From IMG/VR virus record IMGVR_UViG_3300028595_000004, positions 1-40,911 of that record: DNA of 40,911 nucleotides, one strand, 5' to 3'. The notes under the pieces were generated by a model. It saw only the letters and a program-made list of their open reading frames with translations. It did no database searches and was not told where the DNA came from. How positions within the stretch are numbered: the first letter of the stretch is position 1; each line of letters starts with the position of its first letter. The position numbers were made by a program, and so were the translations under genes. Of the stretch, positions 1 through 40,911 are shown one piece after another. Origin of the DNA: a virus.

Positions 1-127
1 CAAACGGATTGGAAAGTTCTGCGCCCGGTTATCATCCGGCCGATTTGGGCGGATTCCCTGCATCATCAGCGCAAGGTTTTTCTTTTCATCCGACGCCTCG
101 GCCGCATCCGCTGTTTCACGGCTGCGC
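1..127. repeat. Left copy of 127-bp terminal direct repeat
   Basis: The first 127 bases are identical to the last 127 (40785-40911). Both copies lie inside the portal gene and keep its frame. This shows that the window is a complete circular or circularly permuted molecule of about 40,784 bp. A length of exactly 127 matches a common assembler k-mer, so the repeat is probably an assembly overlap rather than a physical phage terminus. Confidence 0.95.
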
Positions 128-1998
128 ACCACACCCTGCGCCAGATTCGGGTCCATCCGCTCCAGAATGTTCACCGCAATTCCTGAGCTGTCGATCAACT
201 TATTGTCGTCCAGACTGCGCAGCGGGCCGCTCGCGGCGTCCGCCAGCTTCAGCAAATATTCTCCGTTCAGGTCGCGCGCATCAAACGTCAGCGAAATGTT
301 GTACCGCCCCTGAATCTGCCGCCGGCTCTTCTGCTCAATCTCTTCCACCGGCTGGCCGGTAATCTGCGAAATCTGCTCCGGCTCCATAAACTGGTCAATC
401 AGCTGCAGGCTCATCATATAAGCCTCGGCAAACACACCCAGGAACGTGTCAATACGGTCCTGACTGAACAACTGCACAAACACCTCGTCCACATCCTCAT
501 ACGGAATGCCCCAGTATTCGCCGATGTGCCGCCGCTGCCTCTGATAATGGTCCTTGTTGGAAGAAGGATACTTCGGCGGATCCAGATAGCCGATGGCGTT
601 TCCTTCGCGCGGCCCCATCTCAATCTCACTGAACGGCGCAAAACTGTAAGTTCCGGGCGGCGCACCGGCGGGAATCTTGCGGACCGGGCCGGTTGCTTCC
701 TGCACATGATCCTCAAAACTGTCATCGAGCAACTTAATTGAATTCTGCACCGTGCGCAGAATCTCGCCCACGCTGCGCCCGTCGGCAATCGCCGCGCTCA
801 GCGTCTCGCGCTGGCTGTGAATGCACGGATAATTTCCATGATCACGATCAAACAGAATGCGGTCCGTGGCCGGAACATCCACAAAACAAGAAACTGTCTG
901 CCAATAAATCCCGGGAATGCCGTCTTCATTCACCGCCCGCGAATAGACATGCAGCACTTCATACCGCTCATCCATGCCGTACAATCCGGAATCTGCGCCT
1001 TCGGAAATGTTGGTCCGCATATCCAGATCATCCGTCAGCACGCTGCGGCCCTTGCCGGTTTCCAGCAGATCATCAACAAACGCCTTGCTCCACTCAAATT
1101 TCGCGGCTTCTTCGCGTACCTGCGCGGCCGTCAGCCGGTCGCGCTTGATAATCCAGGGGCTTTCCTGCAACTCCGTCACATCGCGCGGGAAAATCACATC
1201 GTCAAACTGTCGCAGTGCCGCAATGTCAGGACGCGAACACTTCACCCGCGGAATCGGAAACTCGCATTGCTCTTTTTCGTAAAGCTCCTTCACCATCCGG
1301 TTAATGCGCTTCTTCGAAAGCTGCGGAAAATGCGCCTGCAGCAGCATCCGTAATTCAATCCTGCGCTCCGGGTTGCTCACCACATCAATTAAAATCTCGC
1401 CTTCGGCCTCCGTCGGCTCGTTCGGCATCACCTCAACAATCTTCTCCAGCAGCTCATCCACCGTCAGAGTTTCCAGTACTACCTCACGCTGCTCCTCCCA
1501 ATCCACCCACAAAACGGCCCCTGCCGGACTGTCGCCATACGTATAGTTGGCCAGCAGTTTTGCCTGACGCCGAAACTTCTGGCTCCACTGGTTCTTCACC
1601 AGCCACTTAATCAGCGTGGAATTGTAGCCACCGACCTTGCCGTCGGTGCTCTCCATTCCCATATCACGCGGAATGGCGCGCAAAACTGCCGTGGACAGCT
1701 CCGCAACAATGTAGTTGATCACTTTGTCGATAGTGAACGGCTGCGTGTCAGACGCACCCTCAAACGGCTTGGCCGGCCTGCCAAGATAATCCTCACGTTT
1801 CCGTCCGTCCGGGCTTTGCCCGGCCCAGCGGCACAATCTATCATTCTGGCTGGCCTCGCGCTTGCTTTGAACATGGTCCGCAATATCTGTGCGCACACTC
1901 TCAATCGCCGAACGAACCGCTAAAACATGCTCTTCAGACGCCTTTTCACGCCCGCCGTCTGCCTTCACAAAATCAAGCCTGGCTTCCGTCTCTTTCAT
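1..1998 (-). CDS. Portal protein, N-terminal 666 codons (gene continues at 40784-40560)
   Basis: This is the dodecameric head-tail connector through which DNA is packaged and ejected. The frame is open from the ATG at 1998 to base 1 and continues in frame at 40784, stopping at 40560, for 740 aa in total. That length is close to P22/N4-type portals and longer than T7-type ones. Residues about 60-100 contain the GASDTQPFT segment typical of podoviral portals, followed by a helix (VINYIVAELSTAV). The middle holds DPPKYPSSNKDHYQRQ and an acidic FVQLFSQDRID region; the end is Gln-rich. The start overlaps the upstream stop by 4 bp (ATGA). Assignment rests on size, position between capsid and tail genes, and the GASD-type motif; the exact portal family is uncertain. 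Confidence 0.85.
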   Translation of the reverse strand, partial: MKETEARLDFVKADGGREKASEEHVLAVRSAIESVRTDIADHVQSKREASQNDRLCRWAGQSPDGRKREDYLGRPAKPFEGASDTQPFTIDKVINYIVAELSTAVLRAIPRDMGMESTDGKVGGYNSTLIKWLVKNQWSQKFRRQAKLLANYTYGDSPAGAVLWVDWEEQREVVLETLTVDELLEKIVEVMPNEPTEAEGEILIDVVSNPERRIELRMLLQAHFPQLSKKRINRMVKELYEKEQCEFPIPRVKCSRPDIAALRQFDDVIFPRDVTELQESPWIIKRDRLTAAQVREEAAKFEWSKAFVDDLLETGKGRSVLTDDLDMRTNISEGADSGLYGMDERYEVLHVYSRAVNEDGIPGIYWQTVSCFVDVPATDRILFDRDHGNYPCIHSQRETLSAAIADGRSVGEILRTVQNSIKLLDDSFEDHVQEATGPVRKIPAGAPPGTYSFAPFSEIEMGPREGNAIGYLDPPKYPSSNKDHYQRQRRHIGEYWGIPYEDVDEVFVQLFSQDRIDTFLGVFAEAYMMSLQLIDQFMEPEQISQITGQPVEEIEQKSRRQIQGRYNISLTFDARDLNGEYLLKLADAASGPLRSLDDNKLIDSSGIAVNILERMDPNLAQGVVRSRETADAAEASDEKKNLALMMQGIRPNRPDDNRAQNFPIRL

Positions 1999-2399
1999 TG
2001 AGCTGCTCCTGCAAGTTTCTCAGCATTTCTCAGCCAGGCCTGCTTATAACCGGAAGCACGGCGCTTTTCCGCTTCCCGCTCTTCCCGCTCAAACTCTTTT
2101 TGAACCATTACAGCCATTTTCGGGTGGCGGCGAATCGGTGCTGAAAGCGAGGAACTGCGCCCGCTGCCGACAACAATTTCAGGATGCACCTTCTTAAATT
2201 CATCCACCGCGTTGGGATCATTCCAGGCATTATCGACGCCATGCTTGCGTCCATAGCGAAGTCCGTTGGCAAACAGCTTCGGGTGGATCTGCATGTCACG
2301 CTCGCCGTCGGCAACCCGCTTGCCAACCTTACGTTTCTCAACAGCGCGGTGCTGCTGCTGAATCGCTGTCTGCGTCTCAATGTCTTTCGAAATCGCCAT
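1995..2399 (-). CDS. Small basic protein upstream of portal
   Basis: A 134-aa hydrophilic protein starting MAISKDIETQ. I chose the ATG at 2399 because it follows GGGGAAG closely. Longer versions of the frame run into the tandem palindromic repeats at 2410-2531 and would only add translated repeat. The C-terminal half is a charged helix rich in Glu and Arg (EFEREEREAEKRR). It ends in a 4-bp ATGA overlap with the portal gene, so it is probably translated with it. Many podoviruses have a small structural or assembly gene here, but I recognise no family. Function unknown; a head-assembly or head-tail role is only suggested by position. Confidence 0.7.
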   Translation of the reverse strand: MAISKDIETQTAIQQQHRAVEKRKVGKRVADGERDMQIHPKLFANGLRYGRKHGVDNAWNDPNAVDEFKKVHPEIVVGSGRSSSLSAPIRRHPKMAVMVQKEFEREEREAEKRRASGYKQAWLRNAEKLAGAAQ

Positions 2400-2409
2400 T
2401 TTCTTCCCC

Positions 2410-2531
2410 GTACCGCAGGCGTCCCGCCTGCCTTGTCCCACGTACCGCAGGCGTCCCGCCTGCCTTGTCCCACGTACCGCAGGCGTCCCGCCTGCCTTGT
2501 CCCACGTACCGCAGGCGTCCCGCCTGCCTTG
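2410..2531. repeat. Four tandem copies of GCAGGCG-TCC-CGCCTGC palindromic element
   Basis: A 32-bp unit (taccgcaggcgtcccgcctg plus a spacer ccttgtcccacg) begins at 2411, 2443, 2475 and 2507, with the last unit diverging after its core. Each core is a perfect 7-bp inverted repeat with a 3-nt loop. The array lies directly 5' of the small pre-portal gene, so every late transcript carries four GC-rich hairpins here. The same core recurs at 9293, 10461-10614, 11294 and, degenerate, at 7133. Confidence 0.95.
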
Positions 2532-2549
2532 TCTTCAAATCGTCAACCG

Positions 2550-2584
2550 AAAATCCCTGCCGCCTGAGCTTTCAGGCAGCAGGG
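2550..2584 (-). terminator. Terminator-like hairpin after the secreted protein gene
   Basis: On the minus strand, CCCTGCTGCCTGA and TCAGGCGGCAGGG form a 13-bp stem (one T-G wobble) around an AAGC loop at 2555-2584, followed by ATTTTC. The stem is strong but the T-run is only four, so it may attenuate rather than end transcription between the capsid block and the portal block. Confidence 0.55.
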
Positions 2585-2592
2585 CCGTGAGG

Positions 2593-3084
2593 TTAGGGAA
2601 CAACACGAAAATAAAACGACGCATGGCCGGACGTATTGGCGGAAACCGCCTCCTCCGTATTCGGCGTAAACTTAAAGTCCAGCGTATCCGCAACCGTATA
2701 AACCTTTTCACGGGTTGCAGTGGGCCCAAACTTTTTCCAGATCTCCGTCCCGTCACTTGCCAACTCGGTAGACGTCAGATACGCATCATCATTGCTTCCA
2801 TCACCAACAATTACCGCCAGGCTTCCGGTATAATTGGTGTTAGCCGTATCAAACGCCGTATCCAGCTCCATCAGCATAAACTGCACCGCAGCCTTTGCCG
2901 GCACCGCAACAGTCAACGTCTGCGCTGTATTCGTCGTCGTCGTCGTCAGGTCGGTATAATCAACCTCAAACACACGGTTGGCGCCGGTGCGATCCATCTC
3001 CGACTGCGTGGCAGCCCGCCACTCAGCGGAAGCGAACAGGGCACTGATCGTCAGCGCCATCAGAATCATCGTAAACTTCTTCAT
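2593..3084 (-). CDS. Capsid-adjacent protein with signal peptide (possible decoration protein)
   Basis: A 163-aa protein whose first 20 residues look like a classical Sec signal: MKK, a hydrophobic core (FTMILMALTISALF) and a likely cleavage after ASA. The rest is Thr/Ala-rich, without cysteine, and looks beta-rich (SLAVIVGDG, LDFKFTPNTE, ASFYFRVVP). A strong AGGAGG lies 6 nt before the ATG. It sits immediately downstream of the major capsid gene, where head decoration or stabilisation proteins are common. A signal peptide is unexpected for a virion head protein. It may instead be an exported lysogeny or late factor. No family recognised. Confidence 0.75.
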   Translation of the reverse strand: MKKFTMILMALTISALFASAEWRAATQSEMDRTGANRVFEVDYTDLTTTTTNTAQTLTVAVPAKAAVQFMLMELDTAFDTANTNYTGSLAVIVGDGSNDDAYLTSTELASDGTEIWKKFGPTATREKVYTVADTLDFKFTPNTEEAVSANTSGHASFYFRVVP

Positions 3085-3143
3085 TTTTATCCTCCTTGGA
3101 TATTAATTTTTTTCTAGATCGGAGCGGCTTTAGACCCGGTTTC

Positions 3144-3175
3144 CCTAAAGCCTAAAGCCTAACTCCTAATGCCTA
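3144..3175. repeat. Short degenerate tandem repeat (cctaaag/cctaact)
   Basis: Between the capsid gene and the next gene downstream, a 7-8-bp motif is repeated as cctaaagcctaaagcctaac and then tcctaatgcct. The minus-strand reading is TTAGGAGTTAGGCTTTAGG. It covers the capsid stop codon region and looks like a low-complexity host-style spacer rather than a control site. Confidence 0.6.
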
Positions 3176-4204
3176 CCCGGTTACCAGCGCACTCGGCCGA
3201 ACCATGATCTGCCCGCGCGGAACGCCGTAGCGCAGCGTCGCAATGTAGTCATACACGCCGCTTTCGCCCGCGTTGCGGGTATCCAGATCCGCATGCAGAA
3301 TCTTCTGCATGAACGCAATCCGGTACTTCGCCATGTCGAGGAAGTATCCGCCGGCATCACTGATTACAGAGGTTTTCGCGCCGCTGGAGTCGCGGAACAG
3401 GCGGTAGCACAGGTGCGTGCGCACAATCCCGACCGAGAACTTGAACACATCAATCATGTTCACAAACTCGCCGTCGCGGCCGCTTTGGGTGAACTGACGC
3501 ACCGGGGCATTCGTTGCCGATGCTTGGTCGTCGCGGACGCCGAAGTCGTCCATCTGGTTCTTGAGCAGCGGCCCAAGATATCCGTCGAGCACAACACCCT
3601 CTTCGCGGTCACTCGCCGCATTCGTCATCAGCGTGCGCAGCTGGGTTTCCGTGAAGGCATCGAGAGGATCCGTAAAGATGCAGTTGCTCTGCACACGGAA
3701 CTCTTCCGCAATCGGATACGTCGCGGCGTGGCCGGATGCAGCAAGAATCTTGCCGATACCGCGGCACTTGAACGGGGTTTCCCCGGCCTGCGTGGCAGCG
3801 TCCTGTTCGGAAAGAAACATCATTTCCAGTCCGTTTTTCAGGCGATTGAGCGCAGCGGCCTTCTCTTCTTTGCGCTGCTGGTTGGCGGGAATCCCGCGGG
3901 TCGCCGTATTTGCGGCGCGCTTGGTGATTTCCCAAACTTCCTCATTCTGCTCTGCAGCATTGCTGAGGTGTCCGTACTCGCGGTGCTTGGCATCGCCGGC
4001 ACCAACGCCGTCCAGTTTTCCGCCGTAGCTGCCGCCGTCCAGATCGCGGGCGGGCCAGTTATCGACAGAGTTGGTCAGCTGCTGGGGTGCTTCTTTGAGC
4101 ATGGCGAGAAACATATGTTTCTGTTCGCCCTTGGTATGAATAATCGTATCCCAACTCGGGACCTTGTTACTCATATTGGCTTCGGTCAATGGACCATCTT
4201 TCAT
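3173..4204 (-). CDS. Major capsid protein (SU10/DUF5309-like HK97 fold)
   Basis: This 343-aa protein should form the icosahedral shell. The start is the ATG at 4204, preceded by AGGAGA; an upstream TTG is in frame but lies closer to that site. The N-terminus has a KEAPQQLTNSVDNWPARDLD segment like the early loop of SU10-type major capsid proteins. The C-terminal third (SVGIVRTHLCYRLFRD, MAKYRIAFMQKILHADLDTR, YGVPRGQIMVRPSALVTG) resembles the P-domain and end of the HK97 fold. The gene lies 15 bp after a typical scaffold gene and precedes the portal, as expected for a head module. The family call is by pattern memory; capsid identity is well supported by context. Confidence 0.82.
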   Translation of the reverse strand: MKDGPLTEANMSNKVPSWDTIIHTKGEQKHMFLAMLKEAPQQLTNSVDNWPARDLDGGSYGGKLDGVGAGDAKHREYGHLSNAAEQNEEVWEITKRAANTATRGIPANQQRKEEKAAALNRLKNGLEMMFLSEQDAATQAGETPFKCRGIGKILAASGHAATYPIAEEFRVQSNCIFTDPLDAFTETQLRTLMTNAASDREEGVVLDGYLGPLLKNQMDDFGVRDDQASATNAPVRQFTQSGRDGEFVNMIDVFKFSVGIVRTHLCYRLFRDSSGAKTSVISDAGGYFLDMAKYRIAFMQKILHADLDTRNAGESGVYDYIATLRYGVPRGQIMVRPSALVTG

Positions 4205-4219
4205 TTGCAAATCTCCTAT

Positions 4220-5119
4220 TTAGAATATTTCAGCAAGGTCTTCCAGTGTGCCGCCGGTCTTGGCGAACTTCTCTTCACTGAAACCTTTCGGATTTGCAGG
4301 GTCTGGTTGACGTGACGGTGTACTGCGCTTTCCGGGTGCAGCGGCCGGCTGCTTCTTGGCCGGGGCCTTCTTCTTCAGCGCGGCGTCTTTCTTTGCGCGG
4401 GCTTCCAAAGCCTTCAAACCGGCCTCAATCACCTCTTTCTGCCGCGCGGCGGCAGCCTCAGTAATTGTTGCGGCCTGCGCCAGCAATCGCTGGTTCTCGC
4501 GTTTTGACGTCTGCAAAGACAACTCAGCGATAATCTCGGCCTGGCTGTAGATTTTACCCTCCGGATACTGCTCACTCGGCGGAAGCTCCAGCCCGTCCGG
4601 GTTGGTTACCAGCTCGCGCAATCGCGCAATCCGGCCCTCCACTTTTGCGGCATCCGCCAGCACCTTTGCGTCGGTTTCGCTGACAAAGCGGCTGTCTATG
4701 CCGGCGCTCATTGCGGCCTGCACATTTGGATCAGCCTCTTTCTTCAGGCCTTCCACCTCGGCACGAACTGCTTCCAGCTCCTTTTTTACCTTATCGCGCT
4801 GCGCTTTCAGTTTGCCTGTACGGGCCTGAAATATCTTCAGAGCCTTTTCAGAGAAAATGCCGGGCTCCGGATCCTCTTCTTCTTCGGACTCTTCCAATTC
4901 TTCAGCTTCCTCGTCAGACTCGTCGGATTCGTCAGACTCGTCAGACTCGTCGGATTCGTCAGACTCGTCGGATTCCTCTTCAGTTTCCTCGGGCTCTTCG
5001 TCCAGCTCGGGCTCTTCGACTTCGCCGTCAAGACCGTCAATCACATCTTCCAATGTACCTGCTTCAGCATTTTCAGGATCTAAGCCGTCCTGGGGTTGCT
5101 CGTTTCCGTTTTCAGCCAT
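4220..5119 (-). CDS. Capsid scaffolding protein
   Basis: A 299-aa, very acidic and helical protein, the usual look of an internal scaffold that guides procapsid assembly and then leaves. Residues about 35-85 are almost all Asp, Glu and Ser, with tandem DES triplets. Residues about 90-240 are coiled-coil-prone (LKAQRDKVKKELEAVRAEVE). Residues about 240-275 are Lys/Ala/Pro-rich, and a short C-terminal helix (EEKFAKTGGTLEDLAEIF) would be the capsid-binding end. It is the first gene after the terminator at 5211-5237 and lies 15 bp before the capsid gene. A fused protease is not seen. Confidence 0.82.
   Translation of the reverse strand: MAENGNEQPQDGLDPENAEAGTLEDVIDGLDGEVEEPELDEEPEETEEESDESDESDESDESDESDESDEEAEELEESEEEEDPEPGIFSEKALKIFQARTGKLKAQRDKVKKELEAVRAEVEGLKKEADPNVQAAMSAGIDSRFVSETDAKVLADAAKVEGRIARLRELVTNPDGLELPPSEQYPEGKIYSQAEIIAELSLQTSKRENQRLLAQAATITEAAAARQKEVIEAGLKALEARAKKDAALKKKAPAKKQPAAAPGKRSTPSRQPDPANPKGFSEEKFAKTGGTLEDLAEIF
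4912..4980. repeat. 9-bp microsatellite encoding DES repeats in the scaffold
   Basis: Imperfect tandem copies of tcagactcg and tcggattcg encode about seven Ser-Asp-Glu triplets. The unit length keeps the frame, so copy number can change without breaking the gene. Confidence 0.85.
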
Positions 5120-5210
5120 GATGTAACTCCCATCAAGTAGGGTTCAGTTCCTGTTACGCCGGAACAGTTTCGCGTCGGGGCATCCCGCCCCACGCGTATC
5201 TGTAAAACGC

Positions 5211-5237
5211 AAAAAGCGCGAGGTGTAAACCCCGCGC
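5211..5237 (-). terminator. Intrinsic terminator between early-type and head operons
   Basis: On the minus strand GCGCGGGG pairs with CCTCGCGC (8 bp, one G-T) around a TTTACA loop, followed by TTTTTGCG. It lies after the 108-aa gene and before the scaffold gene. A second palindrome (CGCGTGGGGC / GCCCCGACGCG) follows at about 5171-5197, so head genes probably need their own promoter or antitermination. I see no convincing promoter in 5120-5210. Confidence 0.75.
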
Positions 5238-5279
5238 CCCTAAACAACAGCCTAATAACAAAAATCTTACATAATTAAG

Positions 5280-5606
5280 CTAACATAAACCCCTTGACGA
5301 CCGCACACGCGCATACCCCTTGCGGATCTTCTCCAGCGCACGCGCCCACCCGATTGACTCATCAATCACCTTTCCGTCCTTCCGCGTCATACGGTAGCAA
5401 TCAACTCGCCGTGTCTTCCAAAAACGGAACACCTCAACATGCCGACCAAAATCAAAATCAATCACAATCACCATCCGCCGCAACTCCGGAAGCTCCGCCG
5501 GATACTCCGGCGCAACCCCCTCTAGCCGCTTCCGCTCCTTTACCGCCCGCTGATTCGCTCGCAGCTTCAACCTGGCACTACACTCCATTGATCGCTTCCG
5601 ATACAT
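5280..5606 (-). CDS. Small basic protein, unknown
   Basis: A 108-aa, Arg/Lys-rich protein. An N-terminal basic helix (ARLKLRANQRAVKERKR) is followed by a compact beta-rich part (MVIVIDFDFGRHVEVFRFW, DCYRMTRKDGK) and a helix (WARALEKIRKGYARV). It is the last gene before the terminator at 5211-5237. I recognise no family; nucleic-acid binding is plausible from the charge only. Confidence 0.6.
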   Translation of the reverse strand: MYRKRSMECSARLKLRANQRAVKERKRLEGVAPEYPAELPELRRMVIVIDFDFGRHVEVFRFWKTRRVDCYRMTRKDGKVIDESIGWARALEKIRKGYARVRSSRGLC

Positions 5607-5620
5607 ACCTTACACGCTCC

Positions 5621-5851
5621 TCATATTCTATGGTTGGGGCTTTTGGTTTTCAGACATCTTGTGTCGAAAATGAAATACCATCGTCCCCATAGAATCTCTC
5701 TGTTAATGCAACGTCTATCCCACATAATTCGCGGAATCCATGTCCAAGACGGTTTGTTGATCGGGCGCACAACACCAAAATCGAAAGCCCCAACCAGCAA
5801 TTCAACTCGTACCTTCAAAGGCCGCCAAAATTTAGTGGTAAATTTTTTCAT
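5621..5851 (-). CDS. Small Trp/Arg-rich protein, unknown
   Basis: A 76-aa protein rich in Trp, Arg and Lys, starting MKKFTTKFWRPLKV. The ATG at 5851 is 4 nt after a strong AGGAGG; the ATG just upstream (5854) is too close to it. It overlaps the stop of the Lar-like gene by 1 bp. DNA here is less GC-rich than in the neighbours. No family recognised. Confidence 0.55.
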   Translation of the reverse strand: MKKFTTKFWRPLKVRVELLVGAFDFGVVRPINKPSWTWIPRIMWDRRCINREILWGRWYFIFDTRCLKTKSPNHRI

Positions 5852-6138
5852 CATTCCTCCTTGGCCTTTTCAGGCCGGTTAATCCGGTCGTTGGGTTGCC
5901 TCCAAATTTCAATTAATGCCTGAAGGTTTTCGTTCCGGTTGTAGACGAAATCTTTTTCAACCGTTCTCATCCCGCATTCGCACTCAATGAATTGAAATTC
6001 GTCAAAGCCCCAGTCCAAATCCTGCGATCTGGTTTTCATCTTTGGGATCAACCCACATTTACAGGGAGGCAACTCAACCAGTAAATGGAGCTTACGTGTT
6101 AAACGCTCGGTTTTGCTGTAATCAATCTGCTCGCTCAT
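5851..6138 (-). CDS. Lar-like zinc-ribbon protein (possible restriction alleviation)
   Basis: A 95-aa protein matching the plan of Lar-type (restriction alleviation) phage proteins: a first cysteine pair (PPCKCG, about residue 27), about 30 residues including aromatic strands, a second pair (ECECG), and a C-terminal ALIEIWRQ motif equivalent to the family's EEAIEAWN. The four cysteines probably bind one zinc. Lar of the Rac prophage modulates type I restriction; most phage relatives are untested. A GGAGAAG ribosome site precedes the ATG. The family match is by motif only. Confidence 0.6.
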   Translation of the reverse strand: MSEQIDYSKTERLTRKLHLLVELPPCKCGLIPKMKTRSQDLDWGFDEFQFIECECGMRTVEKDFVYNRNENLQALIEIWRQPNDRINRPEKAKEE

Positions 6139-6168
6139 GGCTTCTCCATTGCTTCACACGAAGCTCAT

Positions 6169-6399
6169 CTAGTCGTTGGATGTTTTAATCAGCCTTGCTT
6201 TTCTGAACGGGCATCTTGTGTCGCCAATCTTTCCTGCGAATGGAACGGGGTCTTTAACCCAATATCCTCTTTTTGACACCTCAACTATTGGCCCCCTTAT
6301 AGTTCTCCCGAATGCTTTAAACTCTATTGTATCGCCAACATCCAACAAGGTGCTGGACTCTATCGCGTTGGTCGGCTGTTCGTTCGCTTCAGTGTTCAT
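6169..6399 (-). CDS. Small beta-barrel-like protein, unknown
   Basis: A 76-aa protein with a disordered N-terminus and a short beta-rich core (GDTIEFKAFGRTIRGPIVEV, RGYWVKDPV) reminiscent of an SH3-like or YopX-like small barrel. It starts with a 4-bp ATGA overlap with the DUF551 gene. Function unknown. Confidence 0.6.
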   Translation of the reverse strand: MNTEANEQPTNAIESSTLLDVGDTIEFKAFGRTIRGPIVEVSKRGYWVKDPVPFAGKIGDTRCPFRKARLIKTSND

Positions 6400-6848
6400 C
6401 TAATCTCCTTTGGTTGTTTTGGCGAAGAGTCACCATGTTCGTTGGGTGGCTTTGGAAGTGGCAGCCAGTGAGTGACGTTTTGGAGTCCTCCTGCCCGGCA
6501 ATACCACAATCCTAAATCTCGAAACGCACAGTCGGGGTAGCCGTTTCCTGATTGATCCCACACCAACACAAGAAGGCCATCTCTTGGCAGTTCTTCTAAC
6601 ACACTCATCCACCCAAACAGCGCACTCGACTCCACGTCATTTTCCGGTGAAGAGTCACCATTTTCGTTGGAATGATTTATTATAACTTCAGCAATTCTCT
6701 CAAAAGATTCCGCATTGCGAGTCAGCAACGCCTCAACCTTCTTGTCGCTTTCTGCGCGACGCTTGCCACCCTTCATCAACATTGTTGACCACATCACGGT
6801 TGTTAGCGTGATCCCGAGTGCAAAGCCTATAAATAATCCAATAATCAT
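6396..6848 (-). CDS. Membrane-anchored DUF551 protein
   Basis: A 150-aa protein in two parts. Residues 2-25 are a single membrane helix (IIGLFIGFALGITLTTVMW) and residues 26-75 a charged linker. Residues 80-136 match DUF551, a common phage domain of unknown function: WMSVLEELPRDGLLVLVW at its start and THWLPLPKPP at its end. The upstream GGAGAAG supports this start. DUF551 domains are usually cytoplasmic and free, so the N-terminal anchor is unusual. A second DUF551-like protein lies at 13963-14421. Confidence 0.65.
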   Translation of the reverse strand: MIIGLFIGFALGITLTTVMWSTMLMKGGKRRAESDKKVEALLTRNAESFERIAEVIINHSNENGDSSPENDVESSALFGWMSVLEELPRDGLLVLVWDQSGNGYPDCAFRDLGLWYCRAGGLQNVTHWLPLPKPPNEHGDSSPKQPKEIR

Positions 6849-6886
6849 CCATCTTCTCCGTTAATGTTTAATTTTCAGCTAACCAA

Positions 6887-7297
6887 TCATTTCAACGACT
6901 TCACCCAATACGCATGCCACTGGCGCATTAAAACAAGCACATCCTTTAGAGCAGCCTGACGGTCCATCGCCGCAATCTTGCTCTCATTCGTTCCCGCCTG
7001 CTCTGTCTCAAGAACATACCGATCCATCAGCCGCCGGCAGCACTCCTCAACCCCCTTCCACACCGGGGAGTCCGGCCCCGTCTGCAGCAGACCCGCCAAC
7101 TCATTATCCGAGCACTCTGACAGCACAATCCGTATCGCAGGCATCCTGCCTGCCTTTAGCTCACATCGAAGCCGATCAGCATCCATCAAAGCAGCATCGG
7201 CGGAATTCAACGCCTCAAGCCGCGCCGCCCGCTCCCTAAAAAACAACGACGTCAAAACCAACACCCCAACAACCAACAACCAAACAATCCATTCCAT
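6887..7297 (-). CDS. Small single-pass membrane protein with in-frame palindromic element
   Basis: A 136-aa protein, start at the ATG at 7297 after GAGGTGG. Residues 1-19 form a membrane helix (MEWIVWLLVVGVLVLTSLFF) and the rest is a helical soluble domain with a Cys pair (GVEECCRRLMDRYV). Residues about 47-53 (KAGRMPA) are the translation of a degenerate GCAGGCATCCTGCCTGC element at 7133-7154. Function unknown; small membrane proteins are frequent in phage accessory regions. Confidence 0.6.
   Translation of the reverse strand: MEWIVWLLVVGVLVLTSLFFRERAARLEALNSADAALMDADRLRCELKAGRMPAIRIVLSECSDNELAGLLQTGPDSPVWKGVEECCRRLMDRYVLETEQAGTNESKIAAMDRQAALKDVLVLMRQWHAYWVKSLK
7133..7154. repeat. Degenerate palindromic element, single copy
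   Basis: The sequence tatcgcaggcatcctgcctg is a diverged copy of the taccgcaggcgtcccgcctg element. It retains the inverted repeat and is translated in frame inside the membrane protein gene. Confidence 0.7.
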
Positions 7298-7322
7298 CAC
7301 TCCACCTCTTTCTTTTTTGTAC

Positions 7323-7342
7323 GGGCGACATTCTTGTCGCCC
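7323..7342. repeat. GGGCGACA/TGTCGCCC palindrome
   Basis: An 8-bp perfect inverted repeat with a TTCT loop lies between two small genes, touching the stop of the upstream one. No T-run follows on either strand, so it reads as another host-style palindromic spacer rather than a terminator. Confidence 0.65.
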
Positions 7343-7343
7343 T

Positions 7344-7577
7344 CTACCGGAAATGCACCTCAACCAACACCCCGGCTTTGACATCCAACCGGATCTCCTC
7401 ATCCGTAAAACCGTATGCAGCCTTAATATGACGCCGCTTTACGTAGTACGTATCCTGAAGCCGCTCCGGCCCCGGATCGCCTCCGTACGCCTCAACCACA
7501 GCCGACCTCAAAAACTTAGCCCGATCGGTCCGAACCTTCTTCCGCTTCCCATGACTATGTTTTATTCCATCACTCAT
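7344..7577 (-). CDS. Small basic protein, unknown
   Basis: A 77-aa protein with a His/Lys/Arg-rich head (MSDGIKHSHGKRKKVRTDR) and a helical segment containing ERLQDTYYVKRRHIKAAYG that could be a helix-turn-helix. The start overlaps the upstream stop by 4 bp (ATGA). DNA binding is a guess from charge. Confidence 0.5.
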   Translation of the reverse strand: MSDGIKHSHGKRKKVRTDRAKFLRSAVVEAYGGDPGPERLQDTYYVKRRHIKAAYGFTDEEIRLDVKAGVLVEVHFR

Positions 7578-7747
7578 ATTGTATAACCCTTGAATTTTTT
7601 ATATGTCGAAGGAGGATCTTCATGCCGCCGCAAAAAGCGTTTACACATATCACGGTTATGCCGATGCAGACGCCGCTTTTGATAGCGCTCATATTTTCCT
7701 TTACGAACACCAATGGTCGAATTATCAATTTGTTCCGGCAGGCTCAA
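7574..7747 (-). CDS. Small very basic protein, probable TTG start
   Basis: The frame is open farther upstream, but an ATG start would overlap the preceding gene by over 50 nt. The TTG at 7747 lies just after that gene's stop, 8 nt from AAGGA, giving 57 aa. The product is extremely basic (YERYQKRRLHRHNRDMCKRF). Function unknown. Confidence 0.4.
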   Translation of the reverse strand: MSLPEQIDNSTIGVRKGKYERYQKRRLHRHNRDMCKRFLRRHEDPPSTYKKFKGYTI

Positions 7748-7751
7748 AACA

Positions 7752-7955
7752 TCAATCCTTGCTAAGATAATCCAGATCAGGTTTTTCACCGCGCTTGGCA
7801 GCATATTCAATTTCCACCTTGGCAATACCGATCATCTTCCCGGCTATATTGCCGCATTCATGCGCCTGAGCGCACATCCGCCGGTCAGACTTCACGGCCT
7901 GATACATTTCTTCCAACTCATCATACATCTTCGTCATTCTACTTTTCTTTGGCAT
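7752..7955 (-). CDS. Small helical protein, unknown
   Basis: A 67-aa protein with two amphipathic helices (MYDELEEMYQAVKSDRRMC and GKMIGIAKVEIEYAAKRG). AAGGAG 7 nt before the ATG supports the start even though it overlaps the previous gene by 17 bp. Function unknown. Confidence 0.55.
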   Translation of the reverse strand: MPKKSRMTKMYDELEEMYQAVKSDRRMCAQAHECGNIAGKMIGIAKVEIEYAAKRGEKPDLDYLSKD

Positions 7956-8208
7956 TATTCACTCCTTCGTTTCTTATATTTAATGCAAGGCGCTTTAGCT
8001 TTAAATGCGCACGCTTTGCTTTCAGCATATCCTCCGGCACATCAACAACCGACATACCAAGACAGGCGGCCACATAGCAATCTGATAACTCTTCTGCCCG
8101 CCTGCGACTTTCAGCATTAATCTTTTCTCTATTTCGCGCTTTGTAAGCGCGCCGGCGCTCCCTTTCACGACGCATTTTTTCTTCTTCCGGAAGCTTTCTT
8201 CTTGGCAT
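7939..8208 (-). CDS. Basic phage protein following terminase
   Basis: An 89-aa protein with an Arg/Lys/Glu-rich N-terminal helix (EEEKMRRERERRRAYKARNR). The C-terminal part, ELSDCYVAACLGM, DVPEDMLKAKRAHLKLKR, recalls short basic phage proteins found near HNH or terminase genes, whose role is unknown. It is separated from the terminase gene by 112 bp in which I see no clear signal. Confidence 0.6.
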   Translation of the reverse strand: MPRRKLPEEEKMRRERERRRAYKARNREKINAESRRRAEELSDCYVAACLGMSVVDVPEDMLKAKRAHLKLKRLALNIRNEGVNNAKEK

Positions 8209-8320
8209 AACAACTACTCTCGAACTAATGGTTAAGTTTATTCGGACAACGCCGGTTTAAAATTTAGAGCTTATTTCCCGGGCAACTCAGCCAGGATGTT
8301 CCAACCCCAAAAATCACCCT

Positions 8321-10330
8321 TCAATAACACCCCCCGCCCCGGTTGCGCTGCGTCGCCTCCCGGTCGATGTAGCGGCAATTCTTCAGAAAAAACATCCGCA
8401 GGCAGTCAATAAAATCCTTGCAGGCCCCATGCTGACCGTCGCTGCCGGTATAAATACTCATCGCAAAAAGAAGGTTTTTGCAGTCCTTGGAAATCCGCAG
8501 CGTCGGACGGTTGAAGAAATCGACCGGCTTGTCCGGATCGTACTCCAGCGCGTCATTAATCATCTGCACACCGTCATCAATGCTATGTCGCGACCCACTC
8601 TCAGACTCATAGAACGTCAATCCGATCTCATCAAACTGATCAAACAAATTAATCTGCCCGCCCTCATTCACCCCCTTGGTATTCCCGAAACGGGCATCGA
8701 GCAGACGCATCTCAACCTTTTCCTTAGCCGGACCGTTTTCTTTCCAGGCTTTAATCTGCTCGTTGGTCGCTCGCGCCTCGTAGCATTCCCATCCCTCAAT
8801 CCGCGCAATCTCCTTCTTGTGACTGCACAGCCCCCAGCCAAAATTCTTCTGCGCGGGACCCTTCTTGCCGTCCAGTTTTTTCAGGTTGTCACTCGGCTCC
8901 GCCCACGGACCGACAAACCCCTGCCCCGGAATAGCCTCCACCTGGTTCGGCCACTCGCGGTACACATAAACCTCTTCCGGCGTACAGCGTACCCACAGCA
9001 TGGCCGTGTTGCGCTCCTTCGACGGGTCGGCAATCATATAGTTTGTTCCCTTCTCGGGAATCGCATCCGGCTCAATGCTGTGCACATCCTCATCGAACAA
9101 AGGAAATAGTCCGGCCTGCCGACGACGGGTAAATCCGTAGTAGCGCTCAAAAATCTTATCTTCGCTCAACCCCTCTACCTTGCGCCAGATCAGTTCGGGA
9201 TCGAGAAAGCGGTTGTCATCGCTGTAGAAACAAAGTGCCCCGTTGCGCGGATTCGCGCTCTGGATCACCCTTGGCGTCAGCGCAAACTCCCGTACCGCAG
9301 GCGTCCCGCCTGCCTCGCCAACAACATGCTCCACCGAAAGCCGCCGCGCATTCGCCGCCGTAGCAACCACACTCTTTACAGAGTCCACCTGCTGCCCGTC
9401 CCGGAACCACTCCAGACAATCCTCATGCTGAAACTGCAAATCTCTTGCCGGCGGCCGGTTATCGCGCGGAACAAGAAACGCCTTGCCATAGCGAAGCACC
9501 TTGCCGCCGTCCAGAAAGCGCGCGACCGTCGAAGTTGTTCCCTCAATCGGCGTAAACCCTAGCACCCCGACCGAATTAAAACGCGCCAAACGAAAGTCAA
9601 GCGTATCGATCAGCGAGCGCGGGGCCAGCTCGTCCGCACAGTACCCAACGCATCGGTTCAGCCCCTTGCGGTCGCCCGGCTCCGTACCCTCCGGCTTGGA
9701 ATCCTTCTGCTCGTAGTAGCGGAACAGGCACTCCGAGCGGTTCGGCAGAATAAAACTGTTGTCCGAAAAGCCTGTCTTCTGCTTCCAGGCAATGTAGGTG
9801 CTCTCCGTCCGCTGCGCAACGCGGTGCTCCGGCGGCAAAAACTCATACATACGCGCCTGGTGAACCTCGCGGCTCAGATCGCTGTCCGTGTGGTACATCT
9901 GAATCTTCACATCCGGGAACTGATACAAGCTTCGCATCGCCAGATAGCACTCCAAATGCGTCTTCGCCGACCCGTTGCCCCCCAGCACACAAACCACATC
10001 CCACGGCGCAGCCATCCCGAACGCCTTGCGCACCATCTCACCGAACGCCGCTCCGCCCTCGATCAGCTCCCCGTTTTCCTTCGGAAGCTGCGGAGGAATC
10101 ATCCAATCCAGACCCAGTACCGCCATACACACAAACCAAATACTCGGACGGTATCCATAGCGCAGCGGATCGGTCTGCTCGTTATAAATCTTCCGCTCCC
10201 GCGCCGTAAACAGCCAGTCGAACTTTTCGCGCAGCTGCTGCTCCGTCGGGCTTGCAATCCCGTCTGCAACGCACAGACGCCGCGCGTCATCAATCGTCAC
10301 CTCCGGCCAGATTGGATGTTTGGTTGCCAT
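8321..10330 (-). CDS. terL: Terminase large subunit
   Basis: The ATPase-nuclease motor that cuts and packages DNA, 669 aa. Walker A is GGNGSAKT (117-124) and Walker B CVGYCADE (227-234), with Glu234 as the likely catalytic base. The nuclease half starts at MIADPSKERNTAM with Asp435 as a probable metal ligand; DARFGN and the HSIDDG acidic segment follow. Residues 340-346 (AGGTPAV) are the exact translation of one palindromic host-style element (9293-9314), placed in a linker between ATPase and nuclease domains. The ATP motifs are intact, so the insertion looks tolerated. The gene is 3.2 kb from the scaffold gene in transcription order, with several accessory genes between. No adjacent small subunit is evident. 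Confidence 0.92.
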   Translation of the reverse strand: MATKHPIWPEVTIDDARRLCVADGIASPTEQQLREKFDWLFTARERKIYNEQTDPLRYGYRPSIWFVCMAVLGLDWMIPPQLPKENGELIEGGAAFGEMVRKAFGMAAPWDVVCVLGGNGSAKTHLECYLAMRSLYQFPDVKIQMYHTDSDLSREVHQARMYEFLPPEHRVAQRTESTYIAWKQKTGFSDNSFILPNRSECLFRYYEQKDSKPEGTEPGDRKGLNRCVGYCADELAPRSLIDTLDFRLARFNSVGVLGFTPIEGTTSTVARFLDGGKVLRYGKAFLVPRDNRPPARDLQFQHEDCLEWFRDGQQVDSVKSVVATAANARRLSVEHVVGEAGGTPAVREFALTPRVIQSANPRNGALCFYSDDNRFLDPELIWRKVEGLSEDKIFERYYGFTRRRQAGLFPLFDEDVHSIEPDAIPEKGTNYMIADPSKERNTAMLWVRCTPEEVYVYREWPNQVEAIPGQGFVGPWAEPSDNLKKLDGKKGPAQKNFGWGLCSHKKEIARIEGWECYEARATNEQIKAWKENGPAKEKVEMRLLDARFGNTKGVNEGGQINLFDQFDEIGLTFYESESGSRHSIDDGVQMINDALEYDPDKPVDFFNRPTLRISKDCKNLLFAMSIYTGSDGQHGACKDFIDCLRMFFLKNCRYIDREATQRNRGGGCY
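9293..9314. repeat. Single palindromic element inside terL
   Basis: The 22-bp core taccgcaggcgtcccgcctg(cc) is identical to the units of the tandem arrays at 2410 and 10459. It lies in frame in the terminase gene and encodes AGGTPAV. Confidence 0.95.
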
Positions 10331-10351
10331 AGCTTGTTTTTCTCGCAGTTA

Positions 10352-10380
10352 TTGGTAGGGACGGACCGCCGGGCAGTCCG
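10352..10380. repeat. TAGGGACGG-type palindromic element
   Basis: In the gap after the sponge-like gene, tggtagggacggaccgcc is followed by an arm that closes CGGAC...GTCCG. A close relative at 14561-14586 reads gtagggacggatcgccgagc plus cgtccgc. This is a second class of host-style palindrome. Confidence 0.7.
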
Positions 10381-10383
10381 CTT

Positions 10384-10429
10384 TTCCAAGGGTTGGAAAT
10401 TCCACACCGGAAACTTCCAACCCATGGAA
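10384..10429. repeat. Pair of TTCCAA-N3-TTGGAA palindromes
   Basis: TTCCAAGGGTTGGAA (10384-10398) and TTCCAACCCATGGAA (10415-10429) lie between terL and the upstream gene. Similar 15-mers occur at 14240-14254, 27180-27194 and 27202-27216. Together with the TAGGGACGG element this fills the 106-bp gap, leaving no room for an evident promoter. Confidence 0.75.
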
Positions 10430-10436
10430 CTTTCCG

Positions 10437-11273
10437 TTAATCGTCCGCCGTATCTTCCTGTACCGCAGGCGTCCCGCCTGCCCCGGCTTCCTGTACCGCA
10501 GGCGTCCCGCCTGCCCCGGCTTCCTGTACCGCAGGCGTCCCGCCTGCCCCGGCTTCCTGTACCGCAGGCGTCCCGCCTGCCCCGGCTTCCTGTACCGCAG
10601 GCGTCCCGCCTGCCTCTCCATCAGAACCAGCACTCGTCCCTTCAGCACCGGCAGTCGCGCGTTCGTTCGTCCGCCCATGCAACGACGACAACGCATAATC
10701 AACACCCTCCAGCGCCTGTTCGTTTTCCAAACACACAAAGCCTCCGCTCTGGAAACCTTCCAGGCGGTCCTTCACGATTGCCAGCAGGCTTTCGCAACTG
10801 ATCCCGTTGAGCCCAGCTTCCAGCACCGGACCCTTCTGGAACTGAATTGCTACCGCCATCTTGCCGCCATCCGGCAGTTGAATCAGAATGGCATACTGAT
10901 GACACGCCCCGCCGGGGCCAGGCTCATCGCAGGCCAGCACTTCAATCTGCTCATCCATCCCCTCGCCGCAGCGGTGCGCCGTAATTTCGCGCGCGGTTTC
11001 CTCATCGACCACCAGCGACGGAATGTTTTTAAACCCAGGCGTTGGTTCATCGTCTTTCGGCTTCGGAGCGGACTTCTCCTTCAGCACTTTCTCAAACCCT
11101 TTGCCTTCATCGTCTTCATCACGGAACACAATACGCTCCGCCAGTGCGACCTCTTTGCTATGCCGAATCATATTCAGCTGAACATCCTCATTCGCCACAC
11201 CGGCCGCCGCCGACACCAGATCATCCCGCGTAACAACAACTGCCCCAACCTCATTCTTTACTTCTTCACTCAT
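10437..11273 (-). CDS. Protein with Acb2/Tad1-like hairpin domain and AGGTPAV repeats
   Basis: A 278-aa protein. Residues about 1-110 are charged and poorly conserved in appearance. Residues about 145-215 match a pattern I associate with the Acb2/Tad1 hairpin domain of phage proteins that sequester cyclic-nucleotide defence signals: VAIQFQKGPVLEAGLNGISC, LLAIVKDRLEGFQSGGF, CLENEQALEGVDYAL, HGRTNERATAGAEGT. The C-terminal 55 residues are five 11-residue repeats (QEAGAGGTPAV) made by the tandem palindromic array. AAGGAAG precedes the ATG. The domain call is from motif memory and needs a profile search. If right, the protein would counter CBASS or Thoeris; otherwise it is a conserved phage protein of unknown role. 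Confidence 0.6.
   Translation of the reverse strand: MSEEVKNEVGAVVVTRDDLVSAAAGVANEDVQLNMIRHSKEVALAERIVFRDEDDEGKGFEKVLKEKSAPKPKDDEPTPGFKNIPSLVVDEETAREITAHRCGEGMDEQIEVLACDEPGPGGACHQYAILIQLPDGGKMAVAIQFQKGPVLEAGLNGISCESLLAIVKDRLEGFQSGGFVCLENEQALEGVDYALSSLHGRTNERATAGAEGTSAGSDGEAGGTPAVQEAGAGGTPAVQEAGAGGTPAVQEAGAGGTPAVQEAGAGGTPAVQEDTADD
10459..10615. repeat. Five tandem 33-bp palindromic elements, coding
   Basis: The core taccgcaggcgtcccgcctg begins at 10461, 10494, 10527, 10560 and 10593, a period of exactly 33 bp (11 codons). It therefore encodes perfect protein repeats at the end of the sponge-like gene. Units are nearly identical, indicating recent expansion. Confidence 0.95.
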
Positions 11274-11427
11274 CGTCTTCCTTTCTATTTACGTACCGCA
11301 GGCGTCCCGCCTGCCCAGTTTTCCACCCATTGAAAATTAAAACCCGCACCCACCGCCACATCCCGACCAGCCAGCAAACCACCAGCGGAACAACCCAGCC
11401 CTCATTTCCACCGCACATCTGGCACAT
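11266..11427 (-). CDS. Small membrane protein with CxxC, partly encoded by palindromic element
   Basis: A 53-aa frame starting with the ATG that overlaps the stop of the ASCH-like gene (TGATG at 11427) and ending 8 bp inside the next gene. It begins MCQMCGGNEG, continues with a membrane helix (WVVPLVVCWLVGMWRW) and ends GQAGRLRYVNRKEDDE. GQAGRLRY is the translation of the palindromic element at 11294-11315. The translational coupling on both sides favours a real gene. Function unknown. Confidence 0.5.
   Translation of the reverse strand: MCQMCGGNEGWVVPLVVCWLVGMWRWVRVLIFNGWKTGQAGRLRYVNRKEDDE
11294..11315. repeat. Single palindromic element
   Basis: One taccgcaggcgtcccgcctg core lies 21 bp upstream of the sponge-like gene start, in frame in the small membrane protein gene. 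A degenerate TTCCA/TTGAA palindrome follows at about 11320-11337. Confidence 0.9.
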
Positions 11428-11864
11428 CACGTATCCCCATATCGAAAATCTGTGAAGTAAATCAGGCTGCCTCTAAAATTCTCACGCGGCTTCCCTTGCG
11501 GATAAAACCAGTGGTTGAAGTCGAGCAGAGACAACCCATCGTTTTTAGCAAGCGTCTCTTTCTCAACCGGAAACGAAGTCACATAAGGAATCGTAATAAT
11601 GGGCGCCCTGAAATTCTCTTTCGGCAGGAAAATCTCCTGAACACCAATCTTCACACCATCCTGAATAATCCGCTGTTTGGAGCGGTACGGCTTGCCCGTC
11701 CACTCACGAACAGACACCACATCACCGTCTTTGTAATAACCCTTTTCATTCAGGCGGATCGTATGGATCTTCTCACCGGACAACCGCTTTTCACGAAACC
11801 CCGTCCGCTCCCCGGCTCGCGGATGATATGCCGGAAACACCTGAGACAAAATCAGCACCTTCAT
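11427..11864 (-). CDS. ASCH/PUA-like phage protein
   Basis: A 145-aa protein of a type frequent in phages and prophages. The motif series HPRAGERTGFREK, KIHTIRLNEKGYY, GDVVSVREWTGKPYRSKQ and DGLSLLDFNHWF corresponds to the ASCH-like fold, a PUA relative thought to bind RNA or modified nucleotides. GGGGAATTATT precedes the ATG. No biochemical role is established for this phage group. It sits at the end of the replication block next to the helicase, so a role in nucleic-acid handling is plausible. Confidence 0.65.
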   Translation of the reverse strand: MKVLILSQVFPAYHPRAGERTGFREKRLSGEKIHTIRLNEKGYYKDGDVVSVREWTGKPYRSKQRIIQDGVKIGVQEIFLPKENFRAPIITIPYVTSFPVEKETLAKNDGLSLLDFNHWFYPQGKPRENFRGSLIYFTDFRYGDT

Positions 11865-11901
11865 AATAATTCCCCTTCCGTGTTTTCTGTGTTTTCAGTG
11901 G

Positions 11902-12132
11902 TCAACCCTCTCCATCCCCGCACCGCGCCGCCGCAATCTCCCGCTTAAAATTCCGACCGACCTCTTGCGCCAGCTCCTGCGTGGCGGCCAACCCGACCGG
12001 CAGCGGATCGGACGACCCGTCAATGCAGCGCGCCCGGTTCTCAGCAAACAGATCGCGCAGCGGAACCTGGTGCACATTCCCGGCACCGTCGCAAAAGCAC
12101 ATCCACCAGTCCTTGGTTATCTTCGCTTTCAT
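11902..12132 (-). CDS. Small protein coupled to helicase
   Basis: A 76-aa protein beginning MKAKITKDWWMCFCDGAGNV. Its ATG overlaps the helicase stop (TGATG), so it is translated with it. It has four Cys, which do not form an obvious zinc ribbon. Function unknown. Confidence 0.6.
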   Translation of the reverse strand: MKAKITKDWWMCFCDGAGNVHQVPLRDLFAENRARCIDGSSDPLPVGLAATQELAQEVGRNFKREIAAARCGDGEG

Positions 12133-13658
12133 CAGGTAATTACCTCCTGCTCACATTCTTGCCGATCCTCATACTGCCTTCTTGCTTCATCCGGGTGAAC
12201 AGGCTCACCGCGGTCCGCCTTTTCGCGTGCCTCTTCAAAGGCACCTTCGCCAGCCTCTTCAAAGCGGAAGTAATGCGCATACAGCCACATCTCCAGTTTG
12301 CCGACCGGCCCGTTTTTATTTTTGGCAATGTCCCACCACACCGGCCGAATATGGTTTTCCTCCGGCGCACCGTGGTGGATAACCTTTCCGTTCTCCTTCA
12401 AATCGCGGTCCTTCGACAGCAGCCAGATTCCATGCGGAACCTCAGCCAGCTCGCCCGAATCACGCATATCGCCCATCATGGCGAATCGGCTCAAATCACG
12501 CTTGCCGGCATTGTTAAACTGAGAAAGCGCAAGGAACGGACAGCCAATCTCCCGCGCAATCGCCTTGTACGCCTTGGCAATCGCGGAAACAGAATAATTG
12601 CGGTCCATGTCGATCCGATGGTCTCCAATGCGAGAAAGTTGAATGTAATCCATTACGATCAACTTCAACTGACCCTTCATATTCAGCATCCGGATTTTTG
12701 AAAGCTGCTGCGGAAGAGTGGAACTGTGTTCATCAATCACAATCGGAAGCTTTTTCAGGCGCTCCGCGCTATCCGCATAACGCTCAACCTGATCATGCCT
12801 GGCAAACCCAGACATCAAACGCGGAAGCGAAACGCCGGACGAATACGTCATATCACGCGCAGCATGCTCTTTGCCGTCGGCATCTAACGAAAGAATCAGC
12901 ACCTGCTCTTTGCCACGGCAGTTTCGCGCCACATTCCGCGCAATCTGCGCCGCCAACGTCGTCTTTCCAGCGCTCTGCTCCGCCCCTAGAATATAAAGAA
13001 AATTCCGCATACCGCCGCCGAGCGCCGTATCCACCTCATCAAACCCGGTCGAAACATAAGGTGGCGGACCTACCGGCTCTCCTCGCCGGATCGCATCCTG
13101 TCGTTCCTTAGCCTCTCGCGCCTCATCGATCACCGCATCAAACATCTCTTCACGGCTAAGCTCTTCACGGCTCGACAACTCAGCCAGGTCAAAAAACCGA
13201 TCAGGAATCCCTCCAACAAACGTTTCAGGATCATCAATCGCCCCCGACTTATAAACTTCATCAATCAAGTCACTGGCAATCATCGTCACACTGCGTAGCA
13301 GAAACTTTTTGCGCACAATATCGGCATAATACTCAACATGCGCAGCCGTCGGCGTATTATCAATCAACCCCTCCAACATAAGATATCCGCCAACAGGCTC
13401 CAACCGACCGGCATCCTTCAGATACTCACCAACTGTCAGAAGATCGATTCTCTTTCCTTCACAGAACATCCAGTCCAACTGTTCCCACAAATGCCTGTGA
13501 GCAGGCACAAAAAACGAAGCTGAACTTATCCCATACTTCTCCTTTACCAGCGGAATTACTCGCTCCGACTCCATCATCGCCGACCCAAGCACACCCCGCT
13601 CCGCCTCCTCGCTATAAGGCGGCAACCGGTATCCATCTCTCTGTTCAACATTTTCCAT
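12132..13658 (-). CDS. Replicative DnaB-like DNA helicase
   Basis: A 508-aa hexameric helicase for phage replication. The N-terminal DnaB domain spans residues about 12-120 (PPYSEEAERGVLGSAM, GGYLMLEGLIDNTPTAAH). The RecA-type core has Walker A GAEQSAGKT (225-233), Walker B LIVMDYIQL with Asp337, and the FLALSQFNN segment with the sensor Gln. Length and order match bacterial DnaB, with an acidic tail added after residue 470. No primase, loader or polymerase is recognised, so host enzymes are probably recruited. The DnaD-like protein at 16530-17318 may be the initiator. It is transcribed in one run from about 17.9 kb. Confidence 0.92.
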   Translation of the reverse strand: MENVEQRDGYRLPPYSEEAERGVLGSAMMESERVIPLVKEKYGISSASFFVPAHRHLWEQLDWMFCEGKRIDLLTVGEYLKDAGRLEPVGGYLMLEGLIDNTPTAAHVEYYADIVRKKFLLRSVTMIASDLIDEVYKSGAIDDPETFVGGIPDRFFDLAELSSREELSREEMFDAVIDEAREAKERQDAIRRGEPVGPPPYVSTGFDEVDTALGGGMRNFLYILGAEQSAGKTTLAAQIARNVARNCRGKEQVLILSLDADGKEHAARDMTYSSGVSLPRLMSGFARHDQVERYADSAERLKKLPIVIDEHSSTLPQQLSKIRMLNMKGQLKLIVMDYIQLSRIGDHRIDMDRNYSVSAIAKAYKAIAREIGCPFLALSQFNNAGKRDLSRFAMMGDMRDSGELAEVPHGIWLLSKDRDLKENGKVIHHGAPEENHIRPVWWDIAKNKNGPVGKLEMWLYAHYFRFEEAGEGAFEEAREKADRGEPVHPDEARRQYEDRQECEQEVIT

Positions 13659-13677
13659 AAATCCGTATCCGTCTCTT

Positions 13678-13714
13678 GTAGGGCTGGAAAGGTCACAGAC
13701 CTTCCCGCCGACCT
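13678..13714. repeat. Palindromic spacer GGAAAGGTC/GACCTTCC
   Basis: In the 56-bp gap upstream of the helicase, gtagggctggaaaggtcaca is followed by gaccttcccgcc, giving a GGAAGGTC-type inverted repeat. It resembles a fourth host-style palindromic spacer. No T-run follows. Confidence 0.55.
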
Positions 13715-13966
13715 TTAACCAACCACAGCAGTCGAAACCGTTTGCGGACCCGCAAGCAGAAACATCCCAGTAAAAAGAAGATCGCTCTCGCAGGTATTCA
13801 GAACGGCCGCCACCCGCTCCGCTTCCGCCTTATCCAGAAACTCAACCGGACCGCGCATCGCACCATCCAAATGCACAACAAAACGACCATCCGGCGTTCC
13901 GTGATACTTCCGCTCTGTCACAACCCACGCCTTGTCCGCCGTAGCTTTATGCGAAGGCTGGATCAT
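13715..13966 (-). CDS. Small protein, unknown
   Basis: An 83-aa protein with a short alpha/beta layout (WVVTERKYHGTPDGRFVVHL, EFLDKAEAERVAAVLN) as in small phage proteins that mix a beta hairpin with a helix. It begins with a 4-bp ATGA overlap with the upstream DUF551-like gene. Function unknown. Confidence 0.6.
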   Translation of the reverse strand: MIQPSHKATADKAWVVTERKYHGTPDGRFVVHLDGAMRGPVEFLDKAEAERVAAVLNTCESDLLFTGMFLLAGPQTVSTAVVG

Positions 13967-14421
13967 TCCATACCGCCTTCCGTCCGTGGCGCGGGCATCC
14001 CTGCCTGCGCATCCGGCAGCTCAGGAAGCTCCATCCAGTGAGTCGGCTGGTAATCATCATCGGCAAGGCAGTCCCCGTCCCACACACCGGCTTTTGTGAT
14101 GTATGGCTGCCCGTCGCAATGCGTCCAAAGCCATGTACCATCGCCATCAATAGCCGACCGGTCACCAATCCAGGCACCGTGCCCGGCCTCAAACAACCAC
14201 ACCATTTTCCCAAGCTCTGGAAGCTCATCCGCGCAACGTTTCCAACTATTGGAAAACTGCTCTTTCGGAACCAAAACAACATCAGCGAACACAAACGGCC
14301 CACCATTGTTTTTAAGTTGCTCACGATCAACCAGAACAACCAGACCGCTAACGCAACCTTCCCGACCATCCAAATGCTCCAAATCACCAATCTCATTCAC
14401 ATGACCAATCAACTTTTTCAT
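13963..14421 (-). CDS. Second DUF551-like protein
   Basis: A 152-aa protein; the start is the ATG at 14421 after AGGTGGAAT, overlapping the upstream stop (TAATG). The C-terminal half has the DUF551 layout: DELPELGKMVWLFEAGHG, a variable loop with Trp/Cys, then PTHWMELPELPD. Residues QFSNSWKR are encoded by a TTCCAACTATTGGAA palindrome (14240-14254), and AQAGMPAP near the end by a degenerate GC-rich palindrome. Function of the domain is unknown. Confidence 0.6.
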   Translation of the reverse strand: MKKLIGHVNEIGDLEHLDGREGCVSGLVVLVDREQLKNNGGPFVFADVVLVPKEQFSNSWKRCADELPELGKMVWLFEAGHGAWIGDRSAIDGDGTWLWTHCDGQPYITKAGVWDGDCLADDDYQPTHWMELPELPDAQAGMPAPRTEGGME

Positions 14422-14687
14422 TATTCCACCTGACCTCCGATTTCTGACTTCTGATCTCCGGCCTGCTCCCAGCAAACCACCGTATAATTCTCAAAGAACC
14501 CATCGACCGCCTCTTCCCGCTCAAGATCTCCGCGCTTCAACAGAACCGTACCACCTCCGGGTAGGGACGGATCGCCGAGCCGTCCGCTCTCCTCGGGCCA
14601 CCAAGCCACCTGCCAGCTCTCCCCCGTCACCTCACACCGAACCAACGTAGGGCATTCGTCCAGCTTGCCTATTCCCGAATCACTCAT
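14421..14687 (-). CDS. Small protein built partly of host-style repeats
   Basis: An 88-aa protein, ATG at 14687 overlapping the preceding stop (TGATG). The middle (ESGRLGDPSLPG) is the translation of the TAGGGACGG palindrome, and the end (GDQKSEIGGQVE) of a GACCTCCGATTTCTGACTT-type spacer tract. The native part (CPTLVRCEVTGESWQVAWW, ENYTVVCWEQ) is short and unrecognised. About a third of the protein therefore comes from mobile or expanding spacer sequence. Confidence 0.55.
   Translation of the reverse strand: MSDSGIGKLDECPTLVRCEVTGESWQVAWWPEESGRLGDPSLPGGGTVLLKRGDLEREEAVDGFFENYTVVCWEQAGDQKSEIGGQVE
14428..14461. repeat. GACCTCC/GACTTCTGA spacer tract
   Basis: A run of related 7-8-bp words (tgacctccga, tctgacttct, gatctccgg) like the one at 28929-28967. 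It encodes Arg/Lys-Ser-Glu-like peptides and forms the end of one gene and the leader of the next. Confidence 0.55.
14561..14586. repeat. TAGGGACGG-type palindromic element, coding
   Basis: GGACGG (14565-14570) and CCGTCC (14580-14585) form an inverted repeat in gtagggacggatcgccgagc plus cgtccg, related to 10352-10380. It is in frame in the 88-aa gene. Confidence 0.7.
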
Positions 14688-15085
14688 CAGTTGCACCTCT
14701 GAAGTTCGCGCATCTTCTTGCGCTTTGCCAGTTGCGCATCCTTGGAAACAAAGAAAGCCTTTTTACACCCACGACACTTCACGCTGGTCTGAGAACGACT
14801 CATATGCGACCTGCCGCAGTGCGTACAAACAACTTCGCGCTCCTCAATCCGATCGATCGGGCGCGGGGCCTTCTTCACCGTTTGAACACCCAACCCGTCC
14901 GTACGATCCGCATCGCGCAGCGCCGTAATACCCTTCGACACCAGAACATGAGCCTTCGACAAAGCCGTAGCCACAGCCCCCGGCATCTGCTTAGAACAAA
15001 CCCGGTCAATCAGCTCCTGCGCCTCTTGCAGCGCCTTCTTCGCAGCCAAAGCCTCTTCCCGGTCAATACACAACTCTTTTTTCAT
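14687..15085 (-). CDS. Zinc-ribbon protein coupled to methyltransferase
   Basis: A 132-aa protein. Residues 1-60 are helical (EEALAAKKALQEAQELIDRV). Residues about 85-115 form a zinc ribbon with CTHCG and CRGCK. The ATG overlaps the methyltransferase stop by 4 bp, so the two are co-translated. A DNA-binding or specificity role is conceivable; no family recognised. Confidence 0.6.
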   Translation of the reverse strand: MKKELCIDREEALAAKKALQEAQELIDRVCSKQMPGAVATALSKAHVLVSKGITALRDADRTDGLGVQTVKKAPRPIDRIEEREVVCTHCGRSHMSRSQTSVKCRGCKKAFFVSKDAQLAKRKKMRELQRCN

Positions 15086-16527
15086 GCCGCCAATACCTCC
15101 CTGGCAATCGCGCGCGCCAGATTCACAGGCACGGCATTCCCAATTTGTTTAACCTGATCCGCCTTGGTTCCTGAGAACCAGTAGTCGGACGGAAAGCCCT
15201 GCGCCGCGGCCAGCTCATGCGGCTGCAGCATGCGGAAACGAATATCCAGCTGATACGGAACGCCCTGAATGAGCATGAAGCGGTCTTTGGTTGTGCACGT
15301 CCCCAGCGGAAGGGATGCGGGTTTCACGCCGCCGTTTCCGTAATATTCCATCACCAGCGGCTCAACCAAGCAGTGCTCCGCTTTTGTAACGCAAGTGGAA
15401 AGAGGTTTATCAACCGGCCGCACGCGAATGGATGAGCGGTGCCCGTTGGTTAAAACAAAAGGATCTGCAACACCATCAATCAGCGAAATTGCACCGGCAG
15501 TTGCAACAGTAGATACTGGCGAGCTGTCAACACCGCGCGGCGCTCCGCACGAATGCTGCGGCAGCATAAACGGCTCCACCAACCCAACCCGGTTCGATGT
15601 ATCCAGCGTTGGCACCGGCCCGTCAATCGAGTGGTTGCGGTTCGGGTCGCCGCCGTGAAACTTGCTCATAAACGGCTGAACTAAACCAAGATGCTGACCG
15701 CCGGCCGTCACTGCCGGCAAGGGAAGATCAACCGCACGCACATTGCCTGTTCCGCGCAGCACGCACAGGAACGGCTCCGCCCAATCGCCCCAAAAACGTT
15801 CAATCCCGGCCTCAATTCGCCTCATAGTTGCTTTTGCCAGCGGCTTTTTACGGTCAAATATGGATTGCCCCGGAATATTCCAGTCGATGATCTCCCGCGC
15901 AGGAATCCAGTTTTCTTCCGCGTGGGTCGGCTCCGGCCATACAATTTTTTTATTTCCACGCACAGCCTGGATAAACAGACGGCGTCGGGTAGTGGGATCA
16001 CCAAAATCGGCAGCACGCAGGATTTTCCAATCCACGGTGTACCCCAGGCTTTTAATCATTCCCACCCAGGCCTTAAAGGTCTGCCCTTTTTTGGATTTGA
16101 GCGGCTGACCGTTTACGCCAATCGGCCCCCAATTCAAAAACTCAGGAACGTTCTCAACAATCAACCGGTCAACATACAGCTCCTGCAGCCACTTAATCAC
16201 ATGCATCGCCGTCGCACGGCTCTGATCCGAGCAGGGCCGCCCGCCCCGGGCAACAGAATGGTGCGTGCACTCCGGAGAAGCCCACATCAACGCAACCCGA
16301 CCGGTCGGAACCGCTGCCACCGGATCAATCCGCTCAATCGCTTCGCAGCGGTGGATAGCTTCCGGATGATTGTATTTATGCGTCTGCACCGCCTTAATCC
16401 AGTGATTATGAGCATGCAGAGTTACACCCAGCCCAAGATCCTCACACGCCTTCATAATCCCGGTGCTTTCTCCGCCCGCCCCGCAGAAGTGATCGACAAT
16501 CGTTATTTCCGGCGCATTTTTTTTCAT
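15082..16527 (-). CDS. DNA (cytosine-5-)-methyltransferase
   Basis: Transfers a methyl group from S-adenosylmethionine to cytosine C5, 481 aa. Motif I is FCGAGGESTG (14-23). The catalytic motif IV is ASPECTHHS with Cys87, the PEC variant found in many phage enzymes instead of PCQ. Motif VI is ENV (125-127), motif VIII TTRRRLFIQAVR, and motif X QIGNAVPVNLA. Between them lies a long target-recognition region with several similar hairpins (DGPVPTLDTSN, SSPVSTVATAG, DKPLSTCVTKA). No restriction enzyme is nearby, so it probably protects phage DNA or is an orphan regulator. Recognition sequence cannot be read from the protein. Confidence 0.93.
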   Translation of the reverse strand: MKKNAPEITIVDHFCGAGGESTGIMKACEDLGLGVTLHAHNHWIKAVQTHKYNHPEAIHRCEAIERIDPVAAVPTGRVALMWASPECTHHSVARGGRPCSDQSRATAMHVIKWLQELYVDRLIVENVPEFLNWGPIGVNGQPLKSKKGQTFKAWVGMIKSLGYTVDWKILRAADFGDPTTRRRLFIQAVRGNKKIVWPEPTHAEENWIPAREIIDWNIPGQSIFDRKKPLAKATMRRIEAGIERFWGDWAEPFLCVLRGTGNVRAVDLPLPAVTAGGQHLGLVQPFMSKFHGGDPNRNHSIDGPVPTLDTSNRVGLVEPFMLPQHSCGAPRGVDSSPVSTVATAGAISLIDGVADPFVLTNGHRSSIRVRPVDKPLSTCVTKAEHCLVEPLVMEYYGNGGVKPASLPLGTCTTKDRFMLIQGVPYQLDIRFRMLQPHELAAAQGFPSDYWFSGTKADQVKQIGNAVPVNLARAIAREVLAA

Positions 16528-16529
16528 AA

Positions 16530-17318
16530 TCAGACCCTCAACCTTTGCGGTTTAGTCGGAGAGTCCGCGCATTTTTTTTCATCTGGCGTTCCCGCCAGCC
16601 AATTTTTCAAGTGAAGAACCGGGTAATTCATATCGACTCCGGCAAACTTGGACGCCATGCCTGCGATTGCTTCCGACCAGCGATTTTTTTCCGGCTGCTT
16701 CTTCAAAGCGTTCTCAATCTCAAAATAGCTGACTCCTGAAAAATCTGGGTGACAGGCATAAATGCAGGCAACGGCATTCTCGAAAGTTGGATCCTCCTCC
16801 AAAATGGCGAGGAGGGTGGGGTATTCTTCCTCTTCTCCTATCCTATCTCCTCTTCTCTTCTCTTCTCTTATCGGTTCACCCAACTCCGACTTGGGTTTTG
16901 CGTGGGTTTCTGTTGGGTTCTTCTTGGGTTTATTATGGGTTTTGCGTGGGTTATGTTTTTTAGGCCGTCCGCCCCGTCCTCCATTCGTCCAGTTTGCAAC
17001 CAGTTTGGCGTTTGCAATGTCCCAGTTATGGGGCCATCCAACCACCGTTTCACCCCGGGACTCAACATCCACAAACCGGCAATCAATCATCGCTTGAAGA
17101 AGCCGATCCGGATCATCTGGAGTCGTAATCGGAAACCGTACAATCGCCGCCAGCATCCGAGCCAAAACAGACCGGTCTGCACCGCAGAACTCATGATTTC
17201 TCCGCTGCTGGCAGTGCGCCCACAGTCGAATCAGATACAGCGGCGCGCACGGATCATTCAGCGTTTGAATCAGCATCTGCGTCTTCCAATGCTCCAGAAA
17301 ATCTGGTTCAACAATCAT
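16530..17318 (-). CDS. Replisome organiser / DnaD-like initiation protein
   Basis: A 262-aa protein with the layout of phage replication initiators or helicase-loading organisers. An N-terminal winged-helix-like part (KTQMLIQTLNDPCAPLYLIRLWAHC) is followed by a basic low-complexity linker (residues about 115-150, Lys/Asn/Pro/Thr with repeated KPK/THx units) and a C-terminal helical part (AVACIYACHPDFSGVS, HLKNWLAG). The linker DNA is a simple gggttt-rich tract (about 16880-16960) that could be an initiation or expansion site. It lies upstream of the helicase gene in the same operon and starts with an ATGA overlap. Assigned by layout, not by a clear motif. Confidence 0.55.
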   Translation of the reverse strand: MIVEPDFLEHWKTQMLIQTLNDPCAPLYLIRLWAHCQQRRNHEFCGADRSVLARMLAAIVRFPITTPDDPDRLLQAMIDCRFVDVESRGETVVGWPHNWDIANAKLVANWTNGGRGGRPKKHNPRKTHNKPKKNPTETHAKPKSELGEPIREEKRRGDRIGEEEEYPTLLAILEEDPTFENAVACIYACHPDFSGVSYFEIENALKKQPEKNRWSEAIAGMASKFAGVDMNYPVLHLKNWLAGTPDEKKCADSPTKPQRLRV

Positions 17319-17857
17319 TTGCAGCTCTCCTGTTCAAACCCAGGTATCCGGCCGCAGCGGCGCGGATTCGGCGCATCCAACGCCCAACACGGCTCACCGA
17401 TATTCTTCACTGGAATCCGCTGCTTCCTCACAAACATCTTACTGTGTTTCACCTTCACACGGATTCTTTCACCGGACCCCTCCAGCACAGCCTCAACAAT
17501 CCGATGATTGCGCGGCAGATTCACCACCACCGCAACGACCGGCCCCGACTGAACCGAAGCCCGGGAAGTCACCTGCAACACCCGAACCGGCCCCGAAATC
17601 GGCGCGCGTTTTTTTACATTTTTGGAAAACGCCTCAGAATCGCTCAGGAGCTTTTCAAGCACATTGGCGGGTGACGACACCTCTAAGGCCGTCAAAACGC
17701 GCAGAGAGGCCGGTTCTGTTAGAAACAGCGCGTTTTTTTCGCGGTTGTAATCCACCCCCTTTTGCAAATGAAGCTGGCGGCGTTTTTTTCGAAGCACATC
17801 CCGACTGATACCCGACGCATCGGACAGCAACGCCTCAGAAACGGTAAACTCGTTCAT
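17315..17857 (-). CDS. DNA-binding protein, first gene of replication block
   Basis: A 180-aa basic protein. Residues 1-50 resemble a helix-turn-helix (FTVSEALLSDASGISRDVLR, KKRRQLHLQKGVDY). The middle is hydrophobic beta (VVAVVVNLPRNHRIVEAVLE, RIRVKVKHSKMF). The end has an RRC/PNPRRCG pattern. An AAAGGAAG site precedes the ATG. It opens the leftward run into replication genes; a transcription or origin-binding role is an inference. Confidence 0.6.
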   Translation of the reverse strand: MNEFTVSEALLSDASGISRDVLRKKRRQLHLQKGVDYNREKNALFLTEPASLRVLTALEVSSPANVLEKLLSDSEAFSKNVKKRAPISGPVRVLQVTSRASVQSGPVVAVVVNLPRNHRIVEAVLEGSGERIRVKVKHSKMFVRKQRIPVKNIGEPCWALDAPNPRRCGRIPGFEQESCK

Positions 17858-17951
17858 AGCTGACTTCCTTTCGGTGACGGGACCCGTCTCAACAAGGCCC
17901 CTTTGTGAATAAATTTTGTGGGCTCTGATGCATATATATATATATCAGTAG

Positions 17952-18134
17952 TCATGAGCAGCAGACCCCCTCCCCCCCTGCCTGGGTGGCGCTCCCATCC
18001 ATATAAAGCGGCCGAAAATTTACCCCGCCGTGGACATCAAATCCGCCGGAAAATTGCATCAAAAAGCGTGCAATCACTATAAAAGCCAATGTTTGCAGGG
18101 CTGTAACGCGATTAAACAAGAGATAAACAATCAC
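17952..18134 (-). CDS. Doubtful small membrane protein with GTG start
   Basis: A 60-aa frame whose GTG overlaps the preceding stop (GTGA). The first 27 residues are hydrophobic (VYLLFNRVTALQTLAFIVIA) and would span a membrane; the rest is Gly-rich. It fills most of the 273-bp gap 17858-18130, which otherwise holds only an alternating tatata tract (17931-17945) and a 13-bp GACGGG/CCCGTC palindrome. The gene call is weak. Confidence 0.3.
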   Translation of the reverse strand: MIVYLLFNRVTALQTLAFIVIARFLMQFSGGFDVHGGVNFRPLYMDGSATQAGGEGVCCS

Positions 18135-18790
18135 TTGCCCACCTCCTGCACACCATCGACCACACCGCCGGCCGCTGCCCGATCCGCACCGCCAGCCGCC
18201 GCCGACCCGCTCCCTTTTGCAGGAAAACTCTCTCCCCCAATACCGGTCTCAACGGCATCGACATCCACAGCATCTACACGCTTGGCTTTGCGCATGGCCT
18301 TGGTAAACTCATCCTCCGTGTCCGGAGCCTTGAACTCGGTAATATTGGTTGCCTGCCCGGACATGAGCAGCAGCTTCTCCGCGCTGACGCCTGCACCAAT
18401 AACCAGGTCTCGCAGTGTAACCTTGGCGTCGTCGTCAAGCACCATCTCGGTCGCACGCTCAACACAGAGCTGGTGGAAGGCGCTCAACTGCCCAGCTATC
18501 TTTGCTTTAAGCGGCTCAATATCAGAGGCTTGTGATTTGACAATCCCCGCAACCAGATTGCGTGAAATCCCGGAAATCCGTGACACCTGCCGCTGACTCA
18601 ACGACCCCTCAGCAAGCAATGTGCAGACCAACTCATATCTTGCTGGATCATAACTCCTGAGACGCTCGCCGGTACAAATACCATGCTGCGCCTCAGTCTT
18701 GGACATCATCTCATCCGTTACCGACTCAGGCAGCAGCCGGAGCTGTCCGCCCGGATCAATCGGGGCCAGGTCATATAGTTTATCAGCCAT
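18131..18790 (-). CDS. HTH protein, terminase-small-subunit-like
   Basis: A 219-aa protein. Residues about 60-90 form a helix-turn-helix (SLSQRQVSRISGISRNLVAG). Residues about 95-150 are helices with VTLRDLVIGAGVSAEKLLLM, SGQAT, a pattern seen in phage HTH proteins related to small terminases. The C-terminus is Ala/Gly-rich. It lies 8 kb upstream of terL in the same direction, so it could be the small packaging subunit displaced from its partner, or a regulator. Family call tentative. Confidence 0.5.
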   Translation of the reverse strand: MADKLYDLAPIDPGGQLRLLPESVTDEMMSKTEAQHGICTGERLRSYDPARYELVCTLLAEGSLSQRQVSRISGISRNLVAGIVKSQASDIEPLKAKIAGQLSAFHQLCVERATEMVLDDDAKVTLRDLVIGAGVSAEKLLLMSGQATNITEFKAPDTEDEFTKAMRKAKRVDAVDVDAVETGIGGESFPAKGSGSAAAGGADRAAAGGVVDGVQEVGK

Positions 18791-18816
18791 CGTAAAATCT
18801 CAAAAAAAACCGCGCG

Positions 18817-19065
18817 CTAAGTGCGCAAAAACTCATCGCTCGCCGCATATCTGTTTGCGGATCTCGCTGGTATCCGCAAACGCTTACCGGCACCAATGGA
18901 AAAAAGGCCACGCCGGCCACCGCTATCACGATGCAGTTTGATCAGGCGCTCGATCGTGCGCGGGCTGCAACTCCACCGCTCAGCCAGGGCGGAAACCGAA
19001 AGCATCTCCTCAGCCATCACAACCCGCCGGGCCTCCGTAACTCTCAGCTCCAATGTCTCAGCCAT
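18817..19065 (-). CDS. Excisionase/MerR-like winged HTH protein
   Basis: An 82-aa protein, ATG at 19065 after GAGG. Residues about 23-60 have the HTH_17 layout used by excisionases and phage activators: SVSALAERWSCSPRTIERLI, then a basic wing ending FSIGAGKRLRIPARSANRY. Size fits a recombination directionality factor for the integrase at 22508, but it is divergent from that gene. Position early in the leftward operon suits a lytic-phase factor. Confidence 0.6.
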   Translation of the reverse strand: MAETLELRVTEARRVVMAEEMLSVSALAERWSCSPRTIERLIKLHRDSGGRRGLFSIGAGKRLRIPARSANRYAASDEFLRT

Positions 19066-19093
19066 AAAAAACCTCAAAAAAAAAACGCGCGCG

Positions 19094-19327
19094 CTAATCC
19101 TGCCACCAGGCACCAGCCGGGACATGGCTCATCTGCTCACTCTGCCGCCAATCACGCCGCTCAACCGGCTTATGTTTGCGCCGCTTGGCGCCGCGCAACC
19201 CGGCGGACACATCCGCCGAACTGACTCCATAATCATCCGCCGCCGCGCGGATCGCTACGCCGTACGGCTTACCGGCCCGCACTAACTGCCGAGCCATCGC
19301 AACCGCTGATTGCAGATCACTGCTCAT
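19094..19327 (-). CDS. Small HTH-like protein
   Basis: A 77-aa protein, ATG at 19327 after GGAG. A helix-turn-helix-like stretch (KPYGVAIRAAADDYGVSSAD) is followed by a basic tail (GLRGAKRRKHKPVERRDW). It is the first protein gene after the tRNA and its terminator. Probably DNA-binding; otherwise unknown. Confidence 0.55.
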   Translation of the reverse strand: MSSDLQSAVAMARQLVRAGKPYGVAIRAAADDYGVSSADVSAGLRGAKRRKHKPVERRDWRQSEQMSHVPAGAWWQD

Positions 19328-19401
19328 CTCATCAACTCCAACGCCGCCAGGGCACCACATCCAACCCACAAAAAAGCCGCCGCCAAAAAAAGCAGCGACC
19401 G

Positions 19402-19452
19402 AAAAAAAATACGCCGCGCAAAAGTAACCCAATATTTATTATTTGCGCGGCG
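19402..19452 (-). terminator. Terminator after the tRNA gene
   Basis: On the minus strand CGCCGCGCAAA pairs perfectly with TTTGCGCGGCG (11 bp, 19-nt loop), followed by TA and eight T. It lies 26 bp after the tRNA CCA end and would release a short tRNA transcript. The large loop is AT-rich. A second GC hairpin (CCGCCGGC...GTCGGCGG, 19452-19472) lies between the two. Confidence 0.75.
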
Positions 19453-19478
19453 CCGCCGACACCGTGCCGGCGGAAAAT

Positions 19479-19553
19479 TGGTTGCGGGGGCCGGGCTCGA
19501 ACCGGCGACCTTGGGAGTATGAGACCCACGAGCTGCCACTGCTCCACCCCGCG
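19479..19553 (-). tRNA. tRNA-Met (CAT), initiator type, CCA encoded
   Basis: The gene is 75 nt and folds fully. Acceptor strands are CGCGGGG and CCCCGCA, so C1 and A72 are mismatched, the hallmark of bacterial initiator tRNA. D-arm is GAGC/GCTC. The anticodon loop is CTCATAC with CAT, the T-arm GCCGG-TTCGAGC-CCGGC, then A73 and an encoded CCA. The anticodon stem carries GGG/CCC but shifted by one pair (TGGGT/TCCCA, closing T-T mismatch), unlike the usual three G-C pairs next to the loop. It is transcribed leftward with its own terminator. It may supplement host fMet-tRNA in late translation. Confidence 0.9.
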
Positions 19554-19616
19554 ACTTAGCAAAATCAGACTCCGGCAGCGGCCGGATAAACAAACGCTGT
19601 ACATCAATCGGCTGCA

Positions 19617-19793
19617 TCATAACGTGCCTCCAGGTGCCGAGCACCCAGGCGCCGGGACAGCCGGCCGCTCAACGGTCGGGATATAATCAGAGATAGCAGC
19701 CTCAGTCACAAATTTGATCTTAAGACCATTATTATTGCAGTACTGCTTAAGCCGCTGGTGCACATCATTATCAATCAATATTGCTTTGCTCAT
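19617..19793 (-). CDS. Ribbon-helix-helix regulator (58 aa)
   Basis: A 58-aa frame beginning MSKAILIDNDVHQRLKQYC, then NNNGLKIKFVTEAAISDYI. This is the beta-strand, helix, turn, helix plan of Arc/CopG-type DNA-binding dimers, with a short Pro-rich tail. No clear ribosome site precedes the ATG, so it may be leaderless or weakly translated. It faces the second such gene (19890) across a 96-bp region with two palindromes. This arrangement suggests a genetic switch or autoregulated repressor. Confidence 0.65.
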   Translation of the reverse strand: MSKAILIDNDVHQRLKQYCNNNGLKIKFVTEAAISDYIPTVERPAVPAPGCSAPGGTL

Positions 19794-19801
19794 GTGGCAT
19801 A

Positions 19802-19817
19802 CCGTGGCACACCACGG
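19802..19817. promoter_or_regulatory. Candidate operator: CCGTGG-CACA-CCACGG
   Basis: A perfect 6-bp inverted repeat with a 4-bp centre just upstream of the leftward RHH gene. GTGGCA half-sites also repeat directly at 19794 and 19804. RHH dimers bind such short repeated half-sites. Confidence 0.55.
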
Positions 19818-19824
19818 CGCACCA

Positions 19825-19841
19825 TGTCAAATCGTTTGACA
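19825..19841. promoter_or_regulatory. Candidate operator TGTCAAA-TCG-TTTGACA over back-to-back -35 boxes
   Basis: A perfect 7-bp inverted repeat with a 3-bp centre. Each arm contains TTGACA, one on each strand, so a protein bound here would block both divergent promoters. It lies between the two RHH genes. Confidence 0.65.
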
Positions 19842-19864
19842 AAAAATGTATAAAAAAGTAGGTT
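19836..19864 (+). promoter_or_regulatory. Rightward promoter for 19890 operon
   Basis: TTGACA (19836-19841), 17-bp A-rich spacer, TAGGTT (19859-19864). The -35 is perfect and the -10 weak. The -35 is part of the palindrome, so repression is likely. A GAGGAAGGGG ribosome site follows before the ATG at 19890. Confidence 0.55.
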
Positions 19865-19889
19865 ACGACAGAGGAAGGGGCAAAAAATC

Positions 19890-20189
19890 ATGACAAATCG
19901 CCAAAAAAACAAATCAGTTCGCTTAAGCGATGACGCTTACGCGCGCGCCGCAAAACTTGCGGCCGAAATGCGCCCAAAATCAACCCTACAGTACGTCATA
20001 GAAGATGCTATACAGCAGTACCTAGACCGCGCGGAAAGCGCCGAAAAACAGCGAGTGCCACCAGCCGGCCAATACCAATACAAATCAATGATTGACGCTG
20101 CCGCCGAACGCGGCGCAGAACAACCCGCCGAAAAAAAAACTAAAAAAGAGAGGAATAAAACCGATCCACCGCCGACACGTACGGCATGA
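19890..20189 (+). CDS. Ribbon-helix-helix DNA-binding protein
   Basis: A 99-aa protein. Residues 8-46 (KSVRLSDDAYARAAKLAAEM, STLQYVIEDAIQQYL) fit the RHH fold: a strand, then two helices. Residues 50-99 are a basic, proline-ended tail. It is the first gene of the rightward operon and lies opposite the 58-aa RHH gene. Its dimer probably binds one of the palindromes in 19802-19841. Which of the two acts as repressor of lysis or lysogeny cannot be told from sequence. Confidence 0.7.
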   Translation: MTNRQKNKSVRLSDDAYARAAKLAAEMRPKSTLQYVIEDAIQQYLDRAESAEKQRVPPAGQYQYKSMIDAAAERGAEQPAEKKTKKERNKTDPPPTRTA

Positions 20190-20473
20190 CCTATTGCCAC
20201 AACAGACAACAATGCACGCCCGAAAACAAATGTATCCATCGGCTTGAGTGCCTTGATCGATGCACCCACTGCGACAGATGCGGGAGATACAACTGCCAAG
20301 TGCACGCGGCCGACAGCCGCAGCCAGCAGCCCAAAATTAACGGGCGCAACCTTAAAACATGCGGTACCTGCGACCATATCGACAAACTCCTAAACTGGTG
20401 CGATCATCATGGACGACCAACATCCACCACATCAGATCGATGTCCAGAGGGTTTTTGCACACAAAAAGAATAA
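20186..20473 (+). CDS. Cysteine/histidine-rich zinc protein
   Basis: A 95-aa protein with 14 Cys and many His: CIHRLECLDRCTHCDRCGRY, then CGTCDHIDKLLNWCDHHG and CPEGFC. The spacing suggests two or three zinc-binding knuckles. It overlaps the RHH gene by 4 bp (ATGA). Small Cys-rich phage proteins often bind host proteins or nucleic acid; no family is recognised. The following 177-bp gap (20474-20650) is AT-rich, with an AATAAATTTATT palindrome and ATCTA/TAGAT arms that may be control sites. Confidence 0.6.
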   Translation: MTYCHNRQQCTPENKCIHRLECLDRCTHCDRCGRYNCQVHAADSRSQQPKINGRNLKTCGTCDHIDKLLNWCDHHGRPTSTTSDRCPEGFCTQKE

Positions 20474-20650
20474 CAAATAAATTTATTTTAACACACAAAA
20501 CCCCTGAAAACATTGACCGAAACGCACGTTAAAAAAAAAAGTGAAAATAAATCTCGACTATCTAACTGCTAGATGATCTAATCCCAACCGTTGACAAACA
20601 AAGGGCCAACCGGCAGCAGCCCAAAATGCCGCCAGAACAAGGAGAAAAAA

Positions 20651-21295
20651 ATGAAAAACGAAAACACAGAAATAAACTGGGGAAAAATTGAAGAGGGACT
20701 AAAGCAAGGGTTTTTCGGAACGGTCGAGCTTAAACAGATAGTTGGCAAAACACAAATCCGGCTGTACGAAACGAACATAGCCGATCCTGATGACAACGAA
20801 TGCGGTTGGGAATGCGCCGAATGGTACCTAGTTGATGATGACGGGGCGGAAACCCTCGTTGCTCGTTGCGACGGGTATACTGGCGTAGAAAAAGAAATTG
20901 ACGATGACGACCTCCGCGAACTACTCGGCCATACCGTAGAGCAGTGGGAAGATGAGCTGGAAGAAACGAGCCGTGAATGCTTTTGGGAAAAAGTTACATC
21001 CTACAACATAACCGGGGAATTGATAGCAGCAGCCAAAGCCGCTGCGCTGGAAGAAGCCGCCGAAAATTACAAAGGTGAGGTTGCGATCTGGGTGACTCCT
21101 AACTACTACGCCGGAACACTTAACGCGCCAACCGCCGACTATCTCCGCGAAGGTGATGGATACGCCTACAACGATATCAAGACGTTTGACTCATACGCTG
21201 ACGCACAAAAGCACCTTAACAATGACGATGGCCCGTATGTGTGCGCGCACGGCGAAGCTGGCCGCCCTAATTATCGTATCGTTAAAATTGATTAA
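20651..21295 (+). CDS. Acidic protein, unknown
   Basis: A 214-aa, strongly acidic protein. The ATG at 20651 follows AAGGAG; an upstream in-frame start has no ribosome site. Features: EINWGKIEEGLKQGFFGTVE, CGWECAEWYLVDDDGAETLV (beta-rich, like plant-phage small domains), YTGVEKEIDDDDLRELLG and a C-terminal YADAQKHLNNDDGPYVCAHG. Strong acidity and size recall DNA-mimic or anti-restriction proteins, but this is only an analogy. No family recognised. Confidence 0.6.
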   Translation: MKNENTEINWGKIEEGLKQGFFGTVELKQIVGKTQIRLYETNIADPDDNECGWECAEWYLVDDDGAETLVARCDGYTGVEKEIDDDDLRELLGHTVEQWEDELEETSRECFWEKVTSYNITGELIAAAKAAALEEAAENYKGEVAIWVTPNYYAGTLNAPTADYLREGDGYAYNDIKTFDSYADAQKHLNNDDGPYVCAHGEAGRPNYRIVKID

Positions 21296-21380
21296 GCAAC
21301 ACACCCACCGTAATAGCGGCCACATGGCCGCCCAGGGCCAACCGGGGGCCGCCCAAAAGATCCCCGAGAAAGAGGATAAA

Positions 21381-21650
21381 ATGAACGAAATCGAAAAAGC
21401 AAAAATTGCACTGCACCACATAACCGACATGTTAGGAGCGCACGACTATGACGACGCCGCGCCGGTCTGGGCGTATATTGAAGACCTCGCGGAAGTGGTC
21501 AACAAAATAGCGCCGGAACTACTGCATGCCGCCGAAAAAGTCTGTGCAAACATGTATGACCGCGACGAGAGCCACCACGACGACGGAACCGAAACTGACG
21601 ATTACAGCGTTTTGCAAGAAGCAATCACGGCAGCAAGGGGGGAAGCATGA
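21381..21650 (+). CDS. Small acidic helical protein, unknown
   Basis: An 89-aa protein, ATG at 21381 after AGAGGA. It begins MNEIEKAKIALHHITDMLGA and is helical and acidic throughout (EDLAEVVNKIAPELLHAAEK, DESHHDDGTETDD). It ends in a 4-bp overlap with the next gene. Function unknown. Confidence 0.6.
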   Translation: MNEIEKAKIALHHITDMLGAHDYDDAAPVWAYIEDLAEVVNKIAPELLHAAEKVCANMYDRDESHHDDGTETDDYSVLQEAITAARGEA

Positions 21651-21952
21651 ACTACTTGAAGCACCAAGAAAGCGCGGAAATACCGACCCCGAAGGGCTGG
21701 ACAGCCAAATATTTTATCATCGAACATTCCGGCGCACTGGGGAAAGAGGTAGCCGACAAAGACGGGTACATCTGGTGCGCTGTAGACGGAAAATGGAAAC
21801 TCTATGTCCCCTCGTTTGGATCTGGAGGATTCGCCGGACACGCCAGCCTGCAACACATTAAACATGGAGTGGTATACTGCCCGCACAACGATCAAACCGG
21901 CGTAATCACCATCGGAAACCGAAAAATCAAACCAGAAAACTGGATACATTAA
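21647..21952 (+). CDS. Small beta-rich protein, unknown
   Basis: A 101-aa protein with beta-rich, aromatic sequence (GWTAKYFIIEHSGALGKEVA, GYIWCAVDGKWKLYVPSF, GVVYCPHNDQTGVITIGNRK). It begins with an ATGA overlap and ends with a 1-bp overlap (TAATG) with the next gene, so the group is translated as a unit. Function unknown. Confidence 0.6.
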   Translation: MNYLKHQESAEIPTPKGWTAKYFIIEHSGALGKEVADKDGYIWCAVDGKWKLYVPSFGSGGFAGHASLQHIKHGVVYCPHNDQTGVITIGNRKIKPENWIH

Positions 21953-22200
21953 TGAAACACACCTGCAACCAATGCGGCCGGACCGACAACGTCCCCGAGC
22001 GCGACATCCTGCAATACATTGAGCGCAGCAACGCCTTCGCCGCCCGTGTTCGAAAACTTATTGCAAGACTTAACGCAACCAAAGGCCACAACTCCATGAC
22101 CCCTGAACAACGCAGCGCCCGAGCAAAGAAAGCCGTAGCCGCCCGAGAGAAAAAGCGTGCAGCTCGTAAAAATCCAAGAGACAGCGCGTCTCTTGGATAA
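21952..22200 (+). CDS. Small basic zinc-finger protein
   Basis: An 82-aa protein with one N-terminal CNQCG pair, a helix (ERDILQYIERSNAFAARVRK) and a very basic tail (QRSARAKKAVAAREKKRAAR). It is probably nucleic-acid binding. Its last codons and stop are part of an 11-bp perfect inverted repeat that works as a terminator on the other strand. Confidence 0.6.
   Translation: MKHTCNQCGRTDNVPERDILQYIERSNAFAARVRKLIARLNATKGHNSMTPEQRSARAKKAVAAREKKRAARKNPRDSASLG
22168..22198 (-). terminator. Leftward terminator downstream of antisense int
   Basis: ATCCAAGAGAC and GTCTCTTGGAT form a perfect 11-bp stem with a 5-nt loop. On the minus strand it is followed by five T, whereas the plus strand has no T-run. 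It therefore acts on leftward transcripts, which could only come from the late operon reading through int. It also covers the end of the basic zinc-finger gene. Confidence 0.7.
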
Positions 22201-22285
22201 TGTAAAAGTGATCAAAAAGAGTGCAAACAGCCAAAGCGAAACATAAATGATTGCCGCGCAACAGATTAATTTTTTACAGCAAACG

Positions 22286-22328
22286 CCTCATAATCTCTTG
22301 GTCGGGGGTTCAAGTCCCTCCGGGCCCA
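22286..22328 (+). other. Probable attP core: 3' half of a tRNA(CAT) gene
   Basis: CCTCATAATC (anticodon loop with CAT at 22289-22291), GGGGG-TTCAAGT-CCCTC (T-arm), CGGGCCC (acceptor 3' strand) and A73 match a tRNA from the anticodon loop to the discriminator base. No matching 5' half is present. It lies 180 bp before the integrase gene and in the same direction. Integration would rebuild a host elongator Met or Ile2 tRNA. The exact crossover limits need the host attB. Confidence 0.75.
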
Positions 22329-22430
22329 TTCAACCAGTAGACCCCTGCAAACATTGGCTAAAGTGCATACCAACCAATTAAAACAAGGGCATGACCACAG
22401 ACAAAACTCTACCGCTCCAACTTCTGCACA

Positions 22431-22450
22431 CCGACACAGACCGACACAGA
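22431..22450 (+). repeat. Direct repeat CCGACACAGA x2 upstream of int
   Basis: Two adjacent copies of ccgacacaga, plus a partial third (ccgacc), lie between attP and the int promoter. They are candidates for integrase arm-type or excisionase binding sites. Confidence 0.5.
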
Positions 22451-22456
22451 CCGACC

Positions 22457-22485
22457 TTGACACGCTCCCAAAGTGTGCATAATGT
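22457..22485 (+). promoter_or_regulatory. Integrase promoter
   Basis: TTGACA (22457-22462), 17-bp spacer, TAATGT (22480-22485). This is close to the sigma70 consensus. AGGAG (22498-22502) precedes the ATG at 22508 by 5 nt, giving a very short leader. Confidence 0.75.
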
Positions 22486-22507
22486 GTGCAGTCAAACAGG
22501 AGAGTCT

Positions 22508-23629
22508 ATGAAAAACGTTGAGGGCCATCGTAATTTAAAGGTGCGCGAGGGAAAATATTACTGGCGGGAAACGATTAAAGGCCGGAAATATTTTGAGTCG
22601 CTGCATGTGCCATATACCGGCCGGAAGGCCGAGGAAAAGGAAGCTGTTGCCCGGATGCAGGAAAAGCAGAAGCTGGCCCGGACAGAGCAGTTTGACCGCC
22701 TGGACGATACCCGCGTGAAGGTGGGTTATGCCACGATCGGAGCAATCATCAAACAGTACGAAGCAGCCGCTGCCGCCTACGGTCTGGCTGACAGTTCCCG
22801 CAAGAAGGCTGTGAACTCTCTTAAATTCATCATCACCACCGCAACCGGCCACTATTCCGATGATCTATCATCGACTGTTCTGACCGGCAAACTGGTACGG
22901 GACTACCGCGACGCCGTGCTGGCCGGAAGGACGGATCTTGATACAGCCAGGCGCACGATCGCATCTACGCTCCGCAACGCCCGCGCAGTGTTTGCCGGGT
23001 GGACGCATGACGAATATCGGAAATTGAAACTACCGGACCTGACCGACTTTAAAAAGGGAGCAGCCAACCGAACGCATATCAAGCAGTACGTGCTGCCGCC
23101 ACAGGATCTAATCGACCGCACCATTAAAGCGGGCCGCCAGCTCCTGCAGGACGGCAAGACCGGCCTTGCCGCCATGTTCCTGCTGACATACGACTGCGCA
23201 CTTCGCAGCACAGAGGCACAACTGGCCACGCGCGACTGGATCGGCGACGGCTGGATCGAAGTACGCGCCGGCAAGACATGGAACGCGCGACGCGTCGGAC
23301 GGAAAATCCCGCTGAATAAAGAGACGCAGGCGGAACTCGAAAGCCTGCTGCGCCAGAACGAGGAATACATTCTGCCCGGCAAACACATGACGGAACGGAA
23401 AACGCTGGCAGAGCGTGAATTCAGCGAATGGATGCGCGGGCTAGGCTGGACCCGCGAACAGTACCCCAAAACGGCGCATGAATTGCGGAAGCTCAAAGGC
23501 AGCAGATGGTACACCGACCAAGGCCCGCACATCGCGCAGACGCTTCTCGGGCACGTCTCGGTAGCCACAACCTGCAAACTGTACGCAACGCTGGATAAAC
23601 TTCCCGAGGCGCTGCCGCGGGAAAGCTAA
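22508..23629 (+). CDS. int: Tyrosine-type site-specific integrase
   Basis: A 373-aa recombinase for integration and excision. The start is the ATG at 22508 with AGGAG; an in-frame ATG at 22391 would cover the promoter. The N-terminal part is basic (RNLKVREGKYYWRETIKGRK). Catalytic residues are R233 (CALRSTEAQLA), a Lys in the RAGKTWNARR hairpin, H324-x-x-R327 (HELRK), H349 (LLGHVS) and Y359 (KLYATL). All are intact. It stops tail to tail with the giant late gene, the two stop codons overlapping. The neighbouring tRNA fragment is its probable attachment site. Confidence 0.93.
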   Translation: MKNVEGHRNLKVREGKYYWRETIKGRKYFESLHVPYTGRKAEEKEAVARMQEKQKLARTEQFDRLDDTRVKVGYATIGAIIKQYEAAAAAYGLADSSRKKAVNSLKFIITTATGHYSDDLSSTVLTGKLVRDYRDAVLAGRTDLDTARRTIASTLRNARAVFAGWTHDEYRKLKLPDLTDFKKGAANRTHIKQYVLPPQDLIDRTIKAGRQLLQDGKTGLAAMFLLTYDCALRSTEAQLATRDWIGDGWIEVRAGKTWNARRVGRKIPLNKETQAELESLLRQNEEYILPGKHMTERKTLAEREFSEWMRGLGWTREQYPKTAHELRKLKGSRWYTDQGPHIAQTLLGHVSVATTCKLYATLDKLPEALPRES

Positions 23630-26600
23630 CGCCTAAACGATGCGTCTATGTATTGCATCAGGGCTTCGCGCTCCTCCTTGGATCGGGCGGAGTCAATGAG
23701 CTGATCTTCCGGCCGCATGAATTTACGGGCGGCGCGGGCGTCAAAGTTTCTTTCCACATAGCCTTGCGCTCGCGGATCCTGCTCGATGGCCCGCAGCAGC
23801 TCCGAATCCACACTGCCGCGCTCCACCTGCTGATTGATTGCGGTCCGGGCATTCAAGCGGCTTCTGGACTGCTCACGCCGCAGCGGCTCAACCACCTTTT
23901 GGCGCAGGAAATCGGCACGTCCGCGATTGGATACTTTCACCCACCGACCTAACGCATTACTGATCACTGGCAGCTGAAGGAACTTCTCCATACGTGTTTT
24001 CTGCGGATCATCACCGTAGTCATTCACATCGAAGCGGTGGACAATAGACCCACCGAATGCATTCCAGGTATATTTACCCATGGCGACCACGCTGCGGCCG
24101 TCTTGCGCCTGCATCAGATCATCATTCAGTAGCGGCCGACCACGGAACCAGTCATAGGGATTATTCCCGGAAAGATACTGACCCCACGCCAGCGGAACTT
24201 CCCAGACCGGGTTTCCGGATGGCAGCTGCCCGCCGGCATACGCCATAATCTGCCCGGGATTACCGGACTTATTCATAATTTTCCACGCAATCGCGCCCGG
24301 CATACGGAACTCTTCAGCCAGCGGCAGGCGGATATACATAACCTTTCCTTGCGCGCGGTCTTCCCATCCCAGCGGAATAATCGTGTAATTGGCTTTATCA
24401 TACTCCGGAATGTATGAATACATGGCTTCAAGGTCTTTCCCCCACTCTTCGCCATCGTCACCAAAACCGGCCTTCAGCGCCATAGTTAGCGCACCGGACG
24501 CGGCGGCCCACATCGCCACCTTTGGAGCAATGGAAAACTTAGCCGTATTCCAAGCCATAGCTGCCGGCGACTCCTTCGTGCGGTTAAATGTCGAACGAAC
24601 CGATTCCTTCCACGGGTTGTAGAACAGCGCCACAAAATCAACAAACGGATTAGCGGCCCCTTTCTGCAGGAAATTCGGAGATCCTGAATAATTGTGGATA
24701 ATGTACTGTTTCCGCCACTCCGGCATATCCTGAAAGTTCTTGTCCAGGTAGAGACGACCCGCACGTTTCACCGTGCGCTCAAACACCTGTCCCAACTCCA
24801 TCCACTTACTGGCGGCGCCTACCACCAGGCGGATCGCCCGCTGGTCCGCCCGCAGATTTTCCGGATTCTGCCAGTAGCGCCGCATCAGCCGGTCAATAGC
24901 CGTCCCGTCATCTTTGTGAGCCAGCGGATTCGCAACCGTAATCCAATCCTGTTTGCTCAGGCTTTCCAGCGCGCCGACATTCGGCTTTCCGAACACAGAC
25001 GACGCGGAATCCGCAAACGCCCGCCCGAAATTACGCCAGAACTGCGGACCGCCAAACGGCAGCCGCGAAGTGCGCGGCATCTTCCCCTGGAACGCCATCA
25101 CATCGCGCACAAAAGCCACCGGCCAGAAACCGTAGTTCAACTGGGTGAACAGATTCTTCACGCCCCGGCTCGGTGCGGACAGCATCTTAATCAGCATTGT
25201 GTTTTCCACGCTGTTTCCGCGGTCGAACGCCTCGGCAAACACCTTCGGCACATACCATCCCTCAGACTTGCCGTCGCGCATCACAACAATGGTTCCGACT
25301 CGGTCGCCTTCCTTCACCACCACTTCACGGAAGCGGCCGTTCCAGCGCATATCAGCCTGTTTAATCTCATTCGGGAAATGCTGGCGCATCATATCCACCA
25401 TTTCCGTCTTAGCCACATTGCGCCGCGCGGCATCCATTAAAGAAATATCCTTCATTACCGTCGCCGCTGCCGGATCCTGAATCCGGTTGAGTGTACCGAT
25501 CTGCCGGTAAATCTTTGCGCCCACATTCGAGCCATAGGTGCGCGCCAGCATCTCATCAATCGAGCCCTCCGCGCCGGCGGACTGATCCTTTGCCACCGCA
25601 AACGTCGCGTAATACAGATTATCCTCCATCTTCTGCAAAAGCTCCGGCGTCACCAGGCCGGACTGTTTCACCATCTCCAGCACCGTATCGGTGCGGATCT
25701 GCCAAAGCTGTTCATGTGCCGCCTGCAAAGCAGACCAGCGCTGCGGTCCCAGCTCGGCGGACAGCTCATCCATGCGCTGCTTCGAACTCTTTGGCGTGAA
25801 CCCCAACGGGTTGGCCATATCAAAACGCTCATTCATCACGCGCTGGTGGAACATATATTCTGACAGATTCTCCCACGTCAGATCATTGGAATGCAGAGCC
25901 TTCATCACCTGCTGCGAAACGCGGCCCATGTAATACTCATGGCCGGTCGCACGGTAGAGATAGTTTTCAATCGCGCCCTCCACGCGCCCGCGCTCATCCC
26001 CTTTGAGCTTCGCCTGATTCATCCGGGCAAACACCGGACCAAACACCCGATCGAACGAAAAGCGAACCGAATCCGCCCGCTCGCGGCCCGTCGTCTTTCC
26101 TCCGGCCTCATACAAACCAAACGCCTTCTGGTCGGAATCCTGAAACGCCCTATGCAGCCGCCTCACGCGCTCCTTATGAATCTGCCCGCTGCGGATGTCC
26201 TCCTGAATCTGATTATAAATCTTCAGGGCGGCCGGACGTGCTTCAAGCCCCTCATGCAGCATCTGGAAAAACTTAGGAGCCCGCTTCGCCAGCGCCTGCG
26301 GATTATTCATAAACACAGAAAACGAATCGGCATACATCTCTGCCGGCTTCTTGTAATAATCCGGCATCGTTTCCGACCCGTTCCACCAGGCAATCAACGG
26401 CTCCAGCTCGGCAACAATCTGCGCCTTCGTAACCAGACCGCGCGCCGCGGCCTCCTTCGAAACCATGCTCTGATACCCATTAGACACCCGCTTGTTCCAT
26501 GCCTTCAGCTCCGCCGGACGCTTCTTGCTCGGACGCGGACCGGCGGCAAACTGCGCCTCCTTGCGCAGTCGCTTGCGGTCGTTATCGTCCAGCAGCGGCT

Positions 26601-29600
26601 CATCCGTCGTCAACCGCTCCGAAATCATCGACTTTGTGTACTTATTCAGCGCCGCGATATGCCCCAGAATATTCCCGCGCGAAAAGGTGTAATCCGGCAG
26701 GAAATCAATCCAGTGGCCGATCTCATGGGCCAGCGTCTTGCGCGCCCAGACCGGATCCTCCTGCTTGCGCTTCTCAAACTCCTGCTCATAAAGAAACTGA
26801 TACCGCTCATCAGCCACCTTGGCCGTATCCGCATCGTCAAGATTTTCCTGCTGCTGAACCGTCTTGGCATACTCGTTGGCCTGCTCGCGCAGCGCGCGGC
26901 GCACATCGCGGGGAACCAGCTCAAACGTCTCCGCCTTCAGCTCAATGCGCGGATCGAGCGGATCGCCGTAAAACGCGCCGGCGGCACGGCCTTTCAGCAG
27001 ACGCAACTGCTCCTTCACGCGCGGCAACTTCCCGCCTCCCAGCAGCTCCGCCACATGTACCAGCTCCGGCATTTCAAACGGAAGAGACGAATGCAACGGA
27101 TCATCCGCAGGCACCCCGGCAGCACCCAGCCCGCCTTCACCCTTCCCGCCGCCATCAGCCATCGCCTCCGCCGCTGCGTTTCCAGACATTGGAACGGATT
27201 GTTCCGAACCTTGGAAATCCTGCGCGACGGGCGGCTCATCAAAAATAGACGGCGGAACCTCCTGCTGTGCTTCGGCCATCTTTTCCTCCGGTGCGGGCGG
27301 GACTGACTGCTTTTCCATAAAAGAAAGCGGATCAACCTCCTCAACAGCAACGGTCAAATCCGGCTCAAAATAAATTTTTACTTTATGTTTTTCTGTACCG
27401 GTTATCTGACCTCCGGAGTGCATCATTCCATCATATCCAGCAGAAGCCATTGCATCGAGCAATTCGTCAAAAGTTTCCTGTACCTCATATGTGCTAATCA
27501 TTTGGGAAACCGACTCATCTCGAATCGCATCGTAAAGATCTGCTACGGTTTCGATGATATTACCGTACAAGTTTTGCTCTCCAAATTTTGGAAAGTTATC
27601 CGGGATTCTTTGATTCATGGTTTTGGCCAACTGAGGATCAACGGCCGCATTCATGTCCAAAATATTAAGGTTTTCCTTTTCCGTAACCTTATAGATTACG
27701 GGGGTTCCTCCTCGTCCTTTCTTTGAATAGCCAACTGAAACATCGGCAGCATCTGTTGTATAGAATCCGCCGCCGTAAATATTTTGTTCCGATCCGTACC
27801 GACCAATCAGGCCGGTTAATTTGGAAGATGTTCCATGATATTGTACTCCTTCTCCGCGCGTGTTACGAATCGGAATCCGGCCAGCTAAAACATCCCGCCG
27901 GTTCGCATCGCTGAAATCTGGAACATTTTCTTTCAACCCTCGGAAATCCTGCGCGACGGGCGGCTCATCAAAAATAGACGGCGGAACATTCTGCTGTGCT
28001 TCGGCCTGTTCGTCGAGACTCTGCAAATAATACACATCATCCACATCGGCGGCGTCCGGTTCGGCCTGCAAATCGGCTTCCGTAATTCCGCGCGCATCGA
28101 GCACCTGTTTCCAAACCTCGGAAAACTCTGTGCGCAGATTGGCGGGCGGCAGGATGCCGTCGGTCACATACTCGTTAAAACCCTCCCAGGTCAACCGCTC
28201 ATCCTCGGCGGCTTCCCGGTCGGCTTCGGTCTGGCCGGACTGCTGACGCTCCTCCAGCTGCATTTCAACGCGCTCCAGGTGCGCGCGCAGATCGTCGGTC
28301 GTCATGTTGAACCGGTCGGCCCACTCATCCAGGCTCTGCGCCGCTGCATCATCCGCTTTCGCCCAGTAGCGGCGCGGAATAATCCCCCACTCCTCAGAAT
28401 GGCTCTGGAAGGCTCCGCCTGTTTTCTCGCGCCGGATCCCGCGCGCCAGAATTTCGGCGGCAATCTCATCACCGGAAAGCACCTCATCGGCAATCTGCTG
28501 CTGCTTCGCCTTAAACTCCTTCAGCTCGGCGGACTGCCGCTTCTCTTCGGCGGTCATCGCTTTTCGGGGCGTTGGCTTCTTCACCTTACGGCCCTTGGTG
28601 ATAATTTGCTCAATCAACTTTGTTCGCGTAACGGGCTGGTCCGATCCCTTCTCAAAGAACTGACCGTTGCGCAGCACATAGCGCTGCTTCTGAAACGTTA
28701 CTTCCCGGCCTTCTTCGTAGCGTCCGGCTGGCGGCGCATCTTCAATCGGGCCGCGCGGTCCAGCATCATTCCCAGCTCCGGGTTCCTGCGCCCCGTCTTC
28801 ACGGCCTGCTGGCGGCTCAAGGTTGCTTTGTTCATTGGGTTTCTCCTGATTATTAATTTCAAACGTCGGCAGATTCTGCGGTGTCGGGTCAACCGGATTG
28901 CCAAAGGCGTCAACCGCCGCCGGTGCGTCTGACCCCTGACCTCCGACCCCTGACCCCTGACCTCCGGCTTCCGGCGAAAGCACCTCGGAACGGAACGCCC
29001 GCCGCGCCACCCCTGCCGCGCCGCCGCCGGCAAGCGTAATCACACCCACCGCCGGAATTGACTGCACACCACTCTCAATAAAAGCAGTTTTCAGCTTTTC
29101 AGGATCAAGGCTTTTCACCAGATCAAGAATCGACTGCGTATCACCCTTCGATGCCGCATCAAGCATCTCCCCGGTACCTTCTTCAACTGCGCCCTGTGCG
29201 CCCTCTTCAACCAGAGACTCCAACGCCCAGCGGATTGCAAACGCCGTCCCGCTGCGCCCGATCCGCTGCAGTATTGTCGGATTGGCCGCCACCTTACGGA
29301 AAAGAAAGTTTGCCACCTGCTGATCCACCCCGGAACCCAGCGACTTCATGCCCGGAATTGCGCTTACCGCAAACTCAATCGCCGCATACGGTGCAGCCAT
29401 CGCCTGAGATATTTTGTTATATTCCGAAAGCTGCTCCGGTGTCAGCGCATCCAGATCCTTATCGCGAAGAAACGACCGCAAAAACTGACCAGCCCCCTGC
29501 TGCTGCCAGTACGTGCCGACCGCAGCCTTGCCGGTAAACCCGCCAACAAAAGGAATTGAAGAGCCCGCCGCACCAACCAACGCGCTTTCCACCATCGGCA

Positions 29601-30279
29601 CGCCGCTGGCTGCCGCACCCTTCACACCTTTTTCCAGCAGATTGGCGTCATCCAGGCTCAACCGGTCGCCAACTTTACCGAGAACGCTACGGTCTTCCTG
29701 AACAGCCGAGCGTAGCTTCTCCATATCCCCGCCGATGGCCGCAGCCGAAACCCGGTTATTCAGCGAAGCCGACCAGCCGCCCATCTTCCAGTGGTCATCA
29801 ATCGACCCGTCAATCTTTCCCTCTTCAACCGCCTTACGGAACGGCTCAGCCCGCATGTAATCCGCACCGACCTCCGTGCTATCCGTCAAACCATCCCACC
29901 AGCGACCAAGATTAAACTGCGCCCGGTCAATAAACTTCTGCACCGCATTCCGGTCGTCCGCCCTCCAGACTCCGAACCGGTCTTCATCCACTGCAACAGG
30001 CTCTGCACTTCCACCCAAAGGAAACTCCAGCAGGGACGGGCCGCGCTCCTGCCCCTCAAAGCTTCTCGGAATGCCAAGCGAATCATTGCCGTATGCTGGC
30101 GGAATGCCAAGGTCCTGCGAACCCTGCTGCGGCGCAGCTTCCGGGGCGGGGAGCATACTCCAAGAATCCTCCTGCTCCAATGCGGCGAATGGATCCATCC
30201 CGCCCGGGGCATCCATCACAGCGGCTTCAGTTCCATCCCCCCAGGGAGTTTCTATTTTAAGTGCTTCAAACGGATCCAT
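23626..30279 (-). CDS. Giant polyvalent virion protein with ART-like and metallopeptidase domains
   Basis: A 2217-aa protein, typical in size and place of internal proteins ejected into the host with the DNA. GAGGTCAGC precedes the ATG. Residues about 805-990 look like an ADP-ribosyltransferase: YHGTSSK with H815, then GGGFYTTDAADVSVGYS. This part is bounded by duplicated VPPSIFDEPPVAQDF segments and is AT-richer than the rest. Residues about 1180-1320 form a zinc peptidase: LAHEIGHWIDF (H1185-E-x-x-H1189) and a later AEMYADSFS Glu. Residues about 1600-2110 match large polyvalent protein (LPD38-like) sequence: NLFTQLNYGFWPVAFVRDVM, PLAEEFRMPGAIAW. No lytic enzyme or polymerase motif was seen. 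Substrates unknown; the enzyme calls are by motif. Confidence 0.82.
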   Translation of the reverse strand: MDPFEALKIETPWGDGTEAAVMDAPGGMDPFAALEQEDSWSMLPAPEAAPQQGSQDLGIPPAYGNDSLGIPRSFEGQERGPSLLEFPLGGSAEPVAVDEDRFGVWRADDRNAVQKFIDRAQFNLGRWWDGLTDSTEVGADYMRAEPFRKAVEEGKIDGSIDDHWKMGGWSASLNNRVSAAAIGGDMEKLRSAVQEDRSVLGKVGDRLSLDDANLLEKGVKGAAASGVPMVESALVGAAGSSIPFVGGFTGKAAVGTYWQQQGAGQFLRSFLRDKDLDALTPEQLSEYNKISQAMAAPYAAIEFAVSAIPGMKSLGSGVDQQVANFLFRKVAANPTILQRIGRSGTAFAIRWALESLVEEGAQGAVEEGTGEMLDAASKGDTQSILDLVKSLDPEKLKTAFIESGVQSIPAVGVITLAGGGAAGVARRAFRSEVLSPEAGGQGSGVGGQGSDAPAAVDAFGNPVDPTPQNLPTFEINNQEKPNEQSNLEPPAGREDGAQEPGAGNDAGPRGPIEDAPPAGRYEEGREVTFQKQRYVLRNGQFFEKGSDQPVTRTKLIEQIITKGRKVKKPTPRKAMTAEEKRQSAELKEFKAKQQQIADEVLSGDEIAAEILARGIRREKTGGAFQSHSEEWGIIPRRYWAKADDAAAQSLDEWADRFNMTTDDLRAHLERVEMQLEERQQSGQTEADREAAEDERLTWEGFNEYVTDGILPPANLRTEFSEVWKQVLDARGITEADLQAEPDAADVDDVYYLQSLDEQAEAQQNVPPSIFDEPPVAQDFRGLKENVPDFSDANRRDVLAGRIPIRNTRGEGVQYHGTSSKLTGLIGRYGSEQNIYGGGFYTTDAADVSVGYSKKGRGGTPVIYKVTEKENLNILDMNAAVDPQLAKTMNQRIPDNFPKFGEQNLYGNIIETVADLYDAIRDESVSQMISTYEVQETFDELLDAMASAGYDGMMHSGGQITGTEKHKVKIYFEPDLTVAVEEVDPLSFMEKQSVPPAPEEKMAEAQQEVPPSIFDEPPVAQDFQGSEQSVPMSGNAAAEAMADGGGKGEGGLGAAGVPADDPLHSSLPFEMPELVHVAELLGGGKLPRVKEQLRLLKGRAAGAFYGDPLDPRIELKAETFELVPRDVRRALREQANEYAKTVQQQENLDDADTAKVADERYQFLYEQEFEKRKQEDPVWARKTLAHEIGHWIDFLPDYTFSRGNILGHIAALNKYTKSMISERLTTDEPLLDDNDRKRLRKEAQFAAGPRPSKKRPAELKAWNKRVSNGYQSMVSKEAAARGLVTKAQIVAELEPLIAWWNGSETMPDYYKKPAEMYADSFSVFMNNPQALAKRAPKFFQMLHEGLEARPAALKIYNQIQEDIRSGQIHKERVRRLHRAFQDSDQKAFGLYEAGGKTTGRERADSVRFSFDRVFGPVFARMNQAKLKGDERGRVEGAIENYLYRATGHEYYMGRVSQQVMKALHSNDLTWENLSEYMFHQRVMNERFDMANPLGFTPKSSKQRMDELSAELGPQRWSALQAAHEQLWQIRTDTVLEMVKQSGLVTPELLQKMEDNLYYATFAVAKDQSAGAEGSIDEMLARTYGSNVGAKIYRQIGTLNRIQDPAAATVMKDISLMDAARRNVAKTEMVDMMRQHFPNEIKQADMRWNGRFREVVVKEGDRVGTIVVMRDGKSEGWYVPKVFAEAFDRGNSVENTMLIKMLSAPSRGVKNLFTQLNYGFWPVAFVRDVMAFQGKMPRTSRLPFGGPQFWRNFGRAFADSASSVFGKPNVGALESLSKQDWITVANPLAHKDDGTAIDRLMRRYWQNPENLRADQRAIRLVVGAASKWMELGQVFERTVKRAGRLYLDKNFQDMPEWRKQYIIHNYSGSPNFLQKGAANPFVDFVALFYNPWKESVRSTFNRTKESPAAMAWNTAKFSIAPKVAMWAAASGALTMALKAGFGDDGEEWGKDLEAMYSYIPEYDKANYTIIPLGWEDRAQGKVMYIRLPLAEEFRMPGAIAWKIMNKSGNPGQIMAYAGGQLPSGNPVWEVPLAWGQYLSGNNPYDWFRGRPLLNDDLMQAQDGRSVVAMGKYTWNAFGGSIVHRFDVNDYGDDPQKTRMEKFLQLPVISNALGRWVKVSNRGRADFLRQKVVEPLRREQSRSRLNARTAINQQVERGSVDSELLRAIEQDPRAQGYVERNFDARAARKFMRPEDQLIDSARSKEEREALMQYIDASFRR
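27213..27277. repeat. 65-bp direct repeat, copy 1 (C-terminal side of ART cassette)
   Basis: Identical in 63 of 65 positions to 27942-28006 and exactly 729 bp (243 codons) away. It encodes a segment reading AEAQQEVPPSIFDEPPVAQD followed by FQG. The pair brackets the ART-like segment, so the cassette keeps the reading frame. Confidence 0.95.
27942..28006. repeat. 65-bp direct repeat, copy 2 (N-terminal side of ART cassette)
   Basis: Second copy of the repeat, encoding AEAQQNVPPSIFDEPPVAQD then FRG. Recombination between the two would remove the whole 243-codon ART-like segment cleanly. Confidence 0.95.
28929..28967. repeat. GACCCCTGACCTCC spacer tract inside giant gene
   Basis: Tandem related words (ctgacccctgacctcc) encode a Gly/Gln/Ser-rich linker (GGQGSGVGGQGSD). 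They resemble the tract at 14428-14461 and host-style intergenic text-like repeats. Confidence 0.65.
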
Positions 30280-30286
30280 GCTGACC

Positions 30287-31459
30287 TCACTTCACATATT
30301 CAAGATTATACTTCTGAATGCCGATTAACACCAGAGAAGGATCCACCTCCTGGGTTTTCCCCGTCTTGGGATCCCGCAGCGTCACCTTGCCGCCGGCCTT
30401 TTCAATCTTCTTCAGCGACTCCGTAATCTTACCTTCCCATGTGGACTTATTAAAGCGCCAATCCCAGCCCGGTTTCTTATTCTTCGGGTCCTCCATGCCT
30501 TTTAACGCCTCCGACAGCTCTTTTCGGGCAGTGGCGACTGTAGCCTGATCCTCTATAAGCGTCTGGTTTGTGTCTGCTTCAGGAGCATCAATCTTCACCA
30601 GCCCGGCCTTCACGCGCAAATCCTGCTTGCGCCGCTCATCAATCACGCTCTGAGCCACCTTGTCGCCGGGAGCGTATTCAATTCCGGCCTGCTGCGCCCA
30701 GGCCACATAGGGATCTGCGGCCGGCTCTTCAGCTGGCTCTTCCCCCGGATTCCCGGCGCGCCGGCGTTGGTCTGCCAGCGCCCTCGCGGCATCGGTGCGG
30801 GCGTTGTCATACTCCTCATCCCGCTTGCGGCCCGCGCGTTCCGCATCCAGGGCCTCATTACCGAGCTTCTTCTGCTCCAGCCACTCCGTCAGCGGCATGT
30901 TCTGCTGACTCTCAAAACCCTGCATCACGTTATAGCGGTTTCCTCCAACGCGCTCTCCGTAATAATTCTCCTTCTCCGCCGTCCGGGCAGGCATCCCCAA
31001 CCCGGCCGCCAGCTGCCGCCCGGCGGAGGAAACCGTACTCAACCGGTCAATGCGGTTTGTGCTCCCTGCCGCCTCCAGCAGATTTAACTTCTGCTCATTG
31101 CTCATTGCGTCTCCCTGCAGATCAATATATCGCAGCAGATCACTCTTACGCTGCGCATCCGCCCGATCCCCTACCCCGGACAACCGGCGGGTTTGCCGGT
31201 CAATATCGCTCAGCAGCGCGGACCGCGCATCCTCCACGCGCTCCCTTACATCCGGGCCAATGCGCTCCCGCGGCCCTTCACGATCCAGATCCTTCTGCAA
31301 GAAATCTTCCTGGCTCAACCCGCTCTCACGGAAACTGCGCGACGCGCCCGGTCCGTAAATGCGCGGCTGTGACTGCGTGGACAGCTCATCGACCGGGACA
31401 GGTGCAGGCAGCACCAGCGGCTGCTCTTCAATTTCTTCGCCTGTAATGGGGTCAATCAT
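30287..31459 (-). CDS. Virion-type helical protein, 390 aa
   Basis: The ATG at 31459 overlaps the sulfotransferase stop (TAATG) and follows AAGGAGCAG; a longer frame has no site. The protein is charged, rich in Ala/Arg/Glu and helical, with a Pro-rich head (MIDPITGEEIEEQPLVLPAP) and coiled-coil stretches (RAGRKRDEEYDNARTDAARA). It lies 7 bp before the giant protein gene, where podoviruses place companion ejection proteins. Assigned by position and composition only. Confidence 0.65.
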   Translation of the reverse strand: MIDPITGEEIEEQPLVLPAPVPVDELSTQSQPRIYGPGASRSFRESGLSQEDFLQKDLDREGPRERIGPDVRERVEDARSALLSDIDRQTRRLSGVGDRADAQRKSDLLRYIDLQGDAMSNEQKLNLLEAAGSTNRIDRLSTVSSAGRQLAAGLGMPARTAEKENYYGERVGGNRYNVMQGFESQQNMPLTEWLEQKKLGNEALDAERAGRKRDEEYDNARTDAARALADQRRRAGNPGEEPAEEPAADPYVAWAQQAGIEYAPGDKVAQSVIDERRKQDLRVKAGLVKIDAPEADTNQTLIEDQATVATARKELSEALKGMEDPKNKKPGWDWRFNKSTWEGKITESLKKIEKAGGKVTLRDPKTGKTQEVDPSLVLIGIQKYNLEYVK

Positions 31460-32016
31460 TATTCTGCTCCTTCCTTGGCCATTCCGGCCCACATTTTAAA
31501 ATCATCTGCGTAAATCTCCCGCACCCGTTCTTCCTGGAAACAACTTAGCGACGGCTTCGCATGCCTGCTTACATTCAGCCGCCTGATCGGTGCTGTAATC
31601 CCGGCCGCCGCCGCCATCGCCTCCAGCTGGTCCGGGAATCGAAAGAGCTTGATCCCGTCTTTTTCTGCCGGAACCTGTAAGCCGAACGGGCGCCTTTTCC
31701 AAAGCGAGTATCTTCCGGCCTGCAGCTCCAGCTCAGCCAGCACATCGTCAACGGAGCAATACTCTCTGGCCCATAAGCATGCGGAAACGAATCGCTCAAC
31801 CGGGTCCCTGATAACACCGACGAGCAAAGAGCACTCATCGACAACCGCAGATTCCATGTAGCGCCTTGGGCTCTTCATACCGTTACTGAAATGTTCGTTA
31901 AACTCATCCGGATAAAACGTCTCGAGAATAGCGGTGCATATCGATGTGGAACCGGCCCTGTGATTGTCAAGGACTCCGACCGATCCGCATTTAAAATATG
32001 CATCATTCCTGATCAT
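31459..32016 (-). CDS. Sulfotransferase-like protein
   Basis: A 185-aa protein with the marks of PAPS-dependent sulfotransferases of the carbohydrate type. The 5'-phosphosulfate loop is HRAGSTSICTAI (19-30). The 3'-phosphate motif is VGVIRDPVERFVSACLW (66-82), with Arg70 and Ser78. The end has LNVSRHAKPSL and VREIYADDFKMW, like the family's C-terminus. It is short for the family but both nucleotide motifs are present. It has no signal peptide, so it acts in the cytoplasm, on a glycan precursor or a phage protein. It is coupled by 1-bp overlaps to both neighbours inside the late tail operon. Its AT content is similar to neighbouring tail genes. Confidence 0.72.
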   Translation of the reverse strand: MIRNDAYFKCGSVGVLDNHRAGSTSICTAILETFYPDEFNEHFSNGMKSPRRYMESAVVDECSLLVGVIRDPVERFVSACLWAREYCSVDDVLAELELQAGRYSLWKRRPFGLQVPAEKDGIKLFRFPDQLEAMAAAAGITAPIRRLNVSRHAKPSLSCFQEERVREIYADDFKMWAGMAKEGAE

Positions 32017-33284
32017 TAATAATACCCAAGACCATACGGGCCAAACGTTACAGCATCAGATTTAATGAGACCATCTTTTGTGGCATATGCCTCAATTGAG
32101 AATTCACAACCCCAGGTGCTCTCTGGGAATATTACATCATCCTCGTCGATCGATACGGATGCAGAGCTGCTGGTTCCACTTCCGCTAGCCTCAAGCCCTT
32201 CGCATGAGAAATTATGATATCCAGTGTCATACGCCTCCCAATAAATATCACAACCGGTAGTTTCGGTAGAAATCGTTGCGGTAAATATAGGCTGCGGAAG
32301 ATTGCCCGTTACGTTTCCGATTGTCGGGTTAGCACACTTACTAAGCGTAATCGATGCATCGTCCGAATCATCGCACCCGGGCCGCTCAGCACGGGCGTAA
32401 TAGGTTCCGGCCTCGGAAACCGGCTCGGTTCCGTTCGTCTCAGTAAACGTTTCGCCGTCAGTGCTGTAGTAAAGCGAGACCTCTGGATCTTCGTGGCTGA
32501 TCTCAAGCGTCTCGCCGTCAGCGTTGAGGGCAAGCGTCGGGTCAGAACACTGAATCGTAAAGGTCTCGGTTACAAAAGTGGAGCGCAACCCGTAATTGAC
32601 CGCCCAGGCCGTGATCTCGGATGTTACGTCCAGCGTGATTGTACCAGTGTAATCCTGCTCAGCGCCGCCGTCGATCGTGTATTTAATGTCATAGCCCTTA
32701 TCGTGTGCGATTTCGACTTCCGCGAAGTCGTCGAATGGCGACGCACTCGATGTCACAAAGTACGGCGCGTCAACGAAGAACGAATCGAGCGGTTCATCGA
32801 GATTCTGCGGACCAAAGTTCTGTACGCACGGATCACACCACTCGCTCGGGTTATCTACCTCGTTGACATTGCAGTTGTGGCAGAGATAGATTTTGCTCTC
32901 GGCTTGCAGCATCTTCTCGACGCTTTCCTCTCCGCCGTGCTCTTCAACCCAATCGCGGTATTCCTTCGGCATTTTGAACAGATCGCCGAGCTCCTCCTTC
33001 CGCTTGCGGTAATACCGGAAACGCTCCTGCCGATCATACTCCTCCGGATCGATCGAACGCTTATGCTCTTCAGACGGACTTAAATACAAAATCAGGCTTT
33101 TCTTGAATAGCTCCTCTTCGCCGACCGCTTCCGGCGCGGCCTGCTCCGTCATCATCCCGACCTCGGTAAACATCGGATTGTAATCAACCTCGATCCTGGC
33201 CGAGACCTCGAGCAACGATTCTCCGGCCTCGATGGCCCCGTGCCGAGACATATCGAAAGCGGCGGGCAGGATTTGCCCGATCAT
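32016..33284 (-). CDS. Tail-associated protein with chitobiase-C-like repeats
   Basis: About 422 aa; the ATG at 33284 just after the upstream stop is preferred, though in-frame ATGs at 33305 and 33317 exist. Residues about 60-130 are charged and helical. A four-Cys knuckle (CHNCN, CDPC) lies near 140-155. Residues about 190-400 hold three similar beta domains of the chitobiase/hexosaminidase C-terminal type: GYDIKYTIDGGAEQDYTGTI, EVSLYYSTDGETFTE, CDIYWEAYDTGYHN. Such domains are usually found in carbohydrate-active or adhesive proteins. Likely a tail or fibre component; start uncertain. Confidence 0.7.
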   Translation of the reverse strand: MIGQILPAAFDMSRHGAIEAGESLLEVSARIEVDYNPMFTEVGMMTEQAAPEAVGEEELFKKSLILYLSPSEEHKRSIDPEEYDRQERFRYYRKRKEELGDLFKMPKEYRDWVEEHGGEESVEKMLQAESKIYLCHNCNVNEVDNPSEWCDPCVQNFGPQNLDEPLDSFFVDAPYFVTSSASPFDDFAEVEIAHDKGYDIKYTIDGGAEQDYTGTITLDVTSEITAWAVNYGLRSTFVTETFTIQCSDPTLALNADGETLEISHEDPEVSLYYSTDGETFTETNGTEPVSEAGTYYARAERPGCDDSDDASITLSKCANPTIGNVTGNLPQPIFTATISTETTGCDIYWEAYDTGYHNFSCEGLEASGSGTSSSASVSIDEDDVIFPESTWGCEFSIEAYATKDGLIKSDAVTFGPYGLGYY

Positions 33285-33285
33285 A

Positions 33286-36200
33286 TTACGTGGCAGATTC
33301 GACATCGAACTGATCAATCACTTTGGTAATTTCACCCCATCTCGAAGGCGCTTGCCGGGTTGAACCGGAGCCCAAAGAGTTGATCCCAAACAAGGAACTC
33401 ACCTCTTTCGGTACGCTGTAAATCATCGCCATGCCAGTGTCCGGATCGACTTCCGGGAAGTTGCGCTGCGCTCCGTCACGCGCAGACGTTTCAGCCGTGT
33501 CGGCCTGCTCTTCGCCGTAGAACTCAATCGTCGCCTCGGCATAATAGAACCGGGCACCAGCCATCTCTACCGGCGAATCTGATATGCGATACTTGATCAG
33601 GATGTTGGAATCGACCCATAGCTGCCTGGACTGTGTTGAATCGGTGGGCCACTCGTTATCATCCTCCGCAAAGCCTGCCGGAATATACGCGCCAATGTCG
33701 GTCAGCATGGCCGGATGCACCGCGCAATATTTGCGATAAATCACCGTCTCGATTTTCCGTCGCGTCTTGCGAATGATCTCCAGCAAACTCGGGTTGCCGT
33801 ATTTATCTTTCCCGTAGGTAAACCGGGGCAGCAGATTGAAGTTACTCATATTCTGCTCGTCATCGCCGGTACCGATTGTAATCTGAGCCGGTACAAGGTT
33901 CGACTGATCGACGTAGAATCGAAGGAGTGACGCCGTGTTTGCCACCAGGTAAGGATACCCATTTTCGTCTGATATAAGAGAATCCGAATAAACCCAGCTT
34001 CCTGGGCCAGATCCGTTTACGCCTTCGTAATAAAGAGCCGAACCAGCATAGCTTTTGATTCCAATCAGCTCAGTGGTAGACAAAAGGCTTACTTCTTTGA
34101 GCGTGTGCGTTGCATCCTCTACGGTTGATGCGCTGTAAATCTGTCCGGAATTTCCCTCCTTAATGCCATAAACAGACTCATCATAATCACCATAAATCAT
34201 TGCGAACAACGGAAAATCGTTTCCTTGGCTTGTGGGCTTTACGCAATAAAACGCAGCTGGAAGACCGTTACCTCCAACGAGCGAATCAGTAAACCAAATA
34301 ACCGACCCATGCTGGCACGCATCAAAAATTCCAGCTGTATTGCCTCTGTAGAGTCCCGTAAAGTTACTGGCCGCTGTTTGTTTTGTGAGCGTTCCGCCAA
34401 TGCTTCCGCCGCCAAAGACCTGACTTGACAGCTGACTGAGCGTGCTCGTGTCGATGTAAATAACGCTCCCGTACGGACCGGAATTTGTTCCAGAAGTTCC
34501 AGTTTCAGAGCTATAGTAAGCAGACGGAATAAACCATCTGTTCCATTCATCATCCACGTCTTCGTACCTACTTTTCCAATAAGTAGAGTCATTGTCTCCG
34601 GTTTGTAAATAGGTCAGATAATTTTCTGTCTCTATGCCGCCAATTTCCGTGTGGTCGAGATTCCATAAAACGTTTTGTTCATTGCTGGCCGTGTGAACAT
34701 AGGTTTTCACATACTGCGAGTTCCACTCACCATGCGTTTCTGTATCCCATCCATACGGAGCTTCGGACGTTTGAGTCCAATTTGATGCGTCTTGGGATGG
34801 ACGAATCCCGGTGGCTGATGTGATTGCGGTAATGCATATATACCACTTTGCAACATCTTCGTCGTAAACAACATCGTCAACACTAAATGTCGTATCAGCC
34901 CAGTCCCACGTCTGCGTCCCGAGCTCCCACGGAATACTGGTTGTACTCTGGATCGCATCTCCGTCAAGCAGGCCGTTGATCAGCCTGGCCACCGTCTGAG
35001 AATCGATGCTGACCGTGCTCTTCTGCTTGTCGGTGCGCGACTGGCGGGCGTGTAATATCCACTTCGGCTTCGAGTCAGAAAGCATAGCGGCCGGCAGCTC
35101 GAACCGCTGACAGTTCAGTAGCCAGTTGTAGAGCCCGTTCGGTAAAATCTCCGGCGGTGACTGCATTGTGTACTGCTCGGCCCACACGCCATTCGTTGCA
35201 TCATAAATCGTTGACGGCTTTTCCGGCAGCTTGTCAGTGTTGTTGCCGCGCTCCCACCACTGAGAGACGACTGGTGTTCCAGCGCGCGGCAGCGTACTGC
35301 CAGGAACCTCTGTCGTCCGGTCCGAATCGTACAGCGTCTGCTCGATCTCCCACACGATTTCAATTTCGTGGCGATAAAGCCGCGTATCCTGCTCGCGAAC
35401 GGTGCCCCGGTGCGCCACCGTCCGGCCCGGTGCATCCCCCCTCAGCGTCCACGCATCAACCGTCGCCGTGATCAGCGGAGCGCTTGTCGGCCCTGCGTCA
35501 ACCGCCCACGTCTCAGTGATCGGCGCCGTTGCATCGCCTTCGGATAACAGAGGCGTGGTCGATCTGTAAAGCCTCTCGGTCGGCGATCCGTTGAGATACG
35601 TTTTAAACAGGCTGTAGTAGGTGTAATCACCAACAATCGTGCTGCCGACAGTCGAAATGTAATAGTCGGACTCAAGAACCAGCGTCGGGTCCCGATACGG
35701 CGCAAACTTGTAATGATTCCCGTCAAGCACCTCCTGCAGCAGATACTCCTCATTTGCAGAAGCCTCCCCGCCACCGGACACCACAATCTTGCCGACCGGA
35801 CCGAACTGCACCTCTCCATCCGCATTAAAATATCTCTCCTCAAGATACTCCTCAATCAGCTCCTCGCTCGTGTCCCACTTCAGCAGATGGCCCCGAATCG
35901 CTCCGGAGTTAGCACGATAATAAAAATAAAGCTCCGTATTCGCCGAATCCGTCAAATACACATCAATCACATAACTGCCGTCATCCTGCCGCAGCGACTC
36001 CACTTTAATCCGCCGCCACGTCCCGCTCAGCGTGTCATCACGATACTCAATATCCGTAAACGTATCCTGATTCAGATACGCAACCAGATCATGCACTGCC
36101 GCCCCGGCAACATTCGCAACCCGCAATACAGGCATCTCATGGTTGGAGTGATACCCGCTTTCCTTGAGTGTAAAAAACTCACTCCAATCCACCGCCGGCG

Positions 36201-36573
36201 AAGACCCGCCGGAAGGAATTAAACTTGTAATAAACCCCTCGCGCAGCTCCTGATACACATACCAAGTCTCAACGCTTCCCGAGGGCTCTTCTTCGCGACG
36301 TGCCTGCACGCGGCCCGTGCGGTATAAACCCGTGCGCGTTCCGCCCGATACCCGCGGGTCTGTAACCGAATAAAACCGATCCGACGCCACATCATTATAA
36401 TTATCCACCGATCCATAAAACCGCAAAAACTGTTCCGCACCCGCCGCATCAGATCGGTCAATTTCCCAGCGCCGTGTGAACCCATTACCAACCGAAGCTT
36501 CCCCCCAGAAATCCCCCTGGACAAACTCCGCTTTGCTTTCACTCAAAATCTCTATCAACCGATTATGATTCAT
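33286..36573 (-). CDS. Large tail protein (1095 aa)
   Basis: A long beta-rich protein, rich in Thr, Ser, Tyr and Trp, with little helix, as in tail tubes, hubs and spikes. Residues about 550-605 contain WADTTFSVDDVVYDEDVAKW, ASNWTQTS, a pattern like the chitin-binding (CBM5/12) modules found in phage tails. Residues about 730-870 are Gly/Ser-rich with a bacterial-surface-like feel (GGSIGGTLTKQTAASNFTGL). The end is conserved-looking (FYYAEATIEFYGEEQAD). No enzymatic motif seen. It is the largest tail gene and a candidate receptor-binding or tail tubular protein. Confidence 0.7.
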   Translation of the reverse strand: MNHNRLIEILSESKAEFVQGDFWGEASVGNGFTRRWEIDRSDAAGAEQFLRFYGSVDNYNDVASDRFYSVTDPRVSGGTRTGLYRTGRVQARREEEPSGSVETWYVYQELREGFITSLIPSGGSSPAVDWSEFFTLKESGYHSNHEMPVLRVANVAGAAVHDLVAYLNQDTFTDIEYRDDTLSGTWRRIKVESLRQDDGSYVIDVYLTDSANTELYFYYRANSGAIRGHLLKWDTSEELIEEYLEERYFNADGEVQFGPVGKIVVSGGGEASANEEYLLQEVLDGNHYKFAPYRDPTLVLESDYYISTVGSTIVGDYTYYSLFKTYLNGSPTERLYRSTTPLLSEGDATAPITETWAVDAGPTSAPLITATVDAWTLRGDAPGRTVAHRGTVREQDTRLYRHEIEIVWEIEQTLYDSDRTTEVPGSTLPRAGTPVVSQWWERGNNTDKLPEKPSTIYDATNGVWAEQYTMQSPPEILPNGLYNWLLNCQRFELPAAMLSDSKPKWILHARQSRTDKQKSTVSIDSQTVARLINGLLDGDAIQSTTSIPWELGTQTWDWADTTFSVDDVVYDEDVAKWYICITAITSATGIRPSQDASNWTQTSEAPYGWDTETHGEWNSQYVKTYVHTASNEQNVLWNLDHTEIGGIETENYLTYLQTGDNDSTYWKSRYEDVDDEWNRWFIPSAYYSSETGTSGTNSGPYGSVIYIDTSTLSQLSSQVFGGGSIGGTLTKQTAASNFTGLYRGNTAGIFDACQHGSVIWFTDSLVGGNGLPAAFYCVKPTSQGNDFPLFAMIYGDYDESVYGIKEGNSGQIYSASTVEDATHTLKEVSLLSTTELIGIKSYAGSALYYEGVNGSGPGSWVYSDSLISDENGYPYLVANTASLLRFYVDQSNLVPAQITIGTGDDEQNMSNFNLLPRFTYGKDKYGNPSLLEIIRKTRRKIETVIYRKYCAVHPAMLTDIGAYIPAGFAEDDNEWPTDSTQSRQLWVDSNILIKYRISDSPVEMAGARFYYAEATIEFYGEEQADTAETSARDGAQRNFPEVDPDTGMAMIYSVPKEVSSLFGINSLGSGSTRQAPSRWGEITKVIDQFDVESAT

Positions 36574-36585
36574 CAGAACAACCTT

Positions 36586-37077
36586 TTAATCTTCGTATGG
36601 AATATTTCTATTTAGCACGCGCTTATCAGCCCGAAGCACCTTACGCGTCTTGGCCCAGTGCCTAAATTTAGACCTCGCGCTATGATTCCCCATCAAGCGC
36701 CTAAACTCACTGCGGATCACGACCCGCATTTCCCCGGCCCATTGCGGATACAAAGGCCGATTCGGGTATTGACCGATCCCTTTCATGGTCGTCCACAAGA
36801 ACGTTGAAGGCCCCCACACATACGCCCGGAACCAGCGGCCCTCCAGCATCAGAATATCCTTCAGCACTCGGCTCGCATCTCGCGGACTGCACGGCGTACA
36901 ATCATCCCACGTTCCGCGATCGCAAAGCACGTCATGCGCCTTCCACGCCAGCGACACAATATCATTTGCCGGGCCGCTCGCGCCGTCGCTCGGATACCCG
37001 TCAGGCCAGCTCAGGCGCTTGCCGCTCTTCTCATCCAGCCACGAATTCGCCTTCAGAAAATAAATCCGCTTTTTCAT
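36586..37077 (-). CDS. DUF1353-like phage protein
   Basis: A 163-aa protein; the ATG at 37077 overlaps the upstream stop (ATGA). The block GYPSDGASGPANDIVSLAWK, AHDVLCDRGTW, SPRDASRVLKDIL, FRAYVWG fits DUF1353, a small phage family of unknown function whose Asp/His pattern could bind metal. It follows two small membrane proteins, where an endolysin would be expected, but it has no known lysin motif. The C-terminus is basic. Confidence 0.6.
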   Translation of the reverse strand: MKKRIYFLKANSWLDEKSGKRLSWPDGYPSDGASGPANDIVSLAWKAHDVLCDRGTWDDCTPCSPRDASRVLKDILMLEGRWFRAYVWGPSTFLWTTMKGIGQYPNRPLYPQWAGEMRVVIRSEFRRLMGNHSARSKFRHWAKTRKVLRADKRVLNRNIPYED

Positions 37078-37211
37078 TTGCGCCCCCATTCTACGTGTAC
37101 TGCGAACGTAACATCAACTGACCCGCCGGCCTTAGCCAGCCGCCACACAATCACGGACAGCGCAACAAGCAGCACGGCCCAGCCGATTATGCTGGCGATC
37201 AGATCAGTCAT
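37074..37211 (-). CDS. Small membrane protein (holin or spanin candidate), 45 aa
   Basis: A 45-aa frame: MTDLIASIIGWAVLLVALSV, continuing IVWRLAKAGGSVDVTFAVHV. One membrane helix with a short positive tail. It starts on a TAATG overlap with the upstream gene and ends on an ATGA overlap with the next. A lysis role is suggested by size, topology and company. Confidence 0.55.
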   Translation of the reverse strand: MTDLIASIIGWAVLLVALSVIVWRLAKAGGSVDVTFAVHVEWGRK

Positions 37212-37453
37212 TACTTACTATCCCTATTCATCAGTTTTATTTCTGTTGCGATTTCTGCCACACTGTCTTTCAAGTATCGCATATCAGTTTTCAACTCGAC
37301 GATCGTGTCGTTCTTGGCCTCCATCTTCGCAATCCGGCGCTCTTGTCCGATCGCAGCAATCGCCTGTATGGCCACAACTAATGACAGCAAAGACGCAATT
37401 GCAGTCAGTCCTTTGCACCATTCTCTATCTTTTGAGCAACTTTGTTTTTCCAT
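37211..37453 (-). CDS. Membrane and coiled-coil protein (holin or XhlA-like)
   Basis: An 80-aa protein. Residues 15-35 are a membrane helix (LTAIASLLSLVVAIQAIAAI). Residues 38-78 form a coiled coil (RRIAKMEAKNDTIVELKTDM). This order is the reverse of XhlA (coil first), but the combination recalls phage lysis accessory proteins. It is translated with the 45-aa membrane protein. Confidence 0.6.
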   Translation of the reverse strand: MEKQSCSKDREWCKGLTAIASLLSLVVAIQAIAAIGQERRIAKMEAKNDTIVELKTDMRYLKDSVAEIATEIKLMNRDSK

Positions 37454-37500
37454 TGCTAATCCCTTTAATCCTCTGGCGGCTGGTAAGTTTGATTGGCTTA

Positions 37501-39201
37501 CTAATTGCTATGCCTCACAGACTCGATGGAATACAGCCCTGAAATCTCGGCGGAAGATAGCTCCCCATTGATTATAAACACATCGTCCAATTTTGATTTG
37601 CAGGTCTTCACACTGCCATCTTCCGAGCATCCAACATAGAGATCGAATTCTGTCGAGTACTGAACAGTCGGAGCGGCGGTCATAGATCCGTTTTTGACGT
37701 TGACTCCGTTTAGGTACGCACTGTAAGTGCCAGCATCAAAGCGGAGCACAACCGCTAGATGAGTCCAAACATTAGTTGCCTCGGTCCATCCGGTCACGGT
37801 CTGGTTTGCCATGATATTATTTTGAGCACCAGCCTGCCAACTTAGCATAGTTAGCTTGTAGTCGCCTGTTCCTGGACCATAGTACATTTTCCACGATCCA
37901 TTATCTGTGCCATATTCTCCGTATGTCAGTATTGGATTGTACACTCCGGTCGCAGACGGTGCGGTTGGGCTGATCCAAAAACCAATGGTAAACGTTCCGT
38001 TGGTTGGTGTTGACAATGTTGCATCATTGTAAATAACTTTTTTGCCGGTATTATTCTCCGACGGATACTCCAAATGTGCCCCCGTCTGCCACAGCCTATT
38101 GTATTTAACGTGCTGTACGTCCGAGGATTTAAAAAGCAGAGATTTTGGGGATTTATCCAGTAAGTAGTCGTTGTCAAACGTAGCCCAAAACAAGGCGTTT
38201 GTCCATTGCGGTAACTGCCGATAGGTCTCAATGGAATCAACCGGATCGGTTCTGTTTTGCAGATCTCCTCGCGGTGAGATTCCCAACTCCCGCTTGGCCT
38301 TTTCAACAAGCCCATAACTGCTGTAGTGGATATTGTCCGAGTTGATGTCCAAATCATCACAGTCAATCAACCTGATATTTGGCAAGGTTTCCGCCACCTG
38401 ATACGTTTGTTGCTGGACAGAGTAGCCTGCAATCGTCCCATTGTTGCGTACAAGCGGAATTGTAAACTTAACGGTTGGTTCACCCAGATCAGATCGCATC
38501 GACTGAATCATGTTCGTCATGTTTTCGTAAAACGCGTTGTCCTCCCACCCGATGGTATTAAATTTGTCTCTTTCGCCGCCCGTGAATACGATCTCGGTCA
38601 ATTTTGTGTTGTAACCAAGAGCTTCCAGATCGGCTACCATGTTTGTGTATTGGCTGATTACTCCGTCGTATCCAACGGTATTTGTTGCGCCGGGCGCCCA
38701 AAAGTCATAGACCCCTTTTGCTCCCCACATATATTTGCATATTGCCGCCTTTGGATATATCGCATCCATTACAGGCCCGACAATCATCTCGGTTCCCCAA
38801 TAGTTAGTCGATGCCTGCTGTAAAGTTGTTAACGCGCCGCTGGATATTTCCCGACTGGAAAATAAAATATTCGTGTTCGTTAGCGGTATCCCAAAATCAA
38901 GCAAAGCCTGCGATGACTGAGGGGACCCATCGTTGCTTTGACCAAACTGCAAGCGAATGTAGCAGGTTTTACCCTGATAGCGGATATCAGCTGCGCCCTG
39001 CGTGATTCCGTTCGTTGGGTTAAACCAGGCGTCGATTTGCCCCTGCAAGTCAACCCCCTCCACTTGATACCGGTTCACAAACCGCAGCGCATCCCCCGCA
39101 GTAACCGGACCCCTTACAGAGATCCATTTGCTGCCAAACGGCAGTGCCCATGCAGACACCGCCAACCAATAAAACAAAACAAAACAAAACAGCTTTTTCA
39201 T
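37501..39201 (-). CDS. Secreted SASA-type carbohydrate esterase with LamG-like domain
   Basis: A 566-aa protein with a signal peptide (residues 1-19, MKKLFCFVLFYWLAVSAWA). Residues about 78-310 have the SGNH/SASA (sialate O-acetylesterase) plan: FGQSN with nucleophile Ser89, FTGGERD in place of the GESD block, and SDNIH with Asp289 and His292. Residues about 335-560 are a ConA/LamG jelly-roll (FTIGFWISPTAP, WTHLAVVLRFDAGTYSAYLN, KLDDVFIINGELSSAEISGL). It would remove acetyl groups from polysaccharides. ATGA overlap ties it to the late operon. The signal peptide is odd for a tail enzyme; it may be exported, or acquired from the host. Start codon well supported. Confidence 0.75.
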   Translation of the reverse strand: MKKLFCFVLFYWLAVSAWALPFGSKWISVRGPVTAGDALRFVNRYQVEGVDLQGQIDAWFNPTNGITQGAADIRYQGKTCYIRLQFGQSNDGSPQSSQALLDFGIPLTNTNILFSSREISSGALTTLQQASTNYWGTEMIVGPVMDAIYPKAAICKYMWGAKGVYDFWAPGATNTVGYDGVISQYTNMVADLEALGYNTKLTEIVFTGGERDKFNTIGWEDNAFYENMTNMIQSMRSDLGEPTVKFTIPLVRNNGTIAGYSVQQQTYQVAETLPNIRLIDCDDLDINSDNIHYSSYGLVEKAKRELGISPRGDLQNRTDPVDSIETYRQLPQWTNALFWATFDNDYLLDKSPKSLLFKSSDVQHVKYNRLWQTGAHLEYPSENNTGKKVIYNDATLSTPTNGTFTIGFWISPTAPSATGVYNPILTYGEYGTDNGSWKMYYGPGTGDYKLTMLSWQAGAQNNIMANQTVTGWTEATNVWTHLAVVLRFDAGTYSAYLNGVNVKNGSMTAAPTVQYSTEFDLYVGCSEDGSVKTCKSKLDDVFIINGELSSAEISGLYSIESVRHSN

Positions 39202-39518
39202 CGCGTCAACTCCGTTACCGTCATTGCCGAATCAACATCCTCGGCATACTCCTTCACCCACTTCACCGACCGTGCGCTGCGTGCATTCAGCGGCATCGAC
39301 TCGCCCGGCGTCACGACATGCCCATGGCTTTCCGCAACCGGATCAGTACCGTCCAGCGTAATCCGCATCGTCACATTCGGCGTCATCAGCACCATCGTCG
39401 TCAGCTCATTCAACGCAACGGCCAGCTGCCGCACATCGTCATCCACCGTTTCATTGGCGTGCTGCACACCCGGCACAGCAATGTGATTCTCCAGCGAATT
39501 CACAACAAACGTGTTCAT
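39198..39518 (-). CDS. Small structural protein
   Basis: A 106-aa protein with an AGGAAGGACGAG ribosome site. N-terminal half helical (DDDVRQLAVALNELTTMVLM), C-terminal half beta (VTMRITLDGTDPVAESHGHV, PLNARSARSVKWVKEYAEDV, TVTELTR), a layout seen in small head-tail or tail proteins that cap or fasten a tube. Function by position only. Confidence 0.6.
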   Translation of the reverse strand: MNTFVVNSLENHIAVPGVQHANETVDDDVRQLAVALNELTTMVLMTPNVTMRITLDGTDPVAESHGHVVTPGESMPLNARSARSVKWVKEYAEDVDSAMTVTELTR

Positions 39519-39534
39519 CTCGTCCTTCCTTCCT

Positions 39535-40563
39535 TTACAGCCCGCGGGCTTTCTTTAAATAAAACAGCATCTTATCCGCTGCGGCCCGCTCCACACCGGC
39601 CACATCAAACTTGCTTTCATGGTTGTAGTGCCCTACCGATCCGCGAACCGTCACATAATCGGCAAACAGCTCCGGAAAAACTTCTTGCACCCAATTCGTA
39701 CCGTCATCACTATCCGGGTCTTCGCCCGTATGCTCTGTTAACGACCGAAAACAATTCCCGCTCGTCGTGCTGTAAACACGCGATCCAATTGAATAACCTG
39801 CACTTTCATCCCACGACACGCGGGTAAACCGCGGCGGATACGGCCGATACCGCACCCAAACCGTATCGCTTGCCACACCGTCATACACCCGCCACCCGGC
39901 CGGCGTCTGCTCCCAGCCAAGCCCTTTAATCTTGTTCTTCGCATCCGCCTCTGTTGCATGGATCGACGCCACCGCATCAATCTCCTGCAGCCCGCTGAAC
40001 CACGTCACCCGCAATGAGCTCGGGTCTCCTTCAGGACCACCCTCCAACCACCCGGAATACAGCGGAAGGTAGGAGGTTGTAAAATTAAAGATTCCTGTAC
40101 TTATTAAGATTTGTGCGGGAAGCCCGCTTTCTTCGGCGGTCTCATACACCCAGGCCTGTGCAGTTGAACTGTAGTACACCCTTACTTCGTAGTACGGATC
40201 ATCCAGCAGGTTGTACCCAAATTCAGGCTTTCCATTACGCATCCCCACAAACGGAAGCCTTGCATCCATCGGCCCGGAAATAACGATGTAGCTGCTCGAA
40301 ACGTCCATCTCCGAATCGACTGCTGCGTCAATCACTCCGCTCTCTGTGCGCGGCAAAACCCCGTCACTATCCAGCGCGCGCTCTTCAGTCAACGTAACCC
40401 CATCCGGCCAGAACGCATTGCGCCACGCCGTAGCCAGCGCCATATTTATGTAGTTCACCATCCGCTGAGCACCCAAAGAATCCGCCGCAAAATCAGCCGC
40501 GCTCTTCCCGATGTTCGGCAAAAACTGCTCTTCAAAATACTCTTTAAAATTCAAACTCCTCAT
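39535..40563 (-). CDS. Tail adaptor / head-tail connector with CBM-like module
   Basis: A 342-aa protein that starts inside the portal stop (ATGA overlap), the usual place of the adaptor that joins portal to tail. Residues 1-60 are helical (FLPNIGKSAADFAADSLGAQ). Residues about 265-305 have a chitin-binding-like pattern (SIGSRVYSTTSGNCFRSLTE, TNWVQEVF). The end (ELFADYVTVRGSVGHYNHES, AADKMLFYLKKA) is a helix-rich motif I do not know. Assigned by position and size. Confidence 0.68.
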   Translation of the reverse strand: MRSLNFKEYFEEQFLPNIGKSAADFAADSLGAQRMVNYINMALATAWRNAFWPDGVTLTEERALDSDGVLPRTESGVIDAAVDSEMDVSSSYIVISGPMDARLPFVGMRNGKPEFGYNLLDDPYYEVRVYYSSTAQAWVYETAEESGLPAQILISTGIFNFTTSYLPLYSGWLEGGPEGDPSSLRVTWFSGLQEIDAVASIHATEADAKNKIKGLGWEQTPAGWRVYDGVASDTVWVRYRPYPPRFTRVSWDESAGYSIGSRVYSTTSGNCFRSLTEHTGEDPDSDDGTNWVQEVFPELFADYVTVRGSVGHYNHESKFDVAGVERAAADKMLFYLKKARGL

Positions 40564-40911
40564 TGAGCAGCCTCCTGACGTACGGGCTGCCCTTGTGGCT
40601 GCCCAATCGCCATCAAATCCGTCTCCGTAAATCCAAGCCGACCAGTCTGCGCGTTTTCACGCTGCTGAGTTTGGAACCCGAGATATTCCAACTGCTCCTG
40701 AATAATCGCCGCCGCAGCCGGACTGATTTCCGGAAACGCACCGGGATTAGCCTGCCGCAGCTGCAGCTCCTGCTGGAGCACCTGCAAACGGATTGGAAAG
40801 TTCTGCGCCCGGTTATCATCCGGCCGATTTGGGCGGATTCCCTGCATCATCAGCGCAAGGTTTTTCTTTTCATCCGACGCCTCGGCCGCATCCGCTGTTT
40901 CACGGCTGCGC
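40560..40911 (-). CDS. Portal protein, C-terminal part (continued from position 1)
   Basis: The last 75 codons of the portal gene (40784-40560) plus the 127-bp repeat that duplicates its codons 624-666. The tail is Gln-rich (LQVLQQELQLRQANPGAFPE) and ends QPQGQPVRQEAAQ. In the circular molecule it joins directly to base 1 without frame change. The stop overlaps the tail adaptor start. Confidence 0.88.
   Translation of the reverse strand, partial: RSRETADAAEASDEKKNLALMMQGIRPNRPDDNRAQNFPIRLQVLQQELQLRQANPGAFPEISPAAAAIIQEQLEYLGFQTQQRENAQTGRLGFTETDLMAIGQPQGQPVRQEAAQ
40785..40911. repeat. Right copy of 127-bp terminal direct repeat
   Basis: Identical to 1-127. See the left copy. Circularising by removing one copy restores an unbroken 740-codon portal gene. 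Confidence 0.95.

Follow-up and report, generated by a model that had tools for sequence, protein, structure and literature searches.

The 40,911-nt stretch of phage DNA analyzed here (hereafter, the window) encodes a single tRNA of the initiator type, which, judging from its sequence, is very probably a working initiator tRNA. In the reading we prefer, to which we give about even chances, this functional phage-borne initiator would allow initiation to continue while the host is cleaving or modifying its own initiator, and an unusual U31-U39 mismatch and C38 in the anticodon stem-loop could hinder a nuclease. The strengths that we attach to function, to counter-defence and to selection at positions 38 and 39 are judgements, not computed values.

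Identity and setting of the tRNA gene

The tRNA gene and the features around it are as follows:

19479-19553, minus strand: initiator-type tRNA gene (CAT), 75 nt, detected by ARAGORN and Rfam RF00005, with CCA encoded at 19481-19479
19512-19528, minus strand: anticodon stem-loop, Sprinzl positions 27-43 (UGGGUCUCAUACUCCCA), with U31-U39 at 19524/19516, C38 at 19517 and the anticodon CAU at 19521-19519
19402-19473, minus strand: predicted intrinsic terminator, two hairpins (19473-19453; 19452-19412) and a U8 run (19409-19402)
19617-19793, minus strand: Arc/omega-like ribbon-helix-helix repressor gene, 58 aa (PF07764, E 6e-4, below the curated cut-off; phrog_3180, Arc-like repressor, E 1.4e-4)
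19890-20189, plus strand: divergent Arc-like gene (weak match to phrog_6506, E 0.0097)
19324-19620, minus strand: 98-codon ORF through the tRNA and terminator, with an ATGA overlap with the genes on each side
19094-19327, minus strand: small gene, 77 aa, next downstream of the tRNA; kept at about 80% identity in the relative L002, there too directly behind a tRNA

ARAGORN calls a tRNA-Met(cat) at exactly 19479-19553, and RF00005 matches it end to end with 55.5 bits (cut-off 29, E 2e-9), in agreement with the preliminary description, which had left the minus strand unstated. The RNA reads, 5' to 3', CGCGGGGUGGAGCAGUGGCAGCUCGUGGGUCUCAUACUCCCAAGGUCGCCGGUUCGAGCCCGGCCCCCGCAACCA. No second tRNA gene is present in the genome. 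The initiator assignment and the encoded CCA of that description were both confirmed: C1 (19553) and A72 (19483) are unpaired, the anticodon CAU lies in a full cloverleaf according to both ARAGORN and Rfam, and the D stem (GAGC/GCUC) contains A11-U24, with a purine at position 11. Of the three consecutive G-C pairs expected of an initiator (29-41, 30-40 and 31-39), the first two are kept, while 31-39 is U-U. Positions 1 and 72 are paired in elongator methionine tRNA and in the isoleucine tRNA with a CAU anticodon; an isoleucine tRNA (CAU with lysidine) and an elongator methionine tRNA were thus ruled out by C1-A72 together with A11-U24.

The overall match to bacterial fMet tRNA also holds, at about 84% identity over the gene to the Escherichia coli metZ/metY type, with which the phage tRNA shares CAU, the unpaired C1-A72, an identical acceptor stem, A11-U24, G29-C41, G30-C40 and CCA. 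It differs from the E. coli tRNA in having U31-U39 for G31-C39, C38 for A38, a G28-C42 pair and a D-loop that is two bases shorter.

The stop codon of the repressor gene lies 63 nt upstream of the tRNA, and a palindrome, CCGTGG-CACA-CCACGG, separates this gene from the divergent Arc-like gene. Because the two Arc-like genes diverge and the tRNA follows the leftward one, the tRNA is probably part of the first leftward transcript; a search of the minus strand for a sigma-70 consensus promoter found none. Downstream, a 9-bp hairpin is followed by a GC-rich hairpin of 11 bp with a 19-nt loop and then by the U8 run. The folding energy of this region (z = -4.3, with zero shuffles equally stable) supports, as a prediction, the terminator that had been assigned to the tRNA. 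At other junctions of the leftward block, alternating GCGCG leads into a T8-T10 run immediately ahead of the following ribosome site (19076-19085 and 18802-18809, minus strand); this is seen in L002 too (509 and 180), and these junctions may be terminator-like or a U-rich leader.

The 98-codon ORF has no match in Pfam or PHROG and its frame is closed in L002, so that a protein function for it is unsupported; it is probably a chance ORF or a short 5' gene fragment. A comparable layout is found in Mesorhizobium phage vB_MseS-P1 (PP232116.1; our locus L245), which resembles the window in being 40.8 kb long, in having its integrase far off and in carrying a lone CAU tRNA (6210-6284) behind a repressor protein C gene, within an ATGA-coupled ORF. 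This tRNA is missing from the deposited annotation, in which a CDS labelled transcriptional repressor spans it. In both phages, an ORF (19324-19620, minus strand, in the window; 5861-6361 in PP232116.1) has an ATGA overlap with the repressor stop codon and is open through the CAU tRNA, in the same frame. However, the vB_MseS-P1 genome is unrelated, and its tRNA has A1-A72, a different D arm and the canonical A38; the layout shared by these two unrelated integrase phages of about 41 kb may be chance.

The phage genome and its relatives

1-127, no strand: terminal direct repeat, left copy (right copy, 40785-40911)
22391-23629, plus strand: tyrosine integrase (PF00589, E 4e-10; phrog_216), 2.8 kb from the tRNA

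The window is a complete phage genome, closed by an exact 127-bp direct repeat at both ends, with a unique length of 40,784 bp. Besides the integrase, it encodes a DnaB-like helicase, a DNA methyltransferase, a major capsid protein of the SU10 type and a 669-aa protein that is probably the large terminase; the latter has no family match yet aligns with the protein in the same place in L002. The end repeat, capsid protein, DnaB and integrase place the tRNA in a phage-gene setting. Megablast of 24 kb of the window against phages gave no match and a search for relatives of the integrase found none; among genome contigs, a scan based on the terminase alignment did not confirm any relative and the tRNA pattern had no match. 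Tandem repeats of about 32-33 bp with the core CAGGCGTCCCGCCTGCC occur at 2402-2533, 10453-10614, 9289-9315 and 11291-11315, partly within reading frames. Such repeats are frequent in genomes of Kiritimatiellota, Lentisphaerota and Verrucomicrobiota, and they provide a lead to the phage host. A 566-aa protein (37501-39201, minus strand) combines sialic-acid esterase-like and laminin-G-like domains and may bind host-surface sugars, and a 2217-aa protein (23626-30279, minus strand) has a weak DUF3990 match.

The nearest relative is L002 (DnaB 82% identical), a 14-kb contig that begins inside the T-arm of a tRNA (1-28, GCGGGTTCGAGTCCCGCCCCCGCTACCA) and continues with a gene of the same 77-aa family. 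Over the 3' 28 nt to which the comparison is confined, 24 are equal to those of the window. The four differences comprise two that convert pair 51-63 from C-G to G-C, one loop base, and base 72, which is U instead of A. Because U72 is frequent in phage initiators (1-72 is U-U in 18 and C-U in 14 of 164 listed), the L002 tRNA, as far as these 28 nt reveal it, could be an initiator as well. The compensatory change at 51-63 suggests that the tRNA has been kept by selection, with the caveat that separate acquisition from two hosts could produce the same difference. A contig break at this point is expected if assembly breaks at tRNA sequence shared with another genome. In the 35 terminase relatives (L002-L036), no tRNA exceeded the family cut-off; those nearest after L002 (L003-L006) show none of the tRNA-adjacent genes and are therefore uninformative as to tRNA conservation.

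The anticodon stem-loop among phage and bacterial initiators

In the preliminary description, the three G-C pairs of the anticodon stem were shifted by one position and closed by a T-T pair. The closing mismatch, U31-U39, is correct, but a shift describes the stem loosely: 29-41 and 30-40 are canonical, 31-39 has been lost and the G-C pair at 28-42 is incidental. Folded by itself, the stem-loop has a 4-bp stem and a 9-nt loop (-3.4 kcal/mol), as compared with 5 bp and -6.6 kcal/mol for a version with G31-C39 and A38. Since the A-minor contacts of 16S G1338 and A1339 are made with pairs 29-41 and 30-40 (PMC11497404), both of which are kept, P-site entry would be expected to survive. For bacteria, we relied on published figures (PMC13092985): a 4-bp anticodon stem occurs in 82 of 50,849 tRNA-fMet genes, with 46 of the 82 affected at the opposite end of the stem, and at most 36 have U-U at 31-39. 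As initiators with a 4-bp stem are thus nearly absent from bacteria, the phage copy may initiate poorly.

To place the tRNA among other phages, IMG/VR was scanned with two initiator-type tRNA patterns; pattern 1 fixed positions 29-30 and 40-41, pattern 2 left them free, and both fixed pair 27-43. At least 119 and at least 120 stretches matched, respectively, and the complete isolates CcrColossus, phiM12, RcXuper and Wakanda also carry initiator-type tRNAs, so the earlier statement that initiators are rare among phage tRNAs does not stand. Like the tRNA of the window, these initiators have CAU, often stand alone and have a weak or absent 1-72 pair (unpaired in most listed sequences); CCA is encoded in 80 of 164. 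No other tRNA lies within 3 kb at 132 of 198 listed loci, some of which are short. Across the IMG/VR loci L038-L235, lone initiator-type tRNAs are frequent on contigs of many sizes. Genes beside 60 internal lone copies belong to terminase, portal, head protease and capsid families, with one integrase match among the families listed; given such neighbors, the lone copies belong, as a class, to the phages themselves and for the most part are not attachment sites, though those near contig ends may be host flanks. Our literature search found no paper treating lone phage initiator tRNAs as a class.

Among the 171 distinct IMG/VR sequences listed, pair 30-40 is constant and pairs 29-41 and 31-39 vary. 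Pair 30-40 is G-C in 171 of 171 and pair 29-41 is G-C in 102, A-U in 44, U-A in 24 and C-G in 1, the G-C share at both being raised by the positions fixed in pattern 1. Pair 31-39 is G-C in 143, C-G in 13, A-U in 5, U-G in 5, G-U in 2, U-A in 1 and U-U in 2; position 38 is A in 158, U in 9 and C in 4. The two U31-U39 sequences are those of the window and of locus L076, which has A38, so that, among the sequences listed, the combination of U31-U39 with C38 is seen in the window alone. The rarity lies in the 31-39 mismatch; the kind of phage tRNA that carries it is known and common. An excess of U31-U39 in phages (2 of 171 versus at most 36 of 50,849, p 0.007; 1 of 170, p 0.12, without the window) is not claimed, because the window itself had been chosen for U31-U39. 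A natural variant of this kind is informative as to which of the three conserved G-C pairs are actually required by the ribosome.

Possible roles and alternative readings

It has long been asked why phages carry tRNAs. In the case of an initiator, a shortage of tRNAs for rare internal codons cannot be the explanation, and lone initiator tRNAs therefore point either to initiation capacity or to protection from an attack on the host's initiator. Toxins are known to act on initiator tRNA: it is cleaved by enteric and leptospiral VapC, in the enteric case between A38 and C39 of tRNA-fMet (PMC4105405), and AtaT is described as acetylating it (cited in PMC6293099). For this reason, we consider defence the likeliest ground for a phage to carry an initiator, but that counter-defence is its main benefit is a tentative proposal, to which we give somewhat less than even chances.

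Both bases flanking the enteric VapC cut are changed in the window (C38/U39 versus A38/C39 in the host tRNA), which makes escape from an initiator-tRNA nuclease plausible. The preliminary description had raised such escape, along with altered initiation behavior, as a possibility. The window is similar in this respect to the phage tRNAs with anticodon-loop changes near known nuclease cut sites for which escape has been proposed (PMC10264068). The Shigella phages of that study generally avoid encoding tRNA-fMet, the target of VapC-LT2, whereas the window carries one with both cut-site bases changed. However, most listed phage initiators keep A38 (158 of 171) and G31-C39 (143 of 171), so avoidance of VapC-type cutting is no property of the class in general. 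Accepting these limits, we find it rather doubtful that selection for nuclease escape produced the changes at 38 and 39 themselves. A broader proposal seems to us unlikely, and slightly more so: that lone phage initiators form a widespread counter-defence class replacing host tRNA-fMet hit by toxins (VapC, AtaT-like), with U31-U39/C38 selected against cleavage while the pairs read by the ribosome are kept.

The observations underlying the functional reading are the intact cloverleaf, the initiator marks, the CCA, the leftward block, the terminator-like hairpin and the tRNA in the same place in L002. In this scheme, the tRNA would be made as part of the leftward transcript, excised by host RNases, charged with methionine, formylated by way of C1-A72, on which formylation depends (PMC11497404), and accepted by the P site through the retained 30-40 and 29-41 pairs. 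It could then sustain initiation while the host initiator is being cleaved or modified by the host; U31-U39 and C38 might hinder recognition by the nuclease, at the cost of a weaker anticodon stem.

The foremost alternative, which we regard as possible although distinctly less probable than this functional reading, is that the initiator is carried for initiation capacity, or for a host with few initiator genes, and that the stem changes are tolerated drift with no defence role. Lone initiators are common across many kinds of phages, and most have canonical 38/39 bases, which means that the class could be accounted for by supply alone; the invariant G30-C40 is likewise in keeping with it. However, the near absence of U-U at 31-39 from bacterial initiators indicates that the change is not freely tolerated in cells, although constraint on a phage copy could be weaker.

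Improbable, in our view, is a decaying, now non-functional tRNA derived from the host or from an old attachment site (an attP lying within a gene for an initiator tRNA), which the preliminary description had named among its refuting cases. A tyrosine integrase is present, tRNA genes often serve as sites of attachment, decay could account for the U-U pair, and the L002 contig breaks in the tRNA as it would at host-shared sequence. In opposition to this, the gene is full-length, single-copy and 2.8 kb from the integrase gene, beside which no partial tRNA copy lies; the mismatch is limited to one base pair, with every other stem intact; and the T-arms of the two related phages differ with pairing preserved.

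Finally, it is very improbable that the opened 31-39 pair serves to allow near-cognate starts (AUA or others), thereby changing the set of phage or host genes that is translated: tRNA-fMet with a 4-bp stem has been predicted to initiate at AUA and to be removed by selection in bacteria, but that prediction is hypothetical for fMet and the experiments reported alongside it deal with the opposite end of the stem (PMC13092985).

What the first reader, a model, noticed from the sequence alone, without database searches (positions are those of the whole stretch)
27213..28006. Removable ADP-ribosyltransferase cassette bounded by 65-bp direct repeats inside a giant ejected protein
A segment of 243 codons in the 2217-aa gene is bracketed by 65-bp direct repeats (63/65 identical), 729 bp apart and in frame. 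The bracketed part carries a YHGTS...GGGFYTTDAADVS...GYS pattern (ART-like). It is clearly AT-richer: the line 27541-27600 is about 37% GC against about 65% for 27001-27060. This looks like a recently acquired toxin or effector domain inserted by duplication of a linker, and it could be lost by recombination. If packaged proteins swap enzyme modules this way, it is a route for effector turnover in phages.
Basis: partly seen in the sequence, partly recalled or inferred. Interest (0 to 1): 0.85.

Follow-up and report, generated by a model that had tools for sequence, protein, structure and literature searches.

The report
Inserted ADP-ribosyltransferase module between duplicated linkers
A phage of bacteria related to Verrucomicrobiota has gained an ADP-ribosylating enzyme domain inside its giant, probably injected, protein, and the 65-bp linker sequence copied on both sides of the domain looks like the fresh scar of that insertion at a spot where relatives carry other domains or none.

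Summary
In the 2217-codon gene (23626-30279, minus strand) two 65-bp direct repeats, 63/65 identical and 729 bp apart in frame, bracket a 664-bp AT-rich segment (44.6% GC; rest of the gene 57.7%, sd 1.9). The segment encodes an ADP-ribosyltransferase (ART) fold: the predicted structure best matches a domain of the cyanophage A4 pre-ejectosome (Z 12.2), then known ARTs, and H815/Y840/D950 match the H-Y-D active site published for ARTs of phage 'polyvalent proteins'. Ten clear relatives of the C-terminal part lack an ART in this slot; they carry PBECR3, ddrB-ParB, RadC, LPD3 or LPD13, or no recognised domain, and none has the long repeat. Several relatives keep a linker-like motif 50-60 residues before the conserved module, where repeat copy 2 sits. 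The repeat holds no synonymous difference, and the contig closes with a 127-bp overlap, so assembly error is unlikely. Best reading: an ART module was recently inserted at the linker of a polyvalent protein, duplicating the linker. Polyvalent proteins, their ARTs and their mosaicism are known; the in-frame linker scar at a slot of domain turnover is the new detail. Loss by recombination, injection and ART activity are inferred, not shown.

The parts
23626..30279 (-). 2217-aa polyvalent protein gene, last gene of the late operon
   Evidence: relatives
27942..28006 (-). linker repeat copy 1 (around aa 759-779, AEAQQNVPPSIFDEPPVAQDF), before the ART module
27213..27277 (-). linker repeat copy 2 (around aa 1002-1022, AEAQQEVPPSIFDEPPVAQDF), after the ART module; sits 59 aa before the conserved module, as the linker-like motif of several relatives does
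27278..27941 (-). AT-rich inserted segment (664 bp, 44.6% GC) between the repeats
27295..27849 (-). predicted ART fold core (aa 811-995)
   Evidence: AlphaFold2 pLDDT 68.7, pTM 0.66; PDB matches; PF18760 E 0.014, PF13151 E 3.8e-5; a profile built partly from this sequence matches aa 793-1007
27835..27837 (-). His815, predicted first active-site residue (YHG)
   Evidence: invariant in 46 sequences
27760..27762 (-). Tyr840, predicted second active-site residue
   Evidence: invariant in the five sequences
27430..27432 (-). Asp950, predicted third active-site residue (GYDG)
   Evidence: invariant in 46 sequences
23629..27078 (-). conserved C-terminal part (aa 1068-2217) shared by all clear relatives
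26713..26727 (-). HEIGH zincin-like metallopeptidase motif (aa 1185-1189)
   Evidence: H, E, H invariant
22391..23629 (+). tyrosine integrase, convergent with and overlapping the end of the giant gene
   Evidence: PF00589 E 4.1e-10; same layout in L010 and L126
1..127 (.). terminal direct repeat, identical to 40785-40911: the contig closes into a 40784-bp circle

Best explanation
The gene encodes a phage polyvalent protein: a long, modular protein made with the late genes and probably packaged and ejected with the DNA. Just upstream of its conserved, metallopeptidase-containing C-terminal part lies a slot, bordered by a short proline-rich linker, at which different phages carry different effector domains. 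In this phage (or a recent ancestor) an AT-rich DNA segment coding for an H-Y-D type ADP-ribosyltransferase was inserted in frame at that linker by recombination, and the linker was copied in the process, so that one copy now lies on each side. Shown: the repeat, the frame, the distinct composition, the predicted ART fold and triad, the absence of the ART at the slot in relatives and the other domains there. Inferred: insertion here rather than loss in all relatives, recency, ejection, that the ART modifies host proteins early in infection, and that the repeats can recombine and delete the module.
For: Repeat and composition. ART: DUF3990 E 3.8e-5 and ART-PolyVal E 0.014 directly; nearest sequences are free-standing ~199-aa genes of jumbo phages, 24-26% identical in BLAST, two of which (XaC1, CBB) are clear ART-PolyVal members (8e-14, 6.3e-13); the model's top PDB match is the cyanophage A4 pre-ejectosome protein (Foldseek 1.1e-5; Z 12.2 over 161 residues), then ParT, RES toxins, diphtheria toxin, tankyrase. 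Slot turnover: PBECR3 in L014 (3.5e-21), ddrB-ParB in L017 (2.2e-21), RadC in L018 (3.2e-22), LPD3 in L126 (3.9e-18) and LPD13 in L127 (1.3e-25), the last starting right after a linker VPSLFKEPV; no convincing domain in L010-L013 or L016; an ART profile finds nothing in L010-L018, L126, L127. A linker-like motif lies within 320 aa of the module in 7 of 11 proteins against 0.3 expected in shuffles, at most 4, 51-61 aa before the module in L011, L013 and L016, as for copy 2 here (alignment).
Against: No relative closer than about 43% over the C-terminal part was found, so the empty state is inferred across a large distance and the linker alignments are short and uncertain. No donor with the same linker was found in IMG/VR. 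The model has middling confidence (pLDDT 68.7), and the direct Pfam scores are below the curated cut-offs. A few other stretches of this phage genome have equally low GC, so composition alone is no proof of foreign origin. Ejection has no direct evidence; the C-terminal part matches no solved ejection protein by profile.
Confidence: 0.74

Rival explanations
1. The repeated linker is kept by selection as a functional peptide pair, for example as processing sites for the protein's own zincin metallopeptidase or as unfolding segments for passage through the tail, and is not a recombination scar.
For: The linker-like motif recurs next to the slot in relatives; other ART modules are flanked by repeated linkers whose peptide is conserved while the DNA has diverged, e.g. 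the GGPGSGNFGHxGRPGxVGGS copies in L085 and GDVEGHPFRGNQWTDGE in L094/L095. Zincin domains are proposed to process polyvalent proteins (PMC5512222).
Against: In this window the DNA itself is almost identical, with no synonymous difference in 21 codons, which selection on the peptide alone does not explain. It may act in addition to the insertion.
Confidence: 0.15
2. The arrangement arose by loss elsewhere: the ancestor had linker-ART-linker and all relatives lost the ART, while gene conversion kept the two linkers identical here.
For: Gene conversion between close repeats can erase synonymous differences (general knowledge). A distant relative, L129, has an ART, but some 500 aa further upstream.
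Against: Ten clear relatives lack it and several hold unrelated domains there; the AT-rich composition is confined to the insert within the gene.
Confidence: 0.08
3. Assembly artefact: two different phages were joined at a shared linker.
For: Metagenomic contig; repeats are a classical cause of chimaeras (general knowledge).
Against: The contig closes with an exact 127-bp terminal overlap, the usual mark of assembly with k=127, longer than the 65-bp repeat and its 46-bp exact core; the 2217-codon frame is intact and the two copies are not identical.
Confidence: 0.03

Closest known systems
Polyvalent proteins of phages and conjugative elements (Iyer et al. 2017, PMC5512222)
   Same: Giant multidomain protein with a zincin-like metallopeptidase motif and an H-Y-D ART, and mosaic swapping of PBECR, ddrB-ParB, RadC and LPD domains among relatives
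   Different: The window protein reaches no curated Pfam cut-off over its length; the near-identical in-frame linker repeat around the ART is not described in the passages read
ART-PolyVal family (Pfam PF18760), e.g. Pseudomonas phage F116 ORF60 and jumbo-phage genes XaC1_303, CBB_455
   Same: YHG motif, FYT tyrosine, GYDG aspartate; an ART inside a giant phage protein in F116 (E 1.1e-39)
   Different: The window ART is divergent (E 0.014), lacks the usual F..WFGDS..VVD lead-in, and is closest to free-standing genes, not to modules of giant proteins
ART-like domain in the cyanophage A4 pre-ejectosome (PDB 9k3a chain B)
   Same: Best structural match, Z 12.2 over 161 residues, inside a large virion protein
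   Different: A profile of the window's C-terminal part does not match that chain; 17% identity in the domain
MuF polymorphic toxins of temperate phages (PMC5576092)
   Same: Temperate phage, presumed injected protein with variable effector domains including ARTs and peptidases
   Different: No MuF domain was found here; the effector lies in the middle, not at the C-terminus

Membership tests
ART-PolyVal (PF18760) | Profile match at the curated cut-off (31.2 bits) | tested here: not met
   16.6 bits, E 0.014; its nearest homologues do meet it
ART-PolyVal (PF18760) | H-Y-D active site: His in strand 1, Tyr in strand 2, Asp in strand 5 | tested here: met
   H815, Y840, D950; H and D invariant in 46 aligned sequences; in the model H and Y lie in strands 33-37 and 59-62, and D just before strand 171-175
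ART superfamily | ART fold | tested here: met
   the clear matches are known ARTs; model of middling confidence
ART superfamily | NAD-dependent transferase activity | not testable with these tools
   needs biochemistry
Polyvalent proteins | Several unrelated effector domains combined in large proteins, mosaic among relatives | tested here: met
Polyvalent proteins | Delivered with the invading DNA | not testable with these tools
   indirect only: gene position
MuF polymorphic toxin | MuF domain | tested here: not met
   no MuF match in Pfam and PHROGs scans
Transposon or integron cassette insertion | Terminal inverted repeats and a transposase, or an attC-like site, with a short target duplication | tested here: inconclusive
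   the 664 bp between the repeats is one open frame coding for the ART, with no room for a transposase, and the 65-bp duplication is long; inverted repeats were not searched systematically

The most novel reading that the evidence does not exclude
Repeated linkers in phage polyvalent proteins act as recombination borders: a module next to a linker enters by homologous recombination at the resident linker, leaving linker-module-linker, and can leave the same way, giving an effector cassette exchange system inside single virion genes without any dedicated recombinase. The window would be a freshly caught step, and the multi-copy linker arrays in other phages (L085 with about seven copies, 16 ORFs with at least two GNFGHxGRPG linkers in a capped sample) older products.
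Probability: 0.27. Interest if true: 0.78.

Novelty: new variant of a known kind. Interest (0 to 1): 0.55.

Why it matters
Mosaicism of injected phage effector proteins is known, but how domains enter without breaking the frame is not. A near-identical linker scar around one module, at a slot where relatives carry five other recognised domains or none, offers a concrete and testable mechanism, and the same search (in-frame long direct repeats around effector domains) could be run over all phage genomes.

Tried and rejected
Whole-protein and ART-only searches of IMG/VR with the window sequence alone found one or no relative; alignments were needed. DNA search for the cassette in phage records: none. 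ART in plasmids: only weak hits. Other weak Pfam hits in the segment (KARI_C 0.0013, CesA chaperone) were set aside: short helical stretches, not supported by the fold search. Search for a donor with the same linker: 12 stretches, none in a polyvalent protein. Homology of the C-terminal part to solved ejection proteins: none by profile. Repeats in L024, L028, L030, L036 and L088 were first counted as similar cases but lie within duplicated ART units, a different process. PHROGs gave no names for the structural genes. Papers on the cyanophage A4 ejectosome or on linker duplication in phage domain insertion: none useful in the library.

Full report
OBSERVATION. It is not chance: extension score 60, against at most 17 in 100 codon shuffles of the gene, and at most 27 in the ten other large phage proteins examined in the same call. 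Inside the 65 bp there is one amino-acid change and no synonymous change; outside it, similarity decays over about 20 bp on the downstream side. The DNA between is AT-rich for this gene by about seven standard deviations of same-size windows, with GC3 near 0.42.

CONTEXT. The contig is a virus record. Its first and last 127 bp are identical, so it closes to a 40784-bp circle, and the portal-like frame (named by position and length only) reads across the join as 740 codons. It has an SU10-type major capsid protein, a C5 DNA methylase and a tyrosine integrase and a DnaB-like helicase by eye, so it looks temperate. The giant gene is the last of the late genes and meets the integrase tail to tail; L010 and L126 have the same layout. 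The Pelagibacter phage Baldr homologue follows the tail tube genes and precedes the fibre gene, the place of internal virion proteins in T7-like phages (general knowledge). Relatives of the C-terminal part lie in IMG/VR contigs, a Lentisphaerota MAG, 42% identical, and other genomes of the same GTDB phylum, so the host is probably in the Verrucomicrobiota group (inference).

THE MODULE. Pfam gives DUF3990 (3.8e-5) and ART-PolyVal (0.014), both below their cut-offs. The nearest sequences are free-standing genes of jumbo phages, and XaC1_303 and CBB_455 meet the ART-PolyVal cut-off. With 46 sequences AlphaFold2 gave pLDDT 68.7 and pTM 0.66. The best solved match is the cyanophage A4 pre-ejectosome protein (Z 12.2), followed by ParT, RES toxins, diphtheria toxin and tankyrase, all of ART fold. 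Iyer et al. (PMC5512222) describe the polyvalent-protein ART active site as His in strand 1, Tyr in strand 2, Asp in strand 5; the window has H815, Y840, D950.

THE SLOT. In L010-L018, L126 and L127 the C-terminal part is conserved (35-43% identity in alignment A6; lower for L017 and L127) but what precedes it is not: PBECR3 (L014), ddrB-ParB (L017), RadC (L018), LPD3 (L126), LPD13 (L127), or nothing convincingly recognised. None carries an ART by a profile of 46 ARTs. L015 and L016 are the same sequence over the gene, L002 and L011 are the same contig, so the set is ten distinct relatives. A loose linker motif ([PQSTG][SPGT][ILMVF]F[DEGKA][DEKAN]) occurs within 320 aa of the C-terminal part in 7 of 11 proteins; shuffled segments give 0.3 on average and 4 at most in 1000 trials (the motif was chosen after seeing the sequences, so the test is optimistic). 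In L011, L013 and L016 it stands 51, 61 and 60 aa before the module; in the window copy 2 stands 59 aa before it. The simplest history is one resident linker, and an insertion at it that copied it.

MECHANISM. Three ways to make linker-ART-linker are open: a single crossover between the resident linker and a circular or concatemeric donor carrying the ART next to the same linker; homologous joining at one end and illegitimate joining at the other; or prior tandem duplication of the linker followed by insertion between the copies. The linker copies have the composition of the host gene (about 58-59% GC), not of the insert. No donor with this linker was found, so I cannot choose. Deletion by recombination between the copies is plausible on general grounds and untested.

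GENERALITY. Among 80 IMG/VR loci with ART-PolyVal-like domains, repeated linkers outside the ART bracket single ART modules in L085 (about seven linker copies, roughly 80-90% identical in DNA while the peptide is nearly constant), L094/L095, and more weakly L072 and L089. In a capped sample of 80 loci with a GNFGHxGRPG linker, 16 ORFs hold two or more copies. So linker-bounded modules are not unique to the window, but its copies are the most alike in DNA among the linker-type cases seen.

STATUS. Known kind: polyvalent protein with an ART. New detail: a fresh linker scar at a slot of domain turnover. The flanks were not joined in any script; each was compared separately. Ejection, activity and removability remain to be tested.

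Noticed in passing
window 2415-2527, 9297-9313, 10465-10613, 11298-11314: Eleven exact copies of the palindrome GCAGGCGGGACGCCTGC (none expected by chance), in tandem runs of period 32-33 bp and one inside the terminase-like frame as an in-frame GGTPAV stretch. The 23-bp form occurs in 7 of 388 genomes of the relatives' phylum, up to 9 copies each, with no hit for the reversed control. It looks like a host REP-like repeat that has entered the phage.
   Followed up: partly
L085, ORF of 1628 aa: About seven copies of the linker GGPGSGNFGHxGRPGxVGGS divide the protein into separate modules, including two ARTs and a ParB-like domain; other IMG/VR ORFs hold two to five copies of this linker.
   Followed up: partly
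L024, L028, L030, L036, L088: Tandem duplication of whole ART units within polyvalent proteins, with long in-frame DNA repeats.
   Followed up: no
window 1-127 and 40785-40911: Exact 127-bp terminal repeat: the record is a complete 40784-bp circle, apparently assembled with k=127.
   Followed up: yes
window 37501-39201: Probable tail fibre or spike with a SASA carbohydrate esterase and a Laminin-G-like domain.
   Followed up: no
window 31459-32016: 185-aa frame between tail genes and the giant gene with sulfotransferase-like motifs (HRAGSTS, RDPVERFVSA) by eye; no Pfam match. L002 has other cargo-like genes in a similar place.
   Followed up: no
PDB 9k3a chain B, residues 1116-1605: The cyanophage A4 pre-ejectosome protein seems to hold an ART-fold domain, though the molecule is named only 'Tail protein'.
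   Followed up: partly
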